In this document: positions 1-58,987 of the stretch, one piece after another | Numbering within the stretch: the stretch's first letter is position 1 | Layout: each line of letters begins with the position of its first letter | Assembly (NCBI GenBank): GCA_036504895.1 | Contig: DASXUJ010000073.1 | Coordinates: forward strand, 1 to 58,987 | DNA length: 58,987 nucleotides | Direction: 5' to 3' | Source of the DNA: Syntrophorhabdaceae bacterium | GTDB lineage: Bacteria; Desulfobacterota; Syntrophorhabdia; Syntrophorhabdales; Syntrophorhabdaceae | Notes under the pieces: generated by a model | What the model was told of the DNA's origin: nothing | The model's input: only the letters and a program-made list of their open reading frames with translations | Databases searched by the model: none | Program-made: the position numbers and the translations under genes

Positions 1-53
1 AGCAGCTTCTTGAACAGTACAGAGAAAACGAGACTTCGAAGGGAGAGCGATGA
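1..53 (+). CDS. C-terminal tail of an upstream gene (partial), possibly NuoE-like
   Basis: An open frame entering from the left edge (codons from base 3) ends at TGA 51-53 and encodes a hydrophilic tail ending QLLEQYRENETSKGER. It stops four bases before the NuoF-like start, the tight spacing expected inside an operon. In related operons the gene before NuoF is the 24-kDa NuoE-like [2Fe-2S] subunit, and a charged tail of this kind is compatible with that. The identity is inferred from position only, because no domain is visible. Confidence 0.45.
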   Translation, partial: QLLEQYRENETSKGER

Positions 54-56
54 GCG

Positions 57-1823
57 ATGAAAACTATTAAGGTCGGACTTGGGACTTGCGGCGTCTCCGC
101 CGGTGGAGAGAAGACGTTTGAAGCTATAAAAAACGAGATAGAAAAACAGAATATCCAGGTGATCCTGAAGGAGACCGGGTGTAACGGTATGTGCTATCGG
201 GAGCCTCTTATGGAAGTGATCGATGAAGAGAGCCATTCCTTCCTTTACGGCGAAGTTACCCCGGAAAAAGCAAAAAAAATTATGACCGAGCACATCGTCG
301 GAAACAGCCCGGTAAAAGAGTGGGTTATAAAAAATTCCGTACCATCGTCTGATGATTCTTTCCTCATGAAACAGAAGAGGATCGTGCTCAGGAATTGCGG
401 GATCATCGATCCCAACTCCATTGATGAGTATATTGCAGCCGACGGTTATAAGGCAATCCGGAAGGTGTTGTCCGAATATACGCCGGAAAAAGTCATAGAG
501 ATCATCTCGAACTCGGGTTTGCGCGGAAGGGGCGGCGGTGGTTTCCTTTCCGGGCTCAAATGGAAATTCTGCAGGCAGGCTCCCGGAGACAAAAAGTATA
601 TCATCTGTAACGCCGATGAAGGCGATCCCGGTGCGTTCATGGACAGGAGCACCCTCGAAAGCGATCCCCACTCCGTACTGGAAGGCATGATGATCTGTGC
701 CTACGCCATAGGGGCGGATGAGGCCTATATTTACTGCCGGGCGGAGTATCCCAAAGCGGTGCAGAGGCTCAAAGATCAAATTCGCTCAGCCCTTTCCAGG
801 GGCTTTCTGGGAAAGAACATCTTCGGCTCCGACTTCAATTTTTCGATCAAGATTAAGGAGGGAGCGGGGGCCTTTGTGTGCGGCGAGGAGACAGCCCTTA
901 TCGCTTCAATCGAAGGGAAGAGGGGAATGCCGAGGTTCAGGCCGCCCTTTCCCGCCAACAGCGGGCTCTGGGGAAAACCGACCAATATCAACAATGTGGA
1001 AACCTATGCGAACGTACCCTGGATTATCTTGAACGGTGCGGAGGCATTTTCGTCAATGGGGACCGATGACAGCAAAGGGACCAAGGTATTTGCCCTGGCG
1101 GGAAAGATCGCCCGTGGCGGCCTTGCGGAAGTGCCGATGGGGATCACGATCAATGAAATCGTGTATGAGATAGGCGGAGGCATAAAGGACAACAAGAAGT
1201 TCAAGGCCGTCCAGATGGGCGGACCGTCCGGAGGCTGTATCCCGGCGACTATGGGAGACCTTCAGATAGATTATCAGAAAATAAACAAGACAGGGGCCAT
1301 CATGGGCTCAGGCGGTCTGGTGGTTATGGACGAGACTACCTGCATGGTGGAAATGGCGAAGTTCTTTCTCACCTTCACCCAGGAGGAATCGTGCGGCAAG
1401 TGCACCTTCTGTCGCATTGGGACAAAGCGCATGCTCGAGATCCTCGAAAGGATCACCGACGGCAAGGGAGAAGAGGGAGACGTCGATCTCCTCCAGGATT
1501 TGGCCTATCAAATCAAGAACAATGCGATTTGCGGACTCGGGCAAACAGCGCCCAACCCCGTGCTCACTACACTGAAATATTTTCCCGAAGAATACGCAGC
1601 CCACATACACGACAAGAAGTGCCCTGCCCATAGCTGCTCGGCCCTGATCACTTACGGTATACTTGCAGAGAAGTGCAAGGGTTGTATGGTGTGCGCGAAG
1701 GCGTGTCCCTCCGATGCAATCACCGGAGAAAAAAAGAAAGTTCATGAGATCAACTCCGACCTTTGTGTAAAATGCGGCAAGTGTTTTGAATCCTGCAAGT
1801 TCGGTGCGGTGACAAAAAACTAA
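57..1823 (+). CDS. NuoF-like NADH:acceptor oxidoreductase subunit (FMN, Fe-S)
   Basis: A 588-residue soluble flavoprotein of the NuoF/HydB/HndC type, expected to exchange electrons with NADH through FMN. The order is an N-terminal thioredoxin-like [2Fe-2S] domain (Cys11, 42, 46; the usual fourth Cys is not evident), the Rossmann FMN/NADH site (GRGGGGF near residue 161, NADEGDPGAFMDR near 181), an SLBB segment, the N3-type [4Fe-4S] motif ESCGKCTFCR near 445, and two C-terminal ferredoxin motifs (CKGCMVCAKACP, CVKCGKCFESC). ATG at 57 follows a GGGAGAG ribosome site. The next gene starts 17 bp later, so the two subunits probably form one complex. It is a paralogue of bamH further along the window, with a different N-terminal domain and no C-terminal tail. 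The electron partner (NADP, ferredoxin or quinone) cannot be fixed from sequence. Confidence 0.9.
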   Translation: MKTIKVGLGTCGVSAGGEKTFEAIKNEIEKQNIQVILKETGCNGMCYREPLMEVIDEESHSFLYGEVTPEKAKKIMTEHIVGNSPVKEWVIKNSVPSSDDSFLMKQKRIVLRNCGIIDPNSIDEYIAADGYKAIRKVLSEYTPEKVIEIISNSGLRGRGGGGFLSGLKWKFCRQAPGDKKYIICNADEGDPGAFMDRSTLESDPHSVLEGMMICAYAIGADEAYIYCRAEYPKAVQRLKDQIRSALSRGFLGKNIFGSDFNFSIKIKEGAGAFVCGEETALIASIEGKRGMPRFRPPFPANSGLWGKPTNINNVETYANVPWIILNGAEAFSSMGTDDSKGTKVFALAGKIARGGLAEVPMGITINEIVYEIGGGIKDNKKFKAVQMGGPSGGCIPATMGDLQIDYQKINKTGAIMGSGGLVVMDETTCMVEMAKFFLTFTQEESCGKCTFCRIGTKRMLEILERITDGKGEEGDVDLLQDLAYQIKNNAICGLGQTAPNPVLTTLKYFPEEYAAHIHDKKCPAHSCSALITYGILAEKCKGCMVCAKACPSDAITGEKKKVHEINSDLCVKCGKCFESCKFGAVTKN

Positions 1824-1840
1824 TTATGGAGAGCCCTTAA

Positions 1841-4800
1841 ATGACGACAAATTTCAAGATAACTATAAACGGCAAAGAATTTTCGGCGACTCCCGGACAA
1901 ATGATACTCGATGTTGTTCGGGCGAATCAGGTTGATGACATACCGACCCTCTGTTGGGACGCGAAGCTGCCTCCTTACGGCTCGTGCTACTTGTGTGTAG
2001 TGGAAGTGAAAGGCCTGGAGAAGCTAGTCCCCTCATGCTCGAGCCCCGTGGCCGAAAATATGGTCATCGAGACGAACAATGACAGGATACGGCAGTCGAG
2101 GAAAACTGCCCTCGAATTGCTACTCTCCAATCACTATGCGGACTGTCTTGGCCCCTGCACCCAGACATGCCCTGCGGGCGTGGATGTTCAGGGATACATC
2201 GCTCTTATGGCAATGGGCAAATTCCAGGAAGCAGTGAAGCTGATAAAGCAGACGAACCCCCTCCCGATCGTCTGCGGCAGAGTATGCGTGAGGGAATGTG
2301 AGACCGCCTGCCGGAGGAACAGAGTAGACGATCGGGTAGGCATAGACTACCTGAAACGTTATGCTGCCGACGTGGACCTTGAAAATCCCTGGATTCCGGA
2401 GACTGCGACCCGTAATGGTTATAAAGTTGCAGTAGTGGGCGGCGGACCGGCCGGCCTCACGTGTGCTTATTTTCTGACCCTTAAAGGCTATGGAGTTACC
2501 CTCTATGAGGGTTCGCCACACCTTGGTGGAATGCTGCGATACGGCATCCCCGAATACCGACTTCCCAAGAAGACCCTGGACAAGGAGATAAAGTGGATCA
2601 CTGACCTTGGAGTCGAGGTAAATCTGAATTCCGTGCTCGGGGAGGATTTTACCCTTGATTCACTGAAGGGGAGCGGGTTCAATGCGGTTTTTCTCGCCCT
2701 CGGCGCCCAGAAGGGAAAGGCCATGGGCATACCCGGAGAAGACGAGACCGAGGGTGTTATCCGTGGTGCTGATTTTCTGCGCGGGCTACAGGGAAAAGAG
2801 ATTCCCAAAATATACGGCACCGTGGTAGTAGTAGGCGGTGGCAACACGGCAATCGACGCGGCACGTTCGGCGCTGAGAATGGGCGCGGAGAAGGTGACCC
2901 TCCTCTACCGGCGCACGAAGAAAGAGATGCCTGCCCATGACATGGAAATAGAAGCCGCCCTGGAGGAAGGGGTGGAGCTGATCCAGCTTTCCGCTCCCAC
3001 CGGCATCGTAAAGAAGGATGGGCGCCTCGAGGCGCTTACCTGCATCCGGATGGAGTTGGGAGAGCCCGATGCAAGCGGACGGAGAAGCCCTGTGACCATG
3101 AAGGGCTCGGAATACGATCTCAGATGCGACTTTGCTATCTCGGCCATCGGTCAGGACATAGACCTGGGCACGCTCAAGAGTAATGGCGATCTTAAGACAA
3201 AGTGGGGAAGCGTGATCGTCGCCCGGGAGGGCACGATGGAGACTTCTGTCCCCGGTGTTTTTGCAGGAGGGGATGTAATTACGGGGCCGGCCGTGGCTAT
3301 CGACGCCATAGCCCATGGTAAGATCGCGGCTGAGGCGATAGACGGATACATTCGAAAGGGAAAGGCGGAAGAAGGAATAAAGGGGTTCATCAGCAGGAAG
3401 GAATCATACGGCGAAATCCCGGAGAGCGAATTTTCCCTGATGAAACCGATCGCGAAGGAGAAGATGGCCGAGCTTCCCGTGGCCGCCCGTATAAAAACAT
3501 TTGAGGAAGTAGAGACCGGTTTTACGGCGGCACAGGTGGCACAGGAGACGGCTCGTTGTCTGGAGTGCGGCTGCACCGCTTATTTTGATTGCGATCTACG
3601 AAAATTTGCATCCGATTTCAATGTCGATATCTCGAGATTCATGGGCGGCGTGCGTCAGCACAAGGTCGATCAGACCCATCCGTTTATCTCTCTCGATCCG
3701 AACAAGTGCATCAACTGCGGCCGGTGTGTGAGGACGTGCTCCGAGATCCTGAAGGTCTCGGCCCTCGGCTTTATCTCCCGGGGTTTTAAATCCGTAGTAA
3801 AGCCGTCCATGGAGAAGAGACTCCTCGACACCACGTGCATCTCCTGCGGTAATTGTGTGGCCGCATGCCCTACGGGAGCCATAACCGAAAAACTGCCGTA
3901 CTCCAAGCCGGGACCATGGGTTTCGGAGGAGATAGGATCGATCTGCAGCTTCTGTTCCATCGGCTGCAACCTGAGTTATAAAGTCTTCGGCGATCATATC
4001 TTTACAGTTCAGAACGTGAACGGTACGTCCCATAATAAGGGCTATCTCTGCTCAAAGGGACGATGGGGATATCGGTATATGCTGGAAGGGGACAGGATTT
4101 CTGCCCCTGCAATCAAGAAAAAGGGCGGCCACGTGACGGCTACGTGGGATGAAGCCTTCGATGTTGCAGCGAGTCGGCTGAAATCTATTATAAGTACCCA
4201 TGGACCGGAGGCCGTTGCGGTATTCGGCTCCCCCCGTATGACAAATGAAGAGCTTTATCTGCTTCAGAAATTCGTGCGGACCGGACTTAAGACAAATAAT
4301 ATAGGGAGTTTCAGCAATCTCTTGAACGGCGTCGAGCAGGATGCCCTCGACGACGTGTTCGGCATTACCGCCTCCACGACGACGATGGATGAGCTGGCGC
4401 AGGCCGATGTGGTGCTCGTGGTCAACGCGGACCTTTCGGAGGAGAACCTTATTGCCGAGCTCAAGGTAAAAGCGGCACAGAAGACAGGTACCCGCCTCGT
4501 GACGGTGAATTCTTCCGAAATTCCTCTCAATAAATTCTCCGATTTGTGGATCGATGCCAAAAGAGGTGCAAACTCGGCCCTCCTGCAGGGTCTTGGCAGG
4601 GCGGTAATAGAGAAGGGGACTGCGGACATGGAATATATCGGGAAAAAGACGGAAGGTTTTGAGGAATTTAAGGATTCCGTCGCTTCCATGGATGTGGCGA
4701 AAGTCTCCTCCATGACCGGAGTGGATGCCGAAAAGCTCTCCCTCCTTTACGACCTTCTGGCAAAGCCCGAACTCAATGTGATCGTGCTTTACAATATCGA

Positions 4801-5602
4801 TTCTCCATGGGAAAAGTCGAAAAACGATCTTAAAGCGATCGGTAATTTTCTGATGCTTACGGGAAGGGTCGGCAAACCGGGCAACGGTGTGATAATTCTG
4901 AGAGATTTCTCCAATTCGGAGGGTCTCTTCGACATGGGCGCAGATTCCCGTTACCTGCCCGGCAATGTAACATTAAAGGACAGCGCGGGGATCAAGGACG
5001 TGGGAGCCCATTGGAATTTCGACCTGAAGGGCATCTTTAAGCCGATAGATCTGAAAGAGGAGATGGACAAGGACCGGATCAAGGCCCTGCTGATCTTTGG
5101 GGAGGATCCGCTCGCAGAAACAGTGAACCTCGGACTCACCGGAGGCGCTGAGTTCGTGCTCGTGGTGGATACCGCCATGACGGCCACCGCCTTCGAGGCC
5201 GATGTGATATTACCGGCATCCCTGCCTATAGAAACGAGCGGTACGATGACGAGCTGCGACCGGAGGGTCCAGCGCACCGCAAAAATATTCGAGCCGCCTG
5301 CGGGGATGGAGACGTGGCAGATTATCGCCGCCCTTGCCAACCGCCTGGGAATGGAGACACGCTGGAAGTCGGTCGAGGCGATTACCCGCGAGATAGGAGA
5401 GGTGAATGCGAAATATACCGGTGTCGCGGACGGCGAATTCTGGGGAAAGGATTTCCTCAAAGATCGCTTCATGACGGGCAGCGGATTGGGCAGGTTCAGC
5501 GCCTTCGCGGCCGACGTGGCGCCCCAATCCTCCGGTAAGAAGCCTTACCTTAATTCTGAAAAATTTTTTGAAGTGAAAGTGAGAGAGAGGTTGAGGGGTT
5601 AA
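1841..5602 (+). CDS. NuoG ferredoxin-GltD/NfnB flavin-molybdopterin oxidoreductase-like fusion protein
   Basis: A 1253-residue fusion. Residues 1-100 are a NuoG-type [2Fe-2S] domain (Cys38, 49, 52, 66). Residues 101-510 are a GltD/NfnB-like FAD-NAD(P)H module with CLGPC/CPAG cysteines, GGGPAGL at 200 and GGGNTAID at 332. Two ferredoxin motifs follow (Cys623-633 and Cys666-676), then the [4Fe-4S] motif CSFCSIGC (702-709, with Cys737) and a molybdopterin-oxidoreductase fold to the end. It resembles the alpha chain of NAD-linked formate dehydrogenases, but no Sec/Cys-His pair appears where those enzymes hold their metal ligand; the segment near residues 820-835 reads SNLLNGVEQDALDD, as in NuoG. 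I therefore expect an electron-transfer scaffold rather than a formate dehydrogenase. The gene lies in one operon with the NuoF-like gene, suggesting NADH/NADPH/ferredoxin exchange, possibly bifurcating. Confidence 0.85.
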   Translation: MTTNFKITINGKEFSATPGQMILDVVRANQVDDIPTLCWDAKLPPYGSCYLCVVEVKGLEKLVPSCSSPVAENMVIETNNDRIRQSRKTALELLLSNHYADCLGPCTQTCPAGVDVQGYIALMAMGKFQEAVKLIKQTNPLPIVCGRVCVRECETACRRNRVDDRVGIDYLKRYAADVDLENPWIPETATRNGYKVAVVGGGPAGLTCAYFLTLKGYGVTLYEGSPHLGGMLRYGIPEYRLPKKTLDKEIKWITDLGVEVNLNSVLGEDFTLDSLKGSGFNAVFLALGAQKGKAMGIPGEDETEGVIRGADFLRGLQGKEIPKIYGTVVVVGGGNTAIDAARSALRMGAEKVTLLYRRTKKEMPAHDMEIEAALEEGVELIQLSAPTGIVKKDGRLEALTCIRMELGEPDASGRRSPVTMKGSEYDLRCDFAISAIGQDIDLGTLKSNGDLKTKWGSVIVAREGTMETSVPGVFAGGDVITGPAVAIDAIAHGKIAAEAIDGYIRKGKAEEGIKGFISRKESYGEIPESEFSLMKPIAKEKMAELPVAARIKTFEEVETGFTAAQVAQETARCLECGCTAYFDCDLRKFASDFNVDISRFMGGVRQHKVDQTHPFISLDPNKCINCGRCVRTCSEILKVSALGFISRGFKSVVKPSMEKRLLDTTCISCGNCVAACPTGAITEKLPYSKPGPWVSEEIGSICSFCSIGCNLSYKVFGDHIFTVQNVNGTSHNKGYLCSKGRWGYRYMLEGDRISAPAIKKKGGHVTATWDEAFDVAASRLKSIISTHGPEAVAVFGSPRMTNEELYLLQKFVRTGLKTNNIGSFSNLLNGVEQDALDDVFGITASTTTMDELAQADVVLVVNADLSEENLIAELKVKAAQKTGTRLVTVNSSEIPLNKFSDLWIDAKRGANSALLQGLGRAVIEKGTADMEYIGKKTEGFEEFKDSVASMDVAKVSSMTGVDAEKLSLLYDLLAKPELNVIVLYNIDSPWEKSKNDLKAIGNFLMLTGRVGKPGNGVIILRDFSNSEGLFDMGADSRYLPGNVTLKDSAGIKDVGAHWNFDLKGIFKPIDLKEEMDKDRIKALLIFGEDPLAETVNLGLTGGAEFVLVVDTAMTATAFEADVILPASLPIETSGTMTSCDRRVQRTAKIFEPPAGMETWQIIAALANRLGMETRWKSVEAITREIGEVNAKYTGVADGEFWGKDFLKDRFMTGSGLGRFSAFAADVAPQSSGKKPYLNSEKFFEVKVRERLRG

Positions 5603-5678
5603 CAACCCATAGATCCGGGCCGGTGGTATTGCGACCATGACGGCAGATGTGCTTTACGTGAGTGGAGGTTAATGGTAT

Positions 5679-7739
5679 ATGAGAAGCATGGACTCTTCAC
5701 CGAATATTCAGCGGGTTGAGCAAGAGCTGAAGAAACGGATGCAGGAACTGGAATGTCTCTATAACATCGGCCCGGAAATAACCTCCAAAGGCGAAATTGA
5801 GCATGTTCTTACGAATCTGACGGTACACCTCATCCGGGGGGTCGAATTCCCGGAGATCGCCGCCTCATCGATATGGTTTGACGGAAAGGAGTATTCGGCC
5901 GCTCCCTTACCCAAGGAGCAAGTCGTCGAGTCCCTTACGTCCGATATTGTGGTCGATTCCCAAACGAGAGGCACCGTCGCCATCTACTACAGGAGAAAGG
6001 CGAAATTCCTCGAGGAAGAGCAGAAGATGCTCGACAATATCAGTCAGAGGATCTCGCGGAGCATCAAGCAGCGTGAGCTTCAGGCCGAGGTGCAGAGGTA
6101 CGTGGACGGCCTCGAAGGTCTCGTTAAAAAGAAAATAGAGGAATTGGAGAGCGCCAAGGAGCGCTATGAAAACCTTTTCGAGAGCGTGCCCGTGCCGATT
6201 ACCCTGTCCCGGCTGAATGGAGATATAGTAAAGGCCAATCGCGCATTCTACCGCCTCCTGGGATACGAGGACAGCACCCAGGTGAAGCTGAATTTCGTAA
6301 AGAATCATCTTTTCGAAAATTTGGATGAAATGAGGGCAATTATTCATCAGAAGCTGGCCCAGGAGGGCCAGGTGGTTGGTTTTGAACTCACCATCAGGGA
6401 CAATAACTGGGAATCGATACCCGTCATCGGATCATGCGTATTCATCGATTATGACGGAGAGCGCTGTGTCGAAGCGGTGTATAAGGATATTCGGGTAAGA
6501 AAGGAGCTGGAGAAAAAGCTCAGGGACCAGAATGAGAATCTGGAGAGAAAGGTCAAGGAGCGTACGCTGGACCTCGAGAACCAGAAAGACCTTCTTATGG
6601 CCAAAAACCAGGAGCTCCTGGCCCTTGCGGGGAAGCTCAGGGAAAGCAGGACGCGATTCAAGGCACTTTTCAAGGCTATTACGGACACGGTAGTGGTCAT
6701 TGACAGAAATCTTAACATCCTCATGTCGAACCAGAAAGCCATTGGCTATGAGGGGAAGTGCTATCACAAGGTATTCGGCGGCGAGGCCCAGTGTGAAGAT
6801 TGCCTCGCCCTTCAGGTTGTGAAGGCCAAAGCCCCTGTTACGCAGGAGAAGGCTTTCGGGGACGAGCATTACCTGCTCCAGGCATACCCTATGTTTGATT
6901 CGGACGGAGAAGTAGACGGGATACTGGAAATCTCTCGGGTTATTACAAAAGAGAAGAATATGGGGCGCCAGCTCCTTCAGGCGGATAAACTCGCTTCACT
7001 CGGGCAACTTGTATCGGGAATAGCCCATGAAATAAATAATCCCAACACCTTCATCAGGGGGAACCTGTACATCATTCAGGAGGCAATGAATGACCTTTTC
7101 CCCATTCTCGATCAATTTTCACAATCCCATCCCGATTTCAAAATCGCACGGCTCAACTACGATATCTTTAGAAAGAACGTGCCGGTCCTGATCGATGATA
7201 TGGTAGGGGGTGCGAACAGAATTAAGGGAATTGTGGACGGTCTCAGGAAGTTCGCGAAGCGTGACGAGGGTCTCCTCAACGAGAGCGTAAACCTTAACCT
7301 CGTGGCGGAGAGCTGCCTGCGGCTCGTGGATAATCAGATCAGAAGAACGGCCGATGTCAAAGTGGATTTGCGGACCGATATCCCGCCTGTGGTGGGCAAC
7401 CTTCAGAAGCTCCAGCAGGTTGTGGTCAATATCCTTATTAATGCCTCACAGGCCATCGTCGGTCCGAGGGGCACCATCAGCCTGATGACCGCCTGTAACG
7501 ATAAGGAAGTAATGTTGAAAGTAAATGACGACGGTAAGGGGATGGACGAGCGGACCATAAAGCAGATATTCGATCCCTTCTTCACCACAAAAAGGACCCA
7601 AGGCGGCACAGGCCTCGGCCTCTCTATCGCATATGGCATCATAAAGGAGCATCAGGGCAGGATTGAAGTGGAGAGTAAGACTGGCGCGGGGACTACATTC
7701 TGCATCTATATTCCCAAGGCACCCGAGGAAGGATCATGA
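5679..7739 (+). CDS. PAS-domain sensor histidine kinase
   Basis: A 686-residue kinase with no membrane segment, so probably cytoplasmic. It has an N-terminal GAF-like region (about 20-130), a coiled coil, a PAS domain (about 165-270), a second coiled coil, a second PAS domain (about 330-420) containing a cysteine cluster (GKCYHKVFGGEAQCEDC), a HisKA domain with phosphoacceptor His about 450 (GIAHEINNPNTF) and a HATPase domain with N box (NILINASQAI), DDGKGM and GGTGLGLSI. The Cys cluster resembles metal- or redox-responsive PAS modules common in anaerobes; that role is inferred. ATG at 5679 lies 10 bp after GGAGG. The stop overlaps the next gene by ATGA, so this kinase is translationally coupled to its sigma-54 regulator. 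Confidence 0.9.
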   Translation: MRSMDSSPNIQRVEQELKKRMQELECLYNIGPEITSKGEIEHVLTNLTVHLIRGVEFPEIAASSIWFDGKEYSAAPLPKEQVVESLTSDIVVDSQTRGTVAIYYRRKAKFLEEEQKMLDNISQRISRSIKQRELQAEVQRYVDGLEGLVKKKIEELESAKERYENLFESVPVPITLSRLNGDIVKANRAFYRLLGYEDSTQVKLNFVKNHLFENLDEMRAIIHQKLAQEGQVVGFELTIRDNNWESIPVIGSCVFIDYDGERCVEAVYKDIRVRKELEKKLRDQNENLERKVKERTLDLENQKDLLMAKNQELLALAGKLRESRTRFKALFKAITDTVVVIDRNLNILMSNQKAIGYEGKCYHKVFGGEAQCEDCLALQVVKAKAPVTQEKAFGDEHYLLQAYPMFDSDGEVDGILEISRVITKEKNMGRQLLQADKLASLGQLVSGIAHEINNPNTFIRGNLYIIQEAMNDLFPILDQFSQSHPDFKIARLNYDIFRKNVPVLIDDMVGGANRIKGIVDGLRKFAKRDEGLLNESVNLNLVAESCLRLVDNQIRRTADVKVDLRTDIPPVVGNLQKLQQVVVNILINASQAIVGPRGTISLMTACNDKEVMLKVNDDGKGMDERTIKQIFDPFFTTKRTQGGTGLGLSIAYGIIKEHQGRIEVESKTGAGTTFCIYIPKAPEEGS

Positions 7740-9097
7740 AAAAAGTTATTATAATAGATGACGACCAGGCGGTCCTCAATTATCTGAATATCTTTCTCCT
7801 TCAGGCAGGCAGTTTGGAAGTCACTACCCTGAATGAAAGCAGGCGAGCCTTTGCGGAGTTAAAGGCGAACCAATACGATCTTCTCCTCCTCGATATGGAC
7901 ATGCCGGACGTAACAGGCCTCGATATCCTGAAGATCATTCAGGACAACAATATCGATGTGGAGACGATCGTCCTCACGGGTGTGGAAGACGTGGAGCTTG
8001 CGGTCGCCGCAATGAAGCTCGGGGCCGTGGAGTACCTGACAAAGCCTGTTGATAACGACCGCCTTCTTAACCTCATAAATTCCATATTGGAGAAACGGGA
8101 AATTCAAAAAGGCACCGACCGCGAGCCTTCTTATCCGGAAGGATTGAAGCATAAAGAGGCTTTCAGCAATATCATTACCCAAAACGAGCAGATGTACAAA
8201 ATTTTTTCAGCGGTTGAAAAGATGGCACAGACGGACAGCAGCATCCTGATATGGGGTGAGAGCGGCACGGGCAAGGAGTTGATCGCGAGGGCTATCCACC
8301 GGATCAGCAAGAGGAACCGGGAACCCTTTGTTGCCGTAAATGCGGGCGCCTTTGCGAACGAGCTTTTTTCATCCGAGTTTTTCGGCCACAGCCAGGGGGC
8401 TTTTACAGGCGCCACCTCGAACAAGAGAGGGTTTGTCGAAGAGGCGGATAAAGGAACACTCTTTCTCGATGAAATCGGAGAGCTTGCGTTGCCTATACAG
8501 GTAAAGCTGCTGAGAGTGCTTCAGGAAGGGGAATTTTTCCGTCTCGGTTCTACAAAGAATCTGAAAGTGGATGTGAGAATTATCGCGGCCACAAACAAGG
8601 ACCTCCACGAGGAGATAAAGAAAGGAAACTTCAGGAAAGACCTTTTCTACAGGCTCGATATGAACTCCGTTTTTTTACCGCCTCTCAGGGAAAGAAAGGG
8701 GGATATCCCCGTCCTTGCCCATCATTTTCTTAGAAAATTCTGTGAGCTCAACAATAAAAAAGTCGACAGAATTTCCGATGCGGCCATGAAGCTACTCTCC
8801 CGGTACGATTACCAGGGGAATGTGCGAGAGCTGATGAATATCATCAACAGCGCTGTAATCATTGAATCTGCCGGAGAAATCCGCAGAAAATCACTACCCA
8901 ATTATTTTCTCGAGAACACGCCATCCCTGGAGGGAGGATTCACCGATGTGCCTCTCAAGACTCTCTCCGATATCGAAAAAGAACATATCGCAAAAATCGT
9001 TGAATATACCGGAGGCAACAGGACAAAGGCAGCCCAGATCCTGGGAATATCGAGGGTGAACCTCATTTCAAAGATAAAGAAATATCTCATAGAGTGA
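7736..9097 (+). CDS. Sigma-54-dependent NtrC-family response regulator
   Basis: A 453-residue transcriptional activator: receiver domain (1-120, phosphoacceptor Asp53 in LLLDMDMPD), AAA+ domain (about 145-375) with Walker A GESGTGKE, the sigma-54 contact loop GAFTGA and a Walker B-type DEIG segment, and a C-terminal Fis-type helix-turn-helix (NRTKAAQILGISRVNL). It overlaps the kinase by 4 bp and is its obvious partner. Because GAFTGA is intact it should open sigma-54 promoters. I found no convincing -24/-12 element upstream of bamB, so its target is unknown; a bam or electron-transfer target is only a positional guess. Confidence 0.93.
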   Translation: MKKVIIIDDDQAVLNYLNIFLLQAGSLEVTTLNESRRAFAELKANQYDLLLLDMDMPDVTGLDILKIIQDNNIDVETIVLTGVEDVELAVAAMKLGAVEYLTKPVDNDRLLNLINSILEKREIQKGTDREPSYPEGLKHKEAFSNIITQNEQMYKIFSAVEKMAQTDSSILIWGESGTGKELIARAIHRISKRNREPFVAVNAGAFANELFSSEFFGHSQGAFTGATSNKRGFVEEADKGTLFLDEIGELALPIQVKLLRVLQEGEFFRLGSTKNLKVDVRIIAATNKDLHEEIKKGNFRKDLFYRLDMNSVFLPPLRERKGDIPVLAHHFLRKFCELNNKKVDRISDAAMKLLSRYDYQGNVRELMNIINSAVIIESAGEIRRKSLPNYFLENTPSLEGGFTDVPLKTLSDIEKEHIAKIVEYTGGNRTKAAQILGISRVNLISKIKKYLIE

Positions 9098-9561
9098 TTT
9101 CATGCACAGGCACGCCTGAACGTGGTAACCCCCGATGCGCAGTTCCATGCCCCATTTTGGTCCGGTGAATTATCACTGACGTCATGCCGCACTAATTCTG
9201 GCGCCTCTTTTTTGAATAAATTCCTGCCCTGACCCTTTACAAACACTTATGTCGGTTATAAATTCCCGTTGGAGACTAATCTTATGATGATTATTTTGAG
9301 CCCTATTCCCAAATGCCTGCCGATGGAGTGTGCCTTCTGCGGTGCCTAATTAGCGATGCGGCTTTTCACGGAACGGTCATGCCGGTAATGGGCGGTGCGC
9401 GGTTTTTAGAGGGCCTTTTAGATGGCCTGCACCACATTTTTGACGTTTCATTAAGATGAAGTCTCTCTTAAATAAGATTCACCAGTTGGTTGTCCTTTCA
9501 TGTGATGGGACCGGCCGTTGGATTGTCTTGCGCTCTTCGGGTCGTTTTATGGGGTTCTAGT

Positions 9562-9581
9562 GGACCGGTCATAACCGGCCC
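9562..9581 (+). other. Hairpin in a 600-bp gene-free stretch
   Basis: The gap 9098-9698 contains no credible gene. Its only clear structure is a short inverted repeat, GGACCGGT with loop CATA and ACCGGCCC (one mismatch in 8 pairs). There is no T-run after it, so it is more likely an operator or a weak RNA stem than an intrinsic terminator. No promoter consensus was found that I trust. Confidence 0.35.
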
Positions 9582-9698
9582 CGCCTTTGACGAGTTGCGG
9601 AGGCGTCAACCGACCGTCGGGCGCAAAGGCCTTCCGGGTTTCAGGTAAGTTCGTATTGGGATTTAATAAGCTGAATACTGCTCTATGGGACGGCAAAA

Positions 9699-11339
9699 AT
9701 GAAGGGAAACGGAAATATACTGGTTGTTGACGATGATCCCCAGATACTCGATCTTACTACCGCGGTCCTCGAGAGGGCGCGGTATGAGGTGCTTGCTGCA
9801 AGGACGGGCAAGGAATGCCTCGACTTGGTCCGTACCTTCAGTCCCGATCTCGTCCTGTTGGACGTGATGCTCCCGGATATAGAAGGCACCGAGGTATGCA
9901 CGCGGATTAAAACCGACCCCCTTCTGGGAAATACATTTGTCATACTTGTCTCGGGCATCAAGACTTCATCTGAATTTCAGGCGAACGGGCTTAACGGTGG
10001 AGCAGACGGATACATAATAAAACCCATATCCAATAAAGAGCTTATTGCCCGGGTCCAATCGCTGGTGCGCATAAAGCAATCGGAAGACGCCCTCCATGCA
10101 TCGGAAGCCCGATATCGTCGTCTATTCGAGGCTGCGAGTGAAGGCATAATGATACTGGACGGGGTGTCCGGCGAGATAAAGGCAGTCAATCCGTTCCTGG
10201 AGAGAATGCTGAAGTATAGCAGTGAAGAGCTTGTGGGAAAGCTAATGGGGCAAATCCCTGCATTCGGGGGAGGTGAAGAGGGCAGGGCCGCCTTTTCCGA
10301 GCTCAAACGTACGCTGCCCGCAGGTTATATCCACTTGCTGCTCAGGACAAAAGACGGGCAGGATGTCGATGCCGAGATTGGATGTAACAGCTATGAGGAA
10401 AGAGGCGAACCCGTGATTCAGTGCAATATTCGTGACGTGACGCAAAGGCGGCTGGCTGAGGAGGCATTGAGGAAAGCCCATATCGAGTTGGATCGACGGG
10501 TGAAGGAACGGACTGCCCAATTGTCCGAATCGAACAGGCTCCTTTCCCAGGAGATCGCGGAACGGAAAATAGGAGAGAAAGCCCTAAAAAAATCAGAGGA
10601 GCGACTGCGATATCTCAGTAATTACCTGCAAAAAATTCTGGAGCAGGAGACGGTACGCCTTTCGAGGGAAATCCACGATGAATTAGGGCAGGTGCTGACA
10701 GGGATCAAGATGGACGCCGAATGGACGGCAATACATTTGCCTGAAGATGCAACAACCGTTCGGGAAAGGATGAAGCTCCTCATTACCTATATTGACAATG
10801 CCATTCATACGGTGCAAAGGATCTCCACGAGATTGAGACCCCCTGTTCTCGACGACTGCAGTCTTGTGGAAGCCATTGAGGCCTGGACGGATGATTTTCA
10901 GAAGAGGACGGGAATTGCATGCGAGGTGATCGGCGGCATCCGCCAAAGGGAGCCGGAAAAAGAGATTCGCCTGGAAATGTTCCGCATACTTCAGGAATCA
11001 CTCACGAATGTTGCCCGCCATTCGGGCGCCGTCAGTGTCGTTATCTCTCTTTATGTGAAAAGAAACAGGTATGTTATGGAGATTAGCGACGACGGCAGGG
11101 GCATTACTAAACGGGAAATGATGGATGCCAAATCGATTGGATTAACAGGGATGCATGAAAGGGCGGACGCCATGGGCGGAACGCTTTCGATCGGCGGAGT
11201 CCGGGGGAAAGGGACCACCGTTAAATTGAGTGTTCCTTTCGGAAAAGGCATGATAGCCAAGAAAACTGTCGCTTTGCCGGCTTGGGTCAAGGTTGCCCAG
11301 GAAGGAAACGACGGTGGACAGCGGCTTTTCCCCACGTAA
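9699..11339 (+). CDS. Receiver-PAS-histidine kinase (NarX/HisKA_3 type)
   Basis: A 546-residue hybrid kinase with the receiver at the N terminus (Asp55 in LVLLDVMLPD), a PAS domain (about 130-250), a coiled coil (about 255-310), a HisKA_3 dimerisation domain with phosphoacceptor His about 326 (REIHDELGQVLTG) and a HATPase domain ending in DDGRGI and GLTGMHERA. No membrane segments are seen. The front receiver suggests it takes phosphate or a signal from another kinase before acting. The next two genes (a similar kinase and a NarL-type regulator) run in the same direction and probably form one phosphorelay. There is no strong Shine-Dalgarno before ATG 9699, so translation may be weak. Confidence 0.88.
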   Translation: MKGNGNILVVDDDPQILDLTTAVLERARYEVLAARTGKECLDLVRTFSPDLVLLDVMLPDIEGTEVCTRIKTDPLLGNTFVILVSGIKTSSEFQANGLNGGADGYIIKPISNKELIARVQSLVRIKQSEDALHASEARYRRLFEAASEGIMILDGVSGEIKAVNPFLERMLKYSSEELVGKLMGQIPAFGGGEEGRAAFSELKRTLPAGYIHLLLRTKDGQDVDAEIGCNSYEERGEPVIQCNIRDVTQRRLAEEALRKAHIELDRRVKERTAQLSESNRLLSQEIAERKIGEKALKKSEERLRYLSNYLQKILEQETVRLSREIHDELGQVLTGIKMDAEWTAIHLPEDATTVRERMKLLITYIDNAIHTVQRISTRLRPPVLDDCSLVEAIEAWTDDFQKRTGIACEVIGGIRQREPEKEIRLEMFRILQESLTNVARHSGAVSVVISLYVKRNRYVMEISDDGRGITKREMMDAKSIGLTGMHERADAMGGTLSIGGVRGKGTTVKLSVPFGKGMIAKKTVALPAWVKVAQEGNDGGQRLFPT

Positions 11340-11470
11340 GGGATGAGCGGACTATTTGTCTATGTCTCGCGGGCACGATGCCGTAAAGAGGCTCTGCCGT
11401 GTGGGTTTTACGGGGACAACATGTATACCATCAGATTAAAAGTCCCTTTTATCACGGAGGGATTATTAGG

Positions 11471-12943
11471 ATGAGCGGCAAAGGGAGAACGAAAGGGGCC
11501 GTTGAGGAGCCGATACGTTTAGATGCAAATCCCCTCAAGGTGCGAAAAAAGAGAAACACTACCGGTGCGGCGTATTTTTCCGGATCAGATAAGAGTTATC
11601 GGGGCCTTGATGAGACTGCGCCGCAAGGAGTAGTGAAGCCCGATCCACTCACAACCAAAGATGGTCGCCGCATCGGCGTCAAGCTATCGCCGGAGCGGCT
11701 TTCAATGAACGGCCGCGATGTCATCCCGCGGGGTATTCGTACGATCCCTTCGCACCTAAAAACTGAAGGCGCACGTGAGGAAGGATTGCTGAGCATCATC
11801 AGCGGGGTCTCGCCTGCGGGTCTTGCCGGATTTGACAAAGAGGGGCATTGTATCTACGTGGATGAGCGCTGGCTGGGCATCAACGACTGCTCTGCCGAAG
11901 AGGCTTACGGCGATGGGTGGACCTCTGTGCTTCACCCGGAGGACCGGGAGCGCGTTATCGAAGCCTGGAAAAAGGCAGTAAGGGGAGAAAGGCCCCTTCA
12001 GTCCGAATATCGCCTGCAGAGAAAGGATAAGACAATCAGGTGGATCATGGGAAAGGGGAGTCCCGTGGTGGCCCGTGGCCTTCCCCACGATCTCCGTTAT
12101 CTCGGAAGCATCACCGATATAACCCATTACGAAACCGGATACCAGCCGGTGGGCGAGGACCTGAGAGAGAGGCAGATCTCGGACACGGACCTGAAAGCGC
12201 GTGTCACCCACCTTTATGAGTTGAACGCTCACCTTATCCGGCGAATAGAACAAAGGACGGCGGTGGAAACCCAGCTCAAGGACTCAACCGACAGGCTGCA
12301 CATGCTGACCGCACATCTGCAGAAACTCAGAGAGCAGGAAAAAGCATCCTTTGCGCGGGAACTGCACAGCGAAGTCGGGCAAACACTCACGGCTGTTAAA
12401 ATGGGCCTCTCATGGCTCGAGAGACAGCTGCCGGTTCACGAGGGGCCGGCGGTGAGGAAAGCGCAGTCGCTCCTCGCGGATATTGACCGCACTATTTTCG
12501 CAATCCAGAGAATATCTACTGCGTTGAGGCCGGCGGCCTTTGACGATTTCGGACTTGCCGAGGCCCTTCGGCTGGGGGTAAGGGATTTTCAAAGAAAAGC
12601 CCGCGTATCATGCATGATCCATATCATGCCGGAAAATATGAAGCTCAACAAGGAGCTATCTGTAGAGATATTTCGCATCTTCCATGAATGCCTGACGAAT
12701 ATCGCAAAACATGCACAGGCGCAACAGGTGACCGTTGTTCTTAAGAAAAGGAATGGGGAGCTCGTGATGGAGCTCAGGGATGATGGAAGGGGAATCACAA
12801 AACGGGAGATCACTGACCGGAACTCCTTCGGATTATCGGGCATGCGCGAGAGAGCACATGTGATAGGCGGAGAGTTCTCGATTACCGGTATAAAAGGGAA
12901 GGGGACAACCATTCTTCTACGGGTGCCGGTGAATACATCCTGA
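11471..12943 (+). CDS. PAS-domain HisKA_3 sensor histidine kinase
   Basis: A roughly 490-residue cytoplasmic kinase. The N-terminal 110 residues are basic and low in complexity; a PAS/PAC domain follows (about 115-230, GFDKEGHCIYVDERWLGIN), then a coiled coil, a HisKA_3 domain with His about 299, and a HATPase domain (DDGRGITKREI, GLSGMRERA). ATG 11471 is chosen over an upstream GTG at 11399 because GGAGG lies 10 bp before it. The motif reads ELHSEVGQ, with Ser replacing the acidic residue that normally follows His, which could change kinase or phosphatase balance. It is closely similar in the C-terminal half to the preceding kinase, as if duplicated, and lies 49 bp before the NarL-type regulator. 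Confidence 0.87.
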   Translation: MSGKGRTKGAVEEPIRLDANPLKVRKKRNTTGAAYFSGSDKSYRGLDETAPQGVVKPDPLTTKDGRRIGVKLSPERLSMNGRDVIPRGIRTIPSHLKTEGAREEGLLSIISGVSPAGLAGFDKEGHCIYVDERWLGINDCSAEEAYGDGWTSVLHPEDRERVIEAWKKAVRGERPLQSEYRLQRKDKTIRWIMGKGSPVVARGLPHDLRYLGSITDITHYETGYQPVGEDLRERQISDTDLKARVTHLYELNAHLIRRIEQRTAVETQLKDSTDRLHMLTAHLQKLREQEKASFARELHSEVGQTLTAVKMGLSWLERQLPVHEGPAVRKAQSLLADIDRTIFAIQRISTALRPAAFDDFGLAEALRLGVRDFQRKARVSCMIHIMPENMKLNKELSVEIFRIFHECLTNIAKHAQAQQVTVVLKKRNGELVMELRDDGRGITKREITDRNSFGLSGMRERAHVIGGEFSITGIKGKGTTILLRVPVNTS

Positions 12944-12992
12944 ATTCCTGCGATCTGCTGCAGATTAAGAAGATGGCGGGTAAGGAGAACAA

Positions 12993-13625
12993 ATGCTTCA
13001 TATGATTATTGCCGATGACCATCCCGTGGTCCTTAAGGGGCTGAAGGAGATTATTACCGAGAGTTTCGATAATGTGACAATCGAGGAAGCCGTGACAGGA
13101 TACGAGTTTATGGGCAAGGTGCTGAGTAATGATTTCGATGTTGCCTTGCTGGATGTTTCTCTTCCGGATATCAATGGGTTGGAAGCATTGAAAGAAGTGA
13201 GGAAGAAGAAGCCGAAACTCCCCGTTCTCGTAATAAGCATATACCCCGAGGACCAATATGCCGTCCGGGCTATGAAGGCAGGGGCATGGGGCTATGTGAC
13301 GAAACGAACTGCTTCGACGGAATTGGTCGGTGCAATCCGAAAGCTCTTGTCAGGCAGGCGATATGTCAGCCCTAATTTTGCGGAACAGATGGTTCTCGAT
13401 TTAGAAACTGATGCGGAAAAACGCCCCCACGAGAAGCTATCCGAACGGGAACTGCAGGTGCTGAAGGTGATAGGAAAAGGAAAATCGGTGAAAGAGATTG
13501 CCGAGGAACTGCACCTGAGCGCGAATACGGTGAGGACATACAGGGCGCGTATTCTCGAAAAAATCGGTGTCAAGGGTACAACCGGTCTGATTCATTATGC
13601 CATAACCCAGCGCCTCGTAGAGTAG
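12993..13625 (+). CDS. NarL/LuxR-family response regulator
   Basis: A 210-residue DNA-binding regulator: receiver domain (phosphoacceptor Asp54 in VALLDVSLPDINGLEAL) and C-terminal LuxR-type helix-turn-helix (LSERELQVLKVIGKG, then TVRTYRARILEKIGV). It follows a GGAG ribosome site. HisKA_3 kinases typically phosphorylate NarL-type regulators, so it is the likely output of one or both preceding kinases. Its DNA target is not identifiable from the window. Confidence 0.93.
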   Translation: MLHMIIADDHPVVLKGLKEIITESFDNVTIEEAVTGYEFMGKVLSNDFDVALLDVSLPDINGLEALKEVRKKKPKLPVLVISIYPEDQYAVRAMKAGAWGYVTKRTASTELVGAIRKLLSGRRYVSPNFAEQMVLDLETDAEKRPHEKLSERELQVLKVIGKGKSVKEIAEELHLSANTVRTYRARILEKIGVKGTTGLIHYAITQRLVE

Positions 13626-14043
13626 GCGACCGGCGTAGAAGAGTTTCTTTTATATCTTTACCAGAGGCCGATTATTCCATATGTCCCTGCCGAAAGAGAA
13701 AACCCCCCGACGCTCGTAATCATAACGACAACCCATTCGTGCAGGGGAGGGCCACACGACGGTTCGCGAAAATTCCACATAATAAATGACAAGTCTGCGA
13801 CATATTTCCCACAGAGTATCCTGTATTCTGAATAGTGAAACCCAGCTTAAAGTATTTTTGGCGATCTACCCTGTAAGGCAGAGGAGAGATTCTCAAATTA
13901 GGGCGAAGAGGACAAAGTCGTCGAGCGCGGAATTACCGGAGCCTGCACTTTACGAAAAGATAGGGCAAAACGATTTTCAAGGCAACTTCCAGTTCAGTGT
14001 GTTCACACGGTCACCGCATCAGATGCATTGCGAGGAGGGTCAC
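13626..14043 (+). other. Gene-free stretch before the degenerate ATPase gene
   Basis: These 418 bases follow the NarL-type gene. The downstream reading frame stays open back to 13786, but the peptide there has no recognisable domain and the good ribosome site (GAGGAGGG) is at 14031-14038. I see no terminator, promoter or RNA gene that can be supported. Confidence 0.3.
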
Positions 14044-14964
14044 ATGAGTGCCGGGAACCGGGAGAAAGGAGATCCCAAATTGGCGGTTAAATCAGACATA
14101 CGTCCCATACCCGCGATCATGAAATCTTCAAAATTGCCGGACTATGGAGGTTCATCCCTTCCTCCGAACCGGAAGAAGGGCGAAGATTTAGGAGAAGGTC
14201 CTGCCGAAACCGGCAAGACCGGATCAAAGAAATGCCGGGCAGCAAAGAAAAACATTTCTCCAAAACTGCGGGTAATATCAGGCTCGGAAGCGCCCCCCGG
14301 CTCCCGGTCCCGGACTTCGACATCGGAACTTCCTGAGTTGAAGGGCAAGTCGACCGGTTCCCTACGCCGGCACGGCTCGGAGTCAATTGTTCAGGACCTG
14401 AATCGAATAGTCAAGGACTCGGCGTCGGTGATCTGCGCCCTTTTGAATGTGGACGCGAGACCCCAGGTAAGGCTTTCCAAAGAACGGCTCCGGATAAAGA
14501 TGAGGATGCCTTCTTTCATGGCTTTGATAAGAGACGCGGTAGGAAGCATGGTCAGGGCTGCGCCGCACGGCGCGACCCTGACCATATCGACTCATAGAGT
14601 AATCCTCAGGAATGGTCCGGGGGAAAGCGAGCGAAATGGCAGGTCAGCTTCCTGCGCCGTCCTTCGAATAGTCCACAGGGCCCTGGCCGAGCCATGCGGG
14701 TTTCTGAGGAGAGCTCTGACACCCGCGTCCGGTCCGAAGGCGACGGAAGCAGCGAAGCCGCCGGTTCGGACACAGGATATCTTAGAGTATAACGGAGCGG
14801 ATCTGAATGTCGAGCGGCGGGGGCCGGAGGAGACAGTAGTCAACCTCTATTTTCCTATTGCACGCACAGAAAAGAGCAAAGCCGCCGGAACACCCTTTTC
14901 AAGGGAACTTTACGGGATGGTCAAACATTCGCTGCAATGCCTCGAAAAGCTGATAAGGCACTAA
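14044..14964 (+). CDS. Degenerate histidine-kinase ATPase-domain protein (function unknown)
   Basis: A 306-residue protein with a basic, disordered N terminus (1-110) and a region (about 115-265) that by eye follows the layout of a HATPase domain: DLNRIVKDSASVICALL matches the alpha-1 helix, IRDAVGSMVRAAPHGATLTI matches the N-box helix and strand, and VQDILEYNGADLNVERR-type text (here TQDILEYNGADLNVERR) plus VVNLYFPIA matches the C-terminal end. The N-box Asn, the DxGxG box and the glycine-rich lid are missing, so ATP binding is doubtful. It may act as a pseudo-kinase or dimerisation partner of the two neighbouring kinases, or be a decaying gene. Start 14044 follows GAGGAGGG. The codon usage and unbroken frame argue that it is still expressed. 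Confidence 0.6.
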   Translation: MSAGNREKGDPKLAVKSDIRPIPAIMKSSKLPDYGGSSLPPNRKKGEDLGEGPAETGKTGSKKCRAAKKNISPKLRVISGSEAPPGSRSRTSTSELPELKGKSTGSLRRHGSESIVQDLNRIVKDSASVICALLNVDARPQVRLSKERLRIKMRMPSFMALIRDAVGSMVRAAPHGATLTISTHRVILRNGPGESERNGRSASCAVLRIVHRALAEPCGFLRRALTPASGPKATEAAKPPVRTQDILEYNGADLNVERRGPEETVVNLYFPIARTEKSKAAGTPFSRELYGMVKHSLQCLEKLIRH

Positions 14965-15082
14965 AGGCGGCGGTGGTGAAAATTGGTCACCGTAAAAGCC
15001 CGAAGAGGCGCCTGAGTGGCACAACGGGGGAGAATGTTCGGATTCCTGAACTGATTCTCAGAAAGGTGGAACCGGAATCGAA

Positions 15083-15128
15083 AAACCCCTCACCAATCTT
15101 TAGATAAATTGATGAGGGGTTTAAATAC
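15083..15128. terminator. Bidirectional terminator between convergent genes
   Basis: A perfect 10-bp stem AAACCCCTCA (15083-15092) and TGAGGGGTTT (15113-15122) with an AT-rich 20-base loop. It is flanked by A-runs on the left and T-rich sequence on the right, so it can terminate transcription from both the degenerate ATPase gene (+) and the bam operon (-), whose last gene ends at 15182. Confidence 0.8.
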
Positions 15129-15181
15129 TTTTTGGGCCCCTGGGGGCGATTTACATGAAAACCGTCTGGTTGCCCTGGCTC

Positions 15182-15784
15182 CTAGCCGGCAGCAGGTCCA
15201 GCCGGAAATGCCAGCGCCTGGGTGAGCACGTAGGCTGCCTGGAGCGCTTCCGTAGGACAGAGGGGAAAGCATTCTTTGCAGTTCCAGCACTCTTTCGCGG
15301 CGACCTCAGGGATGAAGCAGATTTCTTTTCGGATGCCCCGGTCCACGAAGCCGATGGCGTTTTTCTTCTTCACTTCATTGCAGTACCGCACGCAGAGCCC
15401 GCAGTGGACGCAGAAGGAGGGCTCTTTGTCAAAACAGCTCTTATCGGCCCCGTACTCTTTTGCCAGGTCCTGAAGATCGAAGGCATCGGGCGCATGGGCG
15501 AGCAGGAGCTGGAGGATCATCTTGCGGATTCGGTCGACCTTTTCCGATCTCGTGCGCACTGCAATACCCTTCTCCACAGGATAGACGCAGGAGACGACCA
15601 GCTTTGTCCACCCCCGGCTCTCTACTTCCACGATGCAGAGCCGGCACCCGCCGAAAGGCTCCAGCTCCTTGTGGTAGCACAACGTAGGGATCTTGATGCC
15701 CGCTGCCTGAGCTGCCTCGAGAACGGTCGTCCCTTCTTTTGCGGTTACTTCTTTTCCATCAATCTGAAAGAGGATCTCACTCAT
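15182..15784 (-). CDS. bamI: BamI, NuoG/HoxU-like Fe-S subunit of class II benzoyl-CoA reductase
   Basis: A 200-residue ferredoxin-like subunit: N-terminal [2Fe-2S] domain of NuoG/HoxU type (Cys36, 47, 50, 66), then the conserved helix region and two [4Fe-4S] motifs (CVHCGLCVRYC and CWNCKECFPLCP). It lacks the molybdopterin-like domain of full NuoG. It overlaps bamH by 8 bp and is the last gene of the bam operon. In the Bam complex the G-H-I trio is thought to link NAD(H) to the Hdr-like parts. The assignment rests on gene order bamB-C-D-E-F-G-H-I, which matches the order known from Geobacter and Syntrophus. Confidence 0.88.
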   Translation of the reverse strand: MSEILFQIDGKEVTAKEGTTVLEAAQAAGIKIPTLCYHKELEPFGGCRLCIVEVESRGWTKLVVSCVYPVEKGIAVRTRSEKVDRIRKMILQLLLAHAPDAFDLQDLAKEYGADKSCFDKEPSFCVHCGLCVRYCNEVKKKNAIGFVDRGIRKEICFIPEVAAKECWNCKECFPLCPTEALQAAYVLTQALAFPAGPAAG

Positions 15785-17711
15785 TTTTATTCTTACCCTC
15801 CCTGACTATCGTTCTCTCTTCTTCTGGAACAGGAGGCGGGACAGGCACGCCTGAAATCTTTGTCACCGCACGAAAACGCGGGGGGCACACTTCGAAACAG
15901 GTTCCGCACTTTGTGCATTTTTCCTGGTCTACTATATGGATCTTGCCCTTGGCGCTGATGATCGCATCGGAAGGGCACTTTTTTGCACAGGTCATACAGG
16001 CCTTGCATTTCGTAGGCTCGATGTAAAAATTGATAAGCTCCTTGCAGGAGAGGGCAGGGCACCTCTTTTCCCTGACATGGGCTTCATATTCGTCTCTAAA
16101 GTACTTGAGGGTGCTCAAGAAGGGGTTGGGTGAGCTCTTCCCTAGGGCACACAGAGCGCCCTCTATCGCCGTCTCGGAGAGCTGCTCGAGAAGCTCGATA
16201 TCGCCCTCTTTGCCTTCGCCTTTGGTGATATTTGTCAGGATGGCGAGCATCTGTCTCATGCCCTCGCGACAGGGCACGCATTTGCCGCATGATTCATCGG
16301 TCAGGAAGTCGAGAAAGTACCGGGCCACATCGACCATACAGGTATCCTCGTCCATAACGATCATGCCGCCCGAGCCCATCATTGAGCCGGCTGCGGTCAA
16401 TTCATCGAAACCCACCGGGAGGTTGAGCTGGTTTTCAGGAATACATCCGCCCGAGGGTCCTCCTGTCTGAACCGCCTTGAACTTCTTGCCTCCGGGAATG
16501 CCGCCGCCTATCTTAAAAATAATATCGCTGAGAGGCGTGCCCATAGGCACTTCGACGAGTCCCGTATTAGTGATCTTTCCCACGAGAGAAAAGATCTTCG
16601 TGCCCTTGCTGGTTTCGGTGCCGAACTGGGTGAACCAGTCAGCCCCTTTGTTGATGATCATCGGCACGTTCGCCCAGGTCTCCACATTGTTGAGGACGCT
16701 GGGCTTTCCCCAGAGGCCCACGATGTTGGAGCGGATGTACTTGGGTCTCGGCTCTCCTGCGCGGCCTTCGAGGGCGGTCATGAGTGCGGTCGATTCACCG
16801 CAGACAAAGGCGCCGGCGCCCTGATGAACGATTACGTTGAAATCAAAGCCCGTACCGAGGATATTCTTCCCGAGGAGCCCGAGCTCCTCAGCCTGCCTGA
16901 TCGCGGTATAGACGTTCTCCACGGCCAGGGGGTATTCCTGGCGCACGTAGATATACCCTTCATGGGCGCCGACCGCAAAGGCGCCGATGGTCAGGCCTTC
17001 CAGAACGGCATGGGGGTTCCCTTCAAGAAGGGACCTGTCCATATACGCGCCGGGGTCACCTTCATCCGCATTGACAATCACGTATTTGATGTCGCCGGGA
17101 GCGTTACGGGTGCCTTCCCATTTGATGCCTGCAGGGAAGCCGCCGCCCCCCCTTCCTCTCAGATTCGCCTTTTTGATTTCCTGGAGCACCCCTTCGGCGC
17201 CCATCACGGAGAGGGACTTGGCGAGCCCGGCATACCCGCCGATGGCGAGGTAGTCGTTGATGCTCTTGGGATCGACGCTGCCGTTCGAGCCGAAGACAAG
17301 GCGCTCCTGATATTTATAGAAGGGGATGTCGTGTTCGTGGACGATTTTCTCATTGGTGACGGGGTCGACGTAGAGCAGGCGCTCCAGGACCTTTTTCCCT
17401 TTGATCGTCTCCGTGATAATCTCCGGCACGTCCTCCGGCTTTATCTGAAAATAGCATATTTTGTCGGGGTTGACCACAATGATGGGACCCCGCTCGCAAT
17501 ACCCGTGACAGCCGGTCCGCCTGATATCCACTTCCTTGGTGAGGCCCTGGGCGGAAAGCTCTGCCTCGAGGGCGGCCGCAACGTCGAGACTTCCGGAGGC
17601 GTTGCAGGCAGACCCGGAGCATAGGGTGATGCACGGCTTCTTGGGGTCTCTTGTCGACAGGATTTTACTCCTGAGTTCTTCCAATTCAACTGGTGAGTTT
17701 ATACGCGCCAT
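15777..17711 (-). CDS. bamH: BamH, NuoF-like NADH/FMN subunit of class II benzoyl-CoA reductase
   Basis: A 644-residue NuoF-like protein. The N-terminal thioredoxin-like [2Fe-2S] domain has all four cysteines (Cys31, 36, 68, 72). FMN/NADH motifs are GRGGGGFPAGIKW and NADEGDPGAYMDR, the N3 cluster motif is ESCGKCVPCREG, and two C-terminal ferredoxin motifs follow (CKACMTCAKKCP, CTKCGTCFEVCP), with a Pro-rich tail. It is expected to hold FMN and exchange electrons with NAD(H) in the Bam megacomplex. It starts 10 bp after bamG ends and overlaps bamI. It is distinct from the NuoF-like gene at the left edge, which has only three N-terminal cysteines. Confidence 0.9.
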   Translation of the reverse strand: MARINSPVELEELRSKILSTRDPKKPCITLCSGSACNASGSLDVAAALEAELSAQGLTKEVDIRRTGCHGYCERGPIIVVNPDKICYFQIKPEDVPEIITETIKGKKVLERLLYVDPVTNEKIVHEHDIPFYKYQERLVFGSNGSVDPKSINDYLAIGGYAGLAKSLSVMGAEGVLQEIKKANLRGRGGGGFPAGIKWEGTRNAPGDIKYVIVNADEGDPGAYMDRSLLEGNPHAVLEGLTIGAFAVGAHEGYIYVRQEYPLAVENVYTAIRQAEELGLLGKNILGTGFDFNVIVHQGAGAFVCGESTALMTALEGRAGEPRPKYIRSNIVGLWGKPSVLNNVETWANVPMIINKGADWFTQFGTETSKGTKIFSLVGKITNTGLVEVPMGTPLSDIIFKIGGGIPGGKKFKAVQTGGPSGGCIPENQLNLPVGFDELTAAGSMMGSGGMIVMDEDTCMVDVARYFLDFLTDESCGKCVPCREGMRQMLAILTNITKGEGKEGDIELLEQLSETAIEGALCALGKSSPNPFLSTLKYFRDEYEAHVREKRCPALSCKELINFYIEPTKCKACMTCAKKCPSDAIISAKGKIHIVDQEKCTKCGTCFEVCPPRFRAVTKISGVPVPPPVPEEERTIVREGKNKNE

Positions 17712-17721
17712 AATGTCATTC

Positions 17722-18174
17722 CTACTCGTAATTTTTTAATACGTCTGCCATCTGACCCGGTGTCATCTTCCCGTGAGTCTTGCCGTCAATCTCCAAAACC
17801 GGTCCCAACGCGCAGCATCCCAGGCAGTTCACTGTCTGAAGGCTGAACTTGAGGTCGAGGTCCGTCTCTCCCGGTTTGATGCCTGTCAGCTCCTGCACCG
17901 TGTCGAGGACGCGGGGCGCTCCACGGACATGGCAGGCGGTGCCCAGGCAGATGTGAATCTCGTGGCGACCCTTGGGAACGAGACTGAAGGCCTTATAGAA
18001 GGTTGCGATATGCTGCACCCGGGTCATAGGGACCTGTAGCTTCTCCGCAACCCTCTCCAATGCTTCTTTGGGGAGCCAATGGTGCTCGCTCTGAATCTCG
18101 AGGAGCACCTGAATCAGCGAGCTGGCTTCCCCATGGTGTTTCTCAATAATAGAATCGATTCTCTCCGTATCCAT
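17722..18174 (-). CDS. bamG: BamG, NuoE-like [2Fe-2S] subunit of class II benzoyl-CoA reductase
   Basis: A 150-residue thioredoxin-like [2Fe-2S] protein of the 24-kDa NuoE family, of usual length. The cluster ligands Cys76, Cys81, Cys117 and Cys121 are visible in CLGTAC and NCLGCCALGP. It partners NuoF-type proteins, here BamH encoded 10 bp downstream. It lies 35 bp after bamF in the same operon. Confidence 0.9.
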   Translation of the reverse strand: MDTERIDSIIEKHHGEASSLIQVLLEIQSEHHWLPKEALERVAEKLQVPMTRVQHIATFYKAFSLVPKGRHEIHICLGTACHVRGAPRVLDTVQELTGIKPGETDLDLKFSLQTVNCLGCCALGPVLEIDGKTHGKMTPGQMADVLKNYE

Positions 18175-18209
18175 ATCCTTATACCTAACCTTCCTTTTTC
18201 TCTAGACCC

Positions 18210-18977
18210 TTACGCAATTGCATAGCGCTTGAGATTCTCATCGAACCTGACCAGTCTCGCCCGTGATGAGCTGCTCAGATGCCTCGATACCTCGGACGGG
18301 GTCATACCCAGATCCTGAGCGATTTCGCTGGTGGTAAGAGGTCCTTCCTTTAAAAGGGAGACGATCTGGCCGATTGCGAGTTTTTCCACGATCGTTTCGT
18401 TAAGGAGCTGGGACAACTCTTCACTGGCGAAAAACTTATAATATTCCTCTTCGGACATCACAGGCGTTCTCAACCTTTCCCTTTCCACGAGCCTGATGTA
18501 GGGAATAAGTTTCGTCACTGTATCCAGTTTGAATTTCAACGCCTTTTCGTTCAATCCCTCGATACCGCCCAGAGGTCCTAAATCTTTAATTGTCTTGACA
18601 AAATCATTCACGCTCTCGACGAACACGTTTGCTTCGCTTCCGGACATGAAGGACATCCTTAATCTTTCAGGATTAATGCCCATGTGCTCGAGAATCTTCC
18701 TCATGAGAAGCACCATGTTGAGTGTATGGTAATTTCCATGAGTTATGTAGTTACACTCGCTCAGATGGCAGGCGCCGATAAACACCCCATCCGCTCCCTT
18801 TGAGAAAGCCCGGAGTACAAATGCCGGGTCAACTCGACCGGAACACATTACACGAATAAGTCTCATCTCTGATGTATATTGCAGTCTGGAAACTCCAGCC
18901 AGGTCAGCAGCGCCGTACGCTCACCAATGACAGACAAAACCTACTATTTTCGGTTTAAATTTAAGTCCTGTACTCAT
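18210..18977 (-). CDS. bamF: BamF, MvhD-like selenoprotein subunit of class II benzoyl-CoA reductase (in-frame UGA = Sec)
   Basis: Read from ATG 18977, preceded by a perfect GGAGGTGA ribosome site, the frame runs 255 residues with a single internal UGA at 18923-18921 (codon 19). The product begins MSTGLKFKPKIVGFVCHW-Sec-AYGAADLAG, matching the MvhD/FrhD pattern CxxC-x-Y-x-GAD in which the second Cys is Sec in several archaeal and deltaproteobacterial proteins. Further family cysteines follow at 45, 70 and 75 (VMCSGRVDP, GACHLSEC). A SECIS-like hairpin follows the UGA. A C-terminal extension (about 190-255) looks like a winged helix. MvhD binds a [2Fe-2S] cluster and passes electrons to the HdrA-like subunit, here BamE, encoded 60 bp upstream. 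A standard gene finder would start it at 18866 and lose the Sec. Confidence 0.9.
18886..18898 (-). promoter_or_regulatory. SECIS-like hairpin of bamF
   Basis: On the transcript, CUGGA-GUU-UCCAG forms a 5-bp stem with a three-base loop that starts with G. The loop begins 28 bases after the UGA codon, within the 16-37 base range described for bacterial SECIS elements, whose loops carry G in the first two positions. It sits inside the coding region, as bacterial SECIS elements do. Folding energy was not computed. Confidence 0.65.
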
Positions 18978-19037
18978 TCTTTCTCACCTCCTTGCCTGTA
19001 GTCCCAGCTATCCCCGGGCCTATTTACTCGATTGGGT

Positions 19038-22000
19038 CTAAACATTTCCCACCGCCGTATCGATTTGTTTCAATATCTCTTCATCTGAAACGGCCGCGTC
19101 GATCTCGGTCAAAATCTCTTCATCGGTAAAATGTTTGAGAACGATTGCGTTTGTTGCGCATTTCGTGTTGCAGAGGCCATCGCCTTTGCAGAGTACAGGA
19201 TTTACGCGAGCCTTTCTCCCGTTCGGGCTTTCATAAAAATCGATTGCGCCGTAGGTACATGCGGTAATGCACGCCCCGCAGGAGACACATTTATCTTCGT
19301 CGACCTCACATACCGATCCCGAGGCGACAACCGTATCGTGGGAAAGGAGGGTGAGGACTCTGCCTGCCGCTCCATAAGACTGATTCACGGTTTCCTGCAA
19401 GAACTTCGGATAGTGAGCGAGCCCGCACAGATAGACACCGTCCGTGGCAAACTCTACAGGCTTCAACTTCACGTGAGCCTCTTTGAAAAATCCGTCCGGG
19501 CTCAAGGTCACCTTAAAGAGTCCCGCGATTTCTTTCGTAGACGCGGAGGGCACCACTGCAGCAGCCAGGGCAAGGACATCAGCATCGAGCTCTATTTTCT
19601 TGCCGAGGATGTAATCGGTGGTCGTCACTTTGAGGACAGACCTGCCGTCCTCTGCCTCGCCGGGCTCTACCTGGGGTGCATCCTCAGGCTCGTAACGGAT
19701 GAAACGTATGTCTTTACCTGCTGCCTCACGGTAGAAATCCTCTCTGAGGCCATAGGTTCTTACATCCCTGAAGAGAATGTATATATCCATATTCGGATTC
19801 TTCTCTTTGAGCAGCAAAGCGTTCTTTACTGATTCGCTGCAGCATATCCTGCTGCAGTAATTTCTTTCTTCGTTTCTACAGCCCACACACTGGATCATGA
19901 CAAGGCTCTGAGCGTTGACTACCTTTTCGTCGCCTTCTGCGATCTTAGCTTCGAGCTCGAGGTGGGTCATGACTCTGTCGTCCTGACCATAGAGGTATTC
20001 GGTAGGGGTATATACGTCCGCGCCGATGGCGAGAACGGCCGCACCATGTTTAATCTCGGTGGTTCCCCTGTCGGATTTCACGGTGGTGACGAAATTTCCG
20101 ATGTAGCCTGTAGCTGCCTTGATGGTGGCATTGGCATACACGTGAATGAGGGGGTGCTGATAGACCTTCGTCACCAGCTCGCGCAGGTAAGCCTGGACAT
20201 CGAGACCTTCAAGGGTAGAATGGATCTTCCGTGCGATTCCTCCGAGATCCCTGTCCTTCTCTATCAGGTATACTTCATGTCCCTGATTTGCGATCGAGAG
20301 GGCGGAGTTCATGCCTGCCACGCCGCCGCCGATTACGAGCGCCCTTTTATCTACGGGGAGATCGAACTCCTGCAGGGGCTCCAGATGGCATGCCCGGGCA
20401 ACGGACATACGGATGATATCCTTCGCCTTATTAGTGGCTGCTTCTTTTTCTTTTTGATGGACCCAGGAGTTGTGCTCCCGGATGTTTGCCATTTCATAAT
20501 AATACTGGTTAATTCCAGCTTCACGAAGGGTGTCCCTGAATAGGGGCTCGAGAGTCCTTGGAGAACACGCGGCTACCACGACCCGGTTAAGTCCTTTTTC
20601 CCTCGTGATGTCCGTTATCTCCCTCGCAGAGTTGGTGGCGCATGAAAAGACCTGATTCTGCGCGTGGACCACGTTGGGCAAGGTTTTACAGTATTCAACC
20701 GTGTCGGGGACACTTACCACGCCGGAGATGTTTGCCCCGCAGTGACAGACGAAGACGCCTATTCGCGGCTCTTCCTTGGAGACATCCCTTTCTTCCGGGT
20801 ATATCCTCTCCTTGGTGAGATTTCCACGCCTGTAGTCGAGGAGCTCGCCAATCTGGGCGCTGGCCCCACTGGCGCTGAACACGGACTCGGGGATATCGAC
20901 AGGACCCTGGAACGCTCCGGTCACGAAGATGCCGGGCTTGTTCGTTTCCATGGGATTGATCTCGCTGATCTTACAGAAGCCGTGGTCAGTGAGCTCAATA
21001 CCGTATTTATTCGAAAATTCGAGTGCATCCTTCGGAGGATTGAGACCGATAGACAATACGACCATATCGAACTCTTCCTCTTTTACCCCGTCGTCGGTGG
21101 TAGAATACCGCACGAACACGTTCTTGGTAACGGGATCTTCACGTACTATCGACGTGTAGCTTCTGAAGAAGCGGACACCGGAGAGGTTTTCCGTCCTCTG
21201 GTAATAGCGCTCGAAATCTTTTCCGTAGGCACGGACGTCGTTATGGAAAATGGTGCACTCCGAGTCGGGATGATGATCTTTTGTGAGGATGACCTGTTTT
21301 TGAGTATAGGTGCAGCAGACCGCCGAACAGTAGCTGTTGCCGCCCTCGAGCACCTGCCTCGAACCGACGCACTGAATCCAAGCCAGTTTTTTGGGATGTT
21401 TCAGGTCTGACCCACGGAGTATCTCGCCCTGGTATGCCCCCGTTGAAGACAGGAGACGCTCAAAATCCATACTGGTGATGACGTTCTGAAAATCTCCGTA
21501 GTGATATTCCTCTCTGACCTTCGGGTCAAAGGGGTCAAAGCCTGAGGAAAGAATGACGGCGCCTATGTTGATGTCAACGTTCTCGGGCTCCTGCTTTAAA
21601 TCTATCGCCTTATTCTCGCACACCGCTTCACAGATACGGCATTTCTTTTCTTTGAGATAAAGACAGCTTTCATCGATATACGCAACGAGCGGGATCGCCT
21701 GAGGGAAATAGATGTGAACCGCCTTATTATTCGAAATATCCTGATTAAATTCATCAGGGTATTTCACGGGACAATACTCAACACAGGTAGTGCATCCCGT
21801 GCATTTGTCTTCCAGGATGTACCTGGGCTTTTTTGTAAGGGTTACCTTAAAATTTCCTAACTCCCCCTCTACACTCTTCACTTCAGTATAGGTGAGTACC
21901 TCTACATTTGGATGCCGGCCGACCTCGACCAGTTTAGGTGCGAGTATTCACATGGAGCAGTCGTTGGTCGGAAAGGTCTTATCAAGCTGGGCCATATGGC

Positions 22001-22184
22001 CCCCGATACTCGGACCCTTCTCGACCAGATAGACCTTGAAGCCTGCGTTCGCAAGGTCAAGAGAAGCCTGAATACCGCTGATCCCTCCGCCAACAACCAT
22101 TACGTCTCCAAAATTTCGGTCACTGAGACTTTTACGAAGTTGTTGAATGTTCTCATTTAAGACTATTACATTTTCCACTTTCAC
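19038..22184 (-). CDS. bamE: BamE, HdrA-like selenoprotein subunit of class II benzoyl-CoA reductase (in-frame UGA = Sec79)
   Basis: One 1048-residue gene interrupted only by UGA at 21950-21948. The N-terminal 78 residues hold the FAD fold (GGGISG at 32-37) and end TFPTNDCSM; reading UGA as Sec79 continues [14 protein letters not shown], the HdrA consensus in which this position is Cys or Sec. Then come a [4Fe-4S] motif ([12 protein letters not shown]), a second HdrA-like unit with [10 protein letters not shown] and GGGVAGM, and two C-terminal ferredoxin motifs ([22 protein letters not shown]). HdrA proteins bifurcate electrons at FAD; in Bam this is thought to drive benzoyl-CoA reduction. 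The start is GTG 22184 or GTG 22178; AGGTGA is better spaced for the latter. Neighbours are bamD 20 bp upstream and bamF downstream. Confidence 0.92.
21915..21932 (-). promoter_or_regulatory. SECIS-like hairpin of bamE
   Basis: On the transcript, CUGGUC-GAGGUC-GGCCGG gives a 6-bp stem (two G-U pairs) with a loop GAGGUC containing GGU, the loop element known from E. coli formate dehydrogenase SECIS. The loop starts 22 bases after UGA79, inside the range for bacterial SECIS elements. Confidence 0.7.
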
Positions 22185-22204
22185 TCACCTCATCTCTTCG
22201 TTCT

Positions 22205-23356
22205 CTAAATTACTTCCTGGAGAATCTCCGTGATGTCCTTAACCTCTATATCGTCAGCATGATTGAGGACGAGCCTGCTGTCCTCGAGAGCGGTAATACA
22301 ATAGGGACAGGAGGTAACAAGTTCCGTGGCCCCAAGCTCTATAGCCTGTTCTACTCTGAGGTTGGAGAATCTTTCATGCTTTTCCGTTTCCATCCAGACC
22401 CGGCCTCCCCCCATACCGCAGCAGAGGCTATCTGCCCGTGCTTCAGGCAGTTCGTTCAGTTCCAGGCCCGGTATCTTCTTCAGCGCGTCCCGGGGAGCAT
22501 CATATATGCCGTTATGACGGCCGAGATAACATGGATCATGGTAGGTAACTTTCTTTCCGTATTCTTTAAGGACCTGAAGTTTTCCTTCGTTCAGAAGCTC
22601 CGATACATACTCGGAGATATGAACGACCTCAAAGTTCACCCTGAACTGGGGATACTCGTTCTTGAAGGTGTGATAGCAATGAGGGGAAGAGACCAGTATT
22701 TTCGTAACCCCGCTATCGATAAAGTTCTTAATGTTCTCTTTTGCCAGTTTTACGAACATCTGCTCATTGCCGGTCTTGCGGATACTCTCACCGCAGCAGC
22801 TCTCTTTGGAGCCGAGTATGCCGAAATTGACCCCGGCCTTGGTGAGTATCTTCGCCGTGGCCTGCGCCACCTTCTTTAGTCTCGGATCATAGGCAGTGTA
22901 ACAGCAGGGGAAATATAATACATCCATGCCCTCGGCAAAGGGTTTTACGTTGAGTCCCTCCGCCCAGGCCGCCCTTGTATTCCTGTCTTCATTAAAAGGG
23001 TTACCCTGTTGAGCAAGGCCTGCGCTTATAGTTTTTACGGATTTGACGGGGGCGGGAAAGACACCGTATCCCGTGGCCATTCTTCTCAGGGATATCATGT
23101 CATCGATCTGCTTTACGTCCCTGGGGCAGCGCTGAGGACATTTTCCGCAGGTGGTGCAACGCCAGATCTCTTCACGCTCTATCTCGCTCAATCCGAATGT
23201 GGCCTCTCGAATGAGTTTGCGCATGCTGAACTTTCTCACCCGGTTCCAGGGGCACACGGTATCGCATTTTCCGCATTGATAACAGAACTTGACGGCGTCT
23301 CCACCTTTTTCTTTTATCTCGTCTATTACCTCTTTGAATGGGGCTACAGTCTCCAC
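22205..23356 (-). CDS. bamD: BamD, HdrBC/HdrD-like Fe-S subunit of class II benzoyl-CoA reductase
   Basis: A 383-residue soluble Fe-S protein. Two N-terminal [4Fe-4S] motifs (CYQCGKCDTVCP, CTTCGKCPQRCP) correspond to HdrC, and two CCG domains correspond to HdrB: FPCCYTAYDPR with ESCCGES and SPHC, then HDPCYLGRHNG with LCCGMGGG and TSCPYC. CCG domains bind the noncubane [4Fe-4S] clusters of heterodisulfide reductase. In the Bam complex it is placed between the HdrA-like BamE and the BamBC catalytic unit. It lies 27 bp after bamC and 20 bp before bamE. Confidence 0.9.
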   Translation of the reverse strand: METVAPFKEVIDEIKEKGGDAVKFCYQCGKCDTVCPWNRVRKFSMRKLIREATFGLSEIEREEIWRCTTCGKCPQRCPRDVKQIDDMISLRRMATGYGVFPAPVKSVKTISAGLAQQGNPFNEDRNTRAAWAEGLNVKPFAEGMDVLYFPCCYTAYDPRLKKVAQATAKILTKAGVNFGILGSKESCCGESIRKTGNEQMFVKLAKENIKNFIDSGVTKILVSSPHCYHTFKNEYPQFRVNFEVVHISEYVSELLNEGKLQVLKEYGKKVTYHDPCYLGRHNGIYDAPRDALKKIPGLELNELPEARADSLCCGMGGGRVWMETEKHERFSNLRVEQAIELGATELVTSCPYCITALEDSRLVLNHADDIEVKDITEILQEVI

Positions 23357-23383
23357 GATTTTATCCTTTTCTTTCGGGTTTTC

Positions 23384-23923
23384 TTAATCCTTCTGCGTCA
23401 TCCGGGCCGCTGCGTCCACTACCTTCTCGACGCCGTATTTATCGATGAGCGATCCTAATCCCGCTTCCACCGCTTCCATCTCCACCTGCTCCTCGACCTC
23501 CTCTTCCCGTTCTTCATAGGTAAGCACGTCGTTGATACACCACTGGACGCACATGGGTTTCTCGAGAGGCGGGTTGTCTTCGCACATGTCGCACTTTAAG
23601 GGGAGGCCTGAATCGGGTTCCTTGAAGAGGTCCCTCGAAGGGCAGGCGGCCCTGCAGAAGGCGCACTCTTCATATTCCTTGCCGTCGATAATGTACTTGT
23701 CTCTGCCCATGCACTCGGCGGGGGCATATTCACCCGCAAAGACGGGAAGCCATATGTCCTTTATGGGATGACGGATGATTTGGATGCGGGAGCGCGCCGG
23801 GTTGATCCCGCTGTATTTCGGCGTAGAGTGAAAGGCGGAGCAGACGATCTCACATCCCCGGCAACCGTTGCACTTATCCGCATCAACCTTGATTGTTTTA
23901 ATTTTCTTCTTAATCTTGGCCAT
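23384..23923 (-). CDS. bamC: BamC, ferredoxin-type subunit of class II benzoyl-CoA reductase
   Basis: A 179-residue Fe-S protein with several [4Fe-4S] motifs: CNGCRGCEIVCSAFH near the N terminus, CAFCRAACPS and CDMCEDNPPLEKPMCVQWC in the middle, as in electron-transfer subunits of the DmsB/HybA type. The C-terminal 40 residues are acidic with no motif. BamB and BamC form the isolated catalytic BamB2C2-type unit in Geobacter, where BamC donates electrons to the tungsten site. Its start overlaps the end of bamB by 14 bp. Confidence 0.9.
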   Translation of the reverse strand: MAKIKKKIKTIKVDADKCNGCRGCEIVCSAFHSTPKYSGINPARSRIQIIRHPIKDIWLPVFAGEYAPAECMGRDKYIIDGKEYEECAFCRAACPSRDLFKEPDSGLPLKCDMCEDNPPLEKPMCVQWCINDVLTYEEREEEVEEQVEMEAVEAGLGSLIDKYGVEKVVDAAARMTQKD

Positions 23924-25880
23924 CTTTCAATATCCCTCTCTTTTCTAAGTCTTCGGCAACATAACCCAGATCCAGCTCTTCGAGCCGTGCCCTGGTGGGG
24001 ATGCCGTCATCATTCCAGCCTTTAAATTTATAGTAGGTGGAGAGCAGGTTCTGCTCGAGCTCCGGGAATCTCTTCTTCCAGTGGTCTACAGGCGGCTTCT
24101 CGTCTTTGCGGCTCATGCCCCGTCTGTTGTTGACGGCCCTGTGGAGGTTTCTGCTCCGATTGACGATCTTCTTGAGCCCTGCCTCATCGAGATCGAGTCC
24201 CGTTGCTGCCGAGATGATCTTCGGGTAGTTGTGAATGTGGTAGGGGGGCTTTAAGCAGAAGGAGGACATGCCGGCGCATACGCAGCAGGCGTCGTCGATG
24301 TTGTGGAGCATCTCCATCCAGTCGACGATCTCACTGCACATGTCGGCGGTGGGGAAATAGGGGATGCCCATCTCGCCTCGGGGCTCCCAGTCGAGGAGGT
24401 ACTGTTTCATGTGCTCGCTCGGAAGCTGGGGCCATTCTTTTACGAAGGCCTCTCTCTGCTCTCTCGTGGGGAAGGCGGCCTGGGGCCAGTTCCCTTCGAT
24501 CTGGGTAATGCTGATCTTCTCGTTGGTGGCATACATGAGGAAGTAGAGAGGATCGAGGGTCCCGAGCTTCAGAGGGAGCTGCTCATGCCTCTTGATCGTA
24601 TTGTGGTCGAATGCCTCCGCGCCGTTGCCGATCGCGCGGGCCGCATAGTAGACGCCGTCGGCGAGCACGTCTCCGATGCCTTCCCTGCGGGCAACCCGGT
24701 CGAGGAGCCAGAGGAACCTTCCCTCTTTATCCTTGGGGGCTCCGTCGAAATCTTTGTCGGTTAATATGCCGGCATCATAAAGCTCGATGCCGAAGGCGAT
24801 GATCTGGGGGGTCGAGAAGGAGTCCATCCCGTATTCGGTCGCCCTCTGGAGGGTCTTCCAGGCAAAGTCCATGGTATCTACATAGGAAGCCATGGCATAG
24901 GTCAGCTTGCCGAAGCATTTTGCCATGTAGCGGGGGGTATCCTTATAGGAGATCAGCGCGCCGCAGTGCTGGGGACAGTTAAAGCAGCTGATGAGGCGCT
25001 TGATGCCTTCCTTCTGCGTCTTCGGCCACTCCTCTGCGATGGTGTCATCCCAGAATCCCCTTCTTCTCGTACGGGCGTTGCCCCACATGAAGTTCTCCGT
25101 GTGCCACTTCTCGTCCGTATGGACCATCTCCTGGGGAGAGCCGATACCGGAGAGGATGGTCATGACGTCGGGGATGGGGTTCGTGTTCCGGTAATTGATA
25201 TAGGCCATCATGTCGCGCATGTGCTGGAGGAACTCTTCGCCCCTGGCGAGGTTGATGTCTTTCGTGCCCCGTACCGCCACTGCCTTGATCTTCTTATCTC
25301 CCATGACCGCGCCGCCGCCTAACCTGCTGGCGGAGGACCTGCCCTGCTCGATGGAGGCGGTGAAGCACCTGTTCTCTCCGGCAAGACCGATGGCCGCGAC
25401 CTGGGCGTTGGGGCAGTTGAGCTCTTTTCTGATGAGGTCCTGGGTCTCGAGGGCGCCCCTGCCTTTCAGGTGGCGGGCGTCACGTATCTCTACCTTGTCG
25501 TTGTTGATCCAGATGTAGACCCAATCGGGCGACTTGTTGCGGAAGAGTACCTTGTCATACCCCGCGTACTTCAGCTCTGCTGACCAGAACCCGCCCATCA
25601 TGGGGTAGGCGAGGAGCCCCGACTGGGGGGACATGAAGGTCACTACCGTGCGGTTCGCGCTGAAGGCCGGGGTGGCGTTGAGAATACCGGAGCTGAATAT
25701 CAGCAGGTTCTCGTCGTCAAAGGCCTGCGTCTCAGCGGGCACGCGGTCCCAGTGGAGCTTTACGCTGGTGCCGAGACCTCCGAGATGGGTTTCCAGCAGC
25801 TTAGGGTCGGTCTCCACCCGTTCAATGTTTTTTGTAGCTAAATCGATCTCCAGATTATACCCTGTTTCTCCGTATCTCAT
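23910..25880 (-). CDS. bamB: BamB, tungsten-containing catalytic subunit of class II benzoyl-CoA reductase
   Basis: A 656-residue member of the aldehyde:ferredoxin oxidoreductase family, with two cofactor-binding domains and a [4Fe-4S] motif CFNCPQHC (Cys299, 302, 306) completed by a Cys near 530 in the CCVCAGMSSFC stretch. It reduces benzoyl-CoA to cyclohexa-1,5-diene-1-carboxyl-CoA without ATP. Residues Glu251, His260 and Cys322 fall at the numbers I recall for the tungsten-site residues of Geobacter BamB, and length is identical to that family, which supports BamB over a general aldehyde oxidoreductase. It is the first gene of the eight-gene operon. The start ATG follows AAGGGG. fdhD is divergent upstream and could serve cofactor sulfuration. 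Confidence 0.93.
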   Translation of the reverse strand: MRYGETGYNLEIDLATKNIERVETDPKLLETHLGGLGTSVKLHWDRVPAETQAFDDENLLIFSSGILNATPAFSANRTVVTFMSPQSGLLAYPMMGGFWSAELKYAGYDKVLFRNKSPDWVYIWINNDKVEIRDARHLKGRGALETQDLIRKELNCPNAQVAAIGLAGENRCFTASIEQGRSSASRLGGGAVMGDKKIKAVAVRGTKDINLARGEEFLQHMRDMMAYINYRNTNPIPDVMTILSGIGSPQEMVHTDEKWHTENFMWGNARTRRRGFWDDTIAEEWPKTQKEGIKRLISCFNCPQHCGALISYKDTPRYMAKCFGKLTYAMASYVDTMDFAWKTLQRATEYGMDSFSTPQIIAFGIELYDAGILTDKDFDGAPKDKEGRFLWLLDRVARREGIGDVLADGVYYAARAIGNGAEAFDHNTIKRHEQLPLKLGTLDPLYFLMYATNEKISITQIEGNWPQAAFPTREQREAFVKEWPQLPSEHMKQYLLDWEPRGEMGIPYFPTADMCSEIVDWMEMLHNIDDACCVCAGMSSFCLKPPYHIHNYPKIISAATGLDLDEAGLKKIVNRSRNLHRAVNNRRGMSRKDEKPPVDHWKKRFPELEQNLLSTYYKFKGWNDDGIPTRARLEELDLGYVAEDLEKRGILKDGQD

Positions 25881-25970
25881 GTTTTACCCCTTTAAATATC
25901 TATCTCCGCGGCCCGCAGTTTCAGCCGCGTATGTAGGCTTCCCGAAATGATTTGCCATAGGGTCCACATT

Positions 25971-25989
25971 TTGTGAAGGACTTTCACAA
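25971..25989. promoter_or_regulatory. Palindromic operator, bam-proximal copy
   Basis: TTGTGAA-N5-TTCACAA, a perfect 7+7 inverted repeat about 90 bp upstream of bamB. The identical arms and spacing recur at 26196-26214, and both are followed on the + strand by an AA-N-TCCTCT block. The repetition strongly suggests a dimeric regulator site. If the promoters described here are right, this copy lies in the transcribed leader of bamB and could act as a roadblock or serve an unseen third promoter. Confidence 0.7.
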
Positions 25990-26081
25990 TTAAGTCCTCT
26001 CGCCCCTCCTCGCATCTCCGCAGCCAAATTACCGGTCACGCAGGCTCACTTCACTATTCAGATTTTCCAATATCGTAGTCA

Positions 26082-26110
26082 AGTTTAACAAATTGCTCTA
26101 AACCTGTCAA
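26082..26110 (-). promoter_or_regulatory. bam proximal promoter P1
   Basis: On the minus strand TTGACA (26110-26105), 17 bp, TAAACT (26087-26082). Immediately upstream is an imperfect operator at 26118-26135 (TTGTGAA-N4-TTCATCT), centred near -56, a position typical of an activator site. Confidence 0.6.
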
Positions 26111-26117
26111 GAGCCAA

Positions 26118-26135
26118 AGATGAAAAAATTCACAA
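26118..26135 (-). promoter_or_regulatory. Operator upstream of bam P1
   Basis: Minus-strand TTGTGAA-N4-TTCATCT, an imperfect version of the TTGTGAA palindrome. The sequence from here into the -35 box is about 75 percent identical to the matching part of module 2 at 26316-26347. Confidence 0.55.
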
Positions 26136-26195
26136 GATAAAATCATCCCTTCCATGGCTCTCAAATAACAGGTTATTTTCCCTCTGAGGCAACCG

Positions 26196-26214
26196 TTGTG
26201 AATTGGCTTCACAA
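26196..26214. promoter_or_regulatory. Palindromic operator, bam-distal copy
   Basis: A second perfect TTGTGAA-N5-TTCACAA repeat, 225 bp from the first. It lies between the two bam promoters and belongs to the distal copy of a duplicated regulatory module. A half site TTGTGAA also occurs at 26704-26710, just before the fdhD start. Confidence 0.7.
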
Positions 26215-26293
26215 ATCAAATCCTCTAATCCTGTCCGTCCTGTGAGTAGGGGATAGACAGGACTTATCTCACGAATTATTCGGAATATATTTA

Positions 26294-26347
26294 AATTTAT
26301 CAGATCAATCTATAGCTGTCAACCACCAAAGATAAACCGATTCACAG
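26294..26347 (-). promoter_or_regulatory. bam distal promoter P2 with upstream operator
   Basis: On the minus strand TTGACA (26322-26317), 17 bp, TAAATT (26299-26294), with an upstream site CTGTGAA-N4-TTTATCT at 26347-26330. The arrangement copies P1: both share the ATCTTTGG block between operator and -35. P2 lies about 210 bp further from bamB than P1, giving a long leader. Confidence 0.55.
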
Positions 26348-26655
26348 GTAGCAAAAGACGAATAATATCAGAGCTTTGGGAGGCTGCCGGCACCGGCCTT
26401 AGATGGCCGGGGAAAACACGGGAAGCGCTTCGGATCGTATAGTCGTCTTCCAACCACTTTCGGATCAACTCAAAAATCGCCGTCCGGGGGCCAAGGAAGC
26501 GATACAACCCAAATTCATCGAGCGTAACCCGGGAGTGGCAACGAAAAGGGGCTCCCTGGGGCATAGCGCCAATTACTAGCTCGTATAGATCAAATGAGAG
26601 AGAATGTGCCTCCGGCGCGTGGGGTTCATCCTGAAGGGGTCGACATGAAATTTTG

Positions 26656-26684
26656 TTGACTTTATACCGACTTTCTCTTATCAA
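26656..26684 (+). promoter_or_regulatory. fdhD promoter
   Basis: TTGACT (26656-26661), 17 bp, TATCAA (26679-26684), 26 bp before the fdhD start, with ribosome site GGGAG at 26696-26700. Confidence 0.5.
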
Positions 26685-26710
26685 TTAAGTAAAAAGGGAG
26701 CTTTTGTGAA

Positions 26711-27523
26711 ATGACTGTTTTATCGCTGACTCAGGTCGATGTTTTGCGCTTGTCCACGTCCGGTTCCGATACTCCATGGATCGAAGGAACCGCCGGAGTG
26801 GCTGTCGAAGCGCCTTTAACTATAGATATCGAAGGGGTAGATTCGTACACCGTGCTCTGCAGTCCGGGCGACAGAAGGGCCATGGCCGTAGGCTTTATGT
26901 TTTCAGAGGGGATTATCAAGGGAGTAGGGGATATTGCTCTCCTCGCGGATTGCATCGATTTCGAGGAAATGATGCGGGTGCGGCTCAATAGCCCACCGGC
27001 AAATGAGACGGGTACACCCGGACGGAACATGCTCGTCGTCTCCTCGTGCGGCATGTGCGGAAGCACGGATATGAAGGAGAGGATTGCGGACCTGCCGAAG
27101 GTGGGAAACACGCTTCTCATCGATGTTGAGACAATTGAGCGCGTGATGCAATCTCTGGGAGAGAGGCAGGAAGTATTCAACAAAACAAGAGGGACCCACG
27201 GGATCACCATATTCGACGGCAGGGGGGATGTGGTCTCATTTGCCGAAGATATCGGCAGGCATAATGCACTGGACAAAGCCATCGGGAAAATACTGCTTGA
27301 GGGAAAAACGTCCGTAGGCTGCGGCGCCGTGCTTTCCGGCAGGGTCAGTTTCGAAATGGTCTCCAAGTGCAGCCTCGCGGGTATCGAGATCATCCTCGCC
27401 GTCTCCGCCCCGACATCGCTTGCGCTGGATGCCGCCTCACATTGCGGCATCACTCTTTGTGCTTCGGTTCGGGAGGGCAAGGCAACGATTTTTACCAACC
27501 CGCAGCGGATCAGGCGCGCCTGA
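26711..27523 (+). CDS. fdhD: FdhD, sulfurtransferase for Mo/W bis-pterin enzymes
   Basis: A 270-residue FdhD-family protein of usual length. It carries the catalytic cysteine motif SSCGMCGS (near residue 113) and the family signature EDIGRHNALDKAIG near residue 177. In E. coli FdhD passes sulfur from IscS to the molybdenum cofactor of formate dehydrogenase. No formate dehydrogenase gene with a catalytic residue is in the window, so its local client may be BamB or the molybdopterin-like fusion protein; that is inference from position. It is divergent from bamB across the shared regulatory region and has a TTGTGAA half site right before its start. Confidence 0.92.
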   Translation: MTVLSLTQVDVLRLSTSGSDTPWIEGTAGVAVEAPLTIDIEGVDSYTVLCSPGDRRAMAVGFMFSEGIIKGVGDIALLADCIDFEEMMRVRLNSPPANETGTPGRNMLVVSSCGMCGSTDMKERIADLPKVGNTLLIDVETIERVMQSLGERQEVFNKTRGTHGITIFDGRGDVVSFAEDIGRHNALDKAIGKILLEGKTSVGCGAVLSGRVSFEMVSKCSLAGIEIILAVSAPTSLALDAASHCGITLCASVREGKATIFTNPQRIRRA

Positions 27524-28150
27524 TCCCATTGCTCCTGGTGCTGACCAGCGCCGTGAAATGACCAGGCTATAGGAGCATATGAATCGTTTCATGCAGGTTG
27601 GTCGGCGACGATGGAAAGTCACTCCGTCTATACTAACCCACCCGTATATACTAATAATGGTAAGGTCCGTACAAACCCGCCCCTCATTCCGAATATTCTC
27701 CCTCTGCTTACCTGTACCGCAGGCGTGGACAGCGGACCTGTCGACGGTTTATATGAGAGAAAGGTGAGGGTGACCATGAGCGCAGGGAGTAGCGATTCCG
27801 GGGGTCGGAGCACAGCGCCGCGGGATGTTTGTGAAAGTTTTCCTTTATGCCCTTGACACCATTCTTTTTATTTGATACTGTTAGCCATTGCGAGGAAAAT
27901 TAAATGGTGAAGGCACTCACGGTCTTGCTGCGGAGAATACGGGAGAGAGGGATACCTTTATCGTTACAGTAGCGCGACTTGAGCGGGCAAAGATCCGAAA
28001 CGTGGTATAATACGCACCTGCATGAGGGCGGAATGCCGGATTAGATGCGGAGCAGACGATCGAGAGGGTAAAACCCCTTTTATTATAGGCAGATCTGATA
28101 GGGGCAGGAAAAAATGGCCTATCTTTTCTATAAAATCAATAAAAATTGGA
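27524..28150 (+). other. Gene-free stretch with candidate moeA promoters and a structured leader
   Basis: No credible gene lies between fdhD and moeA. Two promoter candidates are visible: TTGACA-N17-TACTGT at 27853-27881, and an extended -10 TGGTATAAT at 28003-28011. The second gives a leader of about 130 bases that contains a GATAGG/CCTATC hairpin (28097-28123) followed by TTTTC, weakly attenuator-like, 28 bp before the moeA start. I could not match it to the molybdenum-cofactor riboswitch by eye. Confidence 0.4.
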
Positions 28151-29395
28151 ATGACCATGGAAGAAAGAAAATCTACAGTCTCCGTTGAAGAAGCTCTGAA
28201 AATCATTCTGGACGCGGTCCGTCCATTGGGCAGTGAAACCGTCCCTATTATGGAGGCAGTCAACCGTGTGCTTTTCGAGGATATCGTATCGGACATAATG
28301 GTCCCTCCCCTCGATGATTCCGCCATGGACGGTTATGCGGTGATTGCCGCGGATACCCTGGGCGCGTCAAGGGACAAGCCCGTAAAGCTCCAGGTTACGG
28401 GTGAAGTCCAGGCAGGCGGGGCGTTTCTGGACAAAGAAGTTTCAGCAGGACAAGCCATCAGGATCATGACCGGTGCGCCGGTCCCGAAGGGGGCTGATGC
28501 GATTGTCAAATTTGAAGACACCGCGGAAGAGGGCGGCATTGTCAGAATCTTCCATGAAACGACCAAATACAATAACTACAGGTTCGCGGGAGAGAGCATC
28601 AGGAAGGGAGACACGGTCCTGTGCAAAGGGGACAGGCTTAATTCCGCGGGGGTGGGTATTCTCGCGTCGCAAAACCGCAACATGGTGAAAGTATTCAAAA
28701 GGCCGACTGTCTCGATTATCTCGACGGGAGATGAGCTGGCTGATATAGGCCAGGAGATCAAGATCGGTCAGATCAGGGACGTGAACGCCTACACCTTATA
28801 CTCGGAGACGAGAAAATACAGGTCCCTTCCGACCTATCTCGGCATCGTGAAGGATACGGTAAAGGATGGCAAGGGAATTTTTCTCGAGGCCCTGAAATCG
28901 GACGTGGTCATATCGACCGGCGGCGTGTCCATGGGAAGATATGATTTTGTAAAGGAGATATATTCCGAGCTTGGAGTGGAAATGGAGTTCGAATGGGTAA
29001 ATGTGAAGCCGGGAAGACCCTGCGCGTTTGGAAAGACAGGAGATAAATTGGTGTTCGGCCTGCCCGGTAATCCGGTCTCGACCCTGACTTCATTCATGCA
29101 ATTCGTGCGCCCCGCATTATTGAAGTTGATGGGCGCGAAAAAAATACATAAACCGGTTGCGAGCGCTATCCTCGAAGAAGATGTGAAACATCAGGCAGGG
29201 AAGACGAATTTTTTGAGAGGCCGTTTCACTATCAGGAACGACCAGTTTTACGTCACCACGACGGGCAGCCAAAAATCATCCGTACTCAGCTCCATGAGTG
29301 ATGCGAACTGTCTCATTATCATACCGGAATCAGAGGTGAAGGTAAGGGCGGGGGATAGGGTGACCATTCAATTGATCGAACACGACGAAATATGA
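28151..29395 (+). CDS. moeA: MoeA, molybdopterin molybdenumtransferase
   Basis: A roughly 414-residue MoeA-family protein that inserts molybdate (or tungstate in such anaerobes) into adenylated molybdopterin. Typical motifs are DDSAMDGYAV, GEVQAGG, TGAPVPKGADAIVKFEDT, STGDEL, the MoCF_biosynth loop STGGVSMGRYDFV and the C-terminal GLPGNPVSTLTSFMQFVRP. The reading frame is open further upstream, but conserved similarity begins near ATG 28151 (or ATG 28157). It ends directly against the stop codon of the convergent mobB-like gene without any space. With fdhD it points to local supply of pterin cofactor. Confidence 0.93.
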   Translation: MTMEERKSTVSVEEALKIILDAVRPLGSETVPIMEAVNRVLFEDIVSDIMVPPLDDSAMDGYAVIAADTLGASRDKPVKLQVTGEVQAGGAFLDKEVSAGQAIRIMTGAPVPKGADAIVKFEDTAEEGGIVRIFHETTKYNNYRFAGESIRKGDTVLCKGDRLNSAGVGILASQNRNMVKVFKRPTVSIISTGDELADIGQEIKIGQIRDVNAYTLYSETRKYRSLPTYLGIVKDTVKDGKGIFLEALKSDVVISTGGVSMGRYDFVKEIYSELGVEMEFEWVNVKPGRPCAFGKTGDKLVFGLPGNPVSTLTSFMQFVRPALLKLMGAKKIHKPVASAILEEDVKHQAGKTNFLRGRFTIRNDQFYVTTTGSQKSSVLSSMSDANCLIIIPESEVKVRAGDRVTIQLIEHDEI

Positions 29396-29821
29396 TTAAC
29401 TGATTGTTGCTCCTGCCAATTCGACTATTTTTCGAATCATTGCCTCCTCGCATTCGAGCCGCGTCGCGAGGAGGGAAATCTTGGAATCCGGAACGGGCAT
29501 ACCCCTGATGATATCGGCCTTCTCCATGGCGAGCCGGGCCGAGGGCTTGGGGTCATCTGCTGCGAGATAAATCGTGCATTCTGGTGTGATCTCTTCGAGG
29601 ATATGATTGCTTTCGATTATGAGAAACCGCGCGTCCCTATGCATGGTGGAGAGGGTCGAAAAACCGGTTCCCATGGGATAATAATTTCCTGCTTTATGTG
29701 CTTTATGGGGATGGTGGCCGATTTTCACCGGTACTGCTCCGGGCAGGAGCTGACACAATGCGTGGGCCAGGTGCGTTTTCCCCACGTTGGAGCGTGCCCC
29801 TGACACCACGATTACTTTCAT
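29396..29821 (-). CDS. MobB-like P-loop NTPase
   Basis: A 141-residue P-loop protein with Walker A GARSNVGKTH near the N terminus and no other strong motif. Size and P-loop position fit the MobB/molybdopterin-guanine dinucleotide adaptor group, and the neighbours moeA and fdhD support a cofactor role. MobB itself usually has GxxNSGKTT; the variant here leaves room for another small GTPase. It overlaps the upstream 60-residue gene by one base (TAATG), so they are translationally coupled, and it is convergent with moeA with no gap. Confidence 0.65.
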   Translation of the reverse strand: MKVIVVSGARSNVGKTHLAHALCQLLPGAVPVKIGHHPHKAHKAGNYYPMGTGFSTLSTMHRDARFLIIESNHILEEITPECTIYLAADDPKPSARLAMEKADIIRGMPVPDSKISLLATRLECEEAMIRKIVELAGATIS

Positions 29822-30003
29822 TATTTAAAGCAGCCGAGCTCGCATGAAGTTATTTTGATCCCCTGCTGATTGCAGATCTCACCGATCTCCTTAAGGGAAA
29901 TATTGTGCTCAGTCGACAACTTACATGCATCCGCGCAGGTAAGTTTCTTTTTACCCTCGATCATTGCTGCCGCATCAAATACCAATTTCTCATTTTCGTT
30001 CAT
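29821..30003 (-). CDS. Small conserved-looking protein upstream of the mobB-like gene
   Basis: A 60-residue acidic protein with four cysteines (TCADACKL and SCELGCFK). It may be a small helix-turn-helix or metal-binding adaptor: the middle (LSTEHNISLKEIGEICNQQGIKI) has the look of a helical DNA- or protein-binding unit. Its stop overlaps the start of the mobB-like gene, so a role in cofactor biosynthesis or its control is likely, but the function is unknown. Confidence 0.6.
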   Translation of the reverse strand: MNENEKLVFDAAAMIEGKKKLTCADACKLSTEHNISLKEIGEICNQQGIKITSCELGCFK

Positions 30004-30139
30004 CTGAGCCTCCTGAAGAATGAATAATGATAGATGAAACCCGCGAGACTGTCAACCCTATAGCGAAAAAGGTGATATACCACTTCCTGTGTCCCCGATG
30101 GGACGGGATATCTTCGGGATATTACCGGAGGGATTTCTT

Positions 30140-30166
30140 TTGACAGGGTATTCCAACATATATTAT
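30140..30166 (+). promoter_or_regulatory. Candidate promoter of the class II aldolase gene
   Basis: TTGACA (30140-30145), 15 bp, TATTAT (30161-30166), about 165 bp before the aldolase start. The spacing is shorter than ideal. The rest of the gap 30004-30329 shows nothing I can support. Confidence 0.35.
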
Positions 30167-30329
30167 GGTTTGGATATTAAGCCCTGTCGAGGAGAAAGAG
30201 AAATATAACCGGGAATTGGTTCTCCTTCCCGCGCCCCGACGGTTGGCGTCAGACAGGAGCGGTCAAAAACCGTGAGGCCATCCCTGTCGTGCGCAAATTG
30301 CCATTGAAAAGAAAGGAATCATTAAACCT

Positions 30330-30929
30330 ATGAAGACCCGAGAGCCATTATGCGAATTTCAGGAACCGAGAAAAGAGATGATCCGGATAGCCCGCCGCGC
30401 GGTGAAGCTGGGGCTGCAATCCGGTACCGGGGGCAATATCAGCATGCGCTGGGAGACATTTTATATGGTGAAACCAAGCGGCAGGTCACTCTATAGCCTT
30501 AAAACACCCGACATACTCGTTCTTGACGGACAAGGCGTGACGGTGGGCGGACAGGGCGCACCCACCAAAGAGCTAAGGTTCCATCTCGGAATTTATCGGG
30601 AGCGCCCGGATGTGGGAGGCGTCGTCCACTACCATGCACCCTACGCCACCGCCTTTGCCGTCCGGGGGATCGCGATTCCCCTGCTCACTCTGCAGGCCCG
30701 GAGGAATTTCCCGGAAATGCCCGTTGTGCCGGAATTCGAGGACGGATCGCATGAGCTGGCAGACGGGGTGATCGAAGCCTTCCGCAATCCTGCTATTAAT
30801 CTCGTTCTCCTTCAGGCTCACGGTCTCGTAGCCGTCGGAAAAACCCTGGAAGACGCGCAAAGCCTGGCAGAGCTAGCCGAAGAATCAGCAAAAACAGCCC
30901 TCGCCGTGCGCATGCTTGATTGGCGATAA
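30330..30929 (+). CDS. Class II aldolase/adducin-family protein (FucA/AraD type)
   Basis: A 199-residue class II aldolase-family enzyme. The family signature SGTGGNISMR is at residue 31, the metal ligands are in HYHAPYA (His near 96 and 98) and in the downstream QAHGLVAVG, and there is a conserved KPSGRS phosphate/carboxylate loop. Such proteins are zinc-dependent sugar-phosphate aldolases, epimerases or decarboxylases; the substrate cannot be named here. The enzyme is slightly shorter than E. coli FucA. It stands alone between the cofactor genes and the trehalose-type operon. Confidence 0.85.
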   Translation: MKTREPLCEFQEPRKEMIRIARRAVKLGLQSGTGGNISMRWETFYMVKPSGRSLYSLKTPDILVLDGQGVTVGGQGAPTKELRFHLGIYRERPDVGGVVHYHAPYATAFAVRGIAIPLLTLQARRNFPEMPVVPEFEDGSHELADGVIEAFRNPAINLVLLQAHGLVAVGKTLEDAQSLAELAEESAKTALAVRMLDWR

Positions 30930-30983
30930 GAGAGAAGAAAAGAGTATGCGTAGTGCCCCAGGTTGAGGTTGAGTTTGAGGTTG

Positions 30984-31017
30984 ATCTCCTATCGACCATC
31001 GACTATCTCCTATCGAC
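30984..31017 (+). repeat. Short tandem repeat in the intergenic region
   Basis: ATCTCCTATCGAC occurs twice with a 21-bp period (30984-30996, 31005-31017), preceded by a GGTTGAG/GTTTGAG tract (30961-30983). The gap 30930-31265 contains no gene or promoter I can support beyond this. Confidence 0.6.
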
Positions 31018-31265
31018 TCACCAGTTGAGGGGCTTGCCCTTGGCTTAATCTGTCTTATCTTTCTTGCAGGAGAAGGGAGACGCGTTGCCTTCCCTTCAGG
31101 TGCAGCCGGTACTGATATACAGGATTCCGGCGCGCCACCGGTCTCCTCTTCGGCGAGTGTTACTCCGGCTGATCCCGATATTCCCCACACCTTTCGCAGC
31201 ATCGACTGAGGAGATGCCCCCTATCCGTCTCTCTGAAAAGCCGAGTGCAACCGGGAGGAAACCTT

Positions 31266-31928
31266 ATGGAACAGGTAATACCTTTTCAATTTATGGAATG
31301 TGCCACCATTCTGAAGGCAACCGGGAAGAAAGCCGCCACTATCCGGGAGCTGAGGGACCACATCGCCACAATAGGAGAAGAAAGCCTCTTTCACCACACG
31401 TGTCGTTATTTCCTTAAGGGTCATCTTCTCGAATATACGAACGATTTTGCCCATTGGGTGGGAGAGAGCCTCGAGGAGCGCGCCCTCTCGGAAGGACTAT
31501 CCAACACCGACCCTTTTTCCGTGAATGGGATGAATGAGCTGCGGAAGGAGCTTCTCTCCGGCATAGATGAATACCTCGCCCATTACCCGGAGCCGAGGCA
31601 GGCGGCACGGGGAGAAGAGTTTCATTTTAATGAATCCGTCTCTATCGTATTCCCTTCAGGGATGCAGGCAAAAAACCTTGCGGAGTTTCTCATTGCCGTA
31701 AGGTATATCGATCCCAGCTCCATCTACTATCACTATTATGAAGCCCGAATCCGTCATGGTTCCGATGATTTCTCGAGCTGGGTCGAAGAAGTCATCGGAG
31801 ATATGGACCTCGCCCGTAAAATACGGGCTATCGATCCCTTTATGTACACCATAGACCGAATAAGGTCCTGCCTGGCAGAGGCGGTTGAAGACGACCTGAG
31901 GCGCGAAATGGAGGTGATGACGCCATGA
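31266..31928 (+). CDS. DUF5752-like protein, first gene of trehalose-type operon
   Basis: A 220-residue soluble protein of unknown function, made of two similar alpha-helical halves (an FHHTCRYFLKGH...DFAHWVGESLEERALSEGL unit and an IYYHYYEARIRHGSDDFSSWVEEVIGDMDLARKI unit). I associate this pattern with the DUF5752 family found beside trehalose-type glycosyltransferases. ATG 31266 lies 7 bp after GGGAGG, better than the upstream GTG 31245. It overlaps the glycosyltransferase gene by ATGA, so the two products are probably made in equal amounts and may interact. Confidence 0.7.
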   Translation: MEQVIPFQFMECATILKATGKKAATIRELRDHIATIGEESLFHHTCRYFLKGHLLEYTNDFAHWVGESLEERALSEGLSNTDPFSVNGMNELRKELLSGIDEYLAHYPEPRQAARGEEFHFNESVSIVFPSGMQAKNLAEFLIAVRYIDPSSIYYHYYEARIRHGSDDFSSWVEEVIGDMDLARKIRAIDPFMYTIDRIRSCLAEAVEDDLRREMEVMTP

Positions 31929-33142
31929 TGGAACGTTATGCGGGTATTTCTCCGAAGAGCGACCTCATTCTGCTTCAACGCCTCGGCGAAAGAATGAGGG
32001 GCAGGTCATTTCTCCATGTCAACTCCACAAAGGAGGGGGGAGGCGTGGCCGAGATACTGCACCGGATGGTGCCGCTCCTTCAAAATCTCGGCATCAACGC
32101 CATCTGGAGCACCATTGAGGGCGACGAGGCCTTTTTCGATATTACGAAAAAAATCCACAACGCTCTCCAGGGGGACCCGGAGATCATCACGAAAAGCATG
32201 TGGGACTACCATTACGAGGTGAACAAGAAGAATGGGGAGACAATGAATCTCGACGCCGACGCCGTTCTGATCCACGATCCTCAACCGGCGCCCCTCATCG
32301 GTTTCAGGAAAAGGGGCACCTGGATCTGGCGTTGCCATATAGACGTGTCGAACCCGAGGAGAGACGTGAGCACGAGATTGCTCAGCTATTCCGGAAAATA
32401 TGATGCGGCGATTTTTTCGGTCGCCAAATTTGCACGGGCCCTGGGTATAGAGGAGTTCATTATACCCCCGTCCATAGACCCGCTGAGCCTTAAGAACGCA
32501 GTACTCTCCCCTTCCGAGATAGACGATACACTGGCACGGTTCAACATACCCCGGGATCGACCCATGATCCTTCAGGTTTCACGATTTGACAGGTTCAAGG
32601 ACCCGACAGGAGTGATAAGGGCCTTTCGAATGGCCAAGAAATATAACGACTGTATCCTCGTTCTCGCAGGAAGCCCCGCCACAGATGATCCGGAAGGTGA
32701 AGAAGTCCTGGATGAGGTGAGAGAATATGCCTCCAGCGATCCGGATATTCATATCCTTCTCCTTCCGCCCTTCAGCGATAAGGACATCAATGCCCTCCAA
32801 CGGGCCGCTGCCATCGTGCTCCAGAAATCCCTGAAGGAAGGCTTCGGGCTTACCGTATCCGAAGCAATGTGGAAAGGAAAACCCGTAATCGGTGGCGCAA
32901 TAGGAGGGATCCCCCTCCAGATAATTCATGGAATCACCGGTTTTCTCGTTCATTCAGTGGAGGGAACGGCCTTCAGGATACGGCAGCTTCTCACGAACCC
33001 GGAGATGGCGAGGAAAATGGGTGAGCTTGGCAGAGAGCAAGTGCGGCAGAATTTTCTTATCACGAGACAGATGCGCGATTACCTTTCTGTCTGGTACGCG
33101 CTGGAGAACAGGGGGAACGGCTCTTACCAGCTGACCGTATGA
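31925..33142 (+). CDS. TreT-like retaining glycosyltransferase (GT4)
   Basis: A 405-residue GT-B enzyme. The N-terminal STKEGGGVAEILHRMVPLL and the KKIHNALQGD segment are typical of trehalose synthase TreT, which joins NDP-glucose and glucose to trehalose. The C-terminal half has the GT4 donor site (QVSRFDRFKDPTGVI, then EGFGLTVSEAMWKGKPVIGG). Its position between a DUF5752 protein and a trehalose-6-phosphate synthase supports a disaccharide role, probably an osmolyte. A different sugar pair is possible. It overlaps its upstream and downstream neighbours by four bases each. Confidence 0.8.
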   Translation: MMERYAGISPKSDLILLQRLGERMRGRSFLHVNSTKEGGGVAEILHRMVPLLQNLGINAIWSTIEGDEAFFDITKKIHNALQGDPEIITKSMWDYHYEVNKKNGETMNLDADAVLIHDPQPAPLIGFRKRGTWIWRCHIDVSNPRRDVSTRLLSYSGKYDAAIFSVAKFARALGIEEFIIPPSIDPLSLKNAVLSPSEIDDTLARFNIPRDRPMILQVSRFDRFKDPTGVIRAFRMAKKYNDCILVLAGSPATDDPEGEEVLDEVREYASSDPDIHILLLPPFSDKDINALQRAAAIVLQKSLKEGFGLTVSEAMWKGKPVIGGAIGGIPLQIIHGITGFLVHSVEGTAFRIRQLLTNPEMARKMGELGREQVRQNFLITRQMRDYLSVWYALENRGNGSYQLTV

Positions 33143-35391
33143 AGATTACCATTCGCCTGATCGTCTCTCTCATTCTGGTGGTAGCCCTGGCGGTCTTCGT
33201 TTCTTCTCTTTACCAGGTGACAGGTGAGGAGAACCGTCTTGCAGGGGACCTGGAGAGGAGGTCCTTTGTCCTTGCCGAAAGTTTCAAAGAGTCGGCGGCG
33301 CCTCTTATCATGTCAAAAAGCTTTACAAGATTAAGCCGGATCGTGGAGCGTTTCGGAAACCGGGAGAGGCTGAGGGGGATTGCCATGTTCGATACCCATG
33401 GGACGATCCTGACCATCACGCGCGACCTGAAGCCCATGGTGAAGGAGCCTTACCCCCAGGCCCTGGAGACGGTGATGGAGAACCGGTCAGTAGGGCGGTT
33501 TACCATGGTGGGAGGACGGCGTGTCTATGTGTGCATGGTGCCGATAGAAGGAGAGGAGAACGCGATTGTCGGCGCCCTCGCGGTATTTTACGATGCATCG
33601 TATATTGATGTCCGGCTTAGGGAAATATGGAAAGATAATATCCTCCGTTTTCTCACCCTCTCGTCTCTTCTCGTCCTCAGCACGGTTCTCGTAGTCAGGT
33701 GGAGCATCACGGGACCCATAGCCCGTCTTGCCGGATGGGTGCGTGAAGTAGCGCTCCAAAAAGGCAACGGGGGGAACCCGGCCGTACCTCCGAGAGGGGA
33801 TGTGCTGGCGCCCCTGATCTCCGAAGTGACCAATCTGGCTCAGAGCTTTTCCCTGGCACGGGCAAGGGCGGATGAGGAGGCGCGGCTCCACCAACTGAGA
33901 CCGGAATCCCTGTGGACTTCCGAGAGTCTGAAAAACTATATGAGGGCGGAACTGGGGAATAAGAAGCTCTTTCTTGCCTCAAACCGGGAACCCTATATGC
34001 ATGTGAGGGGAGGGTCTGTGGTCAAGTGCATCGTTCCCGCGGGCGGCCTGGTTACCGCACTGGATCCGGTGATGAGGATTTGTGACGGCATATGGCTCGC
34101 CCATGGGAGTGGCGACGGCGACCGTGAAACGGTCGATGCCTACAGCAAGGTAAGAGTTCCACCGGAAGACCCTCAATACACATTACGACGTATATGGCTT
34201 ACACGAGAGGAAGAGAACGGATATTATTACGGTTTTTCGAACGAGGGCCTCTGGCCCCTGTGCCACATTACTCATATCAGGCCGGTCTTCCGTTTGGAAG
34301 ACTGGAAATGGTACCAGAAAATCAATGGTCTTTTCGCTGATGCCCTTCTCGAAGAGGTGAAAGAAGAGGAGTCGCCATTGATCCTTATTCAGGACTACCA
34401 CCTTGCCCTCGTGCCGCTTCTGGTCAAGCGGCAAAGGCCCGACGCCAAAGTAGCCCTTTTTTGGCATATTCCATGGCCCAATCCGGAATCTTTCGGCATT
34501 TGCCCATGGCGGCAGGAGATCCTTATCGGCATGCTTGGAGCGGACCTCCTGGGTTTTCACATACAGTTTTTCTGTAACAACTTCCTTCAGACCGTAGACC
34601 GGTTTCTCGAATCACAGACCGATTGGGAGCAGTTTTCGATTAACCGGGGAGGCCATCCCACGCTGATAAAACCCTTTCCCATAAGCGTGGGGTATGCGAA
34701 CGAGCCTGAGGATGGCGATGCGGCCACAGACGACCGGCATACAATCCTCAGGGAGATGGGAATCGACGTTCCTTACATGGGCATCGGGGTCGACCGGATT
34801 GACTATACGAAAGGAATCCCGGAACGGTTCAAGGCCATTGAGAGATTTCTCGAGAAATACCCCTATTTTATCGGGCGCTTCACATTTATCGAGCTTGGGG
34901 CGCCGAGCCGCGACCATATACGGAAGTACAGGGAACTGCTCTCAGAGGTGGAAGAGGAGGTGGAGAGGATCAACTGGCGGTTCGAGACGAAGACGTGGAA
35001 ACCGATCGTCTACCTGAAGGCCCACCACAGTCATGAAGAGATAGACAGGTACTACAGGGCGGCAGACGTCTGCATGGTGACTTCCCTTCATGATGGGATG
35101 AACCTGGTGGCAAAAGAGTTTGTTATTTCACGAAAAGACGGCGGGGGCGTGCTCATACTGAGCCAATTTGCGGGCGCTTCACGGGAATTAAAGGACGCCA
35201 TAATCGTAAATCCCTATGATATAGAGGAGATGGCCGACGCGATCAAAGAGGCCCTCTCCCTGCCTGCATCCGAGCGAACCGACCGTATGGCCCGGATGTA
35301 TACTAGTGTAAAAGAAAACAACATCTATAGGTGGGCAGGGAAGCTGATCGCGGAGCTGGCACATATGCGCGTTCAGACCCGGAACGGATGA
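33139..35391 (+). CDS. Membrane sensor/HAMP-trehalose-6-phosphate synthase fusion
   Basis: A 750-residue protein with two parts. Residues 1-265 look like a chemoreceptor or kinase input: a membrane segment (about 5-27), a periplasmic region (about 28-180, containing [14 protein letters not shown]), a second membrane segment (about 188-207) and a HAMP-like linker (ITGPIARL) with a coiled coil. Residues from about 275 form a GT20 domain with the OtsA motifs [31 protein letters not shown] and [13 protein letters not shown]. The synthase makes trehalose-6-phosphate from a nucleotide-glucose and glucose-6-phosphate in the cytoplasm; the fusion suggests direct control by an outside signal. No trehalose-6-phosphate phosphatase gene is nearby. 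It overlaps the upstream gene by 4 bp. Confidence 0.88.
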
Positions 35392-35463
35392 ACCGGTAGA
35401 AGATATCTCTTTTCTCCCGGTCCCGCACGTTGCCAGTGCGCCCTACGGCAAATCCTTTTTCTG

Positions 35464-35517
35464 TTGACACTGCGTGAACCTCCGTAGTACCTTAAAGATA
35501 ACGAACCGGACGGTCGG
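35464..35517 (+). promoter_or_regulatory. glmL promoter/operator module (site S1)
   Basis: TTGACA at 35464-35469, TAGTAC at 35485-35490 (15-bp spacing), and the operator-like CCGGACGGTCGG at 35506-35517. The same three-part layout recurs before the mmgE/prpD-like gene and the broken dctP gene, with nearly the same distances (40-43 bp from -35 to operator). Confidence 0.6.
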
Positions 35518-35584
35518 ACGAAAAGCGCCTTTTTTGGTCGCCTTCGCTACCGACCGGGTTTACAAAAGGGGAGGAGGAAAGACA

Positions 35585-44386: not shown

Positions 44387-44415
44387 TTGACAGGAAAAAT
44401 CAAACTGGTTAATAT
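44387..44415 (+). promoter_or_regulatory. tetR promoter with AACTGGTT operator
   Basis: TTGACA (44387-44392), 17 bp, TAATAT (44410-44415). The palindromic AACTGGTT (44403-44410) touches the -10 box, which fits autorepression. The rest of the 336-bp gap 44150-44486 shows no gene. Confidence 0.6.
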
Positions 44416-44486
44416 CCAAGGCGATACCGGATTGGACCGACTCTACCCGGTTTGATATGTGGTTACATCCATCTTAAGGGGGAGTT

Positions 44487-45116
44487 ATGGAGGAAAGCAG
44501 GAAACCGTCGAGCAAGAGAATCAGCTCTATTGCAAAAGCCGGGGCCGAACTTTTCGCTACAAAGGGCTTTGTCGAGACGAGCATGCATGATGTGGCGACG
44601 GCCGCAAAGTTGAGCAAGGGCGGCATATACCATTATTTTACCAGCAAGACGGAGCTTCTTGACTTTATCATAAACAGCTTCATAGACATCGTCCTGGAGG
44701 GTCTCGAGGAAGACCTGGAAAAAGAGAAGACCGATATGGATAAGTTGAGGAAACTGATTTTTCGTCATGTGGAGATCTATCCTCAGAACATGTATAAGGC
44801 GAAAGTCCTGATAAGCGAAGCCCATAATCTTCCCCGCAAATCCCGTAAGAAGATACTGGTGAAAGAAAAGGAGTATTATCGCATTATTACGGAAGTACTT
44901 TCCGGTTATCTCGGCTCTTCGATAGAGAAAGATCAGCTTACTATGATCACCTTCAGCCTTCTCGGCATGTGCAACTGGATTTACAGGTGGTACAACCCTA
45001 AGGGGCCTATCACCTGGGAGCAGCTTTCGGAGACCATCTTCGATATCTTTTTGAAAGGTATCTCAGGTCTCAAGGAAAAGGGCCAGGCCCTCCCGCAGAC
45101 CCTTCCAAACACCTGA
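44487..45116 (+). CDS. TetR-family regulator, end of the mutase locus
   Basis: A 209-residue TetR-family repressor: N-terminal helix-turn-helix (GAELFATKGFVETSMHDVA then LSKGGIYHYFTSKTELL), and a variable ligand-binding C-terminal half. It stands at the end of the mutase locus and has its own promoter with an AACTGGTT palindrome. It is a candidate for the repressor that binds the CCGACC-type operators in this locus, though the two motifs are not identical and other TetR proteins in the window could also do so. Confidence 0.9.
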   Translation: MEESRKPSSKRISSIAKAGAELFATKGFVETSMHDVATAAKLSKGGIYHYFTSKTELLDFIINSFIDIVLEGLEEDLEKEKTDMDKLRKLIFRHVEIYPQNMYKAKVLISEAHNLPRKSRKKILVKEKEYYRIITEVLSGYLGSSIEKDQLTMITFSLLGMCNWIYRWYNPKGPITWEQLSETIFDIFLKGISGLKEKGQALPQTLPNT

Positions 45117-45223
45117 AAGAAAACCCTTGACGGGGGAGAGGAGATATTCCGGTGAGGCGGCGTTGCCTTTCGCCGTTCTTTCTCACCGCGAGTTCCGGCA
45201 CGAATCCTCCCTTTTATTCAATC

Positions 45224-45281
45224 TTGACTAACTTTTTTAATCGGACTATCCTTAATACCGGGTGAGAACTTTATACCCGGT
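45224..45281 (+). promoter_or_regulatory. Promoter and inverted repeat before the CsgG-like gene
   Basis: TTGACT (45224-45229), 17 bp, TATCCT (45247-45252). An inverted repeat ACCGGGT-N11-ACCCGGT follows at 45257-45281, overlapping the expected transcription start; it may be an operator or a leader hairpin. Confidence 0.5.
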
Positions 45282-45386
45282 GCCTTTGTGACCCCCGGCG
45301 TAAGAATGAGGGAGGGACAGAAGGGGCTAAATCGTTCGGTATTGTTGGAAGAGTATTGTATGGAATCGCACCACGAGGAGGAAATG

Positions 45387-46259
45387 ATGAGGGGAAAGCG
45401 AATCAATTGGAGCACGCACGTCGGCACATTCTGTATGAGCCTCTTTTTGGCCGCTGCAATAGGCATTACCGGCTCATGGGCTACGGATCCGACTCTGGGC
45501 GGCGCCAACAGCACTGCCGGGGGATCGGCAGGGGGAGCGACATCGGAAGGAGCAAATACTCAGCTGGAACGATGCAATGAGACACTCGGTACCATGGCGG
45601 TGGTGGAGGACCAGACTGCTCCCTGGTACGCGAATCTTTCTCAGTATAAACTCGGCTCTACCATACCCGTGCTGAGGATGATGGTCCAGCAGTCGAACTG
45701 TTTCGTGATAGTAGAACGTGGCCGGGCAATGCAGAATATAATGCAGGAGCGGGCGCTGGAGCAGAGTGGCGAGATGAGGAAGGGTAGCGGCTTTGGTAAG
45801 GGACAGATGGTAGCTGCCGATTACACCATGAGTCCTTCCATAAATTTCAGCCAGAAAGGGACGAGTGGTGTGGGGGGAGCACTGGGCGGACTTTTCGGTT
45901 CTGTGGGCAAGGTAGTGGGCGCAGTGGCGGGTGGTTTTAAATCGAACGAAGCTTCTACCACCCTCTTACTCGTTGACAACCGCTCCGGTATCCAACTCGC
46001 CGCCGCGGAAGGGAGCGCAAAGAATTTCGACTTTTCCCTGGCGGGGGCGGCCTTCGGTAGCGGTGGAGGGGGCGGCATGGGCGGATACACCAGTACACCC
46101 GAGGGAAAAATACTTACCGCTGCTTTCATGGATTCTTATAACAAACTGGTGAGAGTGGTACGCAGTTACCGGGCCCAGGAAGTCAAAGGAGGATTGGGGA
46201 CCGGTGGACGACTCGGCGTACAGGGAGGCCAGACGCCCGCATCAAGGCAATTACGATAG
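45387..46259 (+). CDS. CsgG-like exported protein
   Basis: A 290-residue exported protein: signal peptide (residues 1-24, ending GSWA), a Gly/Ala/Ser-rich stretch, and a CsgG-like domain (STIPVLRMMVQQSNCFVIVERGRAMQNIMQERALEQSGE, then ADYTMSPSINFSQ). CsgG forms outer-membrane secretion pores as a lipoprotein; here no lipobox Cys follows the signal peptide, and a long Gly-rich segment interrupts the domain, so it may be a periplasmic relative rather than a curli pore. No curli genes are near. ATG 45387 follows GAGGAGG; ATG 45384 is too close. A terminator follows. Confidence 0.75.
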   Translation: MRGKRINWSTHVGTFCMSLFLAAAIGITGSWATDPTLGGANSTAGGSAGGATSEGANTQLERCNETLGTMAVVEDQTAPWYANLSQYKLGSTIPVLRMMVQQSNCFVIVERGRAMQNIMQERALEQSGEMRKGSGFGKGQMVAADYTMSPSINFSQKGTSGVGGALGGLFGSVGKVVGAVAGGFKSNEASTTLLLVDNRSGIQLAAAEGSAKNFDFSLAGAAFGSGGGGGMGGYTSTPEGKILTAAFMDSYNKLVRVVRSYRAQEVKGGLGTGGRLGVQGGQTPASRQLR

Positions 46260-46310
46260 AAGCTATATATTTTCGTCCCGGTCATCGCGTCAAAGGGACC
46301 GGATAGAAAA

Positions 46311-46336
46311 AGGGGCTCGACAGAGCCTCTTTTTTG
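46311..46336 (+). terminator. Intrinsic terminator after the CsgG-like gene
   Basis: AGGGGCTC-GACA-GAGCCTCT (8-bp stem with one G-T pair) followed by six T residues, 52 bp after the stop codon. Confidence 0.85.
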
Positions 46337-46387
46337 TTGCGCTTTTTGCTACGAAATTCTGTCAAAAAGTGATCTTTTGAAATAAAT

Positions 46388-46401
46388 GTCGGGCGACCGA
46401 C
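46388..46401. promoter_or_regulatory. Inverted-repeat operator candidate
   Basis: GTCGG-GCGA-CCGAC is a perfect 5+5 inverted repeat built from the same arms as site S2 of the mutase locus but in the opposite order. It lies in the 240-bp gap before the next TetR gene, about 110 bp upstream of its promoter. Confidence 0.35.
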
Positions 46402-46511
46402 TATTTACGTAACCTCCTGACTTCATTATCATCGTTTTGCTAAACCCCGTGCATTGCTTCTGTGCCGACTAAAAACCTGGTTAAAAAGAGAAACATTTTG
46501 AGACAAAAGAC

Positions 46512-46556
46512 TTGACATGACTAAACAACATATCTAGAATATAGACATGATGTCTA
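46512..46556 (+). promoter_or_regulatory. tetR promoter with perfect palindromic operator
   Basis: TTGACA (46512-46517), 17 bp, TAGAAT (46535-46540), then TAGACAT-G-ATGTCTA (46542-46556), a perfect 15-base palindrome covering the expected transcription start. The gene starts 21 bp later. This is the classic arrangement for TetR autoregulation. Confidence 0.75.
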
Positions 46557-46577
46557 ACATATAAAGGAAGTGTCCAA

Positions 46578-47246
46578 ATGGGATTAACCGAGCGGAGAAA
46601 GAGAGAGCGGGAGATAAGGCGTGAGGCGGCGATCGATGCGGCAATGGCCATATATGACGAGGAAGGATACCACGCCATTACCATGGAAAAGATAGCGGAG
46701 CGTGCGGAATTAAGCAGGGCGGCCCTCTATCTCTACTTCAAAAGCAAGGAGGAGATCTTAATAAGTGCAATAGTGGCGAATGCCGATTACTTTGCCCTTC
46801 TCCTCGAAGATGTATATGAGAACCGTGAAAAGGTAAAAAACCAGCTACTGGAGAAATTGTGGGACAGCTTCGAGAAGTTTTATGAGAAGGACCCCATAGC
46901 TTTTACGGCCTGGCAATATTTTCATCAAAGCGAGATGATCGGAAACCTCCCTGCGGAATTACGTGACCTTCTTCACGAGGTGGGTTCGAAGGTGGTTGCG
47001 CTTCAGCACAAGATAGTCGGCTATGCAGTGGCGGAGAAGGTGTTTGTCGAGTGCGACCCGCGAGCACTCGCCCAGGTCATATGGTCCGTCTTTTTGGGAA
47101 TCGCCTATCTTGAGAGAAGTAAGGCCGTAATTTCACGCAAAAGCCATATGGAAGGCACTCGGAAGCTCGCGTTACAGATCCTGACCCGTGGCGTTTCGTC
47201 AGGGTTCCGAGAAAAGGAGGCAAAATGCAAGAGATCGGGCAGGTAA
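46578..47246 (+). CDS. TetR-family regulator, probably autoregulated
   Basis: A 222-residue TetR-family protein: helix-turn-helix AMAIYDEEGYHAITMEKIAERAELSRAALYLYFKSKEEIL, and a helical ligand domain. Its promoter carries a perfect palindrome over the start site. It overlaps the following methyltransferase gene by 22 bp and a good ribosome site (GGAGG) for that gene lies inside its last codons, so it probably controls and is co-transcribed with the methyltransferase. Confidence 0.9.
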   Translation: MGLTERRKREREIRREAAIDAAMAIYDEEGYHAITMEKIAERAELSRAALYLYFKSKEEILISAIVANADYFALLLEDVYENREKVKNQLLEKLWDSFEKFYEKDPIAFTAWQYFHQSEMIGNLPAELRDLLHEVGSKVVALQHKIVGYAVAEKVFVECDPRALAQVIWSVFLGIAYLERSKAVISRKSHMEGTRKLALQILTRGVSSGFREKEAKCKRSGR

Positions 47247-48205
47247 GGACGATCGGTCCATTGATGTCGGAGATGAAAGGGGGCAAGAGCGTCAGAAAAC
47301 GTGGGAACCCCCCGGATGCAAGGCTTATCGCCGATCACGACCACGGCAGTGCGGTCAGCCGGCTTGGGCTGGTCGACGGGGCGGAATTCCGCAAAGGGAA
47401 GAGTCCGGATCTGTCGACACGGGCAGGGGGAACCGAATACGCGCAAGGCCTCCTCAAGGTGATCGTGGCTGATCCCGATTGGACTGTATTGGATATAGGG
47501 GGCGCAAGCGGCGACATGGCTATCCCGCTGGCTCGAAAAGTCAAAAGCGTTATTGTCGCAGGGTTTTCCCATCGCAGTACCGATCTCGCGCGAAGGTACT
47601 GCCTCGAACAGGGAATAACCAATTTGTCTTTTCTTCCCAATGAGGGAAAAGATCATGAGTGGGACCGCATTGACGAATGCGATGTGGTCGTTGCATCGGG
47701 AGCGGCACTTTATCAAGATCTGCCCGGAATGATTGTGGGATTGGATGAAAGGGCACGAAGGAAAATTGTCGTCTCGGCAACAGTGGGAGACGGGCCTTTC
47801 GATCGTCGCATATATGAGGCGGCGGGCCGAAAGCTCGATATGGGTCCGAGTTATACCTCGCTTTATTATGATGTCATCCACAAATATCTGGGCATCCTTG
47901 CAAACATTGTATTTGTGAGTGAGAAGAAGTCCGATGGATGGGCCAACAGAGAGGAAGCCCTGGAAGCACAGAAGTGGATGTTCGAGGACCTGACCCTGAG
48001 AGAAGAAGAAAGAATAAGGCGTTTTCTGGACGATCATCTCGTCCGGACCGAAGGCATATGGAGGCTTCCCTACGAAGGGGAATCAAAATGGGCAATCATG
48101 TGGTGGGAAAAAAAGAAAGAGCAGATCCGGACAGGAAGAAGCAAGAGGTGCGGGTACTCTGCCGGTTCGCGCATGAGGCGCAAGAACAATGCCTCCGTTG
48201 AATAA
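47225..48205 (+). CDS. Class I SAM-dependent methyltransferase-like protein
   Basis: A 326-residue protein with a Rossmann methyltransferase core: motif I VLDIGGASGDMAIPLA (near residue 89), an ARRYCLEQGITNLSF segment, and ECDVVVASGAALY as motif IV region. The N-terminal 60 residues and C-terminal basic tail have no known domain. The substrate is unknown. It is coupled to the TetR gene and followed 30 bp later by an unknown 159-residue gene, so the three probably form one operon induced by a small molecule. Confidence 0.7.
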   Translation: MQEIGQVRTIGPLMSEMKGGKSVRKRGNPPDARLIADHDHGSAVSRLGLVDGAEFRKGKSPDLSTRAGGTEYAQGLLKVIVADPDWTVLDIGGASGDMAIPLARKVKSVIVAGFSHRSTDLARRYCLEQGITNLSFLPNEGKDHEWDRIDECDVVVASGAALYQDLPGMIVGLDERARRKIVVSATVGDGPFDRRIYEAAGRKLDMGPSYTSLYYDVIHKYLGILANIVFVSEKKSDGWANREEALEAQKWMFEDLTLREEERIRRFLDDHLVRTEGIWRLPYEGESKWAIMWWEKKKEQIRTGRSKRCGYSAGSRMRRKNNASVE

Positions 48206-48235
48206 AACAATACAATTCATAGAGGAGGAATAGGT

Positions 48236-48715
48236 ATGAAAAGTTTACGCGAAGCAGTGAGAAATGTTTTAATGAGGGAGCGGTCTCTGCAGAGTTTCGA
48301 GAAAGAGTTCACAGGCAACGGTTCGTTCACATTCGATGTATTTCTTCACAAAGACAAAGAATATATCGTCAGGACCAGGACCGCAAAAGGAGCTGTCCCT
48401 GCGAAGTTCTCCCTGAAGGAATCAAACGGCTCATCCGTTCCTGTCCATATGGGCGACAATGGAACATATTTCTCGGCTGTTCCTGAAAGAGATGGTTTTT
48501 ACCGGATCGAGACAATAGTCGAAGGCGCGGGGAAGGGAAAGGCTGCGGTTTTGAAGGTTTCCCTCTATACTACTTGTGCACTCCCGCCTTACGTGATGCA
48601 TCAGAGTGTGCTCCCTGCCTATGTGGGGTCCTATGAAGAAGTGGAAATGACGGCTCCCGGCAAGGCGGCGACGGTCAGAATGGGTATGGAGGCTTTCGGC
48701 CGGACACACGCGTGA
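48236..48715 (+). CDS. Unknown protein downstream of the methyltransferase gene
   Basis: A 159-residue protein after a strong GAGGAGG ribosome site. The first 30 residues are basic and helical; the rest looks like a beta-rich fold (FTFDVFLHKDKEYIVRTRTAKG, YRIETIVEGAGKGKAAVLKVSLYTT). It has no signal peptide or membrane segment. I do not recognise the family. Operon position ties it to the TetR/methyltransferase pair. Confidence 0.65.
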   Translation: MKSLREAVRNVLMRERSLQSFEKEFTGNGSFTFDVFLHKDKEYIVRTRTAKGAVPAKFSLKESNGSSVPVHMGDNGTYFSAVPERDGFYRIETIVEGAGKGKAAVLKVSLYTTCALPPYVMHQSVLPAYVGSYEEVEMTAPGKAATVRMGMEAFGRTHA

Positions 48716-48734
48716 GTAATTCATGGCAGACAGA

Positions 48735-48780
48735 CTGGACGGGGACAGACACCTTGCATGAGATGTCTGTCCCCGTCCAG
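48735..48780. repeat. Perfect 17-bp-arm palindrome between convergent genes (REP-like)
   Basis: CTGGACGGGGACAGACA (48735-48751), a 12-base loop, and its exact complement (48764-48780). The GGGGACAGACA core is like dispersed REP elements associated with IS200-type transposases in many deltaproteobacteria. There is no T-run, but it could still stop transcription from both sides. Confidence 0.7.
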
Positions 48781-48797
48781 TATCCAAGGTGTTCTTT

Positions 48798-49547
48798 CTA
48801 ATATGTGGCGCGTCCTCCTGACAGGTCGAAAACCGCCCCTGTACTGAAAGTGGCATCGTCGGAAGCGAGCCAATGGACCATGGCAGCCACCTCTTCGGCC
48901 TTGCCGATCCTTCCCATAGGGATGCGCTCAATGAGATACTTTGCTTGCTCCGGGGTCAGCTCGTTTACCAATCCCGTCTTAATTACGCCGGGAGTGATGA
49001 CGTTCACCGTGATGTTATCTTTTGCGACCTCTTTCCCCAATGATTTTGTAAATCCTATTACGCCGGCCTTGGCCGCGCTATAGGGAGCCATATTGGGGTT
49101 CCCTTCCTTTCCGGCCACGCTTGCCACGGTGATGATCCTTCCCCATCCGCGGCTTCGCATGTGGGGGACGATTGCTCGGCAGCAATAGAATACCCCCGAC
49201 AGATCGGTCGATATTACCCGGTTCCATTCCTCGTCGGATACCTCCCACACCGGGGCGATCTCTCCCCCCACACCGGCATTATTGACCAGTATATCGATAT
49301 GATCGAATCTCTTGAGGACTGCATCGACCGTCTCCCTCACTGCCTTCGGGTCCGACACATCGCATGCAAAGGCCTCCACATCGGCCCCTTTGGACTTTAG
49401 CCTCTCGGTCGCCTCCCGGGCGCCGTGAAGGCTGACAAGCGCGACTGCAGCGCGGGCTTCGACGAACCTCTCGGCGATCGCCTCGCCGATTCCTTTCCCT
49501 GCGCCGGTAATTAGAGCTACCCGGCCGCTAAGATCGATAAAATTCAT
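48798..49547 (-). CDS. Short-chain dehydrogenase/reductase (FabG-like)
   Basis: A 249-residue NAD(P)-dependent oxidoreductase. The cofactor motif TGAGKGIG, NNAG, the catalytic Ser (VASVAG), YSAAK with Tyr and Lys, and the PGVIKT loop are all present. It probably oxidises or reduces a 3-hydroxyacyl or other hydroxy/keto group. The start is ATG 49547 after GGAGGAAG, 12 codons inside the longest open frame. It is the last gene of the TRAP/2-oxoacid oxidoreductase cluster, so it may act on the imported substrate. Confidence 0.88.
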   Translation of the reverse strand: MNFIDLSGRVALITGAGKGIGEAIAERFVEARAAVALVSLHGAREATERLKSKGADVEAFACDVSDPKAVRETVDAVLKRFDHIDILVNNAGVGGEIAPVWEVSDEEWNRVISTDLSGVFYCCRAIVPHMRSRGWGRIITVASVAGKEGNPNMAPYSAAKAGVIGFTKSLGKEVAKDNITVNVITPGVIKTGLVNELTPEQAKYLIERIPMGRIGKAEEVAAMVHWLASDDATFSTGAVFDLSGGRATY

Positions 49548-49613
49548 ATGTCTTCCTCCAATCGGGAACCGGGCATGTATCACACCCCACGGTCCCTCTC
49601 ATCTAGTGTAGGA

Positions 49614-49997
49614 TCAGAACATCCCGTTCGGGTTCGCTGACTGCTCGGGAATCGATTGTATTACATCCCAATGTTCTTCTATCTTTCCTTCCCGGAGCCT
49701 GAATATCTCAATAATGACCCGTCCCATGGTTTCAGGGGGACGCAGGGCATGCACGTGGAGGACCACGTAGTCGCCCTCTGCGATGACTCGTTTGATTTCG
49801 TTTCTTTGATCAGGAAAATTCTCCTTCAGGAAGGCGACAAATGTTTTCAGTCCTTCGGGGCGGTCGCCCACCGCGGGATTATGTTGTATATACCCGTCAG
49901 CCATGAATCTCCTGGAGGCTTCGAAATCTTTCCTGTTCAGGAGCAGCTCGTAAAACTCCAGGACCGCCCTTTTATTTGCTTCTTCAATTGCTCCCAT
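49614..49997 (-). CDS. SnoaL-like/NTF2-fold protein
   Basis: A 127-residue protein of the SnoaL-like polyketide cyclase/NTF2 fold: NKRAVLEFYELLLNRKDFEASRRFMADGYIQHNPAVGDRPEG, then VVLHVHAL and IFRLREGKIEEHWDVIQ. The family contains isomerases, hydrolases and proteins without known activity. It sits between dctM and the short-chain dehydrogenase on the same strand and may process the imported compound. The exact reaction is unknown. Confidence 0.82.
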   Translation of the reverse strand: MGAIEEANKRAVLEFYELLLNRKDFEASRRFMADGYIQHNPAVGDRPEGLKTFVAFLKENFPDQRNEIKRVIAEGDYVVLHVHALRPPETMGRVIIEIFRLREGKIEEHWDVIQSIPEQSANPNGMF

Positions 49998-50046
49998 GAA
50001 ATTCCTCCTTCACCCATGCTCCCGCGAGAGTCATCCTATCCGCGGA

Positions 50047-51360
50047 TCAACCGCCACCGGAGCCCATAAAAAAATTGGGCAGAAATGTGGCGATCTGGGG
50101 AAAGATAAAGAGGAGAAGGGCAGCCGCGATAAGACTCAGGAGAAAGGGCAGAACGCCCTTGTAGATGACGTTGAAAGGCACACCCGTGATATTCCTCACC
50201 ACGAAGACACAGATTGCGACCGGCGGAATGATTACGCCGATCATAATGGTGATGCCGACCATGATGCCAAACCAGATGGGATCATAGCCCAGCTTGACCA
50301 CGGCAGGATAAAAAATGGGCGTCGCAAGGATCATAAAAGCAAGGTCGTCGATAAAGGAGCCGCCTACAAGGTAGACCATGATTATGAGGATCATCACGCA
50401 AAAGCGAGGAATAGGAAGGCCCGTGACCCAGTCCGCCGCGATGAAGGGTATCTCCGTGACCGCGAGAAAGTGGCCGAGTACCACCGATCCGGCAATCAGC
50501 ATAAGGGTCATGACCGCGGTCCTCAGCGATTCGTCCCATGATTTCACGAGTACCCTGAAGGTGAGCTCCTTTCTGCACGCGGCAAGGACAAGGACCGCAA
50601 GGGTGCCGATGCTGCCGGCTTCCGTGGGGCTGAAGACGCCTATCATGAGCCCCCCTATAACAACGGTGAAGATGACAGCCACGACGATAAACTCGGGTAA
50701 TACATGGAGTCTTTCGGCCCAGGATGCCTTGGGGGTCGCGGGCGCAACAGTCGGATCGATTTTCACCCATCCATAAATTACGCACAGAAAGAAGAAGGCG
50801 ATGAGAAGGCCCGGCACAATCCCTGCGAGGAAGAGCCGTCCTATGGATTGTTCTACTATGATGCCGTATATAATGAGCACCACGGTGGGGGGGATCAACA
50901 TGCCGATGGTGCCTACCGAAGCGACCACTCCCGTGGAGAGCTCTTTTTTGTAACCATAGCGGTCCATCTCAGGGATGGCAATCCCCGCGAAGGTGGCAGC
51001 GGTGGCGAGAGTCGAGCCGCACATGGCCTTGAAAATCGTAGCGCCGGCCACGGTGGTCATGGCAAGGCCCCCGGGCACGTGGCCTACCCATTTATGGGAG
51101 GCGGTATAGAGGCGTTTCGCAATATCCGAATTTGACGCGATCTGTCCCATGAGGACAAAAAGAGGGATAACAGTGTAGCTGTAAGACGTGAAGGTGTCGA
51201 AGAAGTCTTTCACGAGGAGATTACAGGCCGCGGAGAAAGAGACGAGATAGACGAAGCCCGCAAATCCGATAATGGCCATGCAGAAGGCCAGCTCGATCCC
51301 GGTGAGAAAGAGGATCAGGAGTATCAGGAGGGCCAGAATACCGACGGTTATCTCATTCAT
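50047..51360 (-). CDS. dctM: TRAP transporter large membrane subunit (DctM)
   Basis: A 437-residue membrane protein with about 12 hydrophobic segments, typical of DctM: N-terminal LALLILLILFLTGIELAFCMAIIGFAG, the conserved VIPLFVLMGQIASNSDIA and the GSIGTLAVL region. It transports the acid delivered by DctP using the sodium or proton gradient. It overlaps dctQ by 8 bp. The dctP gene of the same set lies 5 kb upstream, separated by the oxidoreductase genes. Confidence 0.93.
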   Translation of the reverse strand: MNEITVGILALLILLILFLTGIELAFCMAIIGFAGFVYLVSFSAACNLLVKDFFDTFTSYSYTVIPLFVLMGQIASNSDIAKRLYTASHKWVGHVPGGLAMTTVAGATIFKAMCGSTLATAATFAGIAIPEMDRYGYKKELSTGVVASVGTIGMLIPPTVVLIIYGIIVEQSIGRLFLAGIVPGLLIAFFFLCVIYGWVKIDPTVAPATPKASWAERLHVLPEFIVVAVIFTVVIGGLMIGVFSPTEAGSIGTLAVLVLAACRKELTFRVLVKSWDESLRTAVMTLMLIAGSVVLGHFLAVTEIPFIAADWVTGLPIPRFCVMILIIMVYLVGGSFIDDLAFMILATPIFYPAVVKLGYDPIWFGIMVGITIMIGVIIPPVAICVFVVRNITGVPFNVIYKGVLPFLLSLIAAALLLFIFPQIATFLPNFFMGSGGG

Positions 51361-51844
51361 AGTCGCCTCCTTTCACGGTCTTTACAAAATCGGCAAAGAG
51401 GGTGACTGCCTGGAGGAAACAACTGAAGCTGAGGCCGAAAGGTATGGGGTAGTAAGGGAGCTTGAGTCCCGCGCTCACTTCATGGGTATTCTTTAGATCC
51501 AGTCCGTAGAGAATGAAATTATATCCGATAAAGATAAAAAGGGCGATAGCCAGGACCCTCGTCATGGCGCTCATGATCATCCTGTTGCGGGTATTGAGCT
51601 TTGTGATCAGGATGTCAACGTAGACATGTACCTTCATCCAGGACGCATAGGGGATCGCGAAGCCGACGACCACGGAGCCGCAAAAAGAAATGAGCTCCAC
51701 AGTGCCCACGATAGGGTGACCGATATTCCGCATGAACACGTCGCCCAGGGTCACGAGCATCATAAAAGCCAACACGATCCCGGCAATGGTATGGCAGGTG
51801 ATATCGAGTCTTTTGACTGCCAACAAAAATTGTTTCATCCTCAA
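51353..51844 (-). CDS. dctQ: TRAP transporter small membrane subunit (DctQ)
   Basis: A 163-residue protein with four hydrophobic segments (starting near residue 16), FMRNIGHPIVGTVELISF as typical DctQ text, and usual length. It pairs with DctM. The start codon follows GGAGG-like text. It lies 203 bp after the end of the oxidoreductase beta gene, with a hairpin in the gap. Confidence 0.92.
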   Translation of the reverse strand: MRMKQFLLAVKRLDITCHTIAGIVLAFMMLVTLGDVFMRNIGHPIVGTVELISFCGSVVVGFAIPYASWMKVHVYVDILITKLNTRNRMIMSAMTRVLAIALFIFIGYNFILYGLDLKNTHEVSAGLKLPYYPIPFGLSFSCFLQAVTLFADFVKTVKGGDYE

Positions 51845-51984
51845 CCTCCGTGATTTTTGATACTTCCTTACCGGAACGTGTGCCGGGCGCCGGAGGCCTC
51901 GGGATTCCCCGATTTCCCTTTATCGAGGGGAAGAAGAGCCTGATCGAGGCTTCCCGACTATTCTCTTCACGGCCTTCGTCCTTT

Positions 51985-52021
51985 CCGGAGAATAAGACCC
52001 TGCAGGGGCCTTATTCTCCGG
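51985..52021. other. Hairpin between the oxidoreductase genes and dctQ
   Basis: CCGGAGAATAAG and CTTATTCTCCGG form a perfect 12-bp stem around a GC-rich loop with its own CCCTGCAGGG palindrome. No T-run follows on either strand, so it may be an RNA processing or stability element that sets different levels for the genes on each side. Confidence 0.6.
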
Positions 52022-52047
52022 TCCTGCAGGATTTCTGCTCATAGTGA

Positions 52048-52956
52048 TTAAGATTGTTGCCTTTCCCGCCGGCAGGGAGGGGCAACTCGGGACATAAGCC
52101 GCAGCCACTCCTCGTCGACCTCCTCCTGGACCCGTGAGATGTCCTGATCGGTCATATGGCGGTATCTGCCCTGCATTTTCAGGTACCGGCTCACCGGTAG
52201 CCCCTGAGGCTCTTGAGTGACTGTATAGTCCACGCCGTCGCGGATCTCGTAAAGCGGAAAAAGCCTGGTTTCCACCGAAAGCATGGCGGCCCTTGCGGTG
52301 TCGCCCTCGCTCATTCTCCACCCCGTGGGACAAGGGGTCAGAATATGGAGGAATCTGGTGCCCCTGACTTCTTTAGCTCTAAGGACCTTGGTCATAAGGT
52401 CTTCGGGAAAGCCGACGGATGCCGTCGCGGCATAGGGTATCCTGTGAGCCGCGATAATTTCCATAAATTTTTTCTTGCTCCTTTGCCGCCCCGTTGGGGT
52501 GGTCATGGTCCATGCGTCCGCGGGGGTTGCCGAGCTTGATTGGATGCCCGTATTCATGTACGCCTCATTATCGAGACAGACATAGATGAAATTCTCATTT
52601 CTGTCACAGGAGGCGGAAAGGCCCTGAAGCCCTATATCGAAAGTGCCGCCGTCACCGGCGAAGGTCACCACGTTGATATCTTTCTTTCCTCTGATTTCCA
52701 TGGCGTGGGCAATGCCTCCCGCCGTGGGGGCGCCGATCTCGAAGGCAGTATGAAAATTGGGCACTCCAAGGGCAGTGAAGGGGTAGGCCATACTGATTAC
52801 GCCCGAGCACGAGGTCACTACTGCTACAATGGTCTTTTCGCCGAGGGCTTTAAGTACCAGTCGCATGGCGATAGCCACGCCGCATCCGGGACACGCATAG
52901 TGACCCTGCCGGAATTTCTCGGTCAAGGCCGTCAATTCAGTCTGCTTCGCTGCCAT
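52048..52956 (-). CDS. 2-oxoacid:acceptor oxidoreductase beta subunit (TPP-binding)
   Basis: A 302-residue PorB-type subunit. It binds thiamine diphosphate through GDGGTFDIGLQGLSA followed by NEAYMNTG, and carries the CPGC and further cysteines of the [4Fe-4S] site (TSCSG, TPCPTGW). It oxidises a 2-oxoacid to the acyl-CoA with its alpha partner. The start is ATG 52956, six bases after GGAGGA; the frame is open 21 bases further. The alpha gene ends 2 bp before. The substrate (pyruvate, phenylglyoxylate, indolepyruvate or other) is not fixed by sequence. Confidence 0.88.
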   Translation of the reverse strand: MAAKQTELTALTEKFRQGHYACPGCGVAIAMRLVLKALGEKTIVAVVTSCSGVISMAYPFTALGVPNFHTAFEIGAPTAGGIAHAMEIRGKKDINVVTFAGDGGTFDIGLQGLSASCDRNENFIYVCLDNEAYMNTGIQSSSATPADAWTMTTPTGRQRSKKKFMEIIAAHRIPYAATASVGFPEDLMTKVLRAKEVRGTRFLHILTPCPTGWRMSEGDTARAAMLSVETRLFPLYEIRDGVDYTVTQEPQGLPVSRYLKMQGRYRHMTDQDISRVQEEVDEEWLRLMSRVAPPCRRERQQS

Positions 52957-52958
52957 GG

Positions 52959-54110
52959 TCATTCCTCCGAAATCCATTCAGGGAGTTCCCCCGGATTCTT
53001 CTGCTTCAATGTTTTTCTCACTACTCCCTCGATCATCTCGGGAGATACATTCGCGCCGGAAAGACCGGCAATATATCCCCATACCTTTGGCCTCTTATCG
53101 AGATTACAGAGGGCGCTTTTCAGTTCAGCGCAAAAAATGCCGCCTTTCCCCATGGAGCAGTTTCTGTCGATGACCGCGACTTTCCGTACGTGGCTGACTG
53201 CTTCCTGGACCTCTTTATAAGGGAATGGCCTGAAGGCCTTTATCTTCAGGAGTCCCACCCGGACCCCGTCTTCCCGCATCTTCCTCTGGGCCAGCCTTGC
53301 GCTGCTCGTCATGGCGCCGGTGGTGACGAGGACTATTTCGGCATCTTTCGTCTGTATTGCTTCAATCACCCCATAGGTGCGGCCGGTGAGTTTTCCCCAC
53401 GCCCCATCCGCCTCTTTTATGAGAGGCCGTGCCCCCTCCATATCGCGGAAGCTCTGTTCCCGGAACTCCATGTACTTTACCGCATTCACCACATTGGAGA
53501 TGGAGGCGGGGTGCTTCACGTCAAACCTCTCCGGAAGCTTGGGGGCCGGCAGAAAACGATCCACCACGGCCTGCTCCGGTATCTCGATCGGTTCCATGAA
53601 ATGGGACGTAAAGAAAGCATCCATTATAACCATAACCGGGATAAGCGCCTTCTCTGCGATTCTGTAAGCCTGAATGACTGTATCGAGGGCCTCCTGGCCG
53701 TCCTCACAATAAAACTGCATCCACCCCGTATCCCTCTGGGCGAGGGTGTCGGTCTGATCGCTTCCGAAGGCCCAGGGCGCCGCAATTACGCGGTTTACAC
53801 AGGCCATTACCACCGGGGTCCTGTTTCCGGAGGCGAAATGGAGCATTTCGTGCATCAGGGCCAGTCCCTGGGACGCGGTCGCCGTGAATACGCGCACTCC
53901 TGCCATGGAAGCGGCCACACATTCCGCCATGGCGGAATGTTCGGATTCGACTTTTACCATTATACCCGGAAGCTTGCCCTGGGCATCCATCTCGGCGAGC
54001 TTTTCGTAAATCGGCGTCTGAGGTGTTATAGGATAGGCGGCCACCAGCTCGGCCCTCGCGAGGCGCACTGCCTCGGCCACCGCATAGTTGCCGGTAGTCA
54101 GCTCTCTCAT
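52959..54110 (-). CDS. 2-oxoacid:acceptor oxidoreductase alpha subunit
   Basis: A 383-residue PorA-type subunit: TTGNYAVAEAVRLARAELVAAYPITPQTPIYEKL at the N terminus, VESEHSAM with the conserved Glu, and a C-terminal transketolase-like domain (VRVGLLKIKAFRPFP, DRNCSMGKGG). It pairs with the beta subunit for CoA-dependent oxidation of a 2-oxoacid. ATG 54110 follows GGAGGAAAAC and overlaps the upstream stop by ATGA. Confidence 0.9.
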   Translation of the reverse strand: MRELTTGNYAVAEAVRLARAELVAAYPITPQTPIYEKLAEMDAQGKLPGIMVKVESEHSAMAECVAASMAGVRVFTATASQGLALMHEMLHFASGNRTPVVMACVNRVIAAPWAFGSDQTDTLAQRDTGWMQFYCEDGQEALDTVIQAYRIAEKALIPVMVIMDAFFTSHFMEPIEIPEQAVVDRFLPAPKLPERFDVKHPASISNVVNAVKYMEFREQSFRDMEGARPLIKEADGAWGKLTGRTYGVIEAIQTKDAEIVLVTTGAMTSSARLAQRKMREDGVRVGLLKIKAFRPFPYKEVQEAVSHVRKVAVIDRNCSMGKGGIFCAELKSALCNLDKRPKVWGYIAGLSGANVSPEMIEGVVRKTLKQKNPGELPEWISEE

Positions 54111-55840
54111 CTGTTTTCCTCCATTTCGATCACGTGCCTGGGGCATGTCACCGCACAAATACTGCATCCTTTGCAATAATCCTTGTCGACTTCATAGCCC
54201 TTCTTAAGACCTTTGAATATGGAGATATCAGGACAGAGGAAATAGCAGAGATCGCATTCCACGCATCGTCCGCAATTGAAGCACCTTTTGGCCTCTTCGA
54301 TCGCCTTTTCCTTTTTTAGTGCTGCGGTGATTTCAGCGAAATTTGCCGCCCGCGATTCAGGAGATTGGGTATCGCCGTAATTCGGAGTGCTTGTACGATA
54401 GACAAGGGTATTCAACTGCGAATATTCCACAGTCTTCTTTAGGTTCACCCCGTCCGGCGCCAGGTACGACCGGAACGAGAGAGAGGGCCCGTTTCCGAGG
54501 GTTATGGAAGAGATGGTCTTCTCCTTTTTCCCGTCTGACAGGTGAATGGCGAGGGCGCTCCTTTTGCCGGAGGCGATAGCATCCACCACCGCGGGTCTCT
54601 GTTTGACAAGATCGCCACCTGCGTAAAGTTTATCGAGCGGGGTCATCCCGAACCGGTCCACGTAAACGTGGCTCCCGTCTTCTTCCAGCAGCCCGGCAGA
54701 AATAGGGCTCGTCTCCGGGACCTGTCCTATGGCGGAAATTACGAGGTCCGCTTCCAGGGTAAGGGGTTTGCCCCTGGCAGGCATCATCGTGTAAAGACCC
54801 GTTTCCAGGTCACTGATTACTTTTGTTTTTGAAAATGTGATGTTTTCAAGTTTCCTGGAGCCATTGAGTGCAGCGGGGCGAAATCCCCCGTACATTTTTA
54901 TTCCTTCTTCCATGGCTTCCCGGACGGCCTCGGGAATTGCGGGAAAGCTGCCAGGGCTCTCCGGGGCCACCATGGTGACGGTTGAGCCTTTCCCGGAAAG
55001 ACGCAAGGCTGTTCTTGCCACGTCCACGGCCACGTCTCCGCCTCCGATCACCACTATACGCTTCTTGCCTGCTGCGGTTTTACGTGCCCGGGGGTTGGAA
55101 AGAAAGTCGAGGCCCTTGAGCACATCCTTCCCGTGAGGACCTTCCAAAAAGAGGCCCCTGGGCAGCCATGCGCCGACTGAGAGAAAAAGGGCATCATAGT
55201 CGGCACGCAATTTTTTAAGCAGGTTTTTATCTACTTTTGTTTTGGTTTTCACCTCTATCCCGAGATTTATGATTCTTGAGATCTCCCGGTCCAGGACGTC
55301 CTTGGGAAGACGGTAGGGGGGAATTCCATAGCGGAGCACCCCGCCGAGCTCCTCCCTTTGTTCGAACAGTGTTATTTTATGCCCGAGGCGCGCCAGAAAA
55401 TAGGCGGCTGACAGTCCCGCGGGACCGGAGCCGATCACGGCTACCCGTTTTGGTTTCTTGTTCTTTTGAATCGGAAGTGTGACGGACCCGTAGTCGGAGA
55501 GTGCCCTTTCAAGGCTCCTTATCTCCACTGCCTGGTCAAATTCCGCTCGATTGCATTTCGTCTGGCAGGGATGATAACAGACCCTGCCGCACACGCCGGG
55601 CAAAGGATTCTCCGCGAGGAGTAAGGAGAGGGCTCCGTCAAAATCCCCCGACCCTGCCTTTGCCAACACTCCGGCTATGTCGTTTCCTGCCGGGCAGGCC
55701 TCACGGCAGGGCGATATTTTTTCCTCATACTTCGGCTTTCGCGGACCCCAGTGGCCTGTTTTAAAGGATTCCGTGGTGGTATCGGAATAGGGGGCAATCC
55801 TTTTCAAATCGATCTGTTCATAAGAGCGTCTATTTTTCAA
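54107..55840 (-). CDS. GltD-like flavin oxidoreductase fused to a ferredoxin domain, oxidoreductase-linked
   Basis: A 577-residue protein. Residues 1-120 hold the CREACPAG and CGRVCYHPCQTKC cysteines of the GltD/NfnB Fe-S domain; 125-450 form the FAD and NAD(P)H sites (IGSGPAGLSAAYFL, IGGGDVAVDVART, AGGDL). The C terminus (about 510-577) carries two [4Fe-4S] motifs (CFNCGRCVECDLCYFLCP, CKGCSICAVTCP) like the delta subunit of 2-oxoacid oxidoreductases. It should let the complex use NAD(P) besides ferredoxin, as the flavin subunit of phenylglyoxylate:NAD oxidoreductase does. It overlaps gamma and alpha genes by four bases each. Confidence 0.87.
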   Translation of the reverse strand: MKNRRSYEQIDLKRIAPYSDTTTESFKTGHWGPRKPKYEEKISPCREACPAGNDIAGVLAKAGSGDFDGALSLLLAENPLPGVCGRVCYHPCQTKCNRAEFDQAVEIRSLERALSDYGSVTLPIQKNKKPKRVAVIGSGPAGLSAAYFLARLGHKITLFEQREELGGVLRYGIPPYRLPKDVLDREISRIINLGIEVKTKTKVDKNLLKKLRADYDALFLSVGAWLPRGLFLEGPHGKDVLKGLDFLSNPRARKTAAGKKRIVVIGGGDVAVDVARTALRLSGKGSTVTMVAPESPGSFPAIPEAVREAMEEGIKMYGGFRPAALNGSRKLENITFSKTKVISDLETGLYTMMPARGKPLTLEADLVISAIGQVPETSPISAGLLEEDGSHVYVDRFGMTPLDKLYAGGDLVKQRPAVVDAIASGKRSALAIHLSDGKKEKTISSITLGNGPSLSFRSYLAPDGVNLKKTVEYSQLNTLVYRTSTPNYGDTQSPESRAANFAEITAALKKEKAIEEAKRCFNCGRCVECDLCYFLCPDISIFKGLKKGYEVDKDYCKGCSICAVTCPRHVIEMEENR

Positions 55841-56391
55841 GATTGCACCCCCTCGCGCAACTCCGTTACGTCGAATGCCCTTTTTGCGGCGGCCACGTTT
55901 TCTTCTATCCTGGCAGGCACAGTCTCTCTTATGGCCGTCTCGAGAAAGGTAAAGGGCACATCGGGGTTCGCCCGGCAGTACGCGCCGAGGATTGCGGTAT
56001 TGATTGTGCTTCCGAGACCGGAGTCCTCGGAGACGGACAAGGCATTGACAAGGGCGATCCTGAACTTCCTCAGAGAGGCAAAACCATCACGGGTGAGGGC
56101 GTTATTGATGATGATCGTACCACCCGGTTTCAGGTTCGCCATTATCTCCTTCTCGTCGATGAGGTCTGCGGCCATGTAGATTATCTGATCAGGCCTTTTT
56201 ATCTCGCACTTGAGGAGGATCTTCTCCTCGTCTACCCTCAGAAAACTCGCCACGGGGGCTCCGCGCCGCTCCCCCCCGAAGAGGGAATAGCATTGGGGGT
56301 ATTTGCCCATGTGAAAGTACACCTTCGCGAGTATCTGGGATGCGATGACCGCACCTTGCCCGCCTCTGCCGATAAACTTCACTTCAATCAT
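55837..56391 (-). CDS. 2-oxoacid:acceptor oxidoreductase gamma subunit
   Basis: A 184-residue PorG-type subunit: FIGRGGQGAVIASQILAKVYF at the N terminus, the SLFGGERRGAPVASFLRV signature, then the helical end. It completes the gamma, flavin/Fe-S, alpha, beta set. The start lies 30 bp after dctP, so the transporter binding protein and the enzyme share one message. Confidence 0.92.
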   Translation of the reverse strand: MIEVKFIGRGGQGAVIASQILAKVYFHMGKYPQCYSLFGGERRGAPVASFLRVDEEKILLKCEIKRPDQIIYMAADLIDEKEIMANLKPGGTIIINNALTRDGFASLRKFRIALVNALSVSEDSGLGSTINTAILGAYCRANPDVPFTFLETAIRETVPARIEENVAAAKRAFDVTELREGVQS

Positions 56392-56421
56392 ATAATCACC
56401 TGCGCTATCGTGCCGTGTTTC

Positions 56422-57450
56422 TTAAGGGTTGTTTTTCAGAAAGTTGAGGCAAAAGTTTATTATCTCGTCACCGGGAAAACCCTTCTTGTTGAGCTCCTTG
56501 GCATATGCTTCCACCACGGGCCTTGTTCTCTTGAAAGCCTTTTCCACTTCTTCGGGCGATGCGTTTACGATCTTGAGACCCTTGGCGATGGAAAACTCGC
56601 GGCCCTCTTTATCGAGCTCGTCCCACTGTTTTCCCTGCTTCTCGATCCATTCCTCGCTGACTTTCATGAAGATCTGCTGAATATCCGGGGGCAGGGCATT
56701 CCACTTCGCCTTGTTCATTGCCACGAACTGGCCGGAGCTGTATGCGGCCCCCCTGTTCACATAGGTCGATTTGACGAGCTCGCCGAGCCTGAAGCCTTTG
56801 AGCGCCTCCATGGGGAGCAAGATGCCGTCTACCAGACCCTTCATCAGGGCATCGTAAGTTTCGGGGACGGGCATAGTTACGGGAAGGGCGCCCATGGCCT
56901 CAACCGTCTTTGCGGTCACGCCGTCGCACTTGATCCTCTGGCCTTTGAGATCTTCCATTTTAAGAACGGGTTTCTTGGTGCTGAAGAGTCCGGGTCCGTG
57001 GGCGTGGAAATAGAGGATCTTCACATCGTCAAGTTCTTTTGCTTTGAATTTCTGATAGAGGGCGTTGGCCATCTTGGTTGCCTGGTAGCCGCTCGAATAG
57101 CCCAGCGGCAGGTTGATGCTTTCCGTAATGGGCAGCCTTCCCAGCGTGTAGGTTACGACGCTCTGGCCTATGTCCGTGATCCCCTTTACCACGCCGTCAT
57201 AAGTCTGAGCGGCAGGTGTGAGAACTCCACCTGCGAAATAGGTGATCTTTACGCGGTTATTGGTCCTTTTTTCAATCTCCCTGCACCACTGCTCAGTAAG
57301 GACGCTGTTCTTATGGACCGGTGGATAAAATGTAGAATATTTGAGCTTTATAACCTTGTCCTGTGCATATACGGTGGTCGAGATGAAACAGAAGAGAGAG
57401 AGGGCTACGAGGGTGAATGCCATAAATTTCTTTGCAGTGCTTCCTTTCAT
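56422..57450 (-). CDS. dctP: TRAP transporter periplasmic binding protein (DctP)
   Basis: A 342-residue exported protein: signal peptide (about 1-29, ending TTVYAQ) and full DctP fold. TRAP features are KLKYSTFYPPVHKNS, the KMEDLKGQRIKCDG strand with an Arg that would bind a carboxylate, and the C-terminal helix. The start follows AAGGAGG. It lies 58 bp after the TetR gene and 30 bp before the gamma gene of the oxidoreductase. It is the intact relative of the broken dctP of the mutase locus. The imported substrate is likely a small or aromatic carboxylate. Confidence 0.92.
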   Translation of the reverse strand: MKGSTAKKFMAFTLVALSLFCFISTTVYAQDKVIKLKYSTFYPPVHKNSVLTEQWCREIEKRTNNRVKITYFAGGVLTPAAQTYDGVVKGITDIGQSVVTYTLGRLPITESINLPLGYSSGYQATKMANALYQKFKAKELDDVKILYFHAHGPGLFSTKKPVLKMEDLKGQRIKCDGVTAKTVEAMGALPVTMPVPETYDALMKGLVDGILLPMEALKGFRLGELVKSTYVNRGAAYSSGQFVAMNKAKWNALPPDIQQIFMKVSEEWIEKQGKQWDELDKEGREFSIAKGLKIVNASPEEVEKAFKRTRPVVEAYAKELNKKGFPGDEIINFCLNFLKNNP

Positions 57451-57508
57451 GGGAGATCCTCCTTAAAAGAGTTGACTCATAGGAACAACAATTGTCGCCG
57501 CCATCCCA

Positions 57509-58219
57509 TCACAGGGATAGGGTATAAGTCGTTGTCTTGTTCACGATCACATTCACTTCCAGGTCAGTGACGGCCCCTTTCAGCATGCCCTGGAGAATCA
57601 TATCTCTATAGGTCCTCGCAAAGACTGCGCCGTCGAGGGTATCTTCATTGGCATACCATTCGAGAAGCGTCCCCGAATGGAAGGCGATAATGGCATGGGC
57701 CACAACCCTGCTGTCAAGCTCTTCCCTTAGAAGCTGCTCCTTCTTTCCCTCATCGATTAATCTTTCAACGAACACACGGTATTTGGAGCGGACCTGGTTG
57801 ATCTTTTTCTCCGCCTCGGTTCCGCTTCCGGCCATCTCAGCGGAAAGGGCCGCTTCCGTTACACATAGCTCGCGGTTATGATACCGGGGAAATTCAGACA
57901 CCCATTTGTGAAAGGCTTTGAATTTTTTGAGAAAGCCACCATCGAGGCCTGATACGTTTTGGATGAGGGGATCGAGAAACTCATGCTCCCATTTCTCTAT
58001 GATTGTCTCCAGGAGTTTGGATTTGGTTTCGAAATACCAGTAGAGGGCCCCCTTGCTAAGGTTCACCGCTTCCGTAATGTCTTTTATCGAAGTGCCCCGG
58101 AAGCTCTTGTTGAGAAAGAGCTTTATGCTCTCCGCCACGATCCTTTCCCTCACATCCGAATTTACATTTGTCCGGGCGATTTCTTGTTTTTCTTTGTGTA
58201 TCGGGCGCGGCTTTTTCAT
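57509..58219 (-). CDS. TetR-family regulator of the TRAP/oxidoreductase cluster
   Basis: A 236-residue TetR-family repressor: VRERIVAESIKLFLNKSFRGTSIKDITEAVNLSKGALYWYFETKSKLL, then a helical ligand-binding region. It is the first gene of a minus-strand series with dctP, the oxidoreductase, dctQM, SnoaL-like and dehydrogenase genes, so it probably controls import and breakdown of one acid or its CoA ester. Its upstream region shows a promoter and inverted repeats. Confidence 0.9.
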   Translation of the reverse strand: MKKPRPIHKEKQEIARTNVNSDVRERIVAESIKLFLNKSFRGTSIKDITEAVNLSKGALYWYFETKSKLLETIIEKWEHEFLDPLIQNVSGLDGGFLKKFKAFHKWVSEFPRYHNRELCVTEAALSAEMAGSGTEAEKKINQVRSKYRVFVERLIDEGKKEQLLREELDSRVVAHAIIAFHSGTLLEWYANEDTLDGAVFARTYRDMILQGMLKGAVTDLEVNVIVNKTTTYTLSL

Positions 58220-58238
58220 GAGTGCTTTATCCGTGTAC

Positions 58239-58300
58239 TAAATGTATGTTTAATCAAATACCGGGACCCTTGTCAAGGGAAAAAAAGAGCGGTACATTTA
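58239..58300 (-). promoter_or_regulatory. tetR promoter with flanking inverted repeat
   Basis: Minus-strand TTGACA (58276-58271), 17 bp, TTAAAC (58253-58248), about 30 bp before the start. TAAATGTA (58239-58246) and TACATTTA (58293-58300) form an inverted repeat that brackets the promoter. Confidence 0.5.
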
Positions 58301-58348
58301 CATAGAAGGCCAGGGAGCAAGGATGTATACAAGTGTGGCTTAAATAAA

Positions 58349-58364
58349 TTGACCGAGCGGTTAA
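58349..58364. promoter_or_regulatory. TetR-type operator candidate in the divergent region
   Basis: TTGACCG-AG-CGGTTAA, a 7+7 inverted repeat with one mismatch, between the divergent promoters of the TetR gene and the 2-hydroxyacid dehydrogenase gene. Its ACCG/CGGT core is related to the mutase-locus operators. Confidence 0.5.
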
Positions 58365-58425
58365 CAAATACCTGCCGAAGGACAGGATGGTAGAACCTGT
58401 CAGAGAAACTAATAATAGACTTTTC

Positions 58426-58466
58426 TTGACACATTCTTCAATCGTATTGTATTAAATAACTGGTTA
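58426..58466 (+). promoter_or_regulatory. Promoter of the 2-hydroxyacid dehydrogenase gene with TAACTGGTTA operator
   Basis: TTGACA (58426-58431), 18 bp, TATTAA (58450-58455), directly followed by the palindrome TAACTGGTTA (58457-58466). The TTTTCTTGACA start and AACTGGTTAAT text are the same as those of the TetR promoter at 44387, suggesting a shared regulator. Confidence 0.55.
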
Positions 58467-58644
58467 ATTAGCCGCCCGCCCGGGAGGAAGGGAGGGTCGG
58501 ATGAGACGGTCGTGGCCTGTGTTCGTTTTAAAGTCGGGCGTATCAGGGAGGCAAGACGGGTCAATTCCGGGGGCTCGCGGTAATCGTAGTTCCGGGCGCT
58601 CGATAGGAGCGGGGAGTTCAATAATTTTAAGAAAGGAGCAATAT

Positions 58645-58987
58645 ATGAGCTTGAAAGTAGTGAACCTTTTCACCCTTCCTGAAGTCGATTTCGCGAATGA
58701 GCTGCTTTCCCCTTTCGGGGCGACGCTGGTAAACGGGATGTGGATGACGGAGGACGAGATCGTCGCCCAGGCCCATGATGCCGATGCGGTGATCGGCGTA
58801 GTATCGGTTCAGCCCTTCACAAGACGAGTCCTGTCGGCTCTCTCGAAATGCAGGGTAGTGGCCGGTATCGCTATCGGCTACGACAAGACCGATCTTGAGG
58901 CAGCCACGGAATTCGAGATGGCTATCACGAATGTGCCTGATTATTGTCTCGATGAAGTATCAGGACGGGCAATAGCATTCATGATGG
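58645..58987 (+). CDS. D-isomer-specific 2-hydroxyacid dehydrogenase, N-terminal part (cut by window edge)
   Basis: From ATG 58645 (after AAGGAG) the frame stays open to the last base, giving 114 residues. Text such as VVAGIAIGYDKTDLEAATE and ITNVPDYCLDEVSGRAIAFMM matches the substrate domain and hinge of D-2-hydroxyacid dehydrogenases of the phosphoglycerate dehydrogenase/CtBP group. The NAD-binding domain lies beyond the window. It may interconvert a 2-hydroxyacid and the 2-oxoacid used by the neighbouring oxidoreductase. Confidence 0.85.
   Translation, partial: MSLKVVNLFTLPEVDFANELLSPFGATLVNGMWMTEDEIVAQAHDADAVIGVVSVQPFTRRVLSALSKCRVVAGIAIGYDKTDLEAATEFEMAITNVPDYCLDEVSGRAIAFMM

Follow-up and report, generated by a model that had tools for sequence, protein, structure and literature searches.

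The window analysed here is a stretch of 58,987 nucleotides from a Syntrophorhabdaceae bacterium (contig DASXUJ010000073.1), and it carries a cluster of minus-strand genes built around a tungsten benzoyl-CoA reductase. From the upstream to the downstream end, these genes are:

23910-25880, minus strand: bamB, catalytic subunit of the tungsten benzoyl-CoA reductase, matching 4Z3W along its full length (E 8.8e-288)
23384-23923, minus strand: bamC, iron-sulfur subunit (from its open reading frame and operon position)
22205-23356, minus strand: bamD, HdrD-like subunit
19038-22178, minus strand: bamE, HdrA-like, 1046 aa when codon 77 is read as Sec; probable GTG start at 22178
18210-18977, minus strand: bamF, 255 aa when codon 19 is read as Sec (reading frame, FlpD/MvhD domain and ArsR-like helix-turn-helix)
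17722-18174, minus strand: hoxE/nuoE-like subunit of a bamGHI module
15777-17711, minus strand: bamH, hoxF-like subunit with a true TGA stop
15182-15784, minus strand: hoxU-like subunit

BamB aligned with 4Z3W over 654 residues at 959 bits, while the next match, an aldehyde oxidoreductase (AOR), reached 193 bits. The gene order runs bamB, C, D, E, F, followed by the NuoE/HoxE-, HoxF- and HoxU-like genes. Judged by sequence, the operon encodes a class II benzoyl-CoA reductase, and the MvhD-like gene is assigned as bamF by context because it shares the operon with a true BamB gene, with bamC to bamE and with NADH-dehydrogenase-like neighbours. Two plus-strand genes adjoin the operon, one FdhD-like (26711-27523) and one MoeA-like (28022-29395); both were named from a reading of their sequences and possibly serve the tungsten cofactor.

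An in-frame UGA codon in bamF

The reading frame of bamF is interrupted early, and its 5' part contains the following features:

18984-18993, minus strand: Shine-Dalgarno sequence AAGGAGGTGA, 10 bases, ending 6 bases before the ATG
18977-18975, minus strand: start codon ATG (the stop codon TAA lies at 18212-18210)
18921-18923, minus strand: in-frame TGA (codon 19) at the U of a CxxU motif (C16-H-W-U19)

Codon 19 is the sole in-frame TGA of the gene. The predicted product matched the PF02662 (FlpD/MvhD) profile over residues 11-134 with 165.4 bits (gathering score 22.3), and among solved structures it came closest to the MvhD subunit of Mvh-Hdr (5ODC, E 4e-43), in which the second Cys of CNWC is the aligned counterpart of U19. 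The initial annotation, made from the letters of the sequence, had placed a single UGA exactly at the second Cys of the MvhD CxxC motif, and the alignment agrees with this placement. It had also described a ribosome site and family-typical sequence around the codon (FVCHW-Sec-AYGAADLAGVSR), which the position of AAGGAGGTGA and the MvhD alignment confirm. A [2Fe-2S] cluster requires four ligands, and BamF offers five candidate Cys/Sec positions for them (16, 19, 45, 70 and 75).

An ArsR-like helix-turn-helix occupies residues 204-236 at the C-terminus (window 18210-18370, minus strand), an odd feature for an electron-transfer subunit. Roughly one-fifth of the BamF relatives align only to about residue 196, and the helix-turn-helix may be missing or different there.

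Under translation table 11 the longest open reading frame starts at ATG 18866 and encodes 218 aa instead of 255. A call from this ATG therefore drops 37 N-terminal residues, C16 and codon 19 among them, as had been anticipated from the sequence. Such a call is what a standard gene finder would make, and it would be correct if the TGA were a real stop, leaving either a pseudogene or a protein without CxxU. However, the strong Shine-Dalgarno sequence and the intact family sequence both lie upstream of the TGA, and comparison with other genomes makes a genuine stop very unlikely. One scan of GTDB genomes yielded 80 bamF loci, 79 of them covering codon 19. TGA occupied this codon in 79/79 covering relatives from other genomes, or 80/80 with the window copy, a set of related and hence not independent sequences, and the residues upstream of the TGA were also conserved in the 79 foreign relatives. 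The uniform TGA is not a search artefact, because the query carried Cys at codon 19: wherever one of the six search peptides reached this residue it read C, and the one spanning it favoured Cys codons. Going by record titles, the TGA-bearing relatives belong to Desulfobacterota and delta-proteobacteria, Firmicutes/Bacillota, Chloroflexota, Spirochaetes and others. In homologues the position is Cys, as is characteristic of a bacterial selenoprotein gene.

A misread TGC or TGT codon would need no more than one substitution in a draft assembly of 138 contigs. Yet the same TGA recurs in dozens of independent assemblies, among them that of an isolate, Desulfocucumis palustris (L086), and those of unrelated metagenomes, so that the probability of a sequencing or assembly error is close to nil; the check for TGC/TGT that had been proposed earlier thus returned TGA in independent genomes.

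The genome itself encodes the machinery expected for selenocysteine. We found selA (E 1.8e-171), selB (E 1.3e-110) and selD (E 4.0e-110), each above the curated cut-off, together with a tRNA-Sec gene (selC; 69.2 bits, anticodon TCA), so that all four components the initial annotation had proposed to look for are present. This full set also bears on a genome-wide reassignment of UGA, for instance to Trp or Gly. Read-through of UGA in two genes of the operon might point to such a code, but bamH ends in TGA, so UGA otherwise acts as a stop in the bam operon. Moreover, the main bam frames contain no further internal TGA besides the bamF and bamE sites, and the position aligns with Cys rather than with Trp or Gly. 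We regard reassignment as having a negligible chance of being right. Pseudogene, sequencing error and reassignment were accordingly all rejected, given the conserved TGA, the selenocysteine machinery and the TGA stop of bamH.

Several further loci touch on this family. One of the two selD genes of the genome (L010, G000:C108:13608-14522) contains an in-frame TGA, as does known Sec-containing SelD, the likeness being limited to the presence of the TGA. A second MvhD-like gene of the same genome (L015, G000:C99:32213-32581) has a UGA at the same site as bamF; its subfamily, found across the class, carries a different conserved hairpin with a ACCTGGCAGGT core and a loop at 20 nt. Four class relatives (L129, L143, L144 and L145) encode Cys versions of the BamF-like protein that read CNWCCYGGADLC and contain two extra Cys, and the HdrA partner at Cys-version loci is also Cys where readable (loci extended as L172-L174).

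The candidate bSECIS hairpin of bamF

Downstream of the UGA, the coding sequence contains a short inverted repeat:

18886-18898, minus strand: bSECIS-type hairpin CTGGA-GTT-TCCAG, overlapping codons 27-31 of bamF (Ala-Gly-Val-Ser-Arg)

Its stem comprises 5 bp, and its loop (GUU in the RNA) opens with a G that is base 28 downstream of the UGA, leaving 27 nt between them. In the published bSECIS model, a stem of 4-16 bp closes a loop of 3-9 nt with a G in the first two bases, at a distance of 16-37 nt from the UGA and with a minimum free energy (MFE) of at most -7.5 kcal/mol (PMC13188914). The bamF hairpin falls within these ranges for stem, loop, spacing and MFE, with folds of the region at -10.5 kcal/mol (40 nt) and -8.6 kcal/mol (42 nt), each including a second small helix. 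Compared with shuffled sequences, its free energy was unremarkable (z 0.08), and comparable 5-bp Watson-Crick hairpins follow about 2% of the codons in the operon (69/3345). For these two reasons, the hairpin in a single sequence proves little. A search of the window at Rfam gathering thresholds gave 0 matches, which is uninformative for a short in-frame bSECIS.

The comparison among relatives is more telling. Among 89 columns with a conserved amino acid, codons 27-31 showed the five lowest normalised synonymous entropies (0-0.22, against a median of 0.78), whereas codon choice varies for most other conserved residues. Four or more Watson-Crick pairs closing a G[G/U] loop were present in 80/80 sequences and in 21% of synonymous recodings, and a full 5-bp stem in 76/80 as opposed to 8%. 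Covariation was sparse, with one two-sided change that keeps the pair: in L072, a G-C replaces the T-A pair. Among homologues of the same class, a hairpin follows the site in 22/22 UGA genes but in 7/22 Cys genes. On this comparison, which we consider decisive, selection acts on the nucleotide sequence of the bamF hairpin. The 5-bp hairpin with a G-starting loop 28 bases past the UGA, pointed out in the initial annotation, is therefore present in the sequence and conserved beyond its amino acids.

bamE as a second UGA-containing gene

Directly upstream of bamF, the HdrA-like gene bamE shows the same arrangement with a different sequence:

21948-21950, minus strand: in-frame TGA of bamE, codon 77, in NDCSM-U-ILAPKL, at the HdrA CxxU site (CSMU)
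21915-21932, minus strand: bSECIS-type hairpin of bamE, CTGGTC-GAGGTC-GGCCGG

A standard call of bamE begins at GTG 21881 and gives 947 aa without the expected HdrA N-terminus, a loss of about 99 residues. Reading the TGA as Sec extends the frame upstream to a probable GTG at 22178, which follows shortly after GAGGTGA. The TGA was kept in all 59 covering sequences (58 relatives and the window). Synonymous entropy across 531 columns was lowest at hairpin codons 83, 84, 85 and 88, and one pair of the stem varies between U-G, U-A and C-G with pairing always kept. In Cys-bearing bamE homologues, the nucleotide block of the hairpin is gone. The internal stop of bamE thus almost certainly encodes selenocysteine. 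The earlier proposal of bamF as a selenoprotein gene was borne out, but it had overlooked bamE as a second such gene in the same operon.

These data also help to weigh an alternative in which the UGA of bamF does encode Sec, while codon usage, ribosome pausing or a different kind of binding site maintains the block at 18886-18898 and the SECIS is located outside it. The unexceptional free energy of the hairpin and the little variation in its pairs (the change in L072 being the one two-sided case) would fit this idea. Against it stand the position, stem and G-first loop, which match the published model (PMC13188914), and the example of bamE, where a different sequence adopts the same architecture, one pair changes from U-G to U-A or C-G, and Cys homologues lack the block. 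We therefore judge a SECIS elsewhere to be very improbable and favour the hairpin at 18886-18898 as the bSECIS of bamF.

Proposed role and comparison with known systems

Taken together, the sequence evidence makes it highly probable that the UGA of bamF serves as a selenocysteine codon by way of SelB, tRNA-Sec and the downstream hairpin, and that the product is an MvhD-like connector of the BamB-I complex. In the proposed mechanism, SelB and tRNA-Sec would read codon 19 as Sec, with insertion probably directed by the in-frame hairpin whose loop lies 27 nt downstream; BamE would likewise acquire Sec through its own UGA and its own hairpin. MvhD, like its homologue ElpC, joins the electron donor and HdrA by means of a [2Fe-2S] cluster situated close to the bifurcating flavin, and the mechanism of this MvhD/HdrA electron-transfer step has been described as unknown (PMC12350162). 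From this role, BamF is most likely a connector to the flavin of BamE, with Sec where Cys is found elsewhere. Within BamB-I, a putative tungsten benzoyl-CoA reductase complex of class II, the [2Fe-2S] cluster that BamF would carry by homology with MvhD and ElpC would donate electrons to the bifurcating flavin of BamE or accept them from it, and Sec may replace a cluster-ligand or redox-active Cys and so tune a low-potential electron-transfer step.

A more tentative suggestion, which we hold to be possible though rather doubtful, is that the selenocysteines of BamE and BamF act as a pair between the [2Fe-2S] cluster of BamF and the flavin of BamE, aiding a two-electron or very-low-potential step. 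In 18 scorable loci of 20 from the class, Sec stood at both the E and the F site in 9 and Cys at both in 6, 3 had Cys in E but Sec in F, and 0 had the reverse; since these loci were hand-picked and are related, the counts are only a pattern to test.

For annotation, two gene models are corrected, bamF by 37 and bamE by about 99 residues, redox motifs included. Across many phyla, selenium appears to be built into two subunits of the complex, and selenium supply should therefore limit anaerobic benzoate degradation wherever the Sec version is used. Sec and Cys versions both occur in nature and can readily be compared to learn what Sec contributes to electron transfer of the HdrA/MvhD type.

Class II benzoyl-CoA reductases were reportedly described as W/Se-containing by Loeffler et al. 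in 2011. The operons of Geobacter metallireducens, Desulfococcus multivorans and others have the same order of bamB-C-D-E-F followed by NADH-dehydrogenase-like genes, and bamF of G. metallireducens is annotated as a hydrogenase delta subunit with a helix-turn-helix, like BamF here (PMC1924859). In D. multivorans, Sec has been reported in BamE, whose gene bears two locus tags, and is listed for BamE and one MvhD, not explicitly for BamF (PMC5109826). The literature searched, which covers a minority of the primary papers, yielded no sentence naming Sec in BamF.

A recent review tabulates Sec both in PF02662 proteins (MvhD/VhuD, CxxU) and in HdrA (CxxU) (PMC13188914). BamF has the domain and the CxxU site in common with these PF02662 selenoproteins (PMC13188914) but differs from them in its fusion to a C-terminal helix-turn-helix, in its place in a benzoyl-CoA reductase operon and in its predicted bacterial in-frame SECIS, where theirs is an archaeal 3' UTR element. 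Similarly, bamE has CSMU at the site of CxxU in HdrA selenoproteins (NF040770), whereas BamE, at about 1046 aa, is longer and has a two-part, HdrA-like build. With Sec already known in both families, bamF and bamE represent well-supported, if fairly ordinary, further cases.
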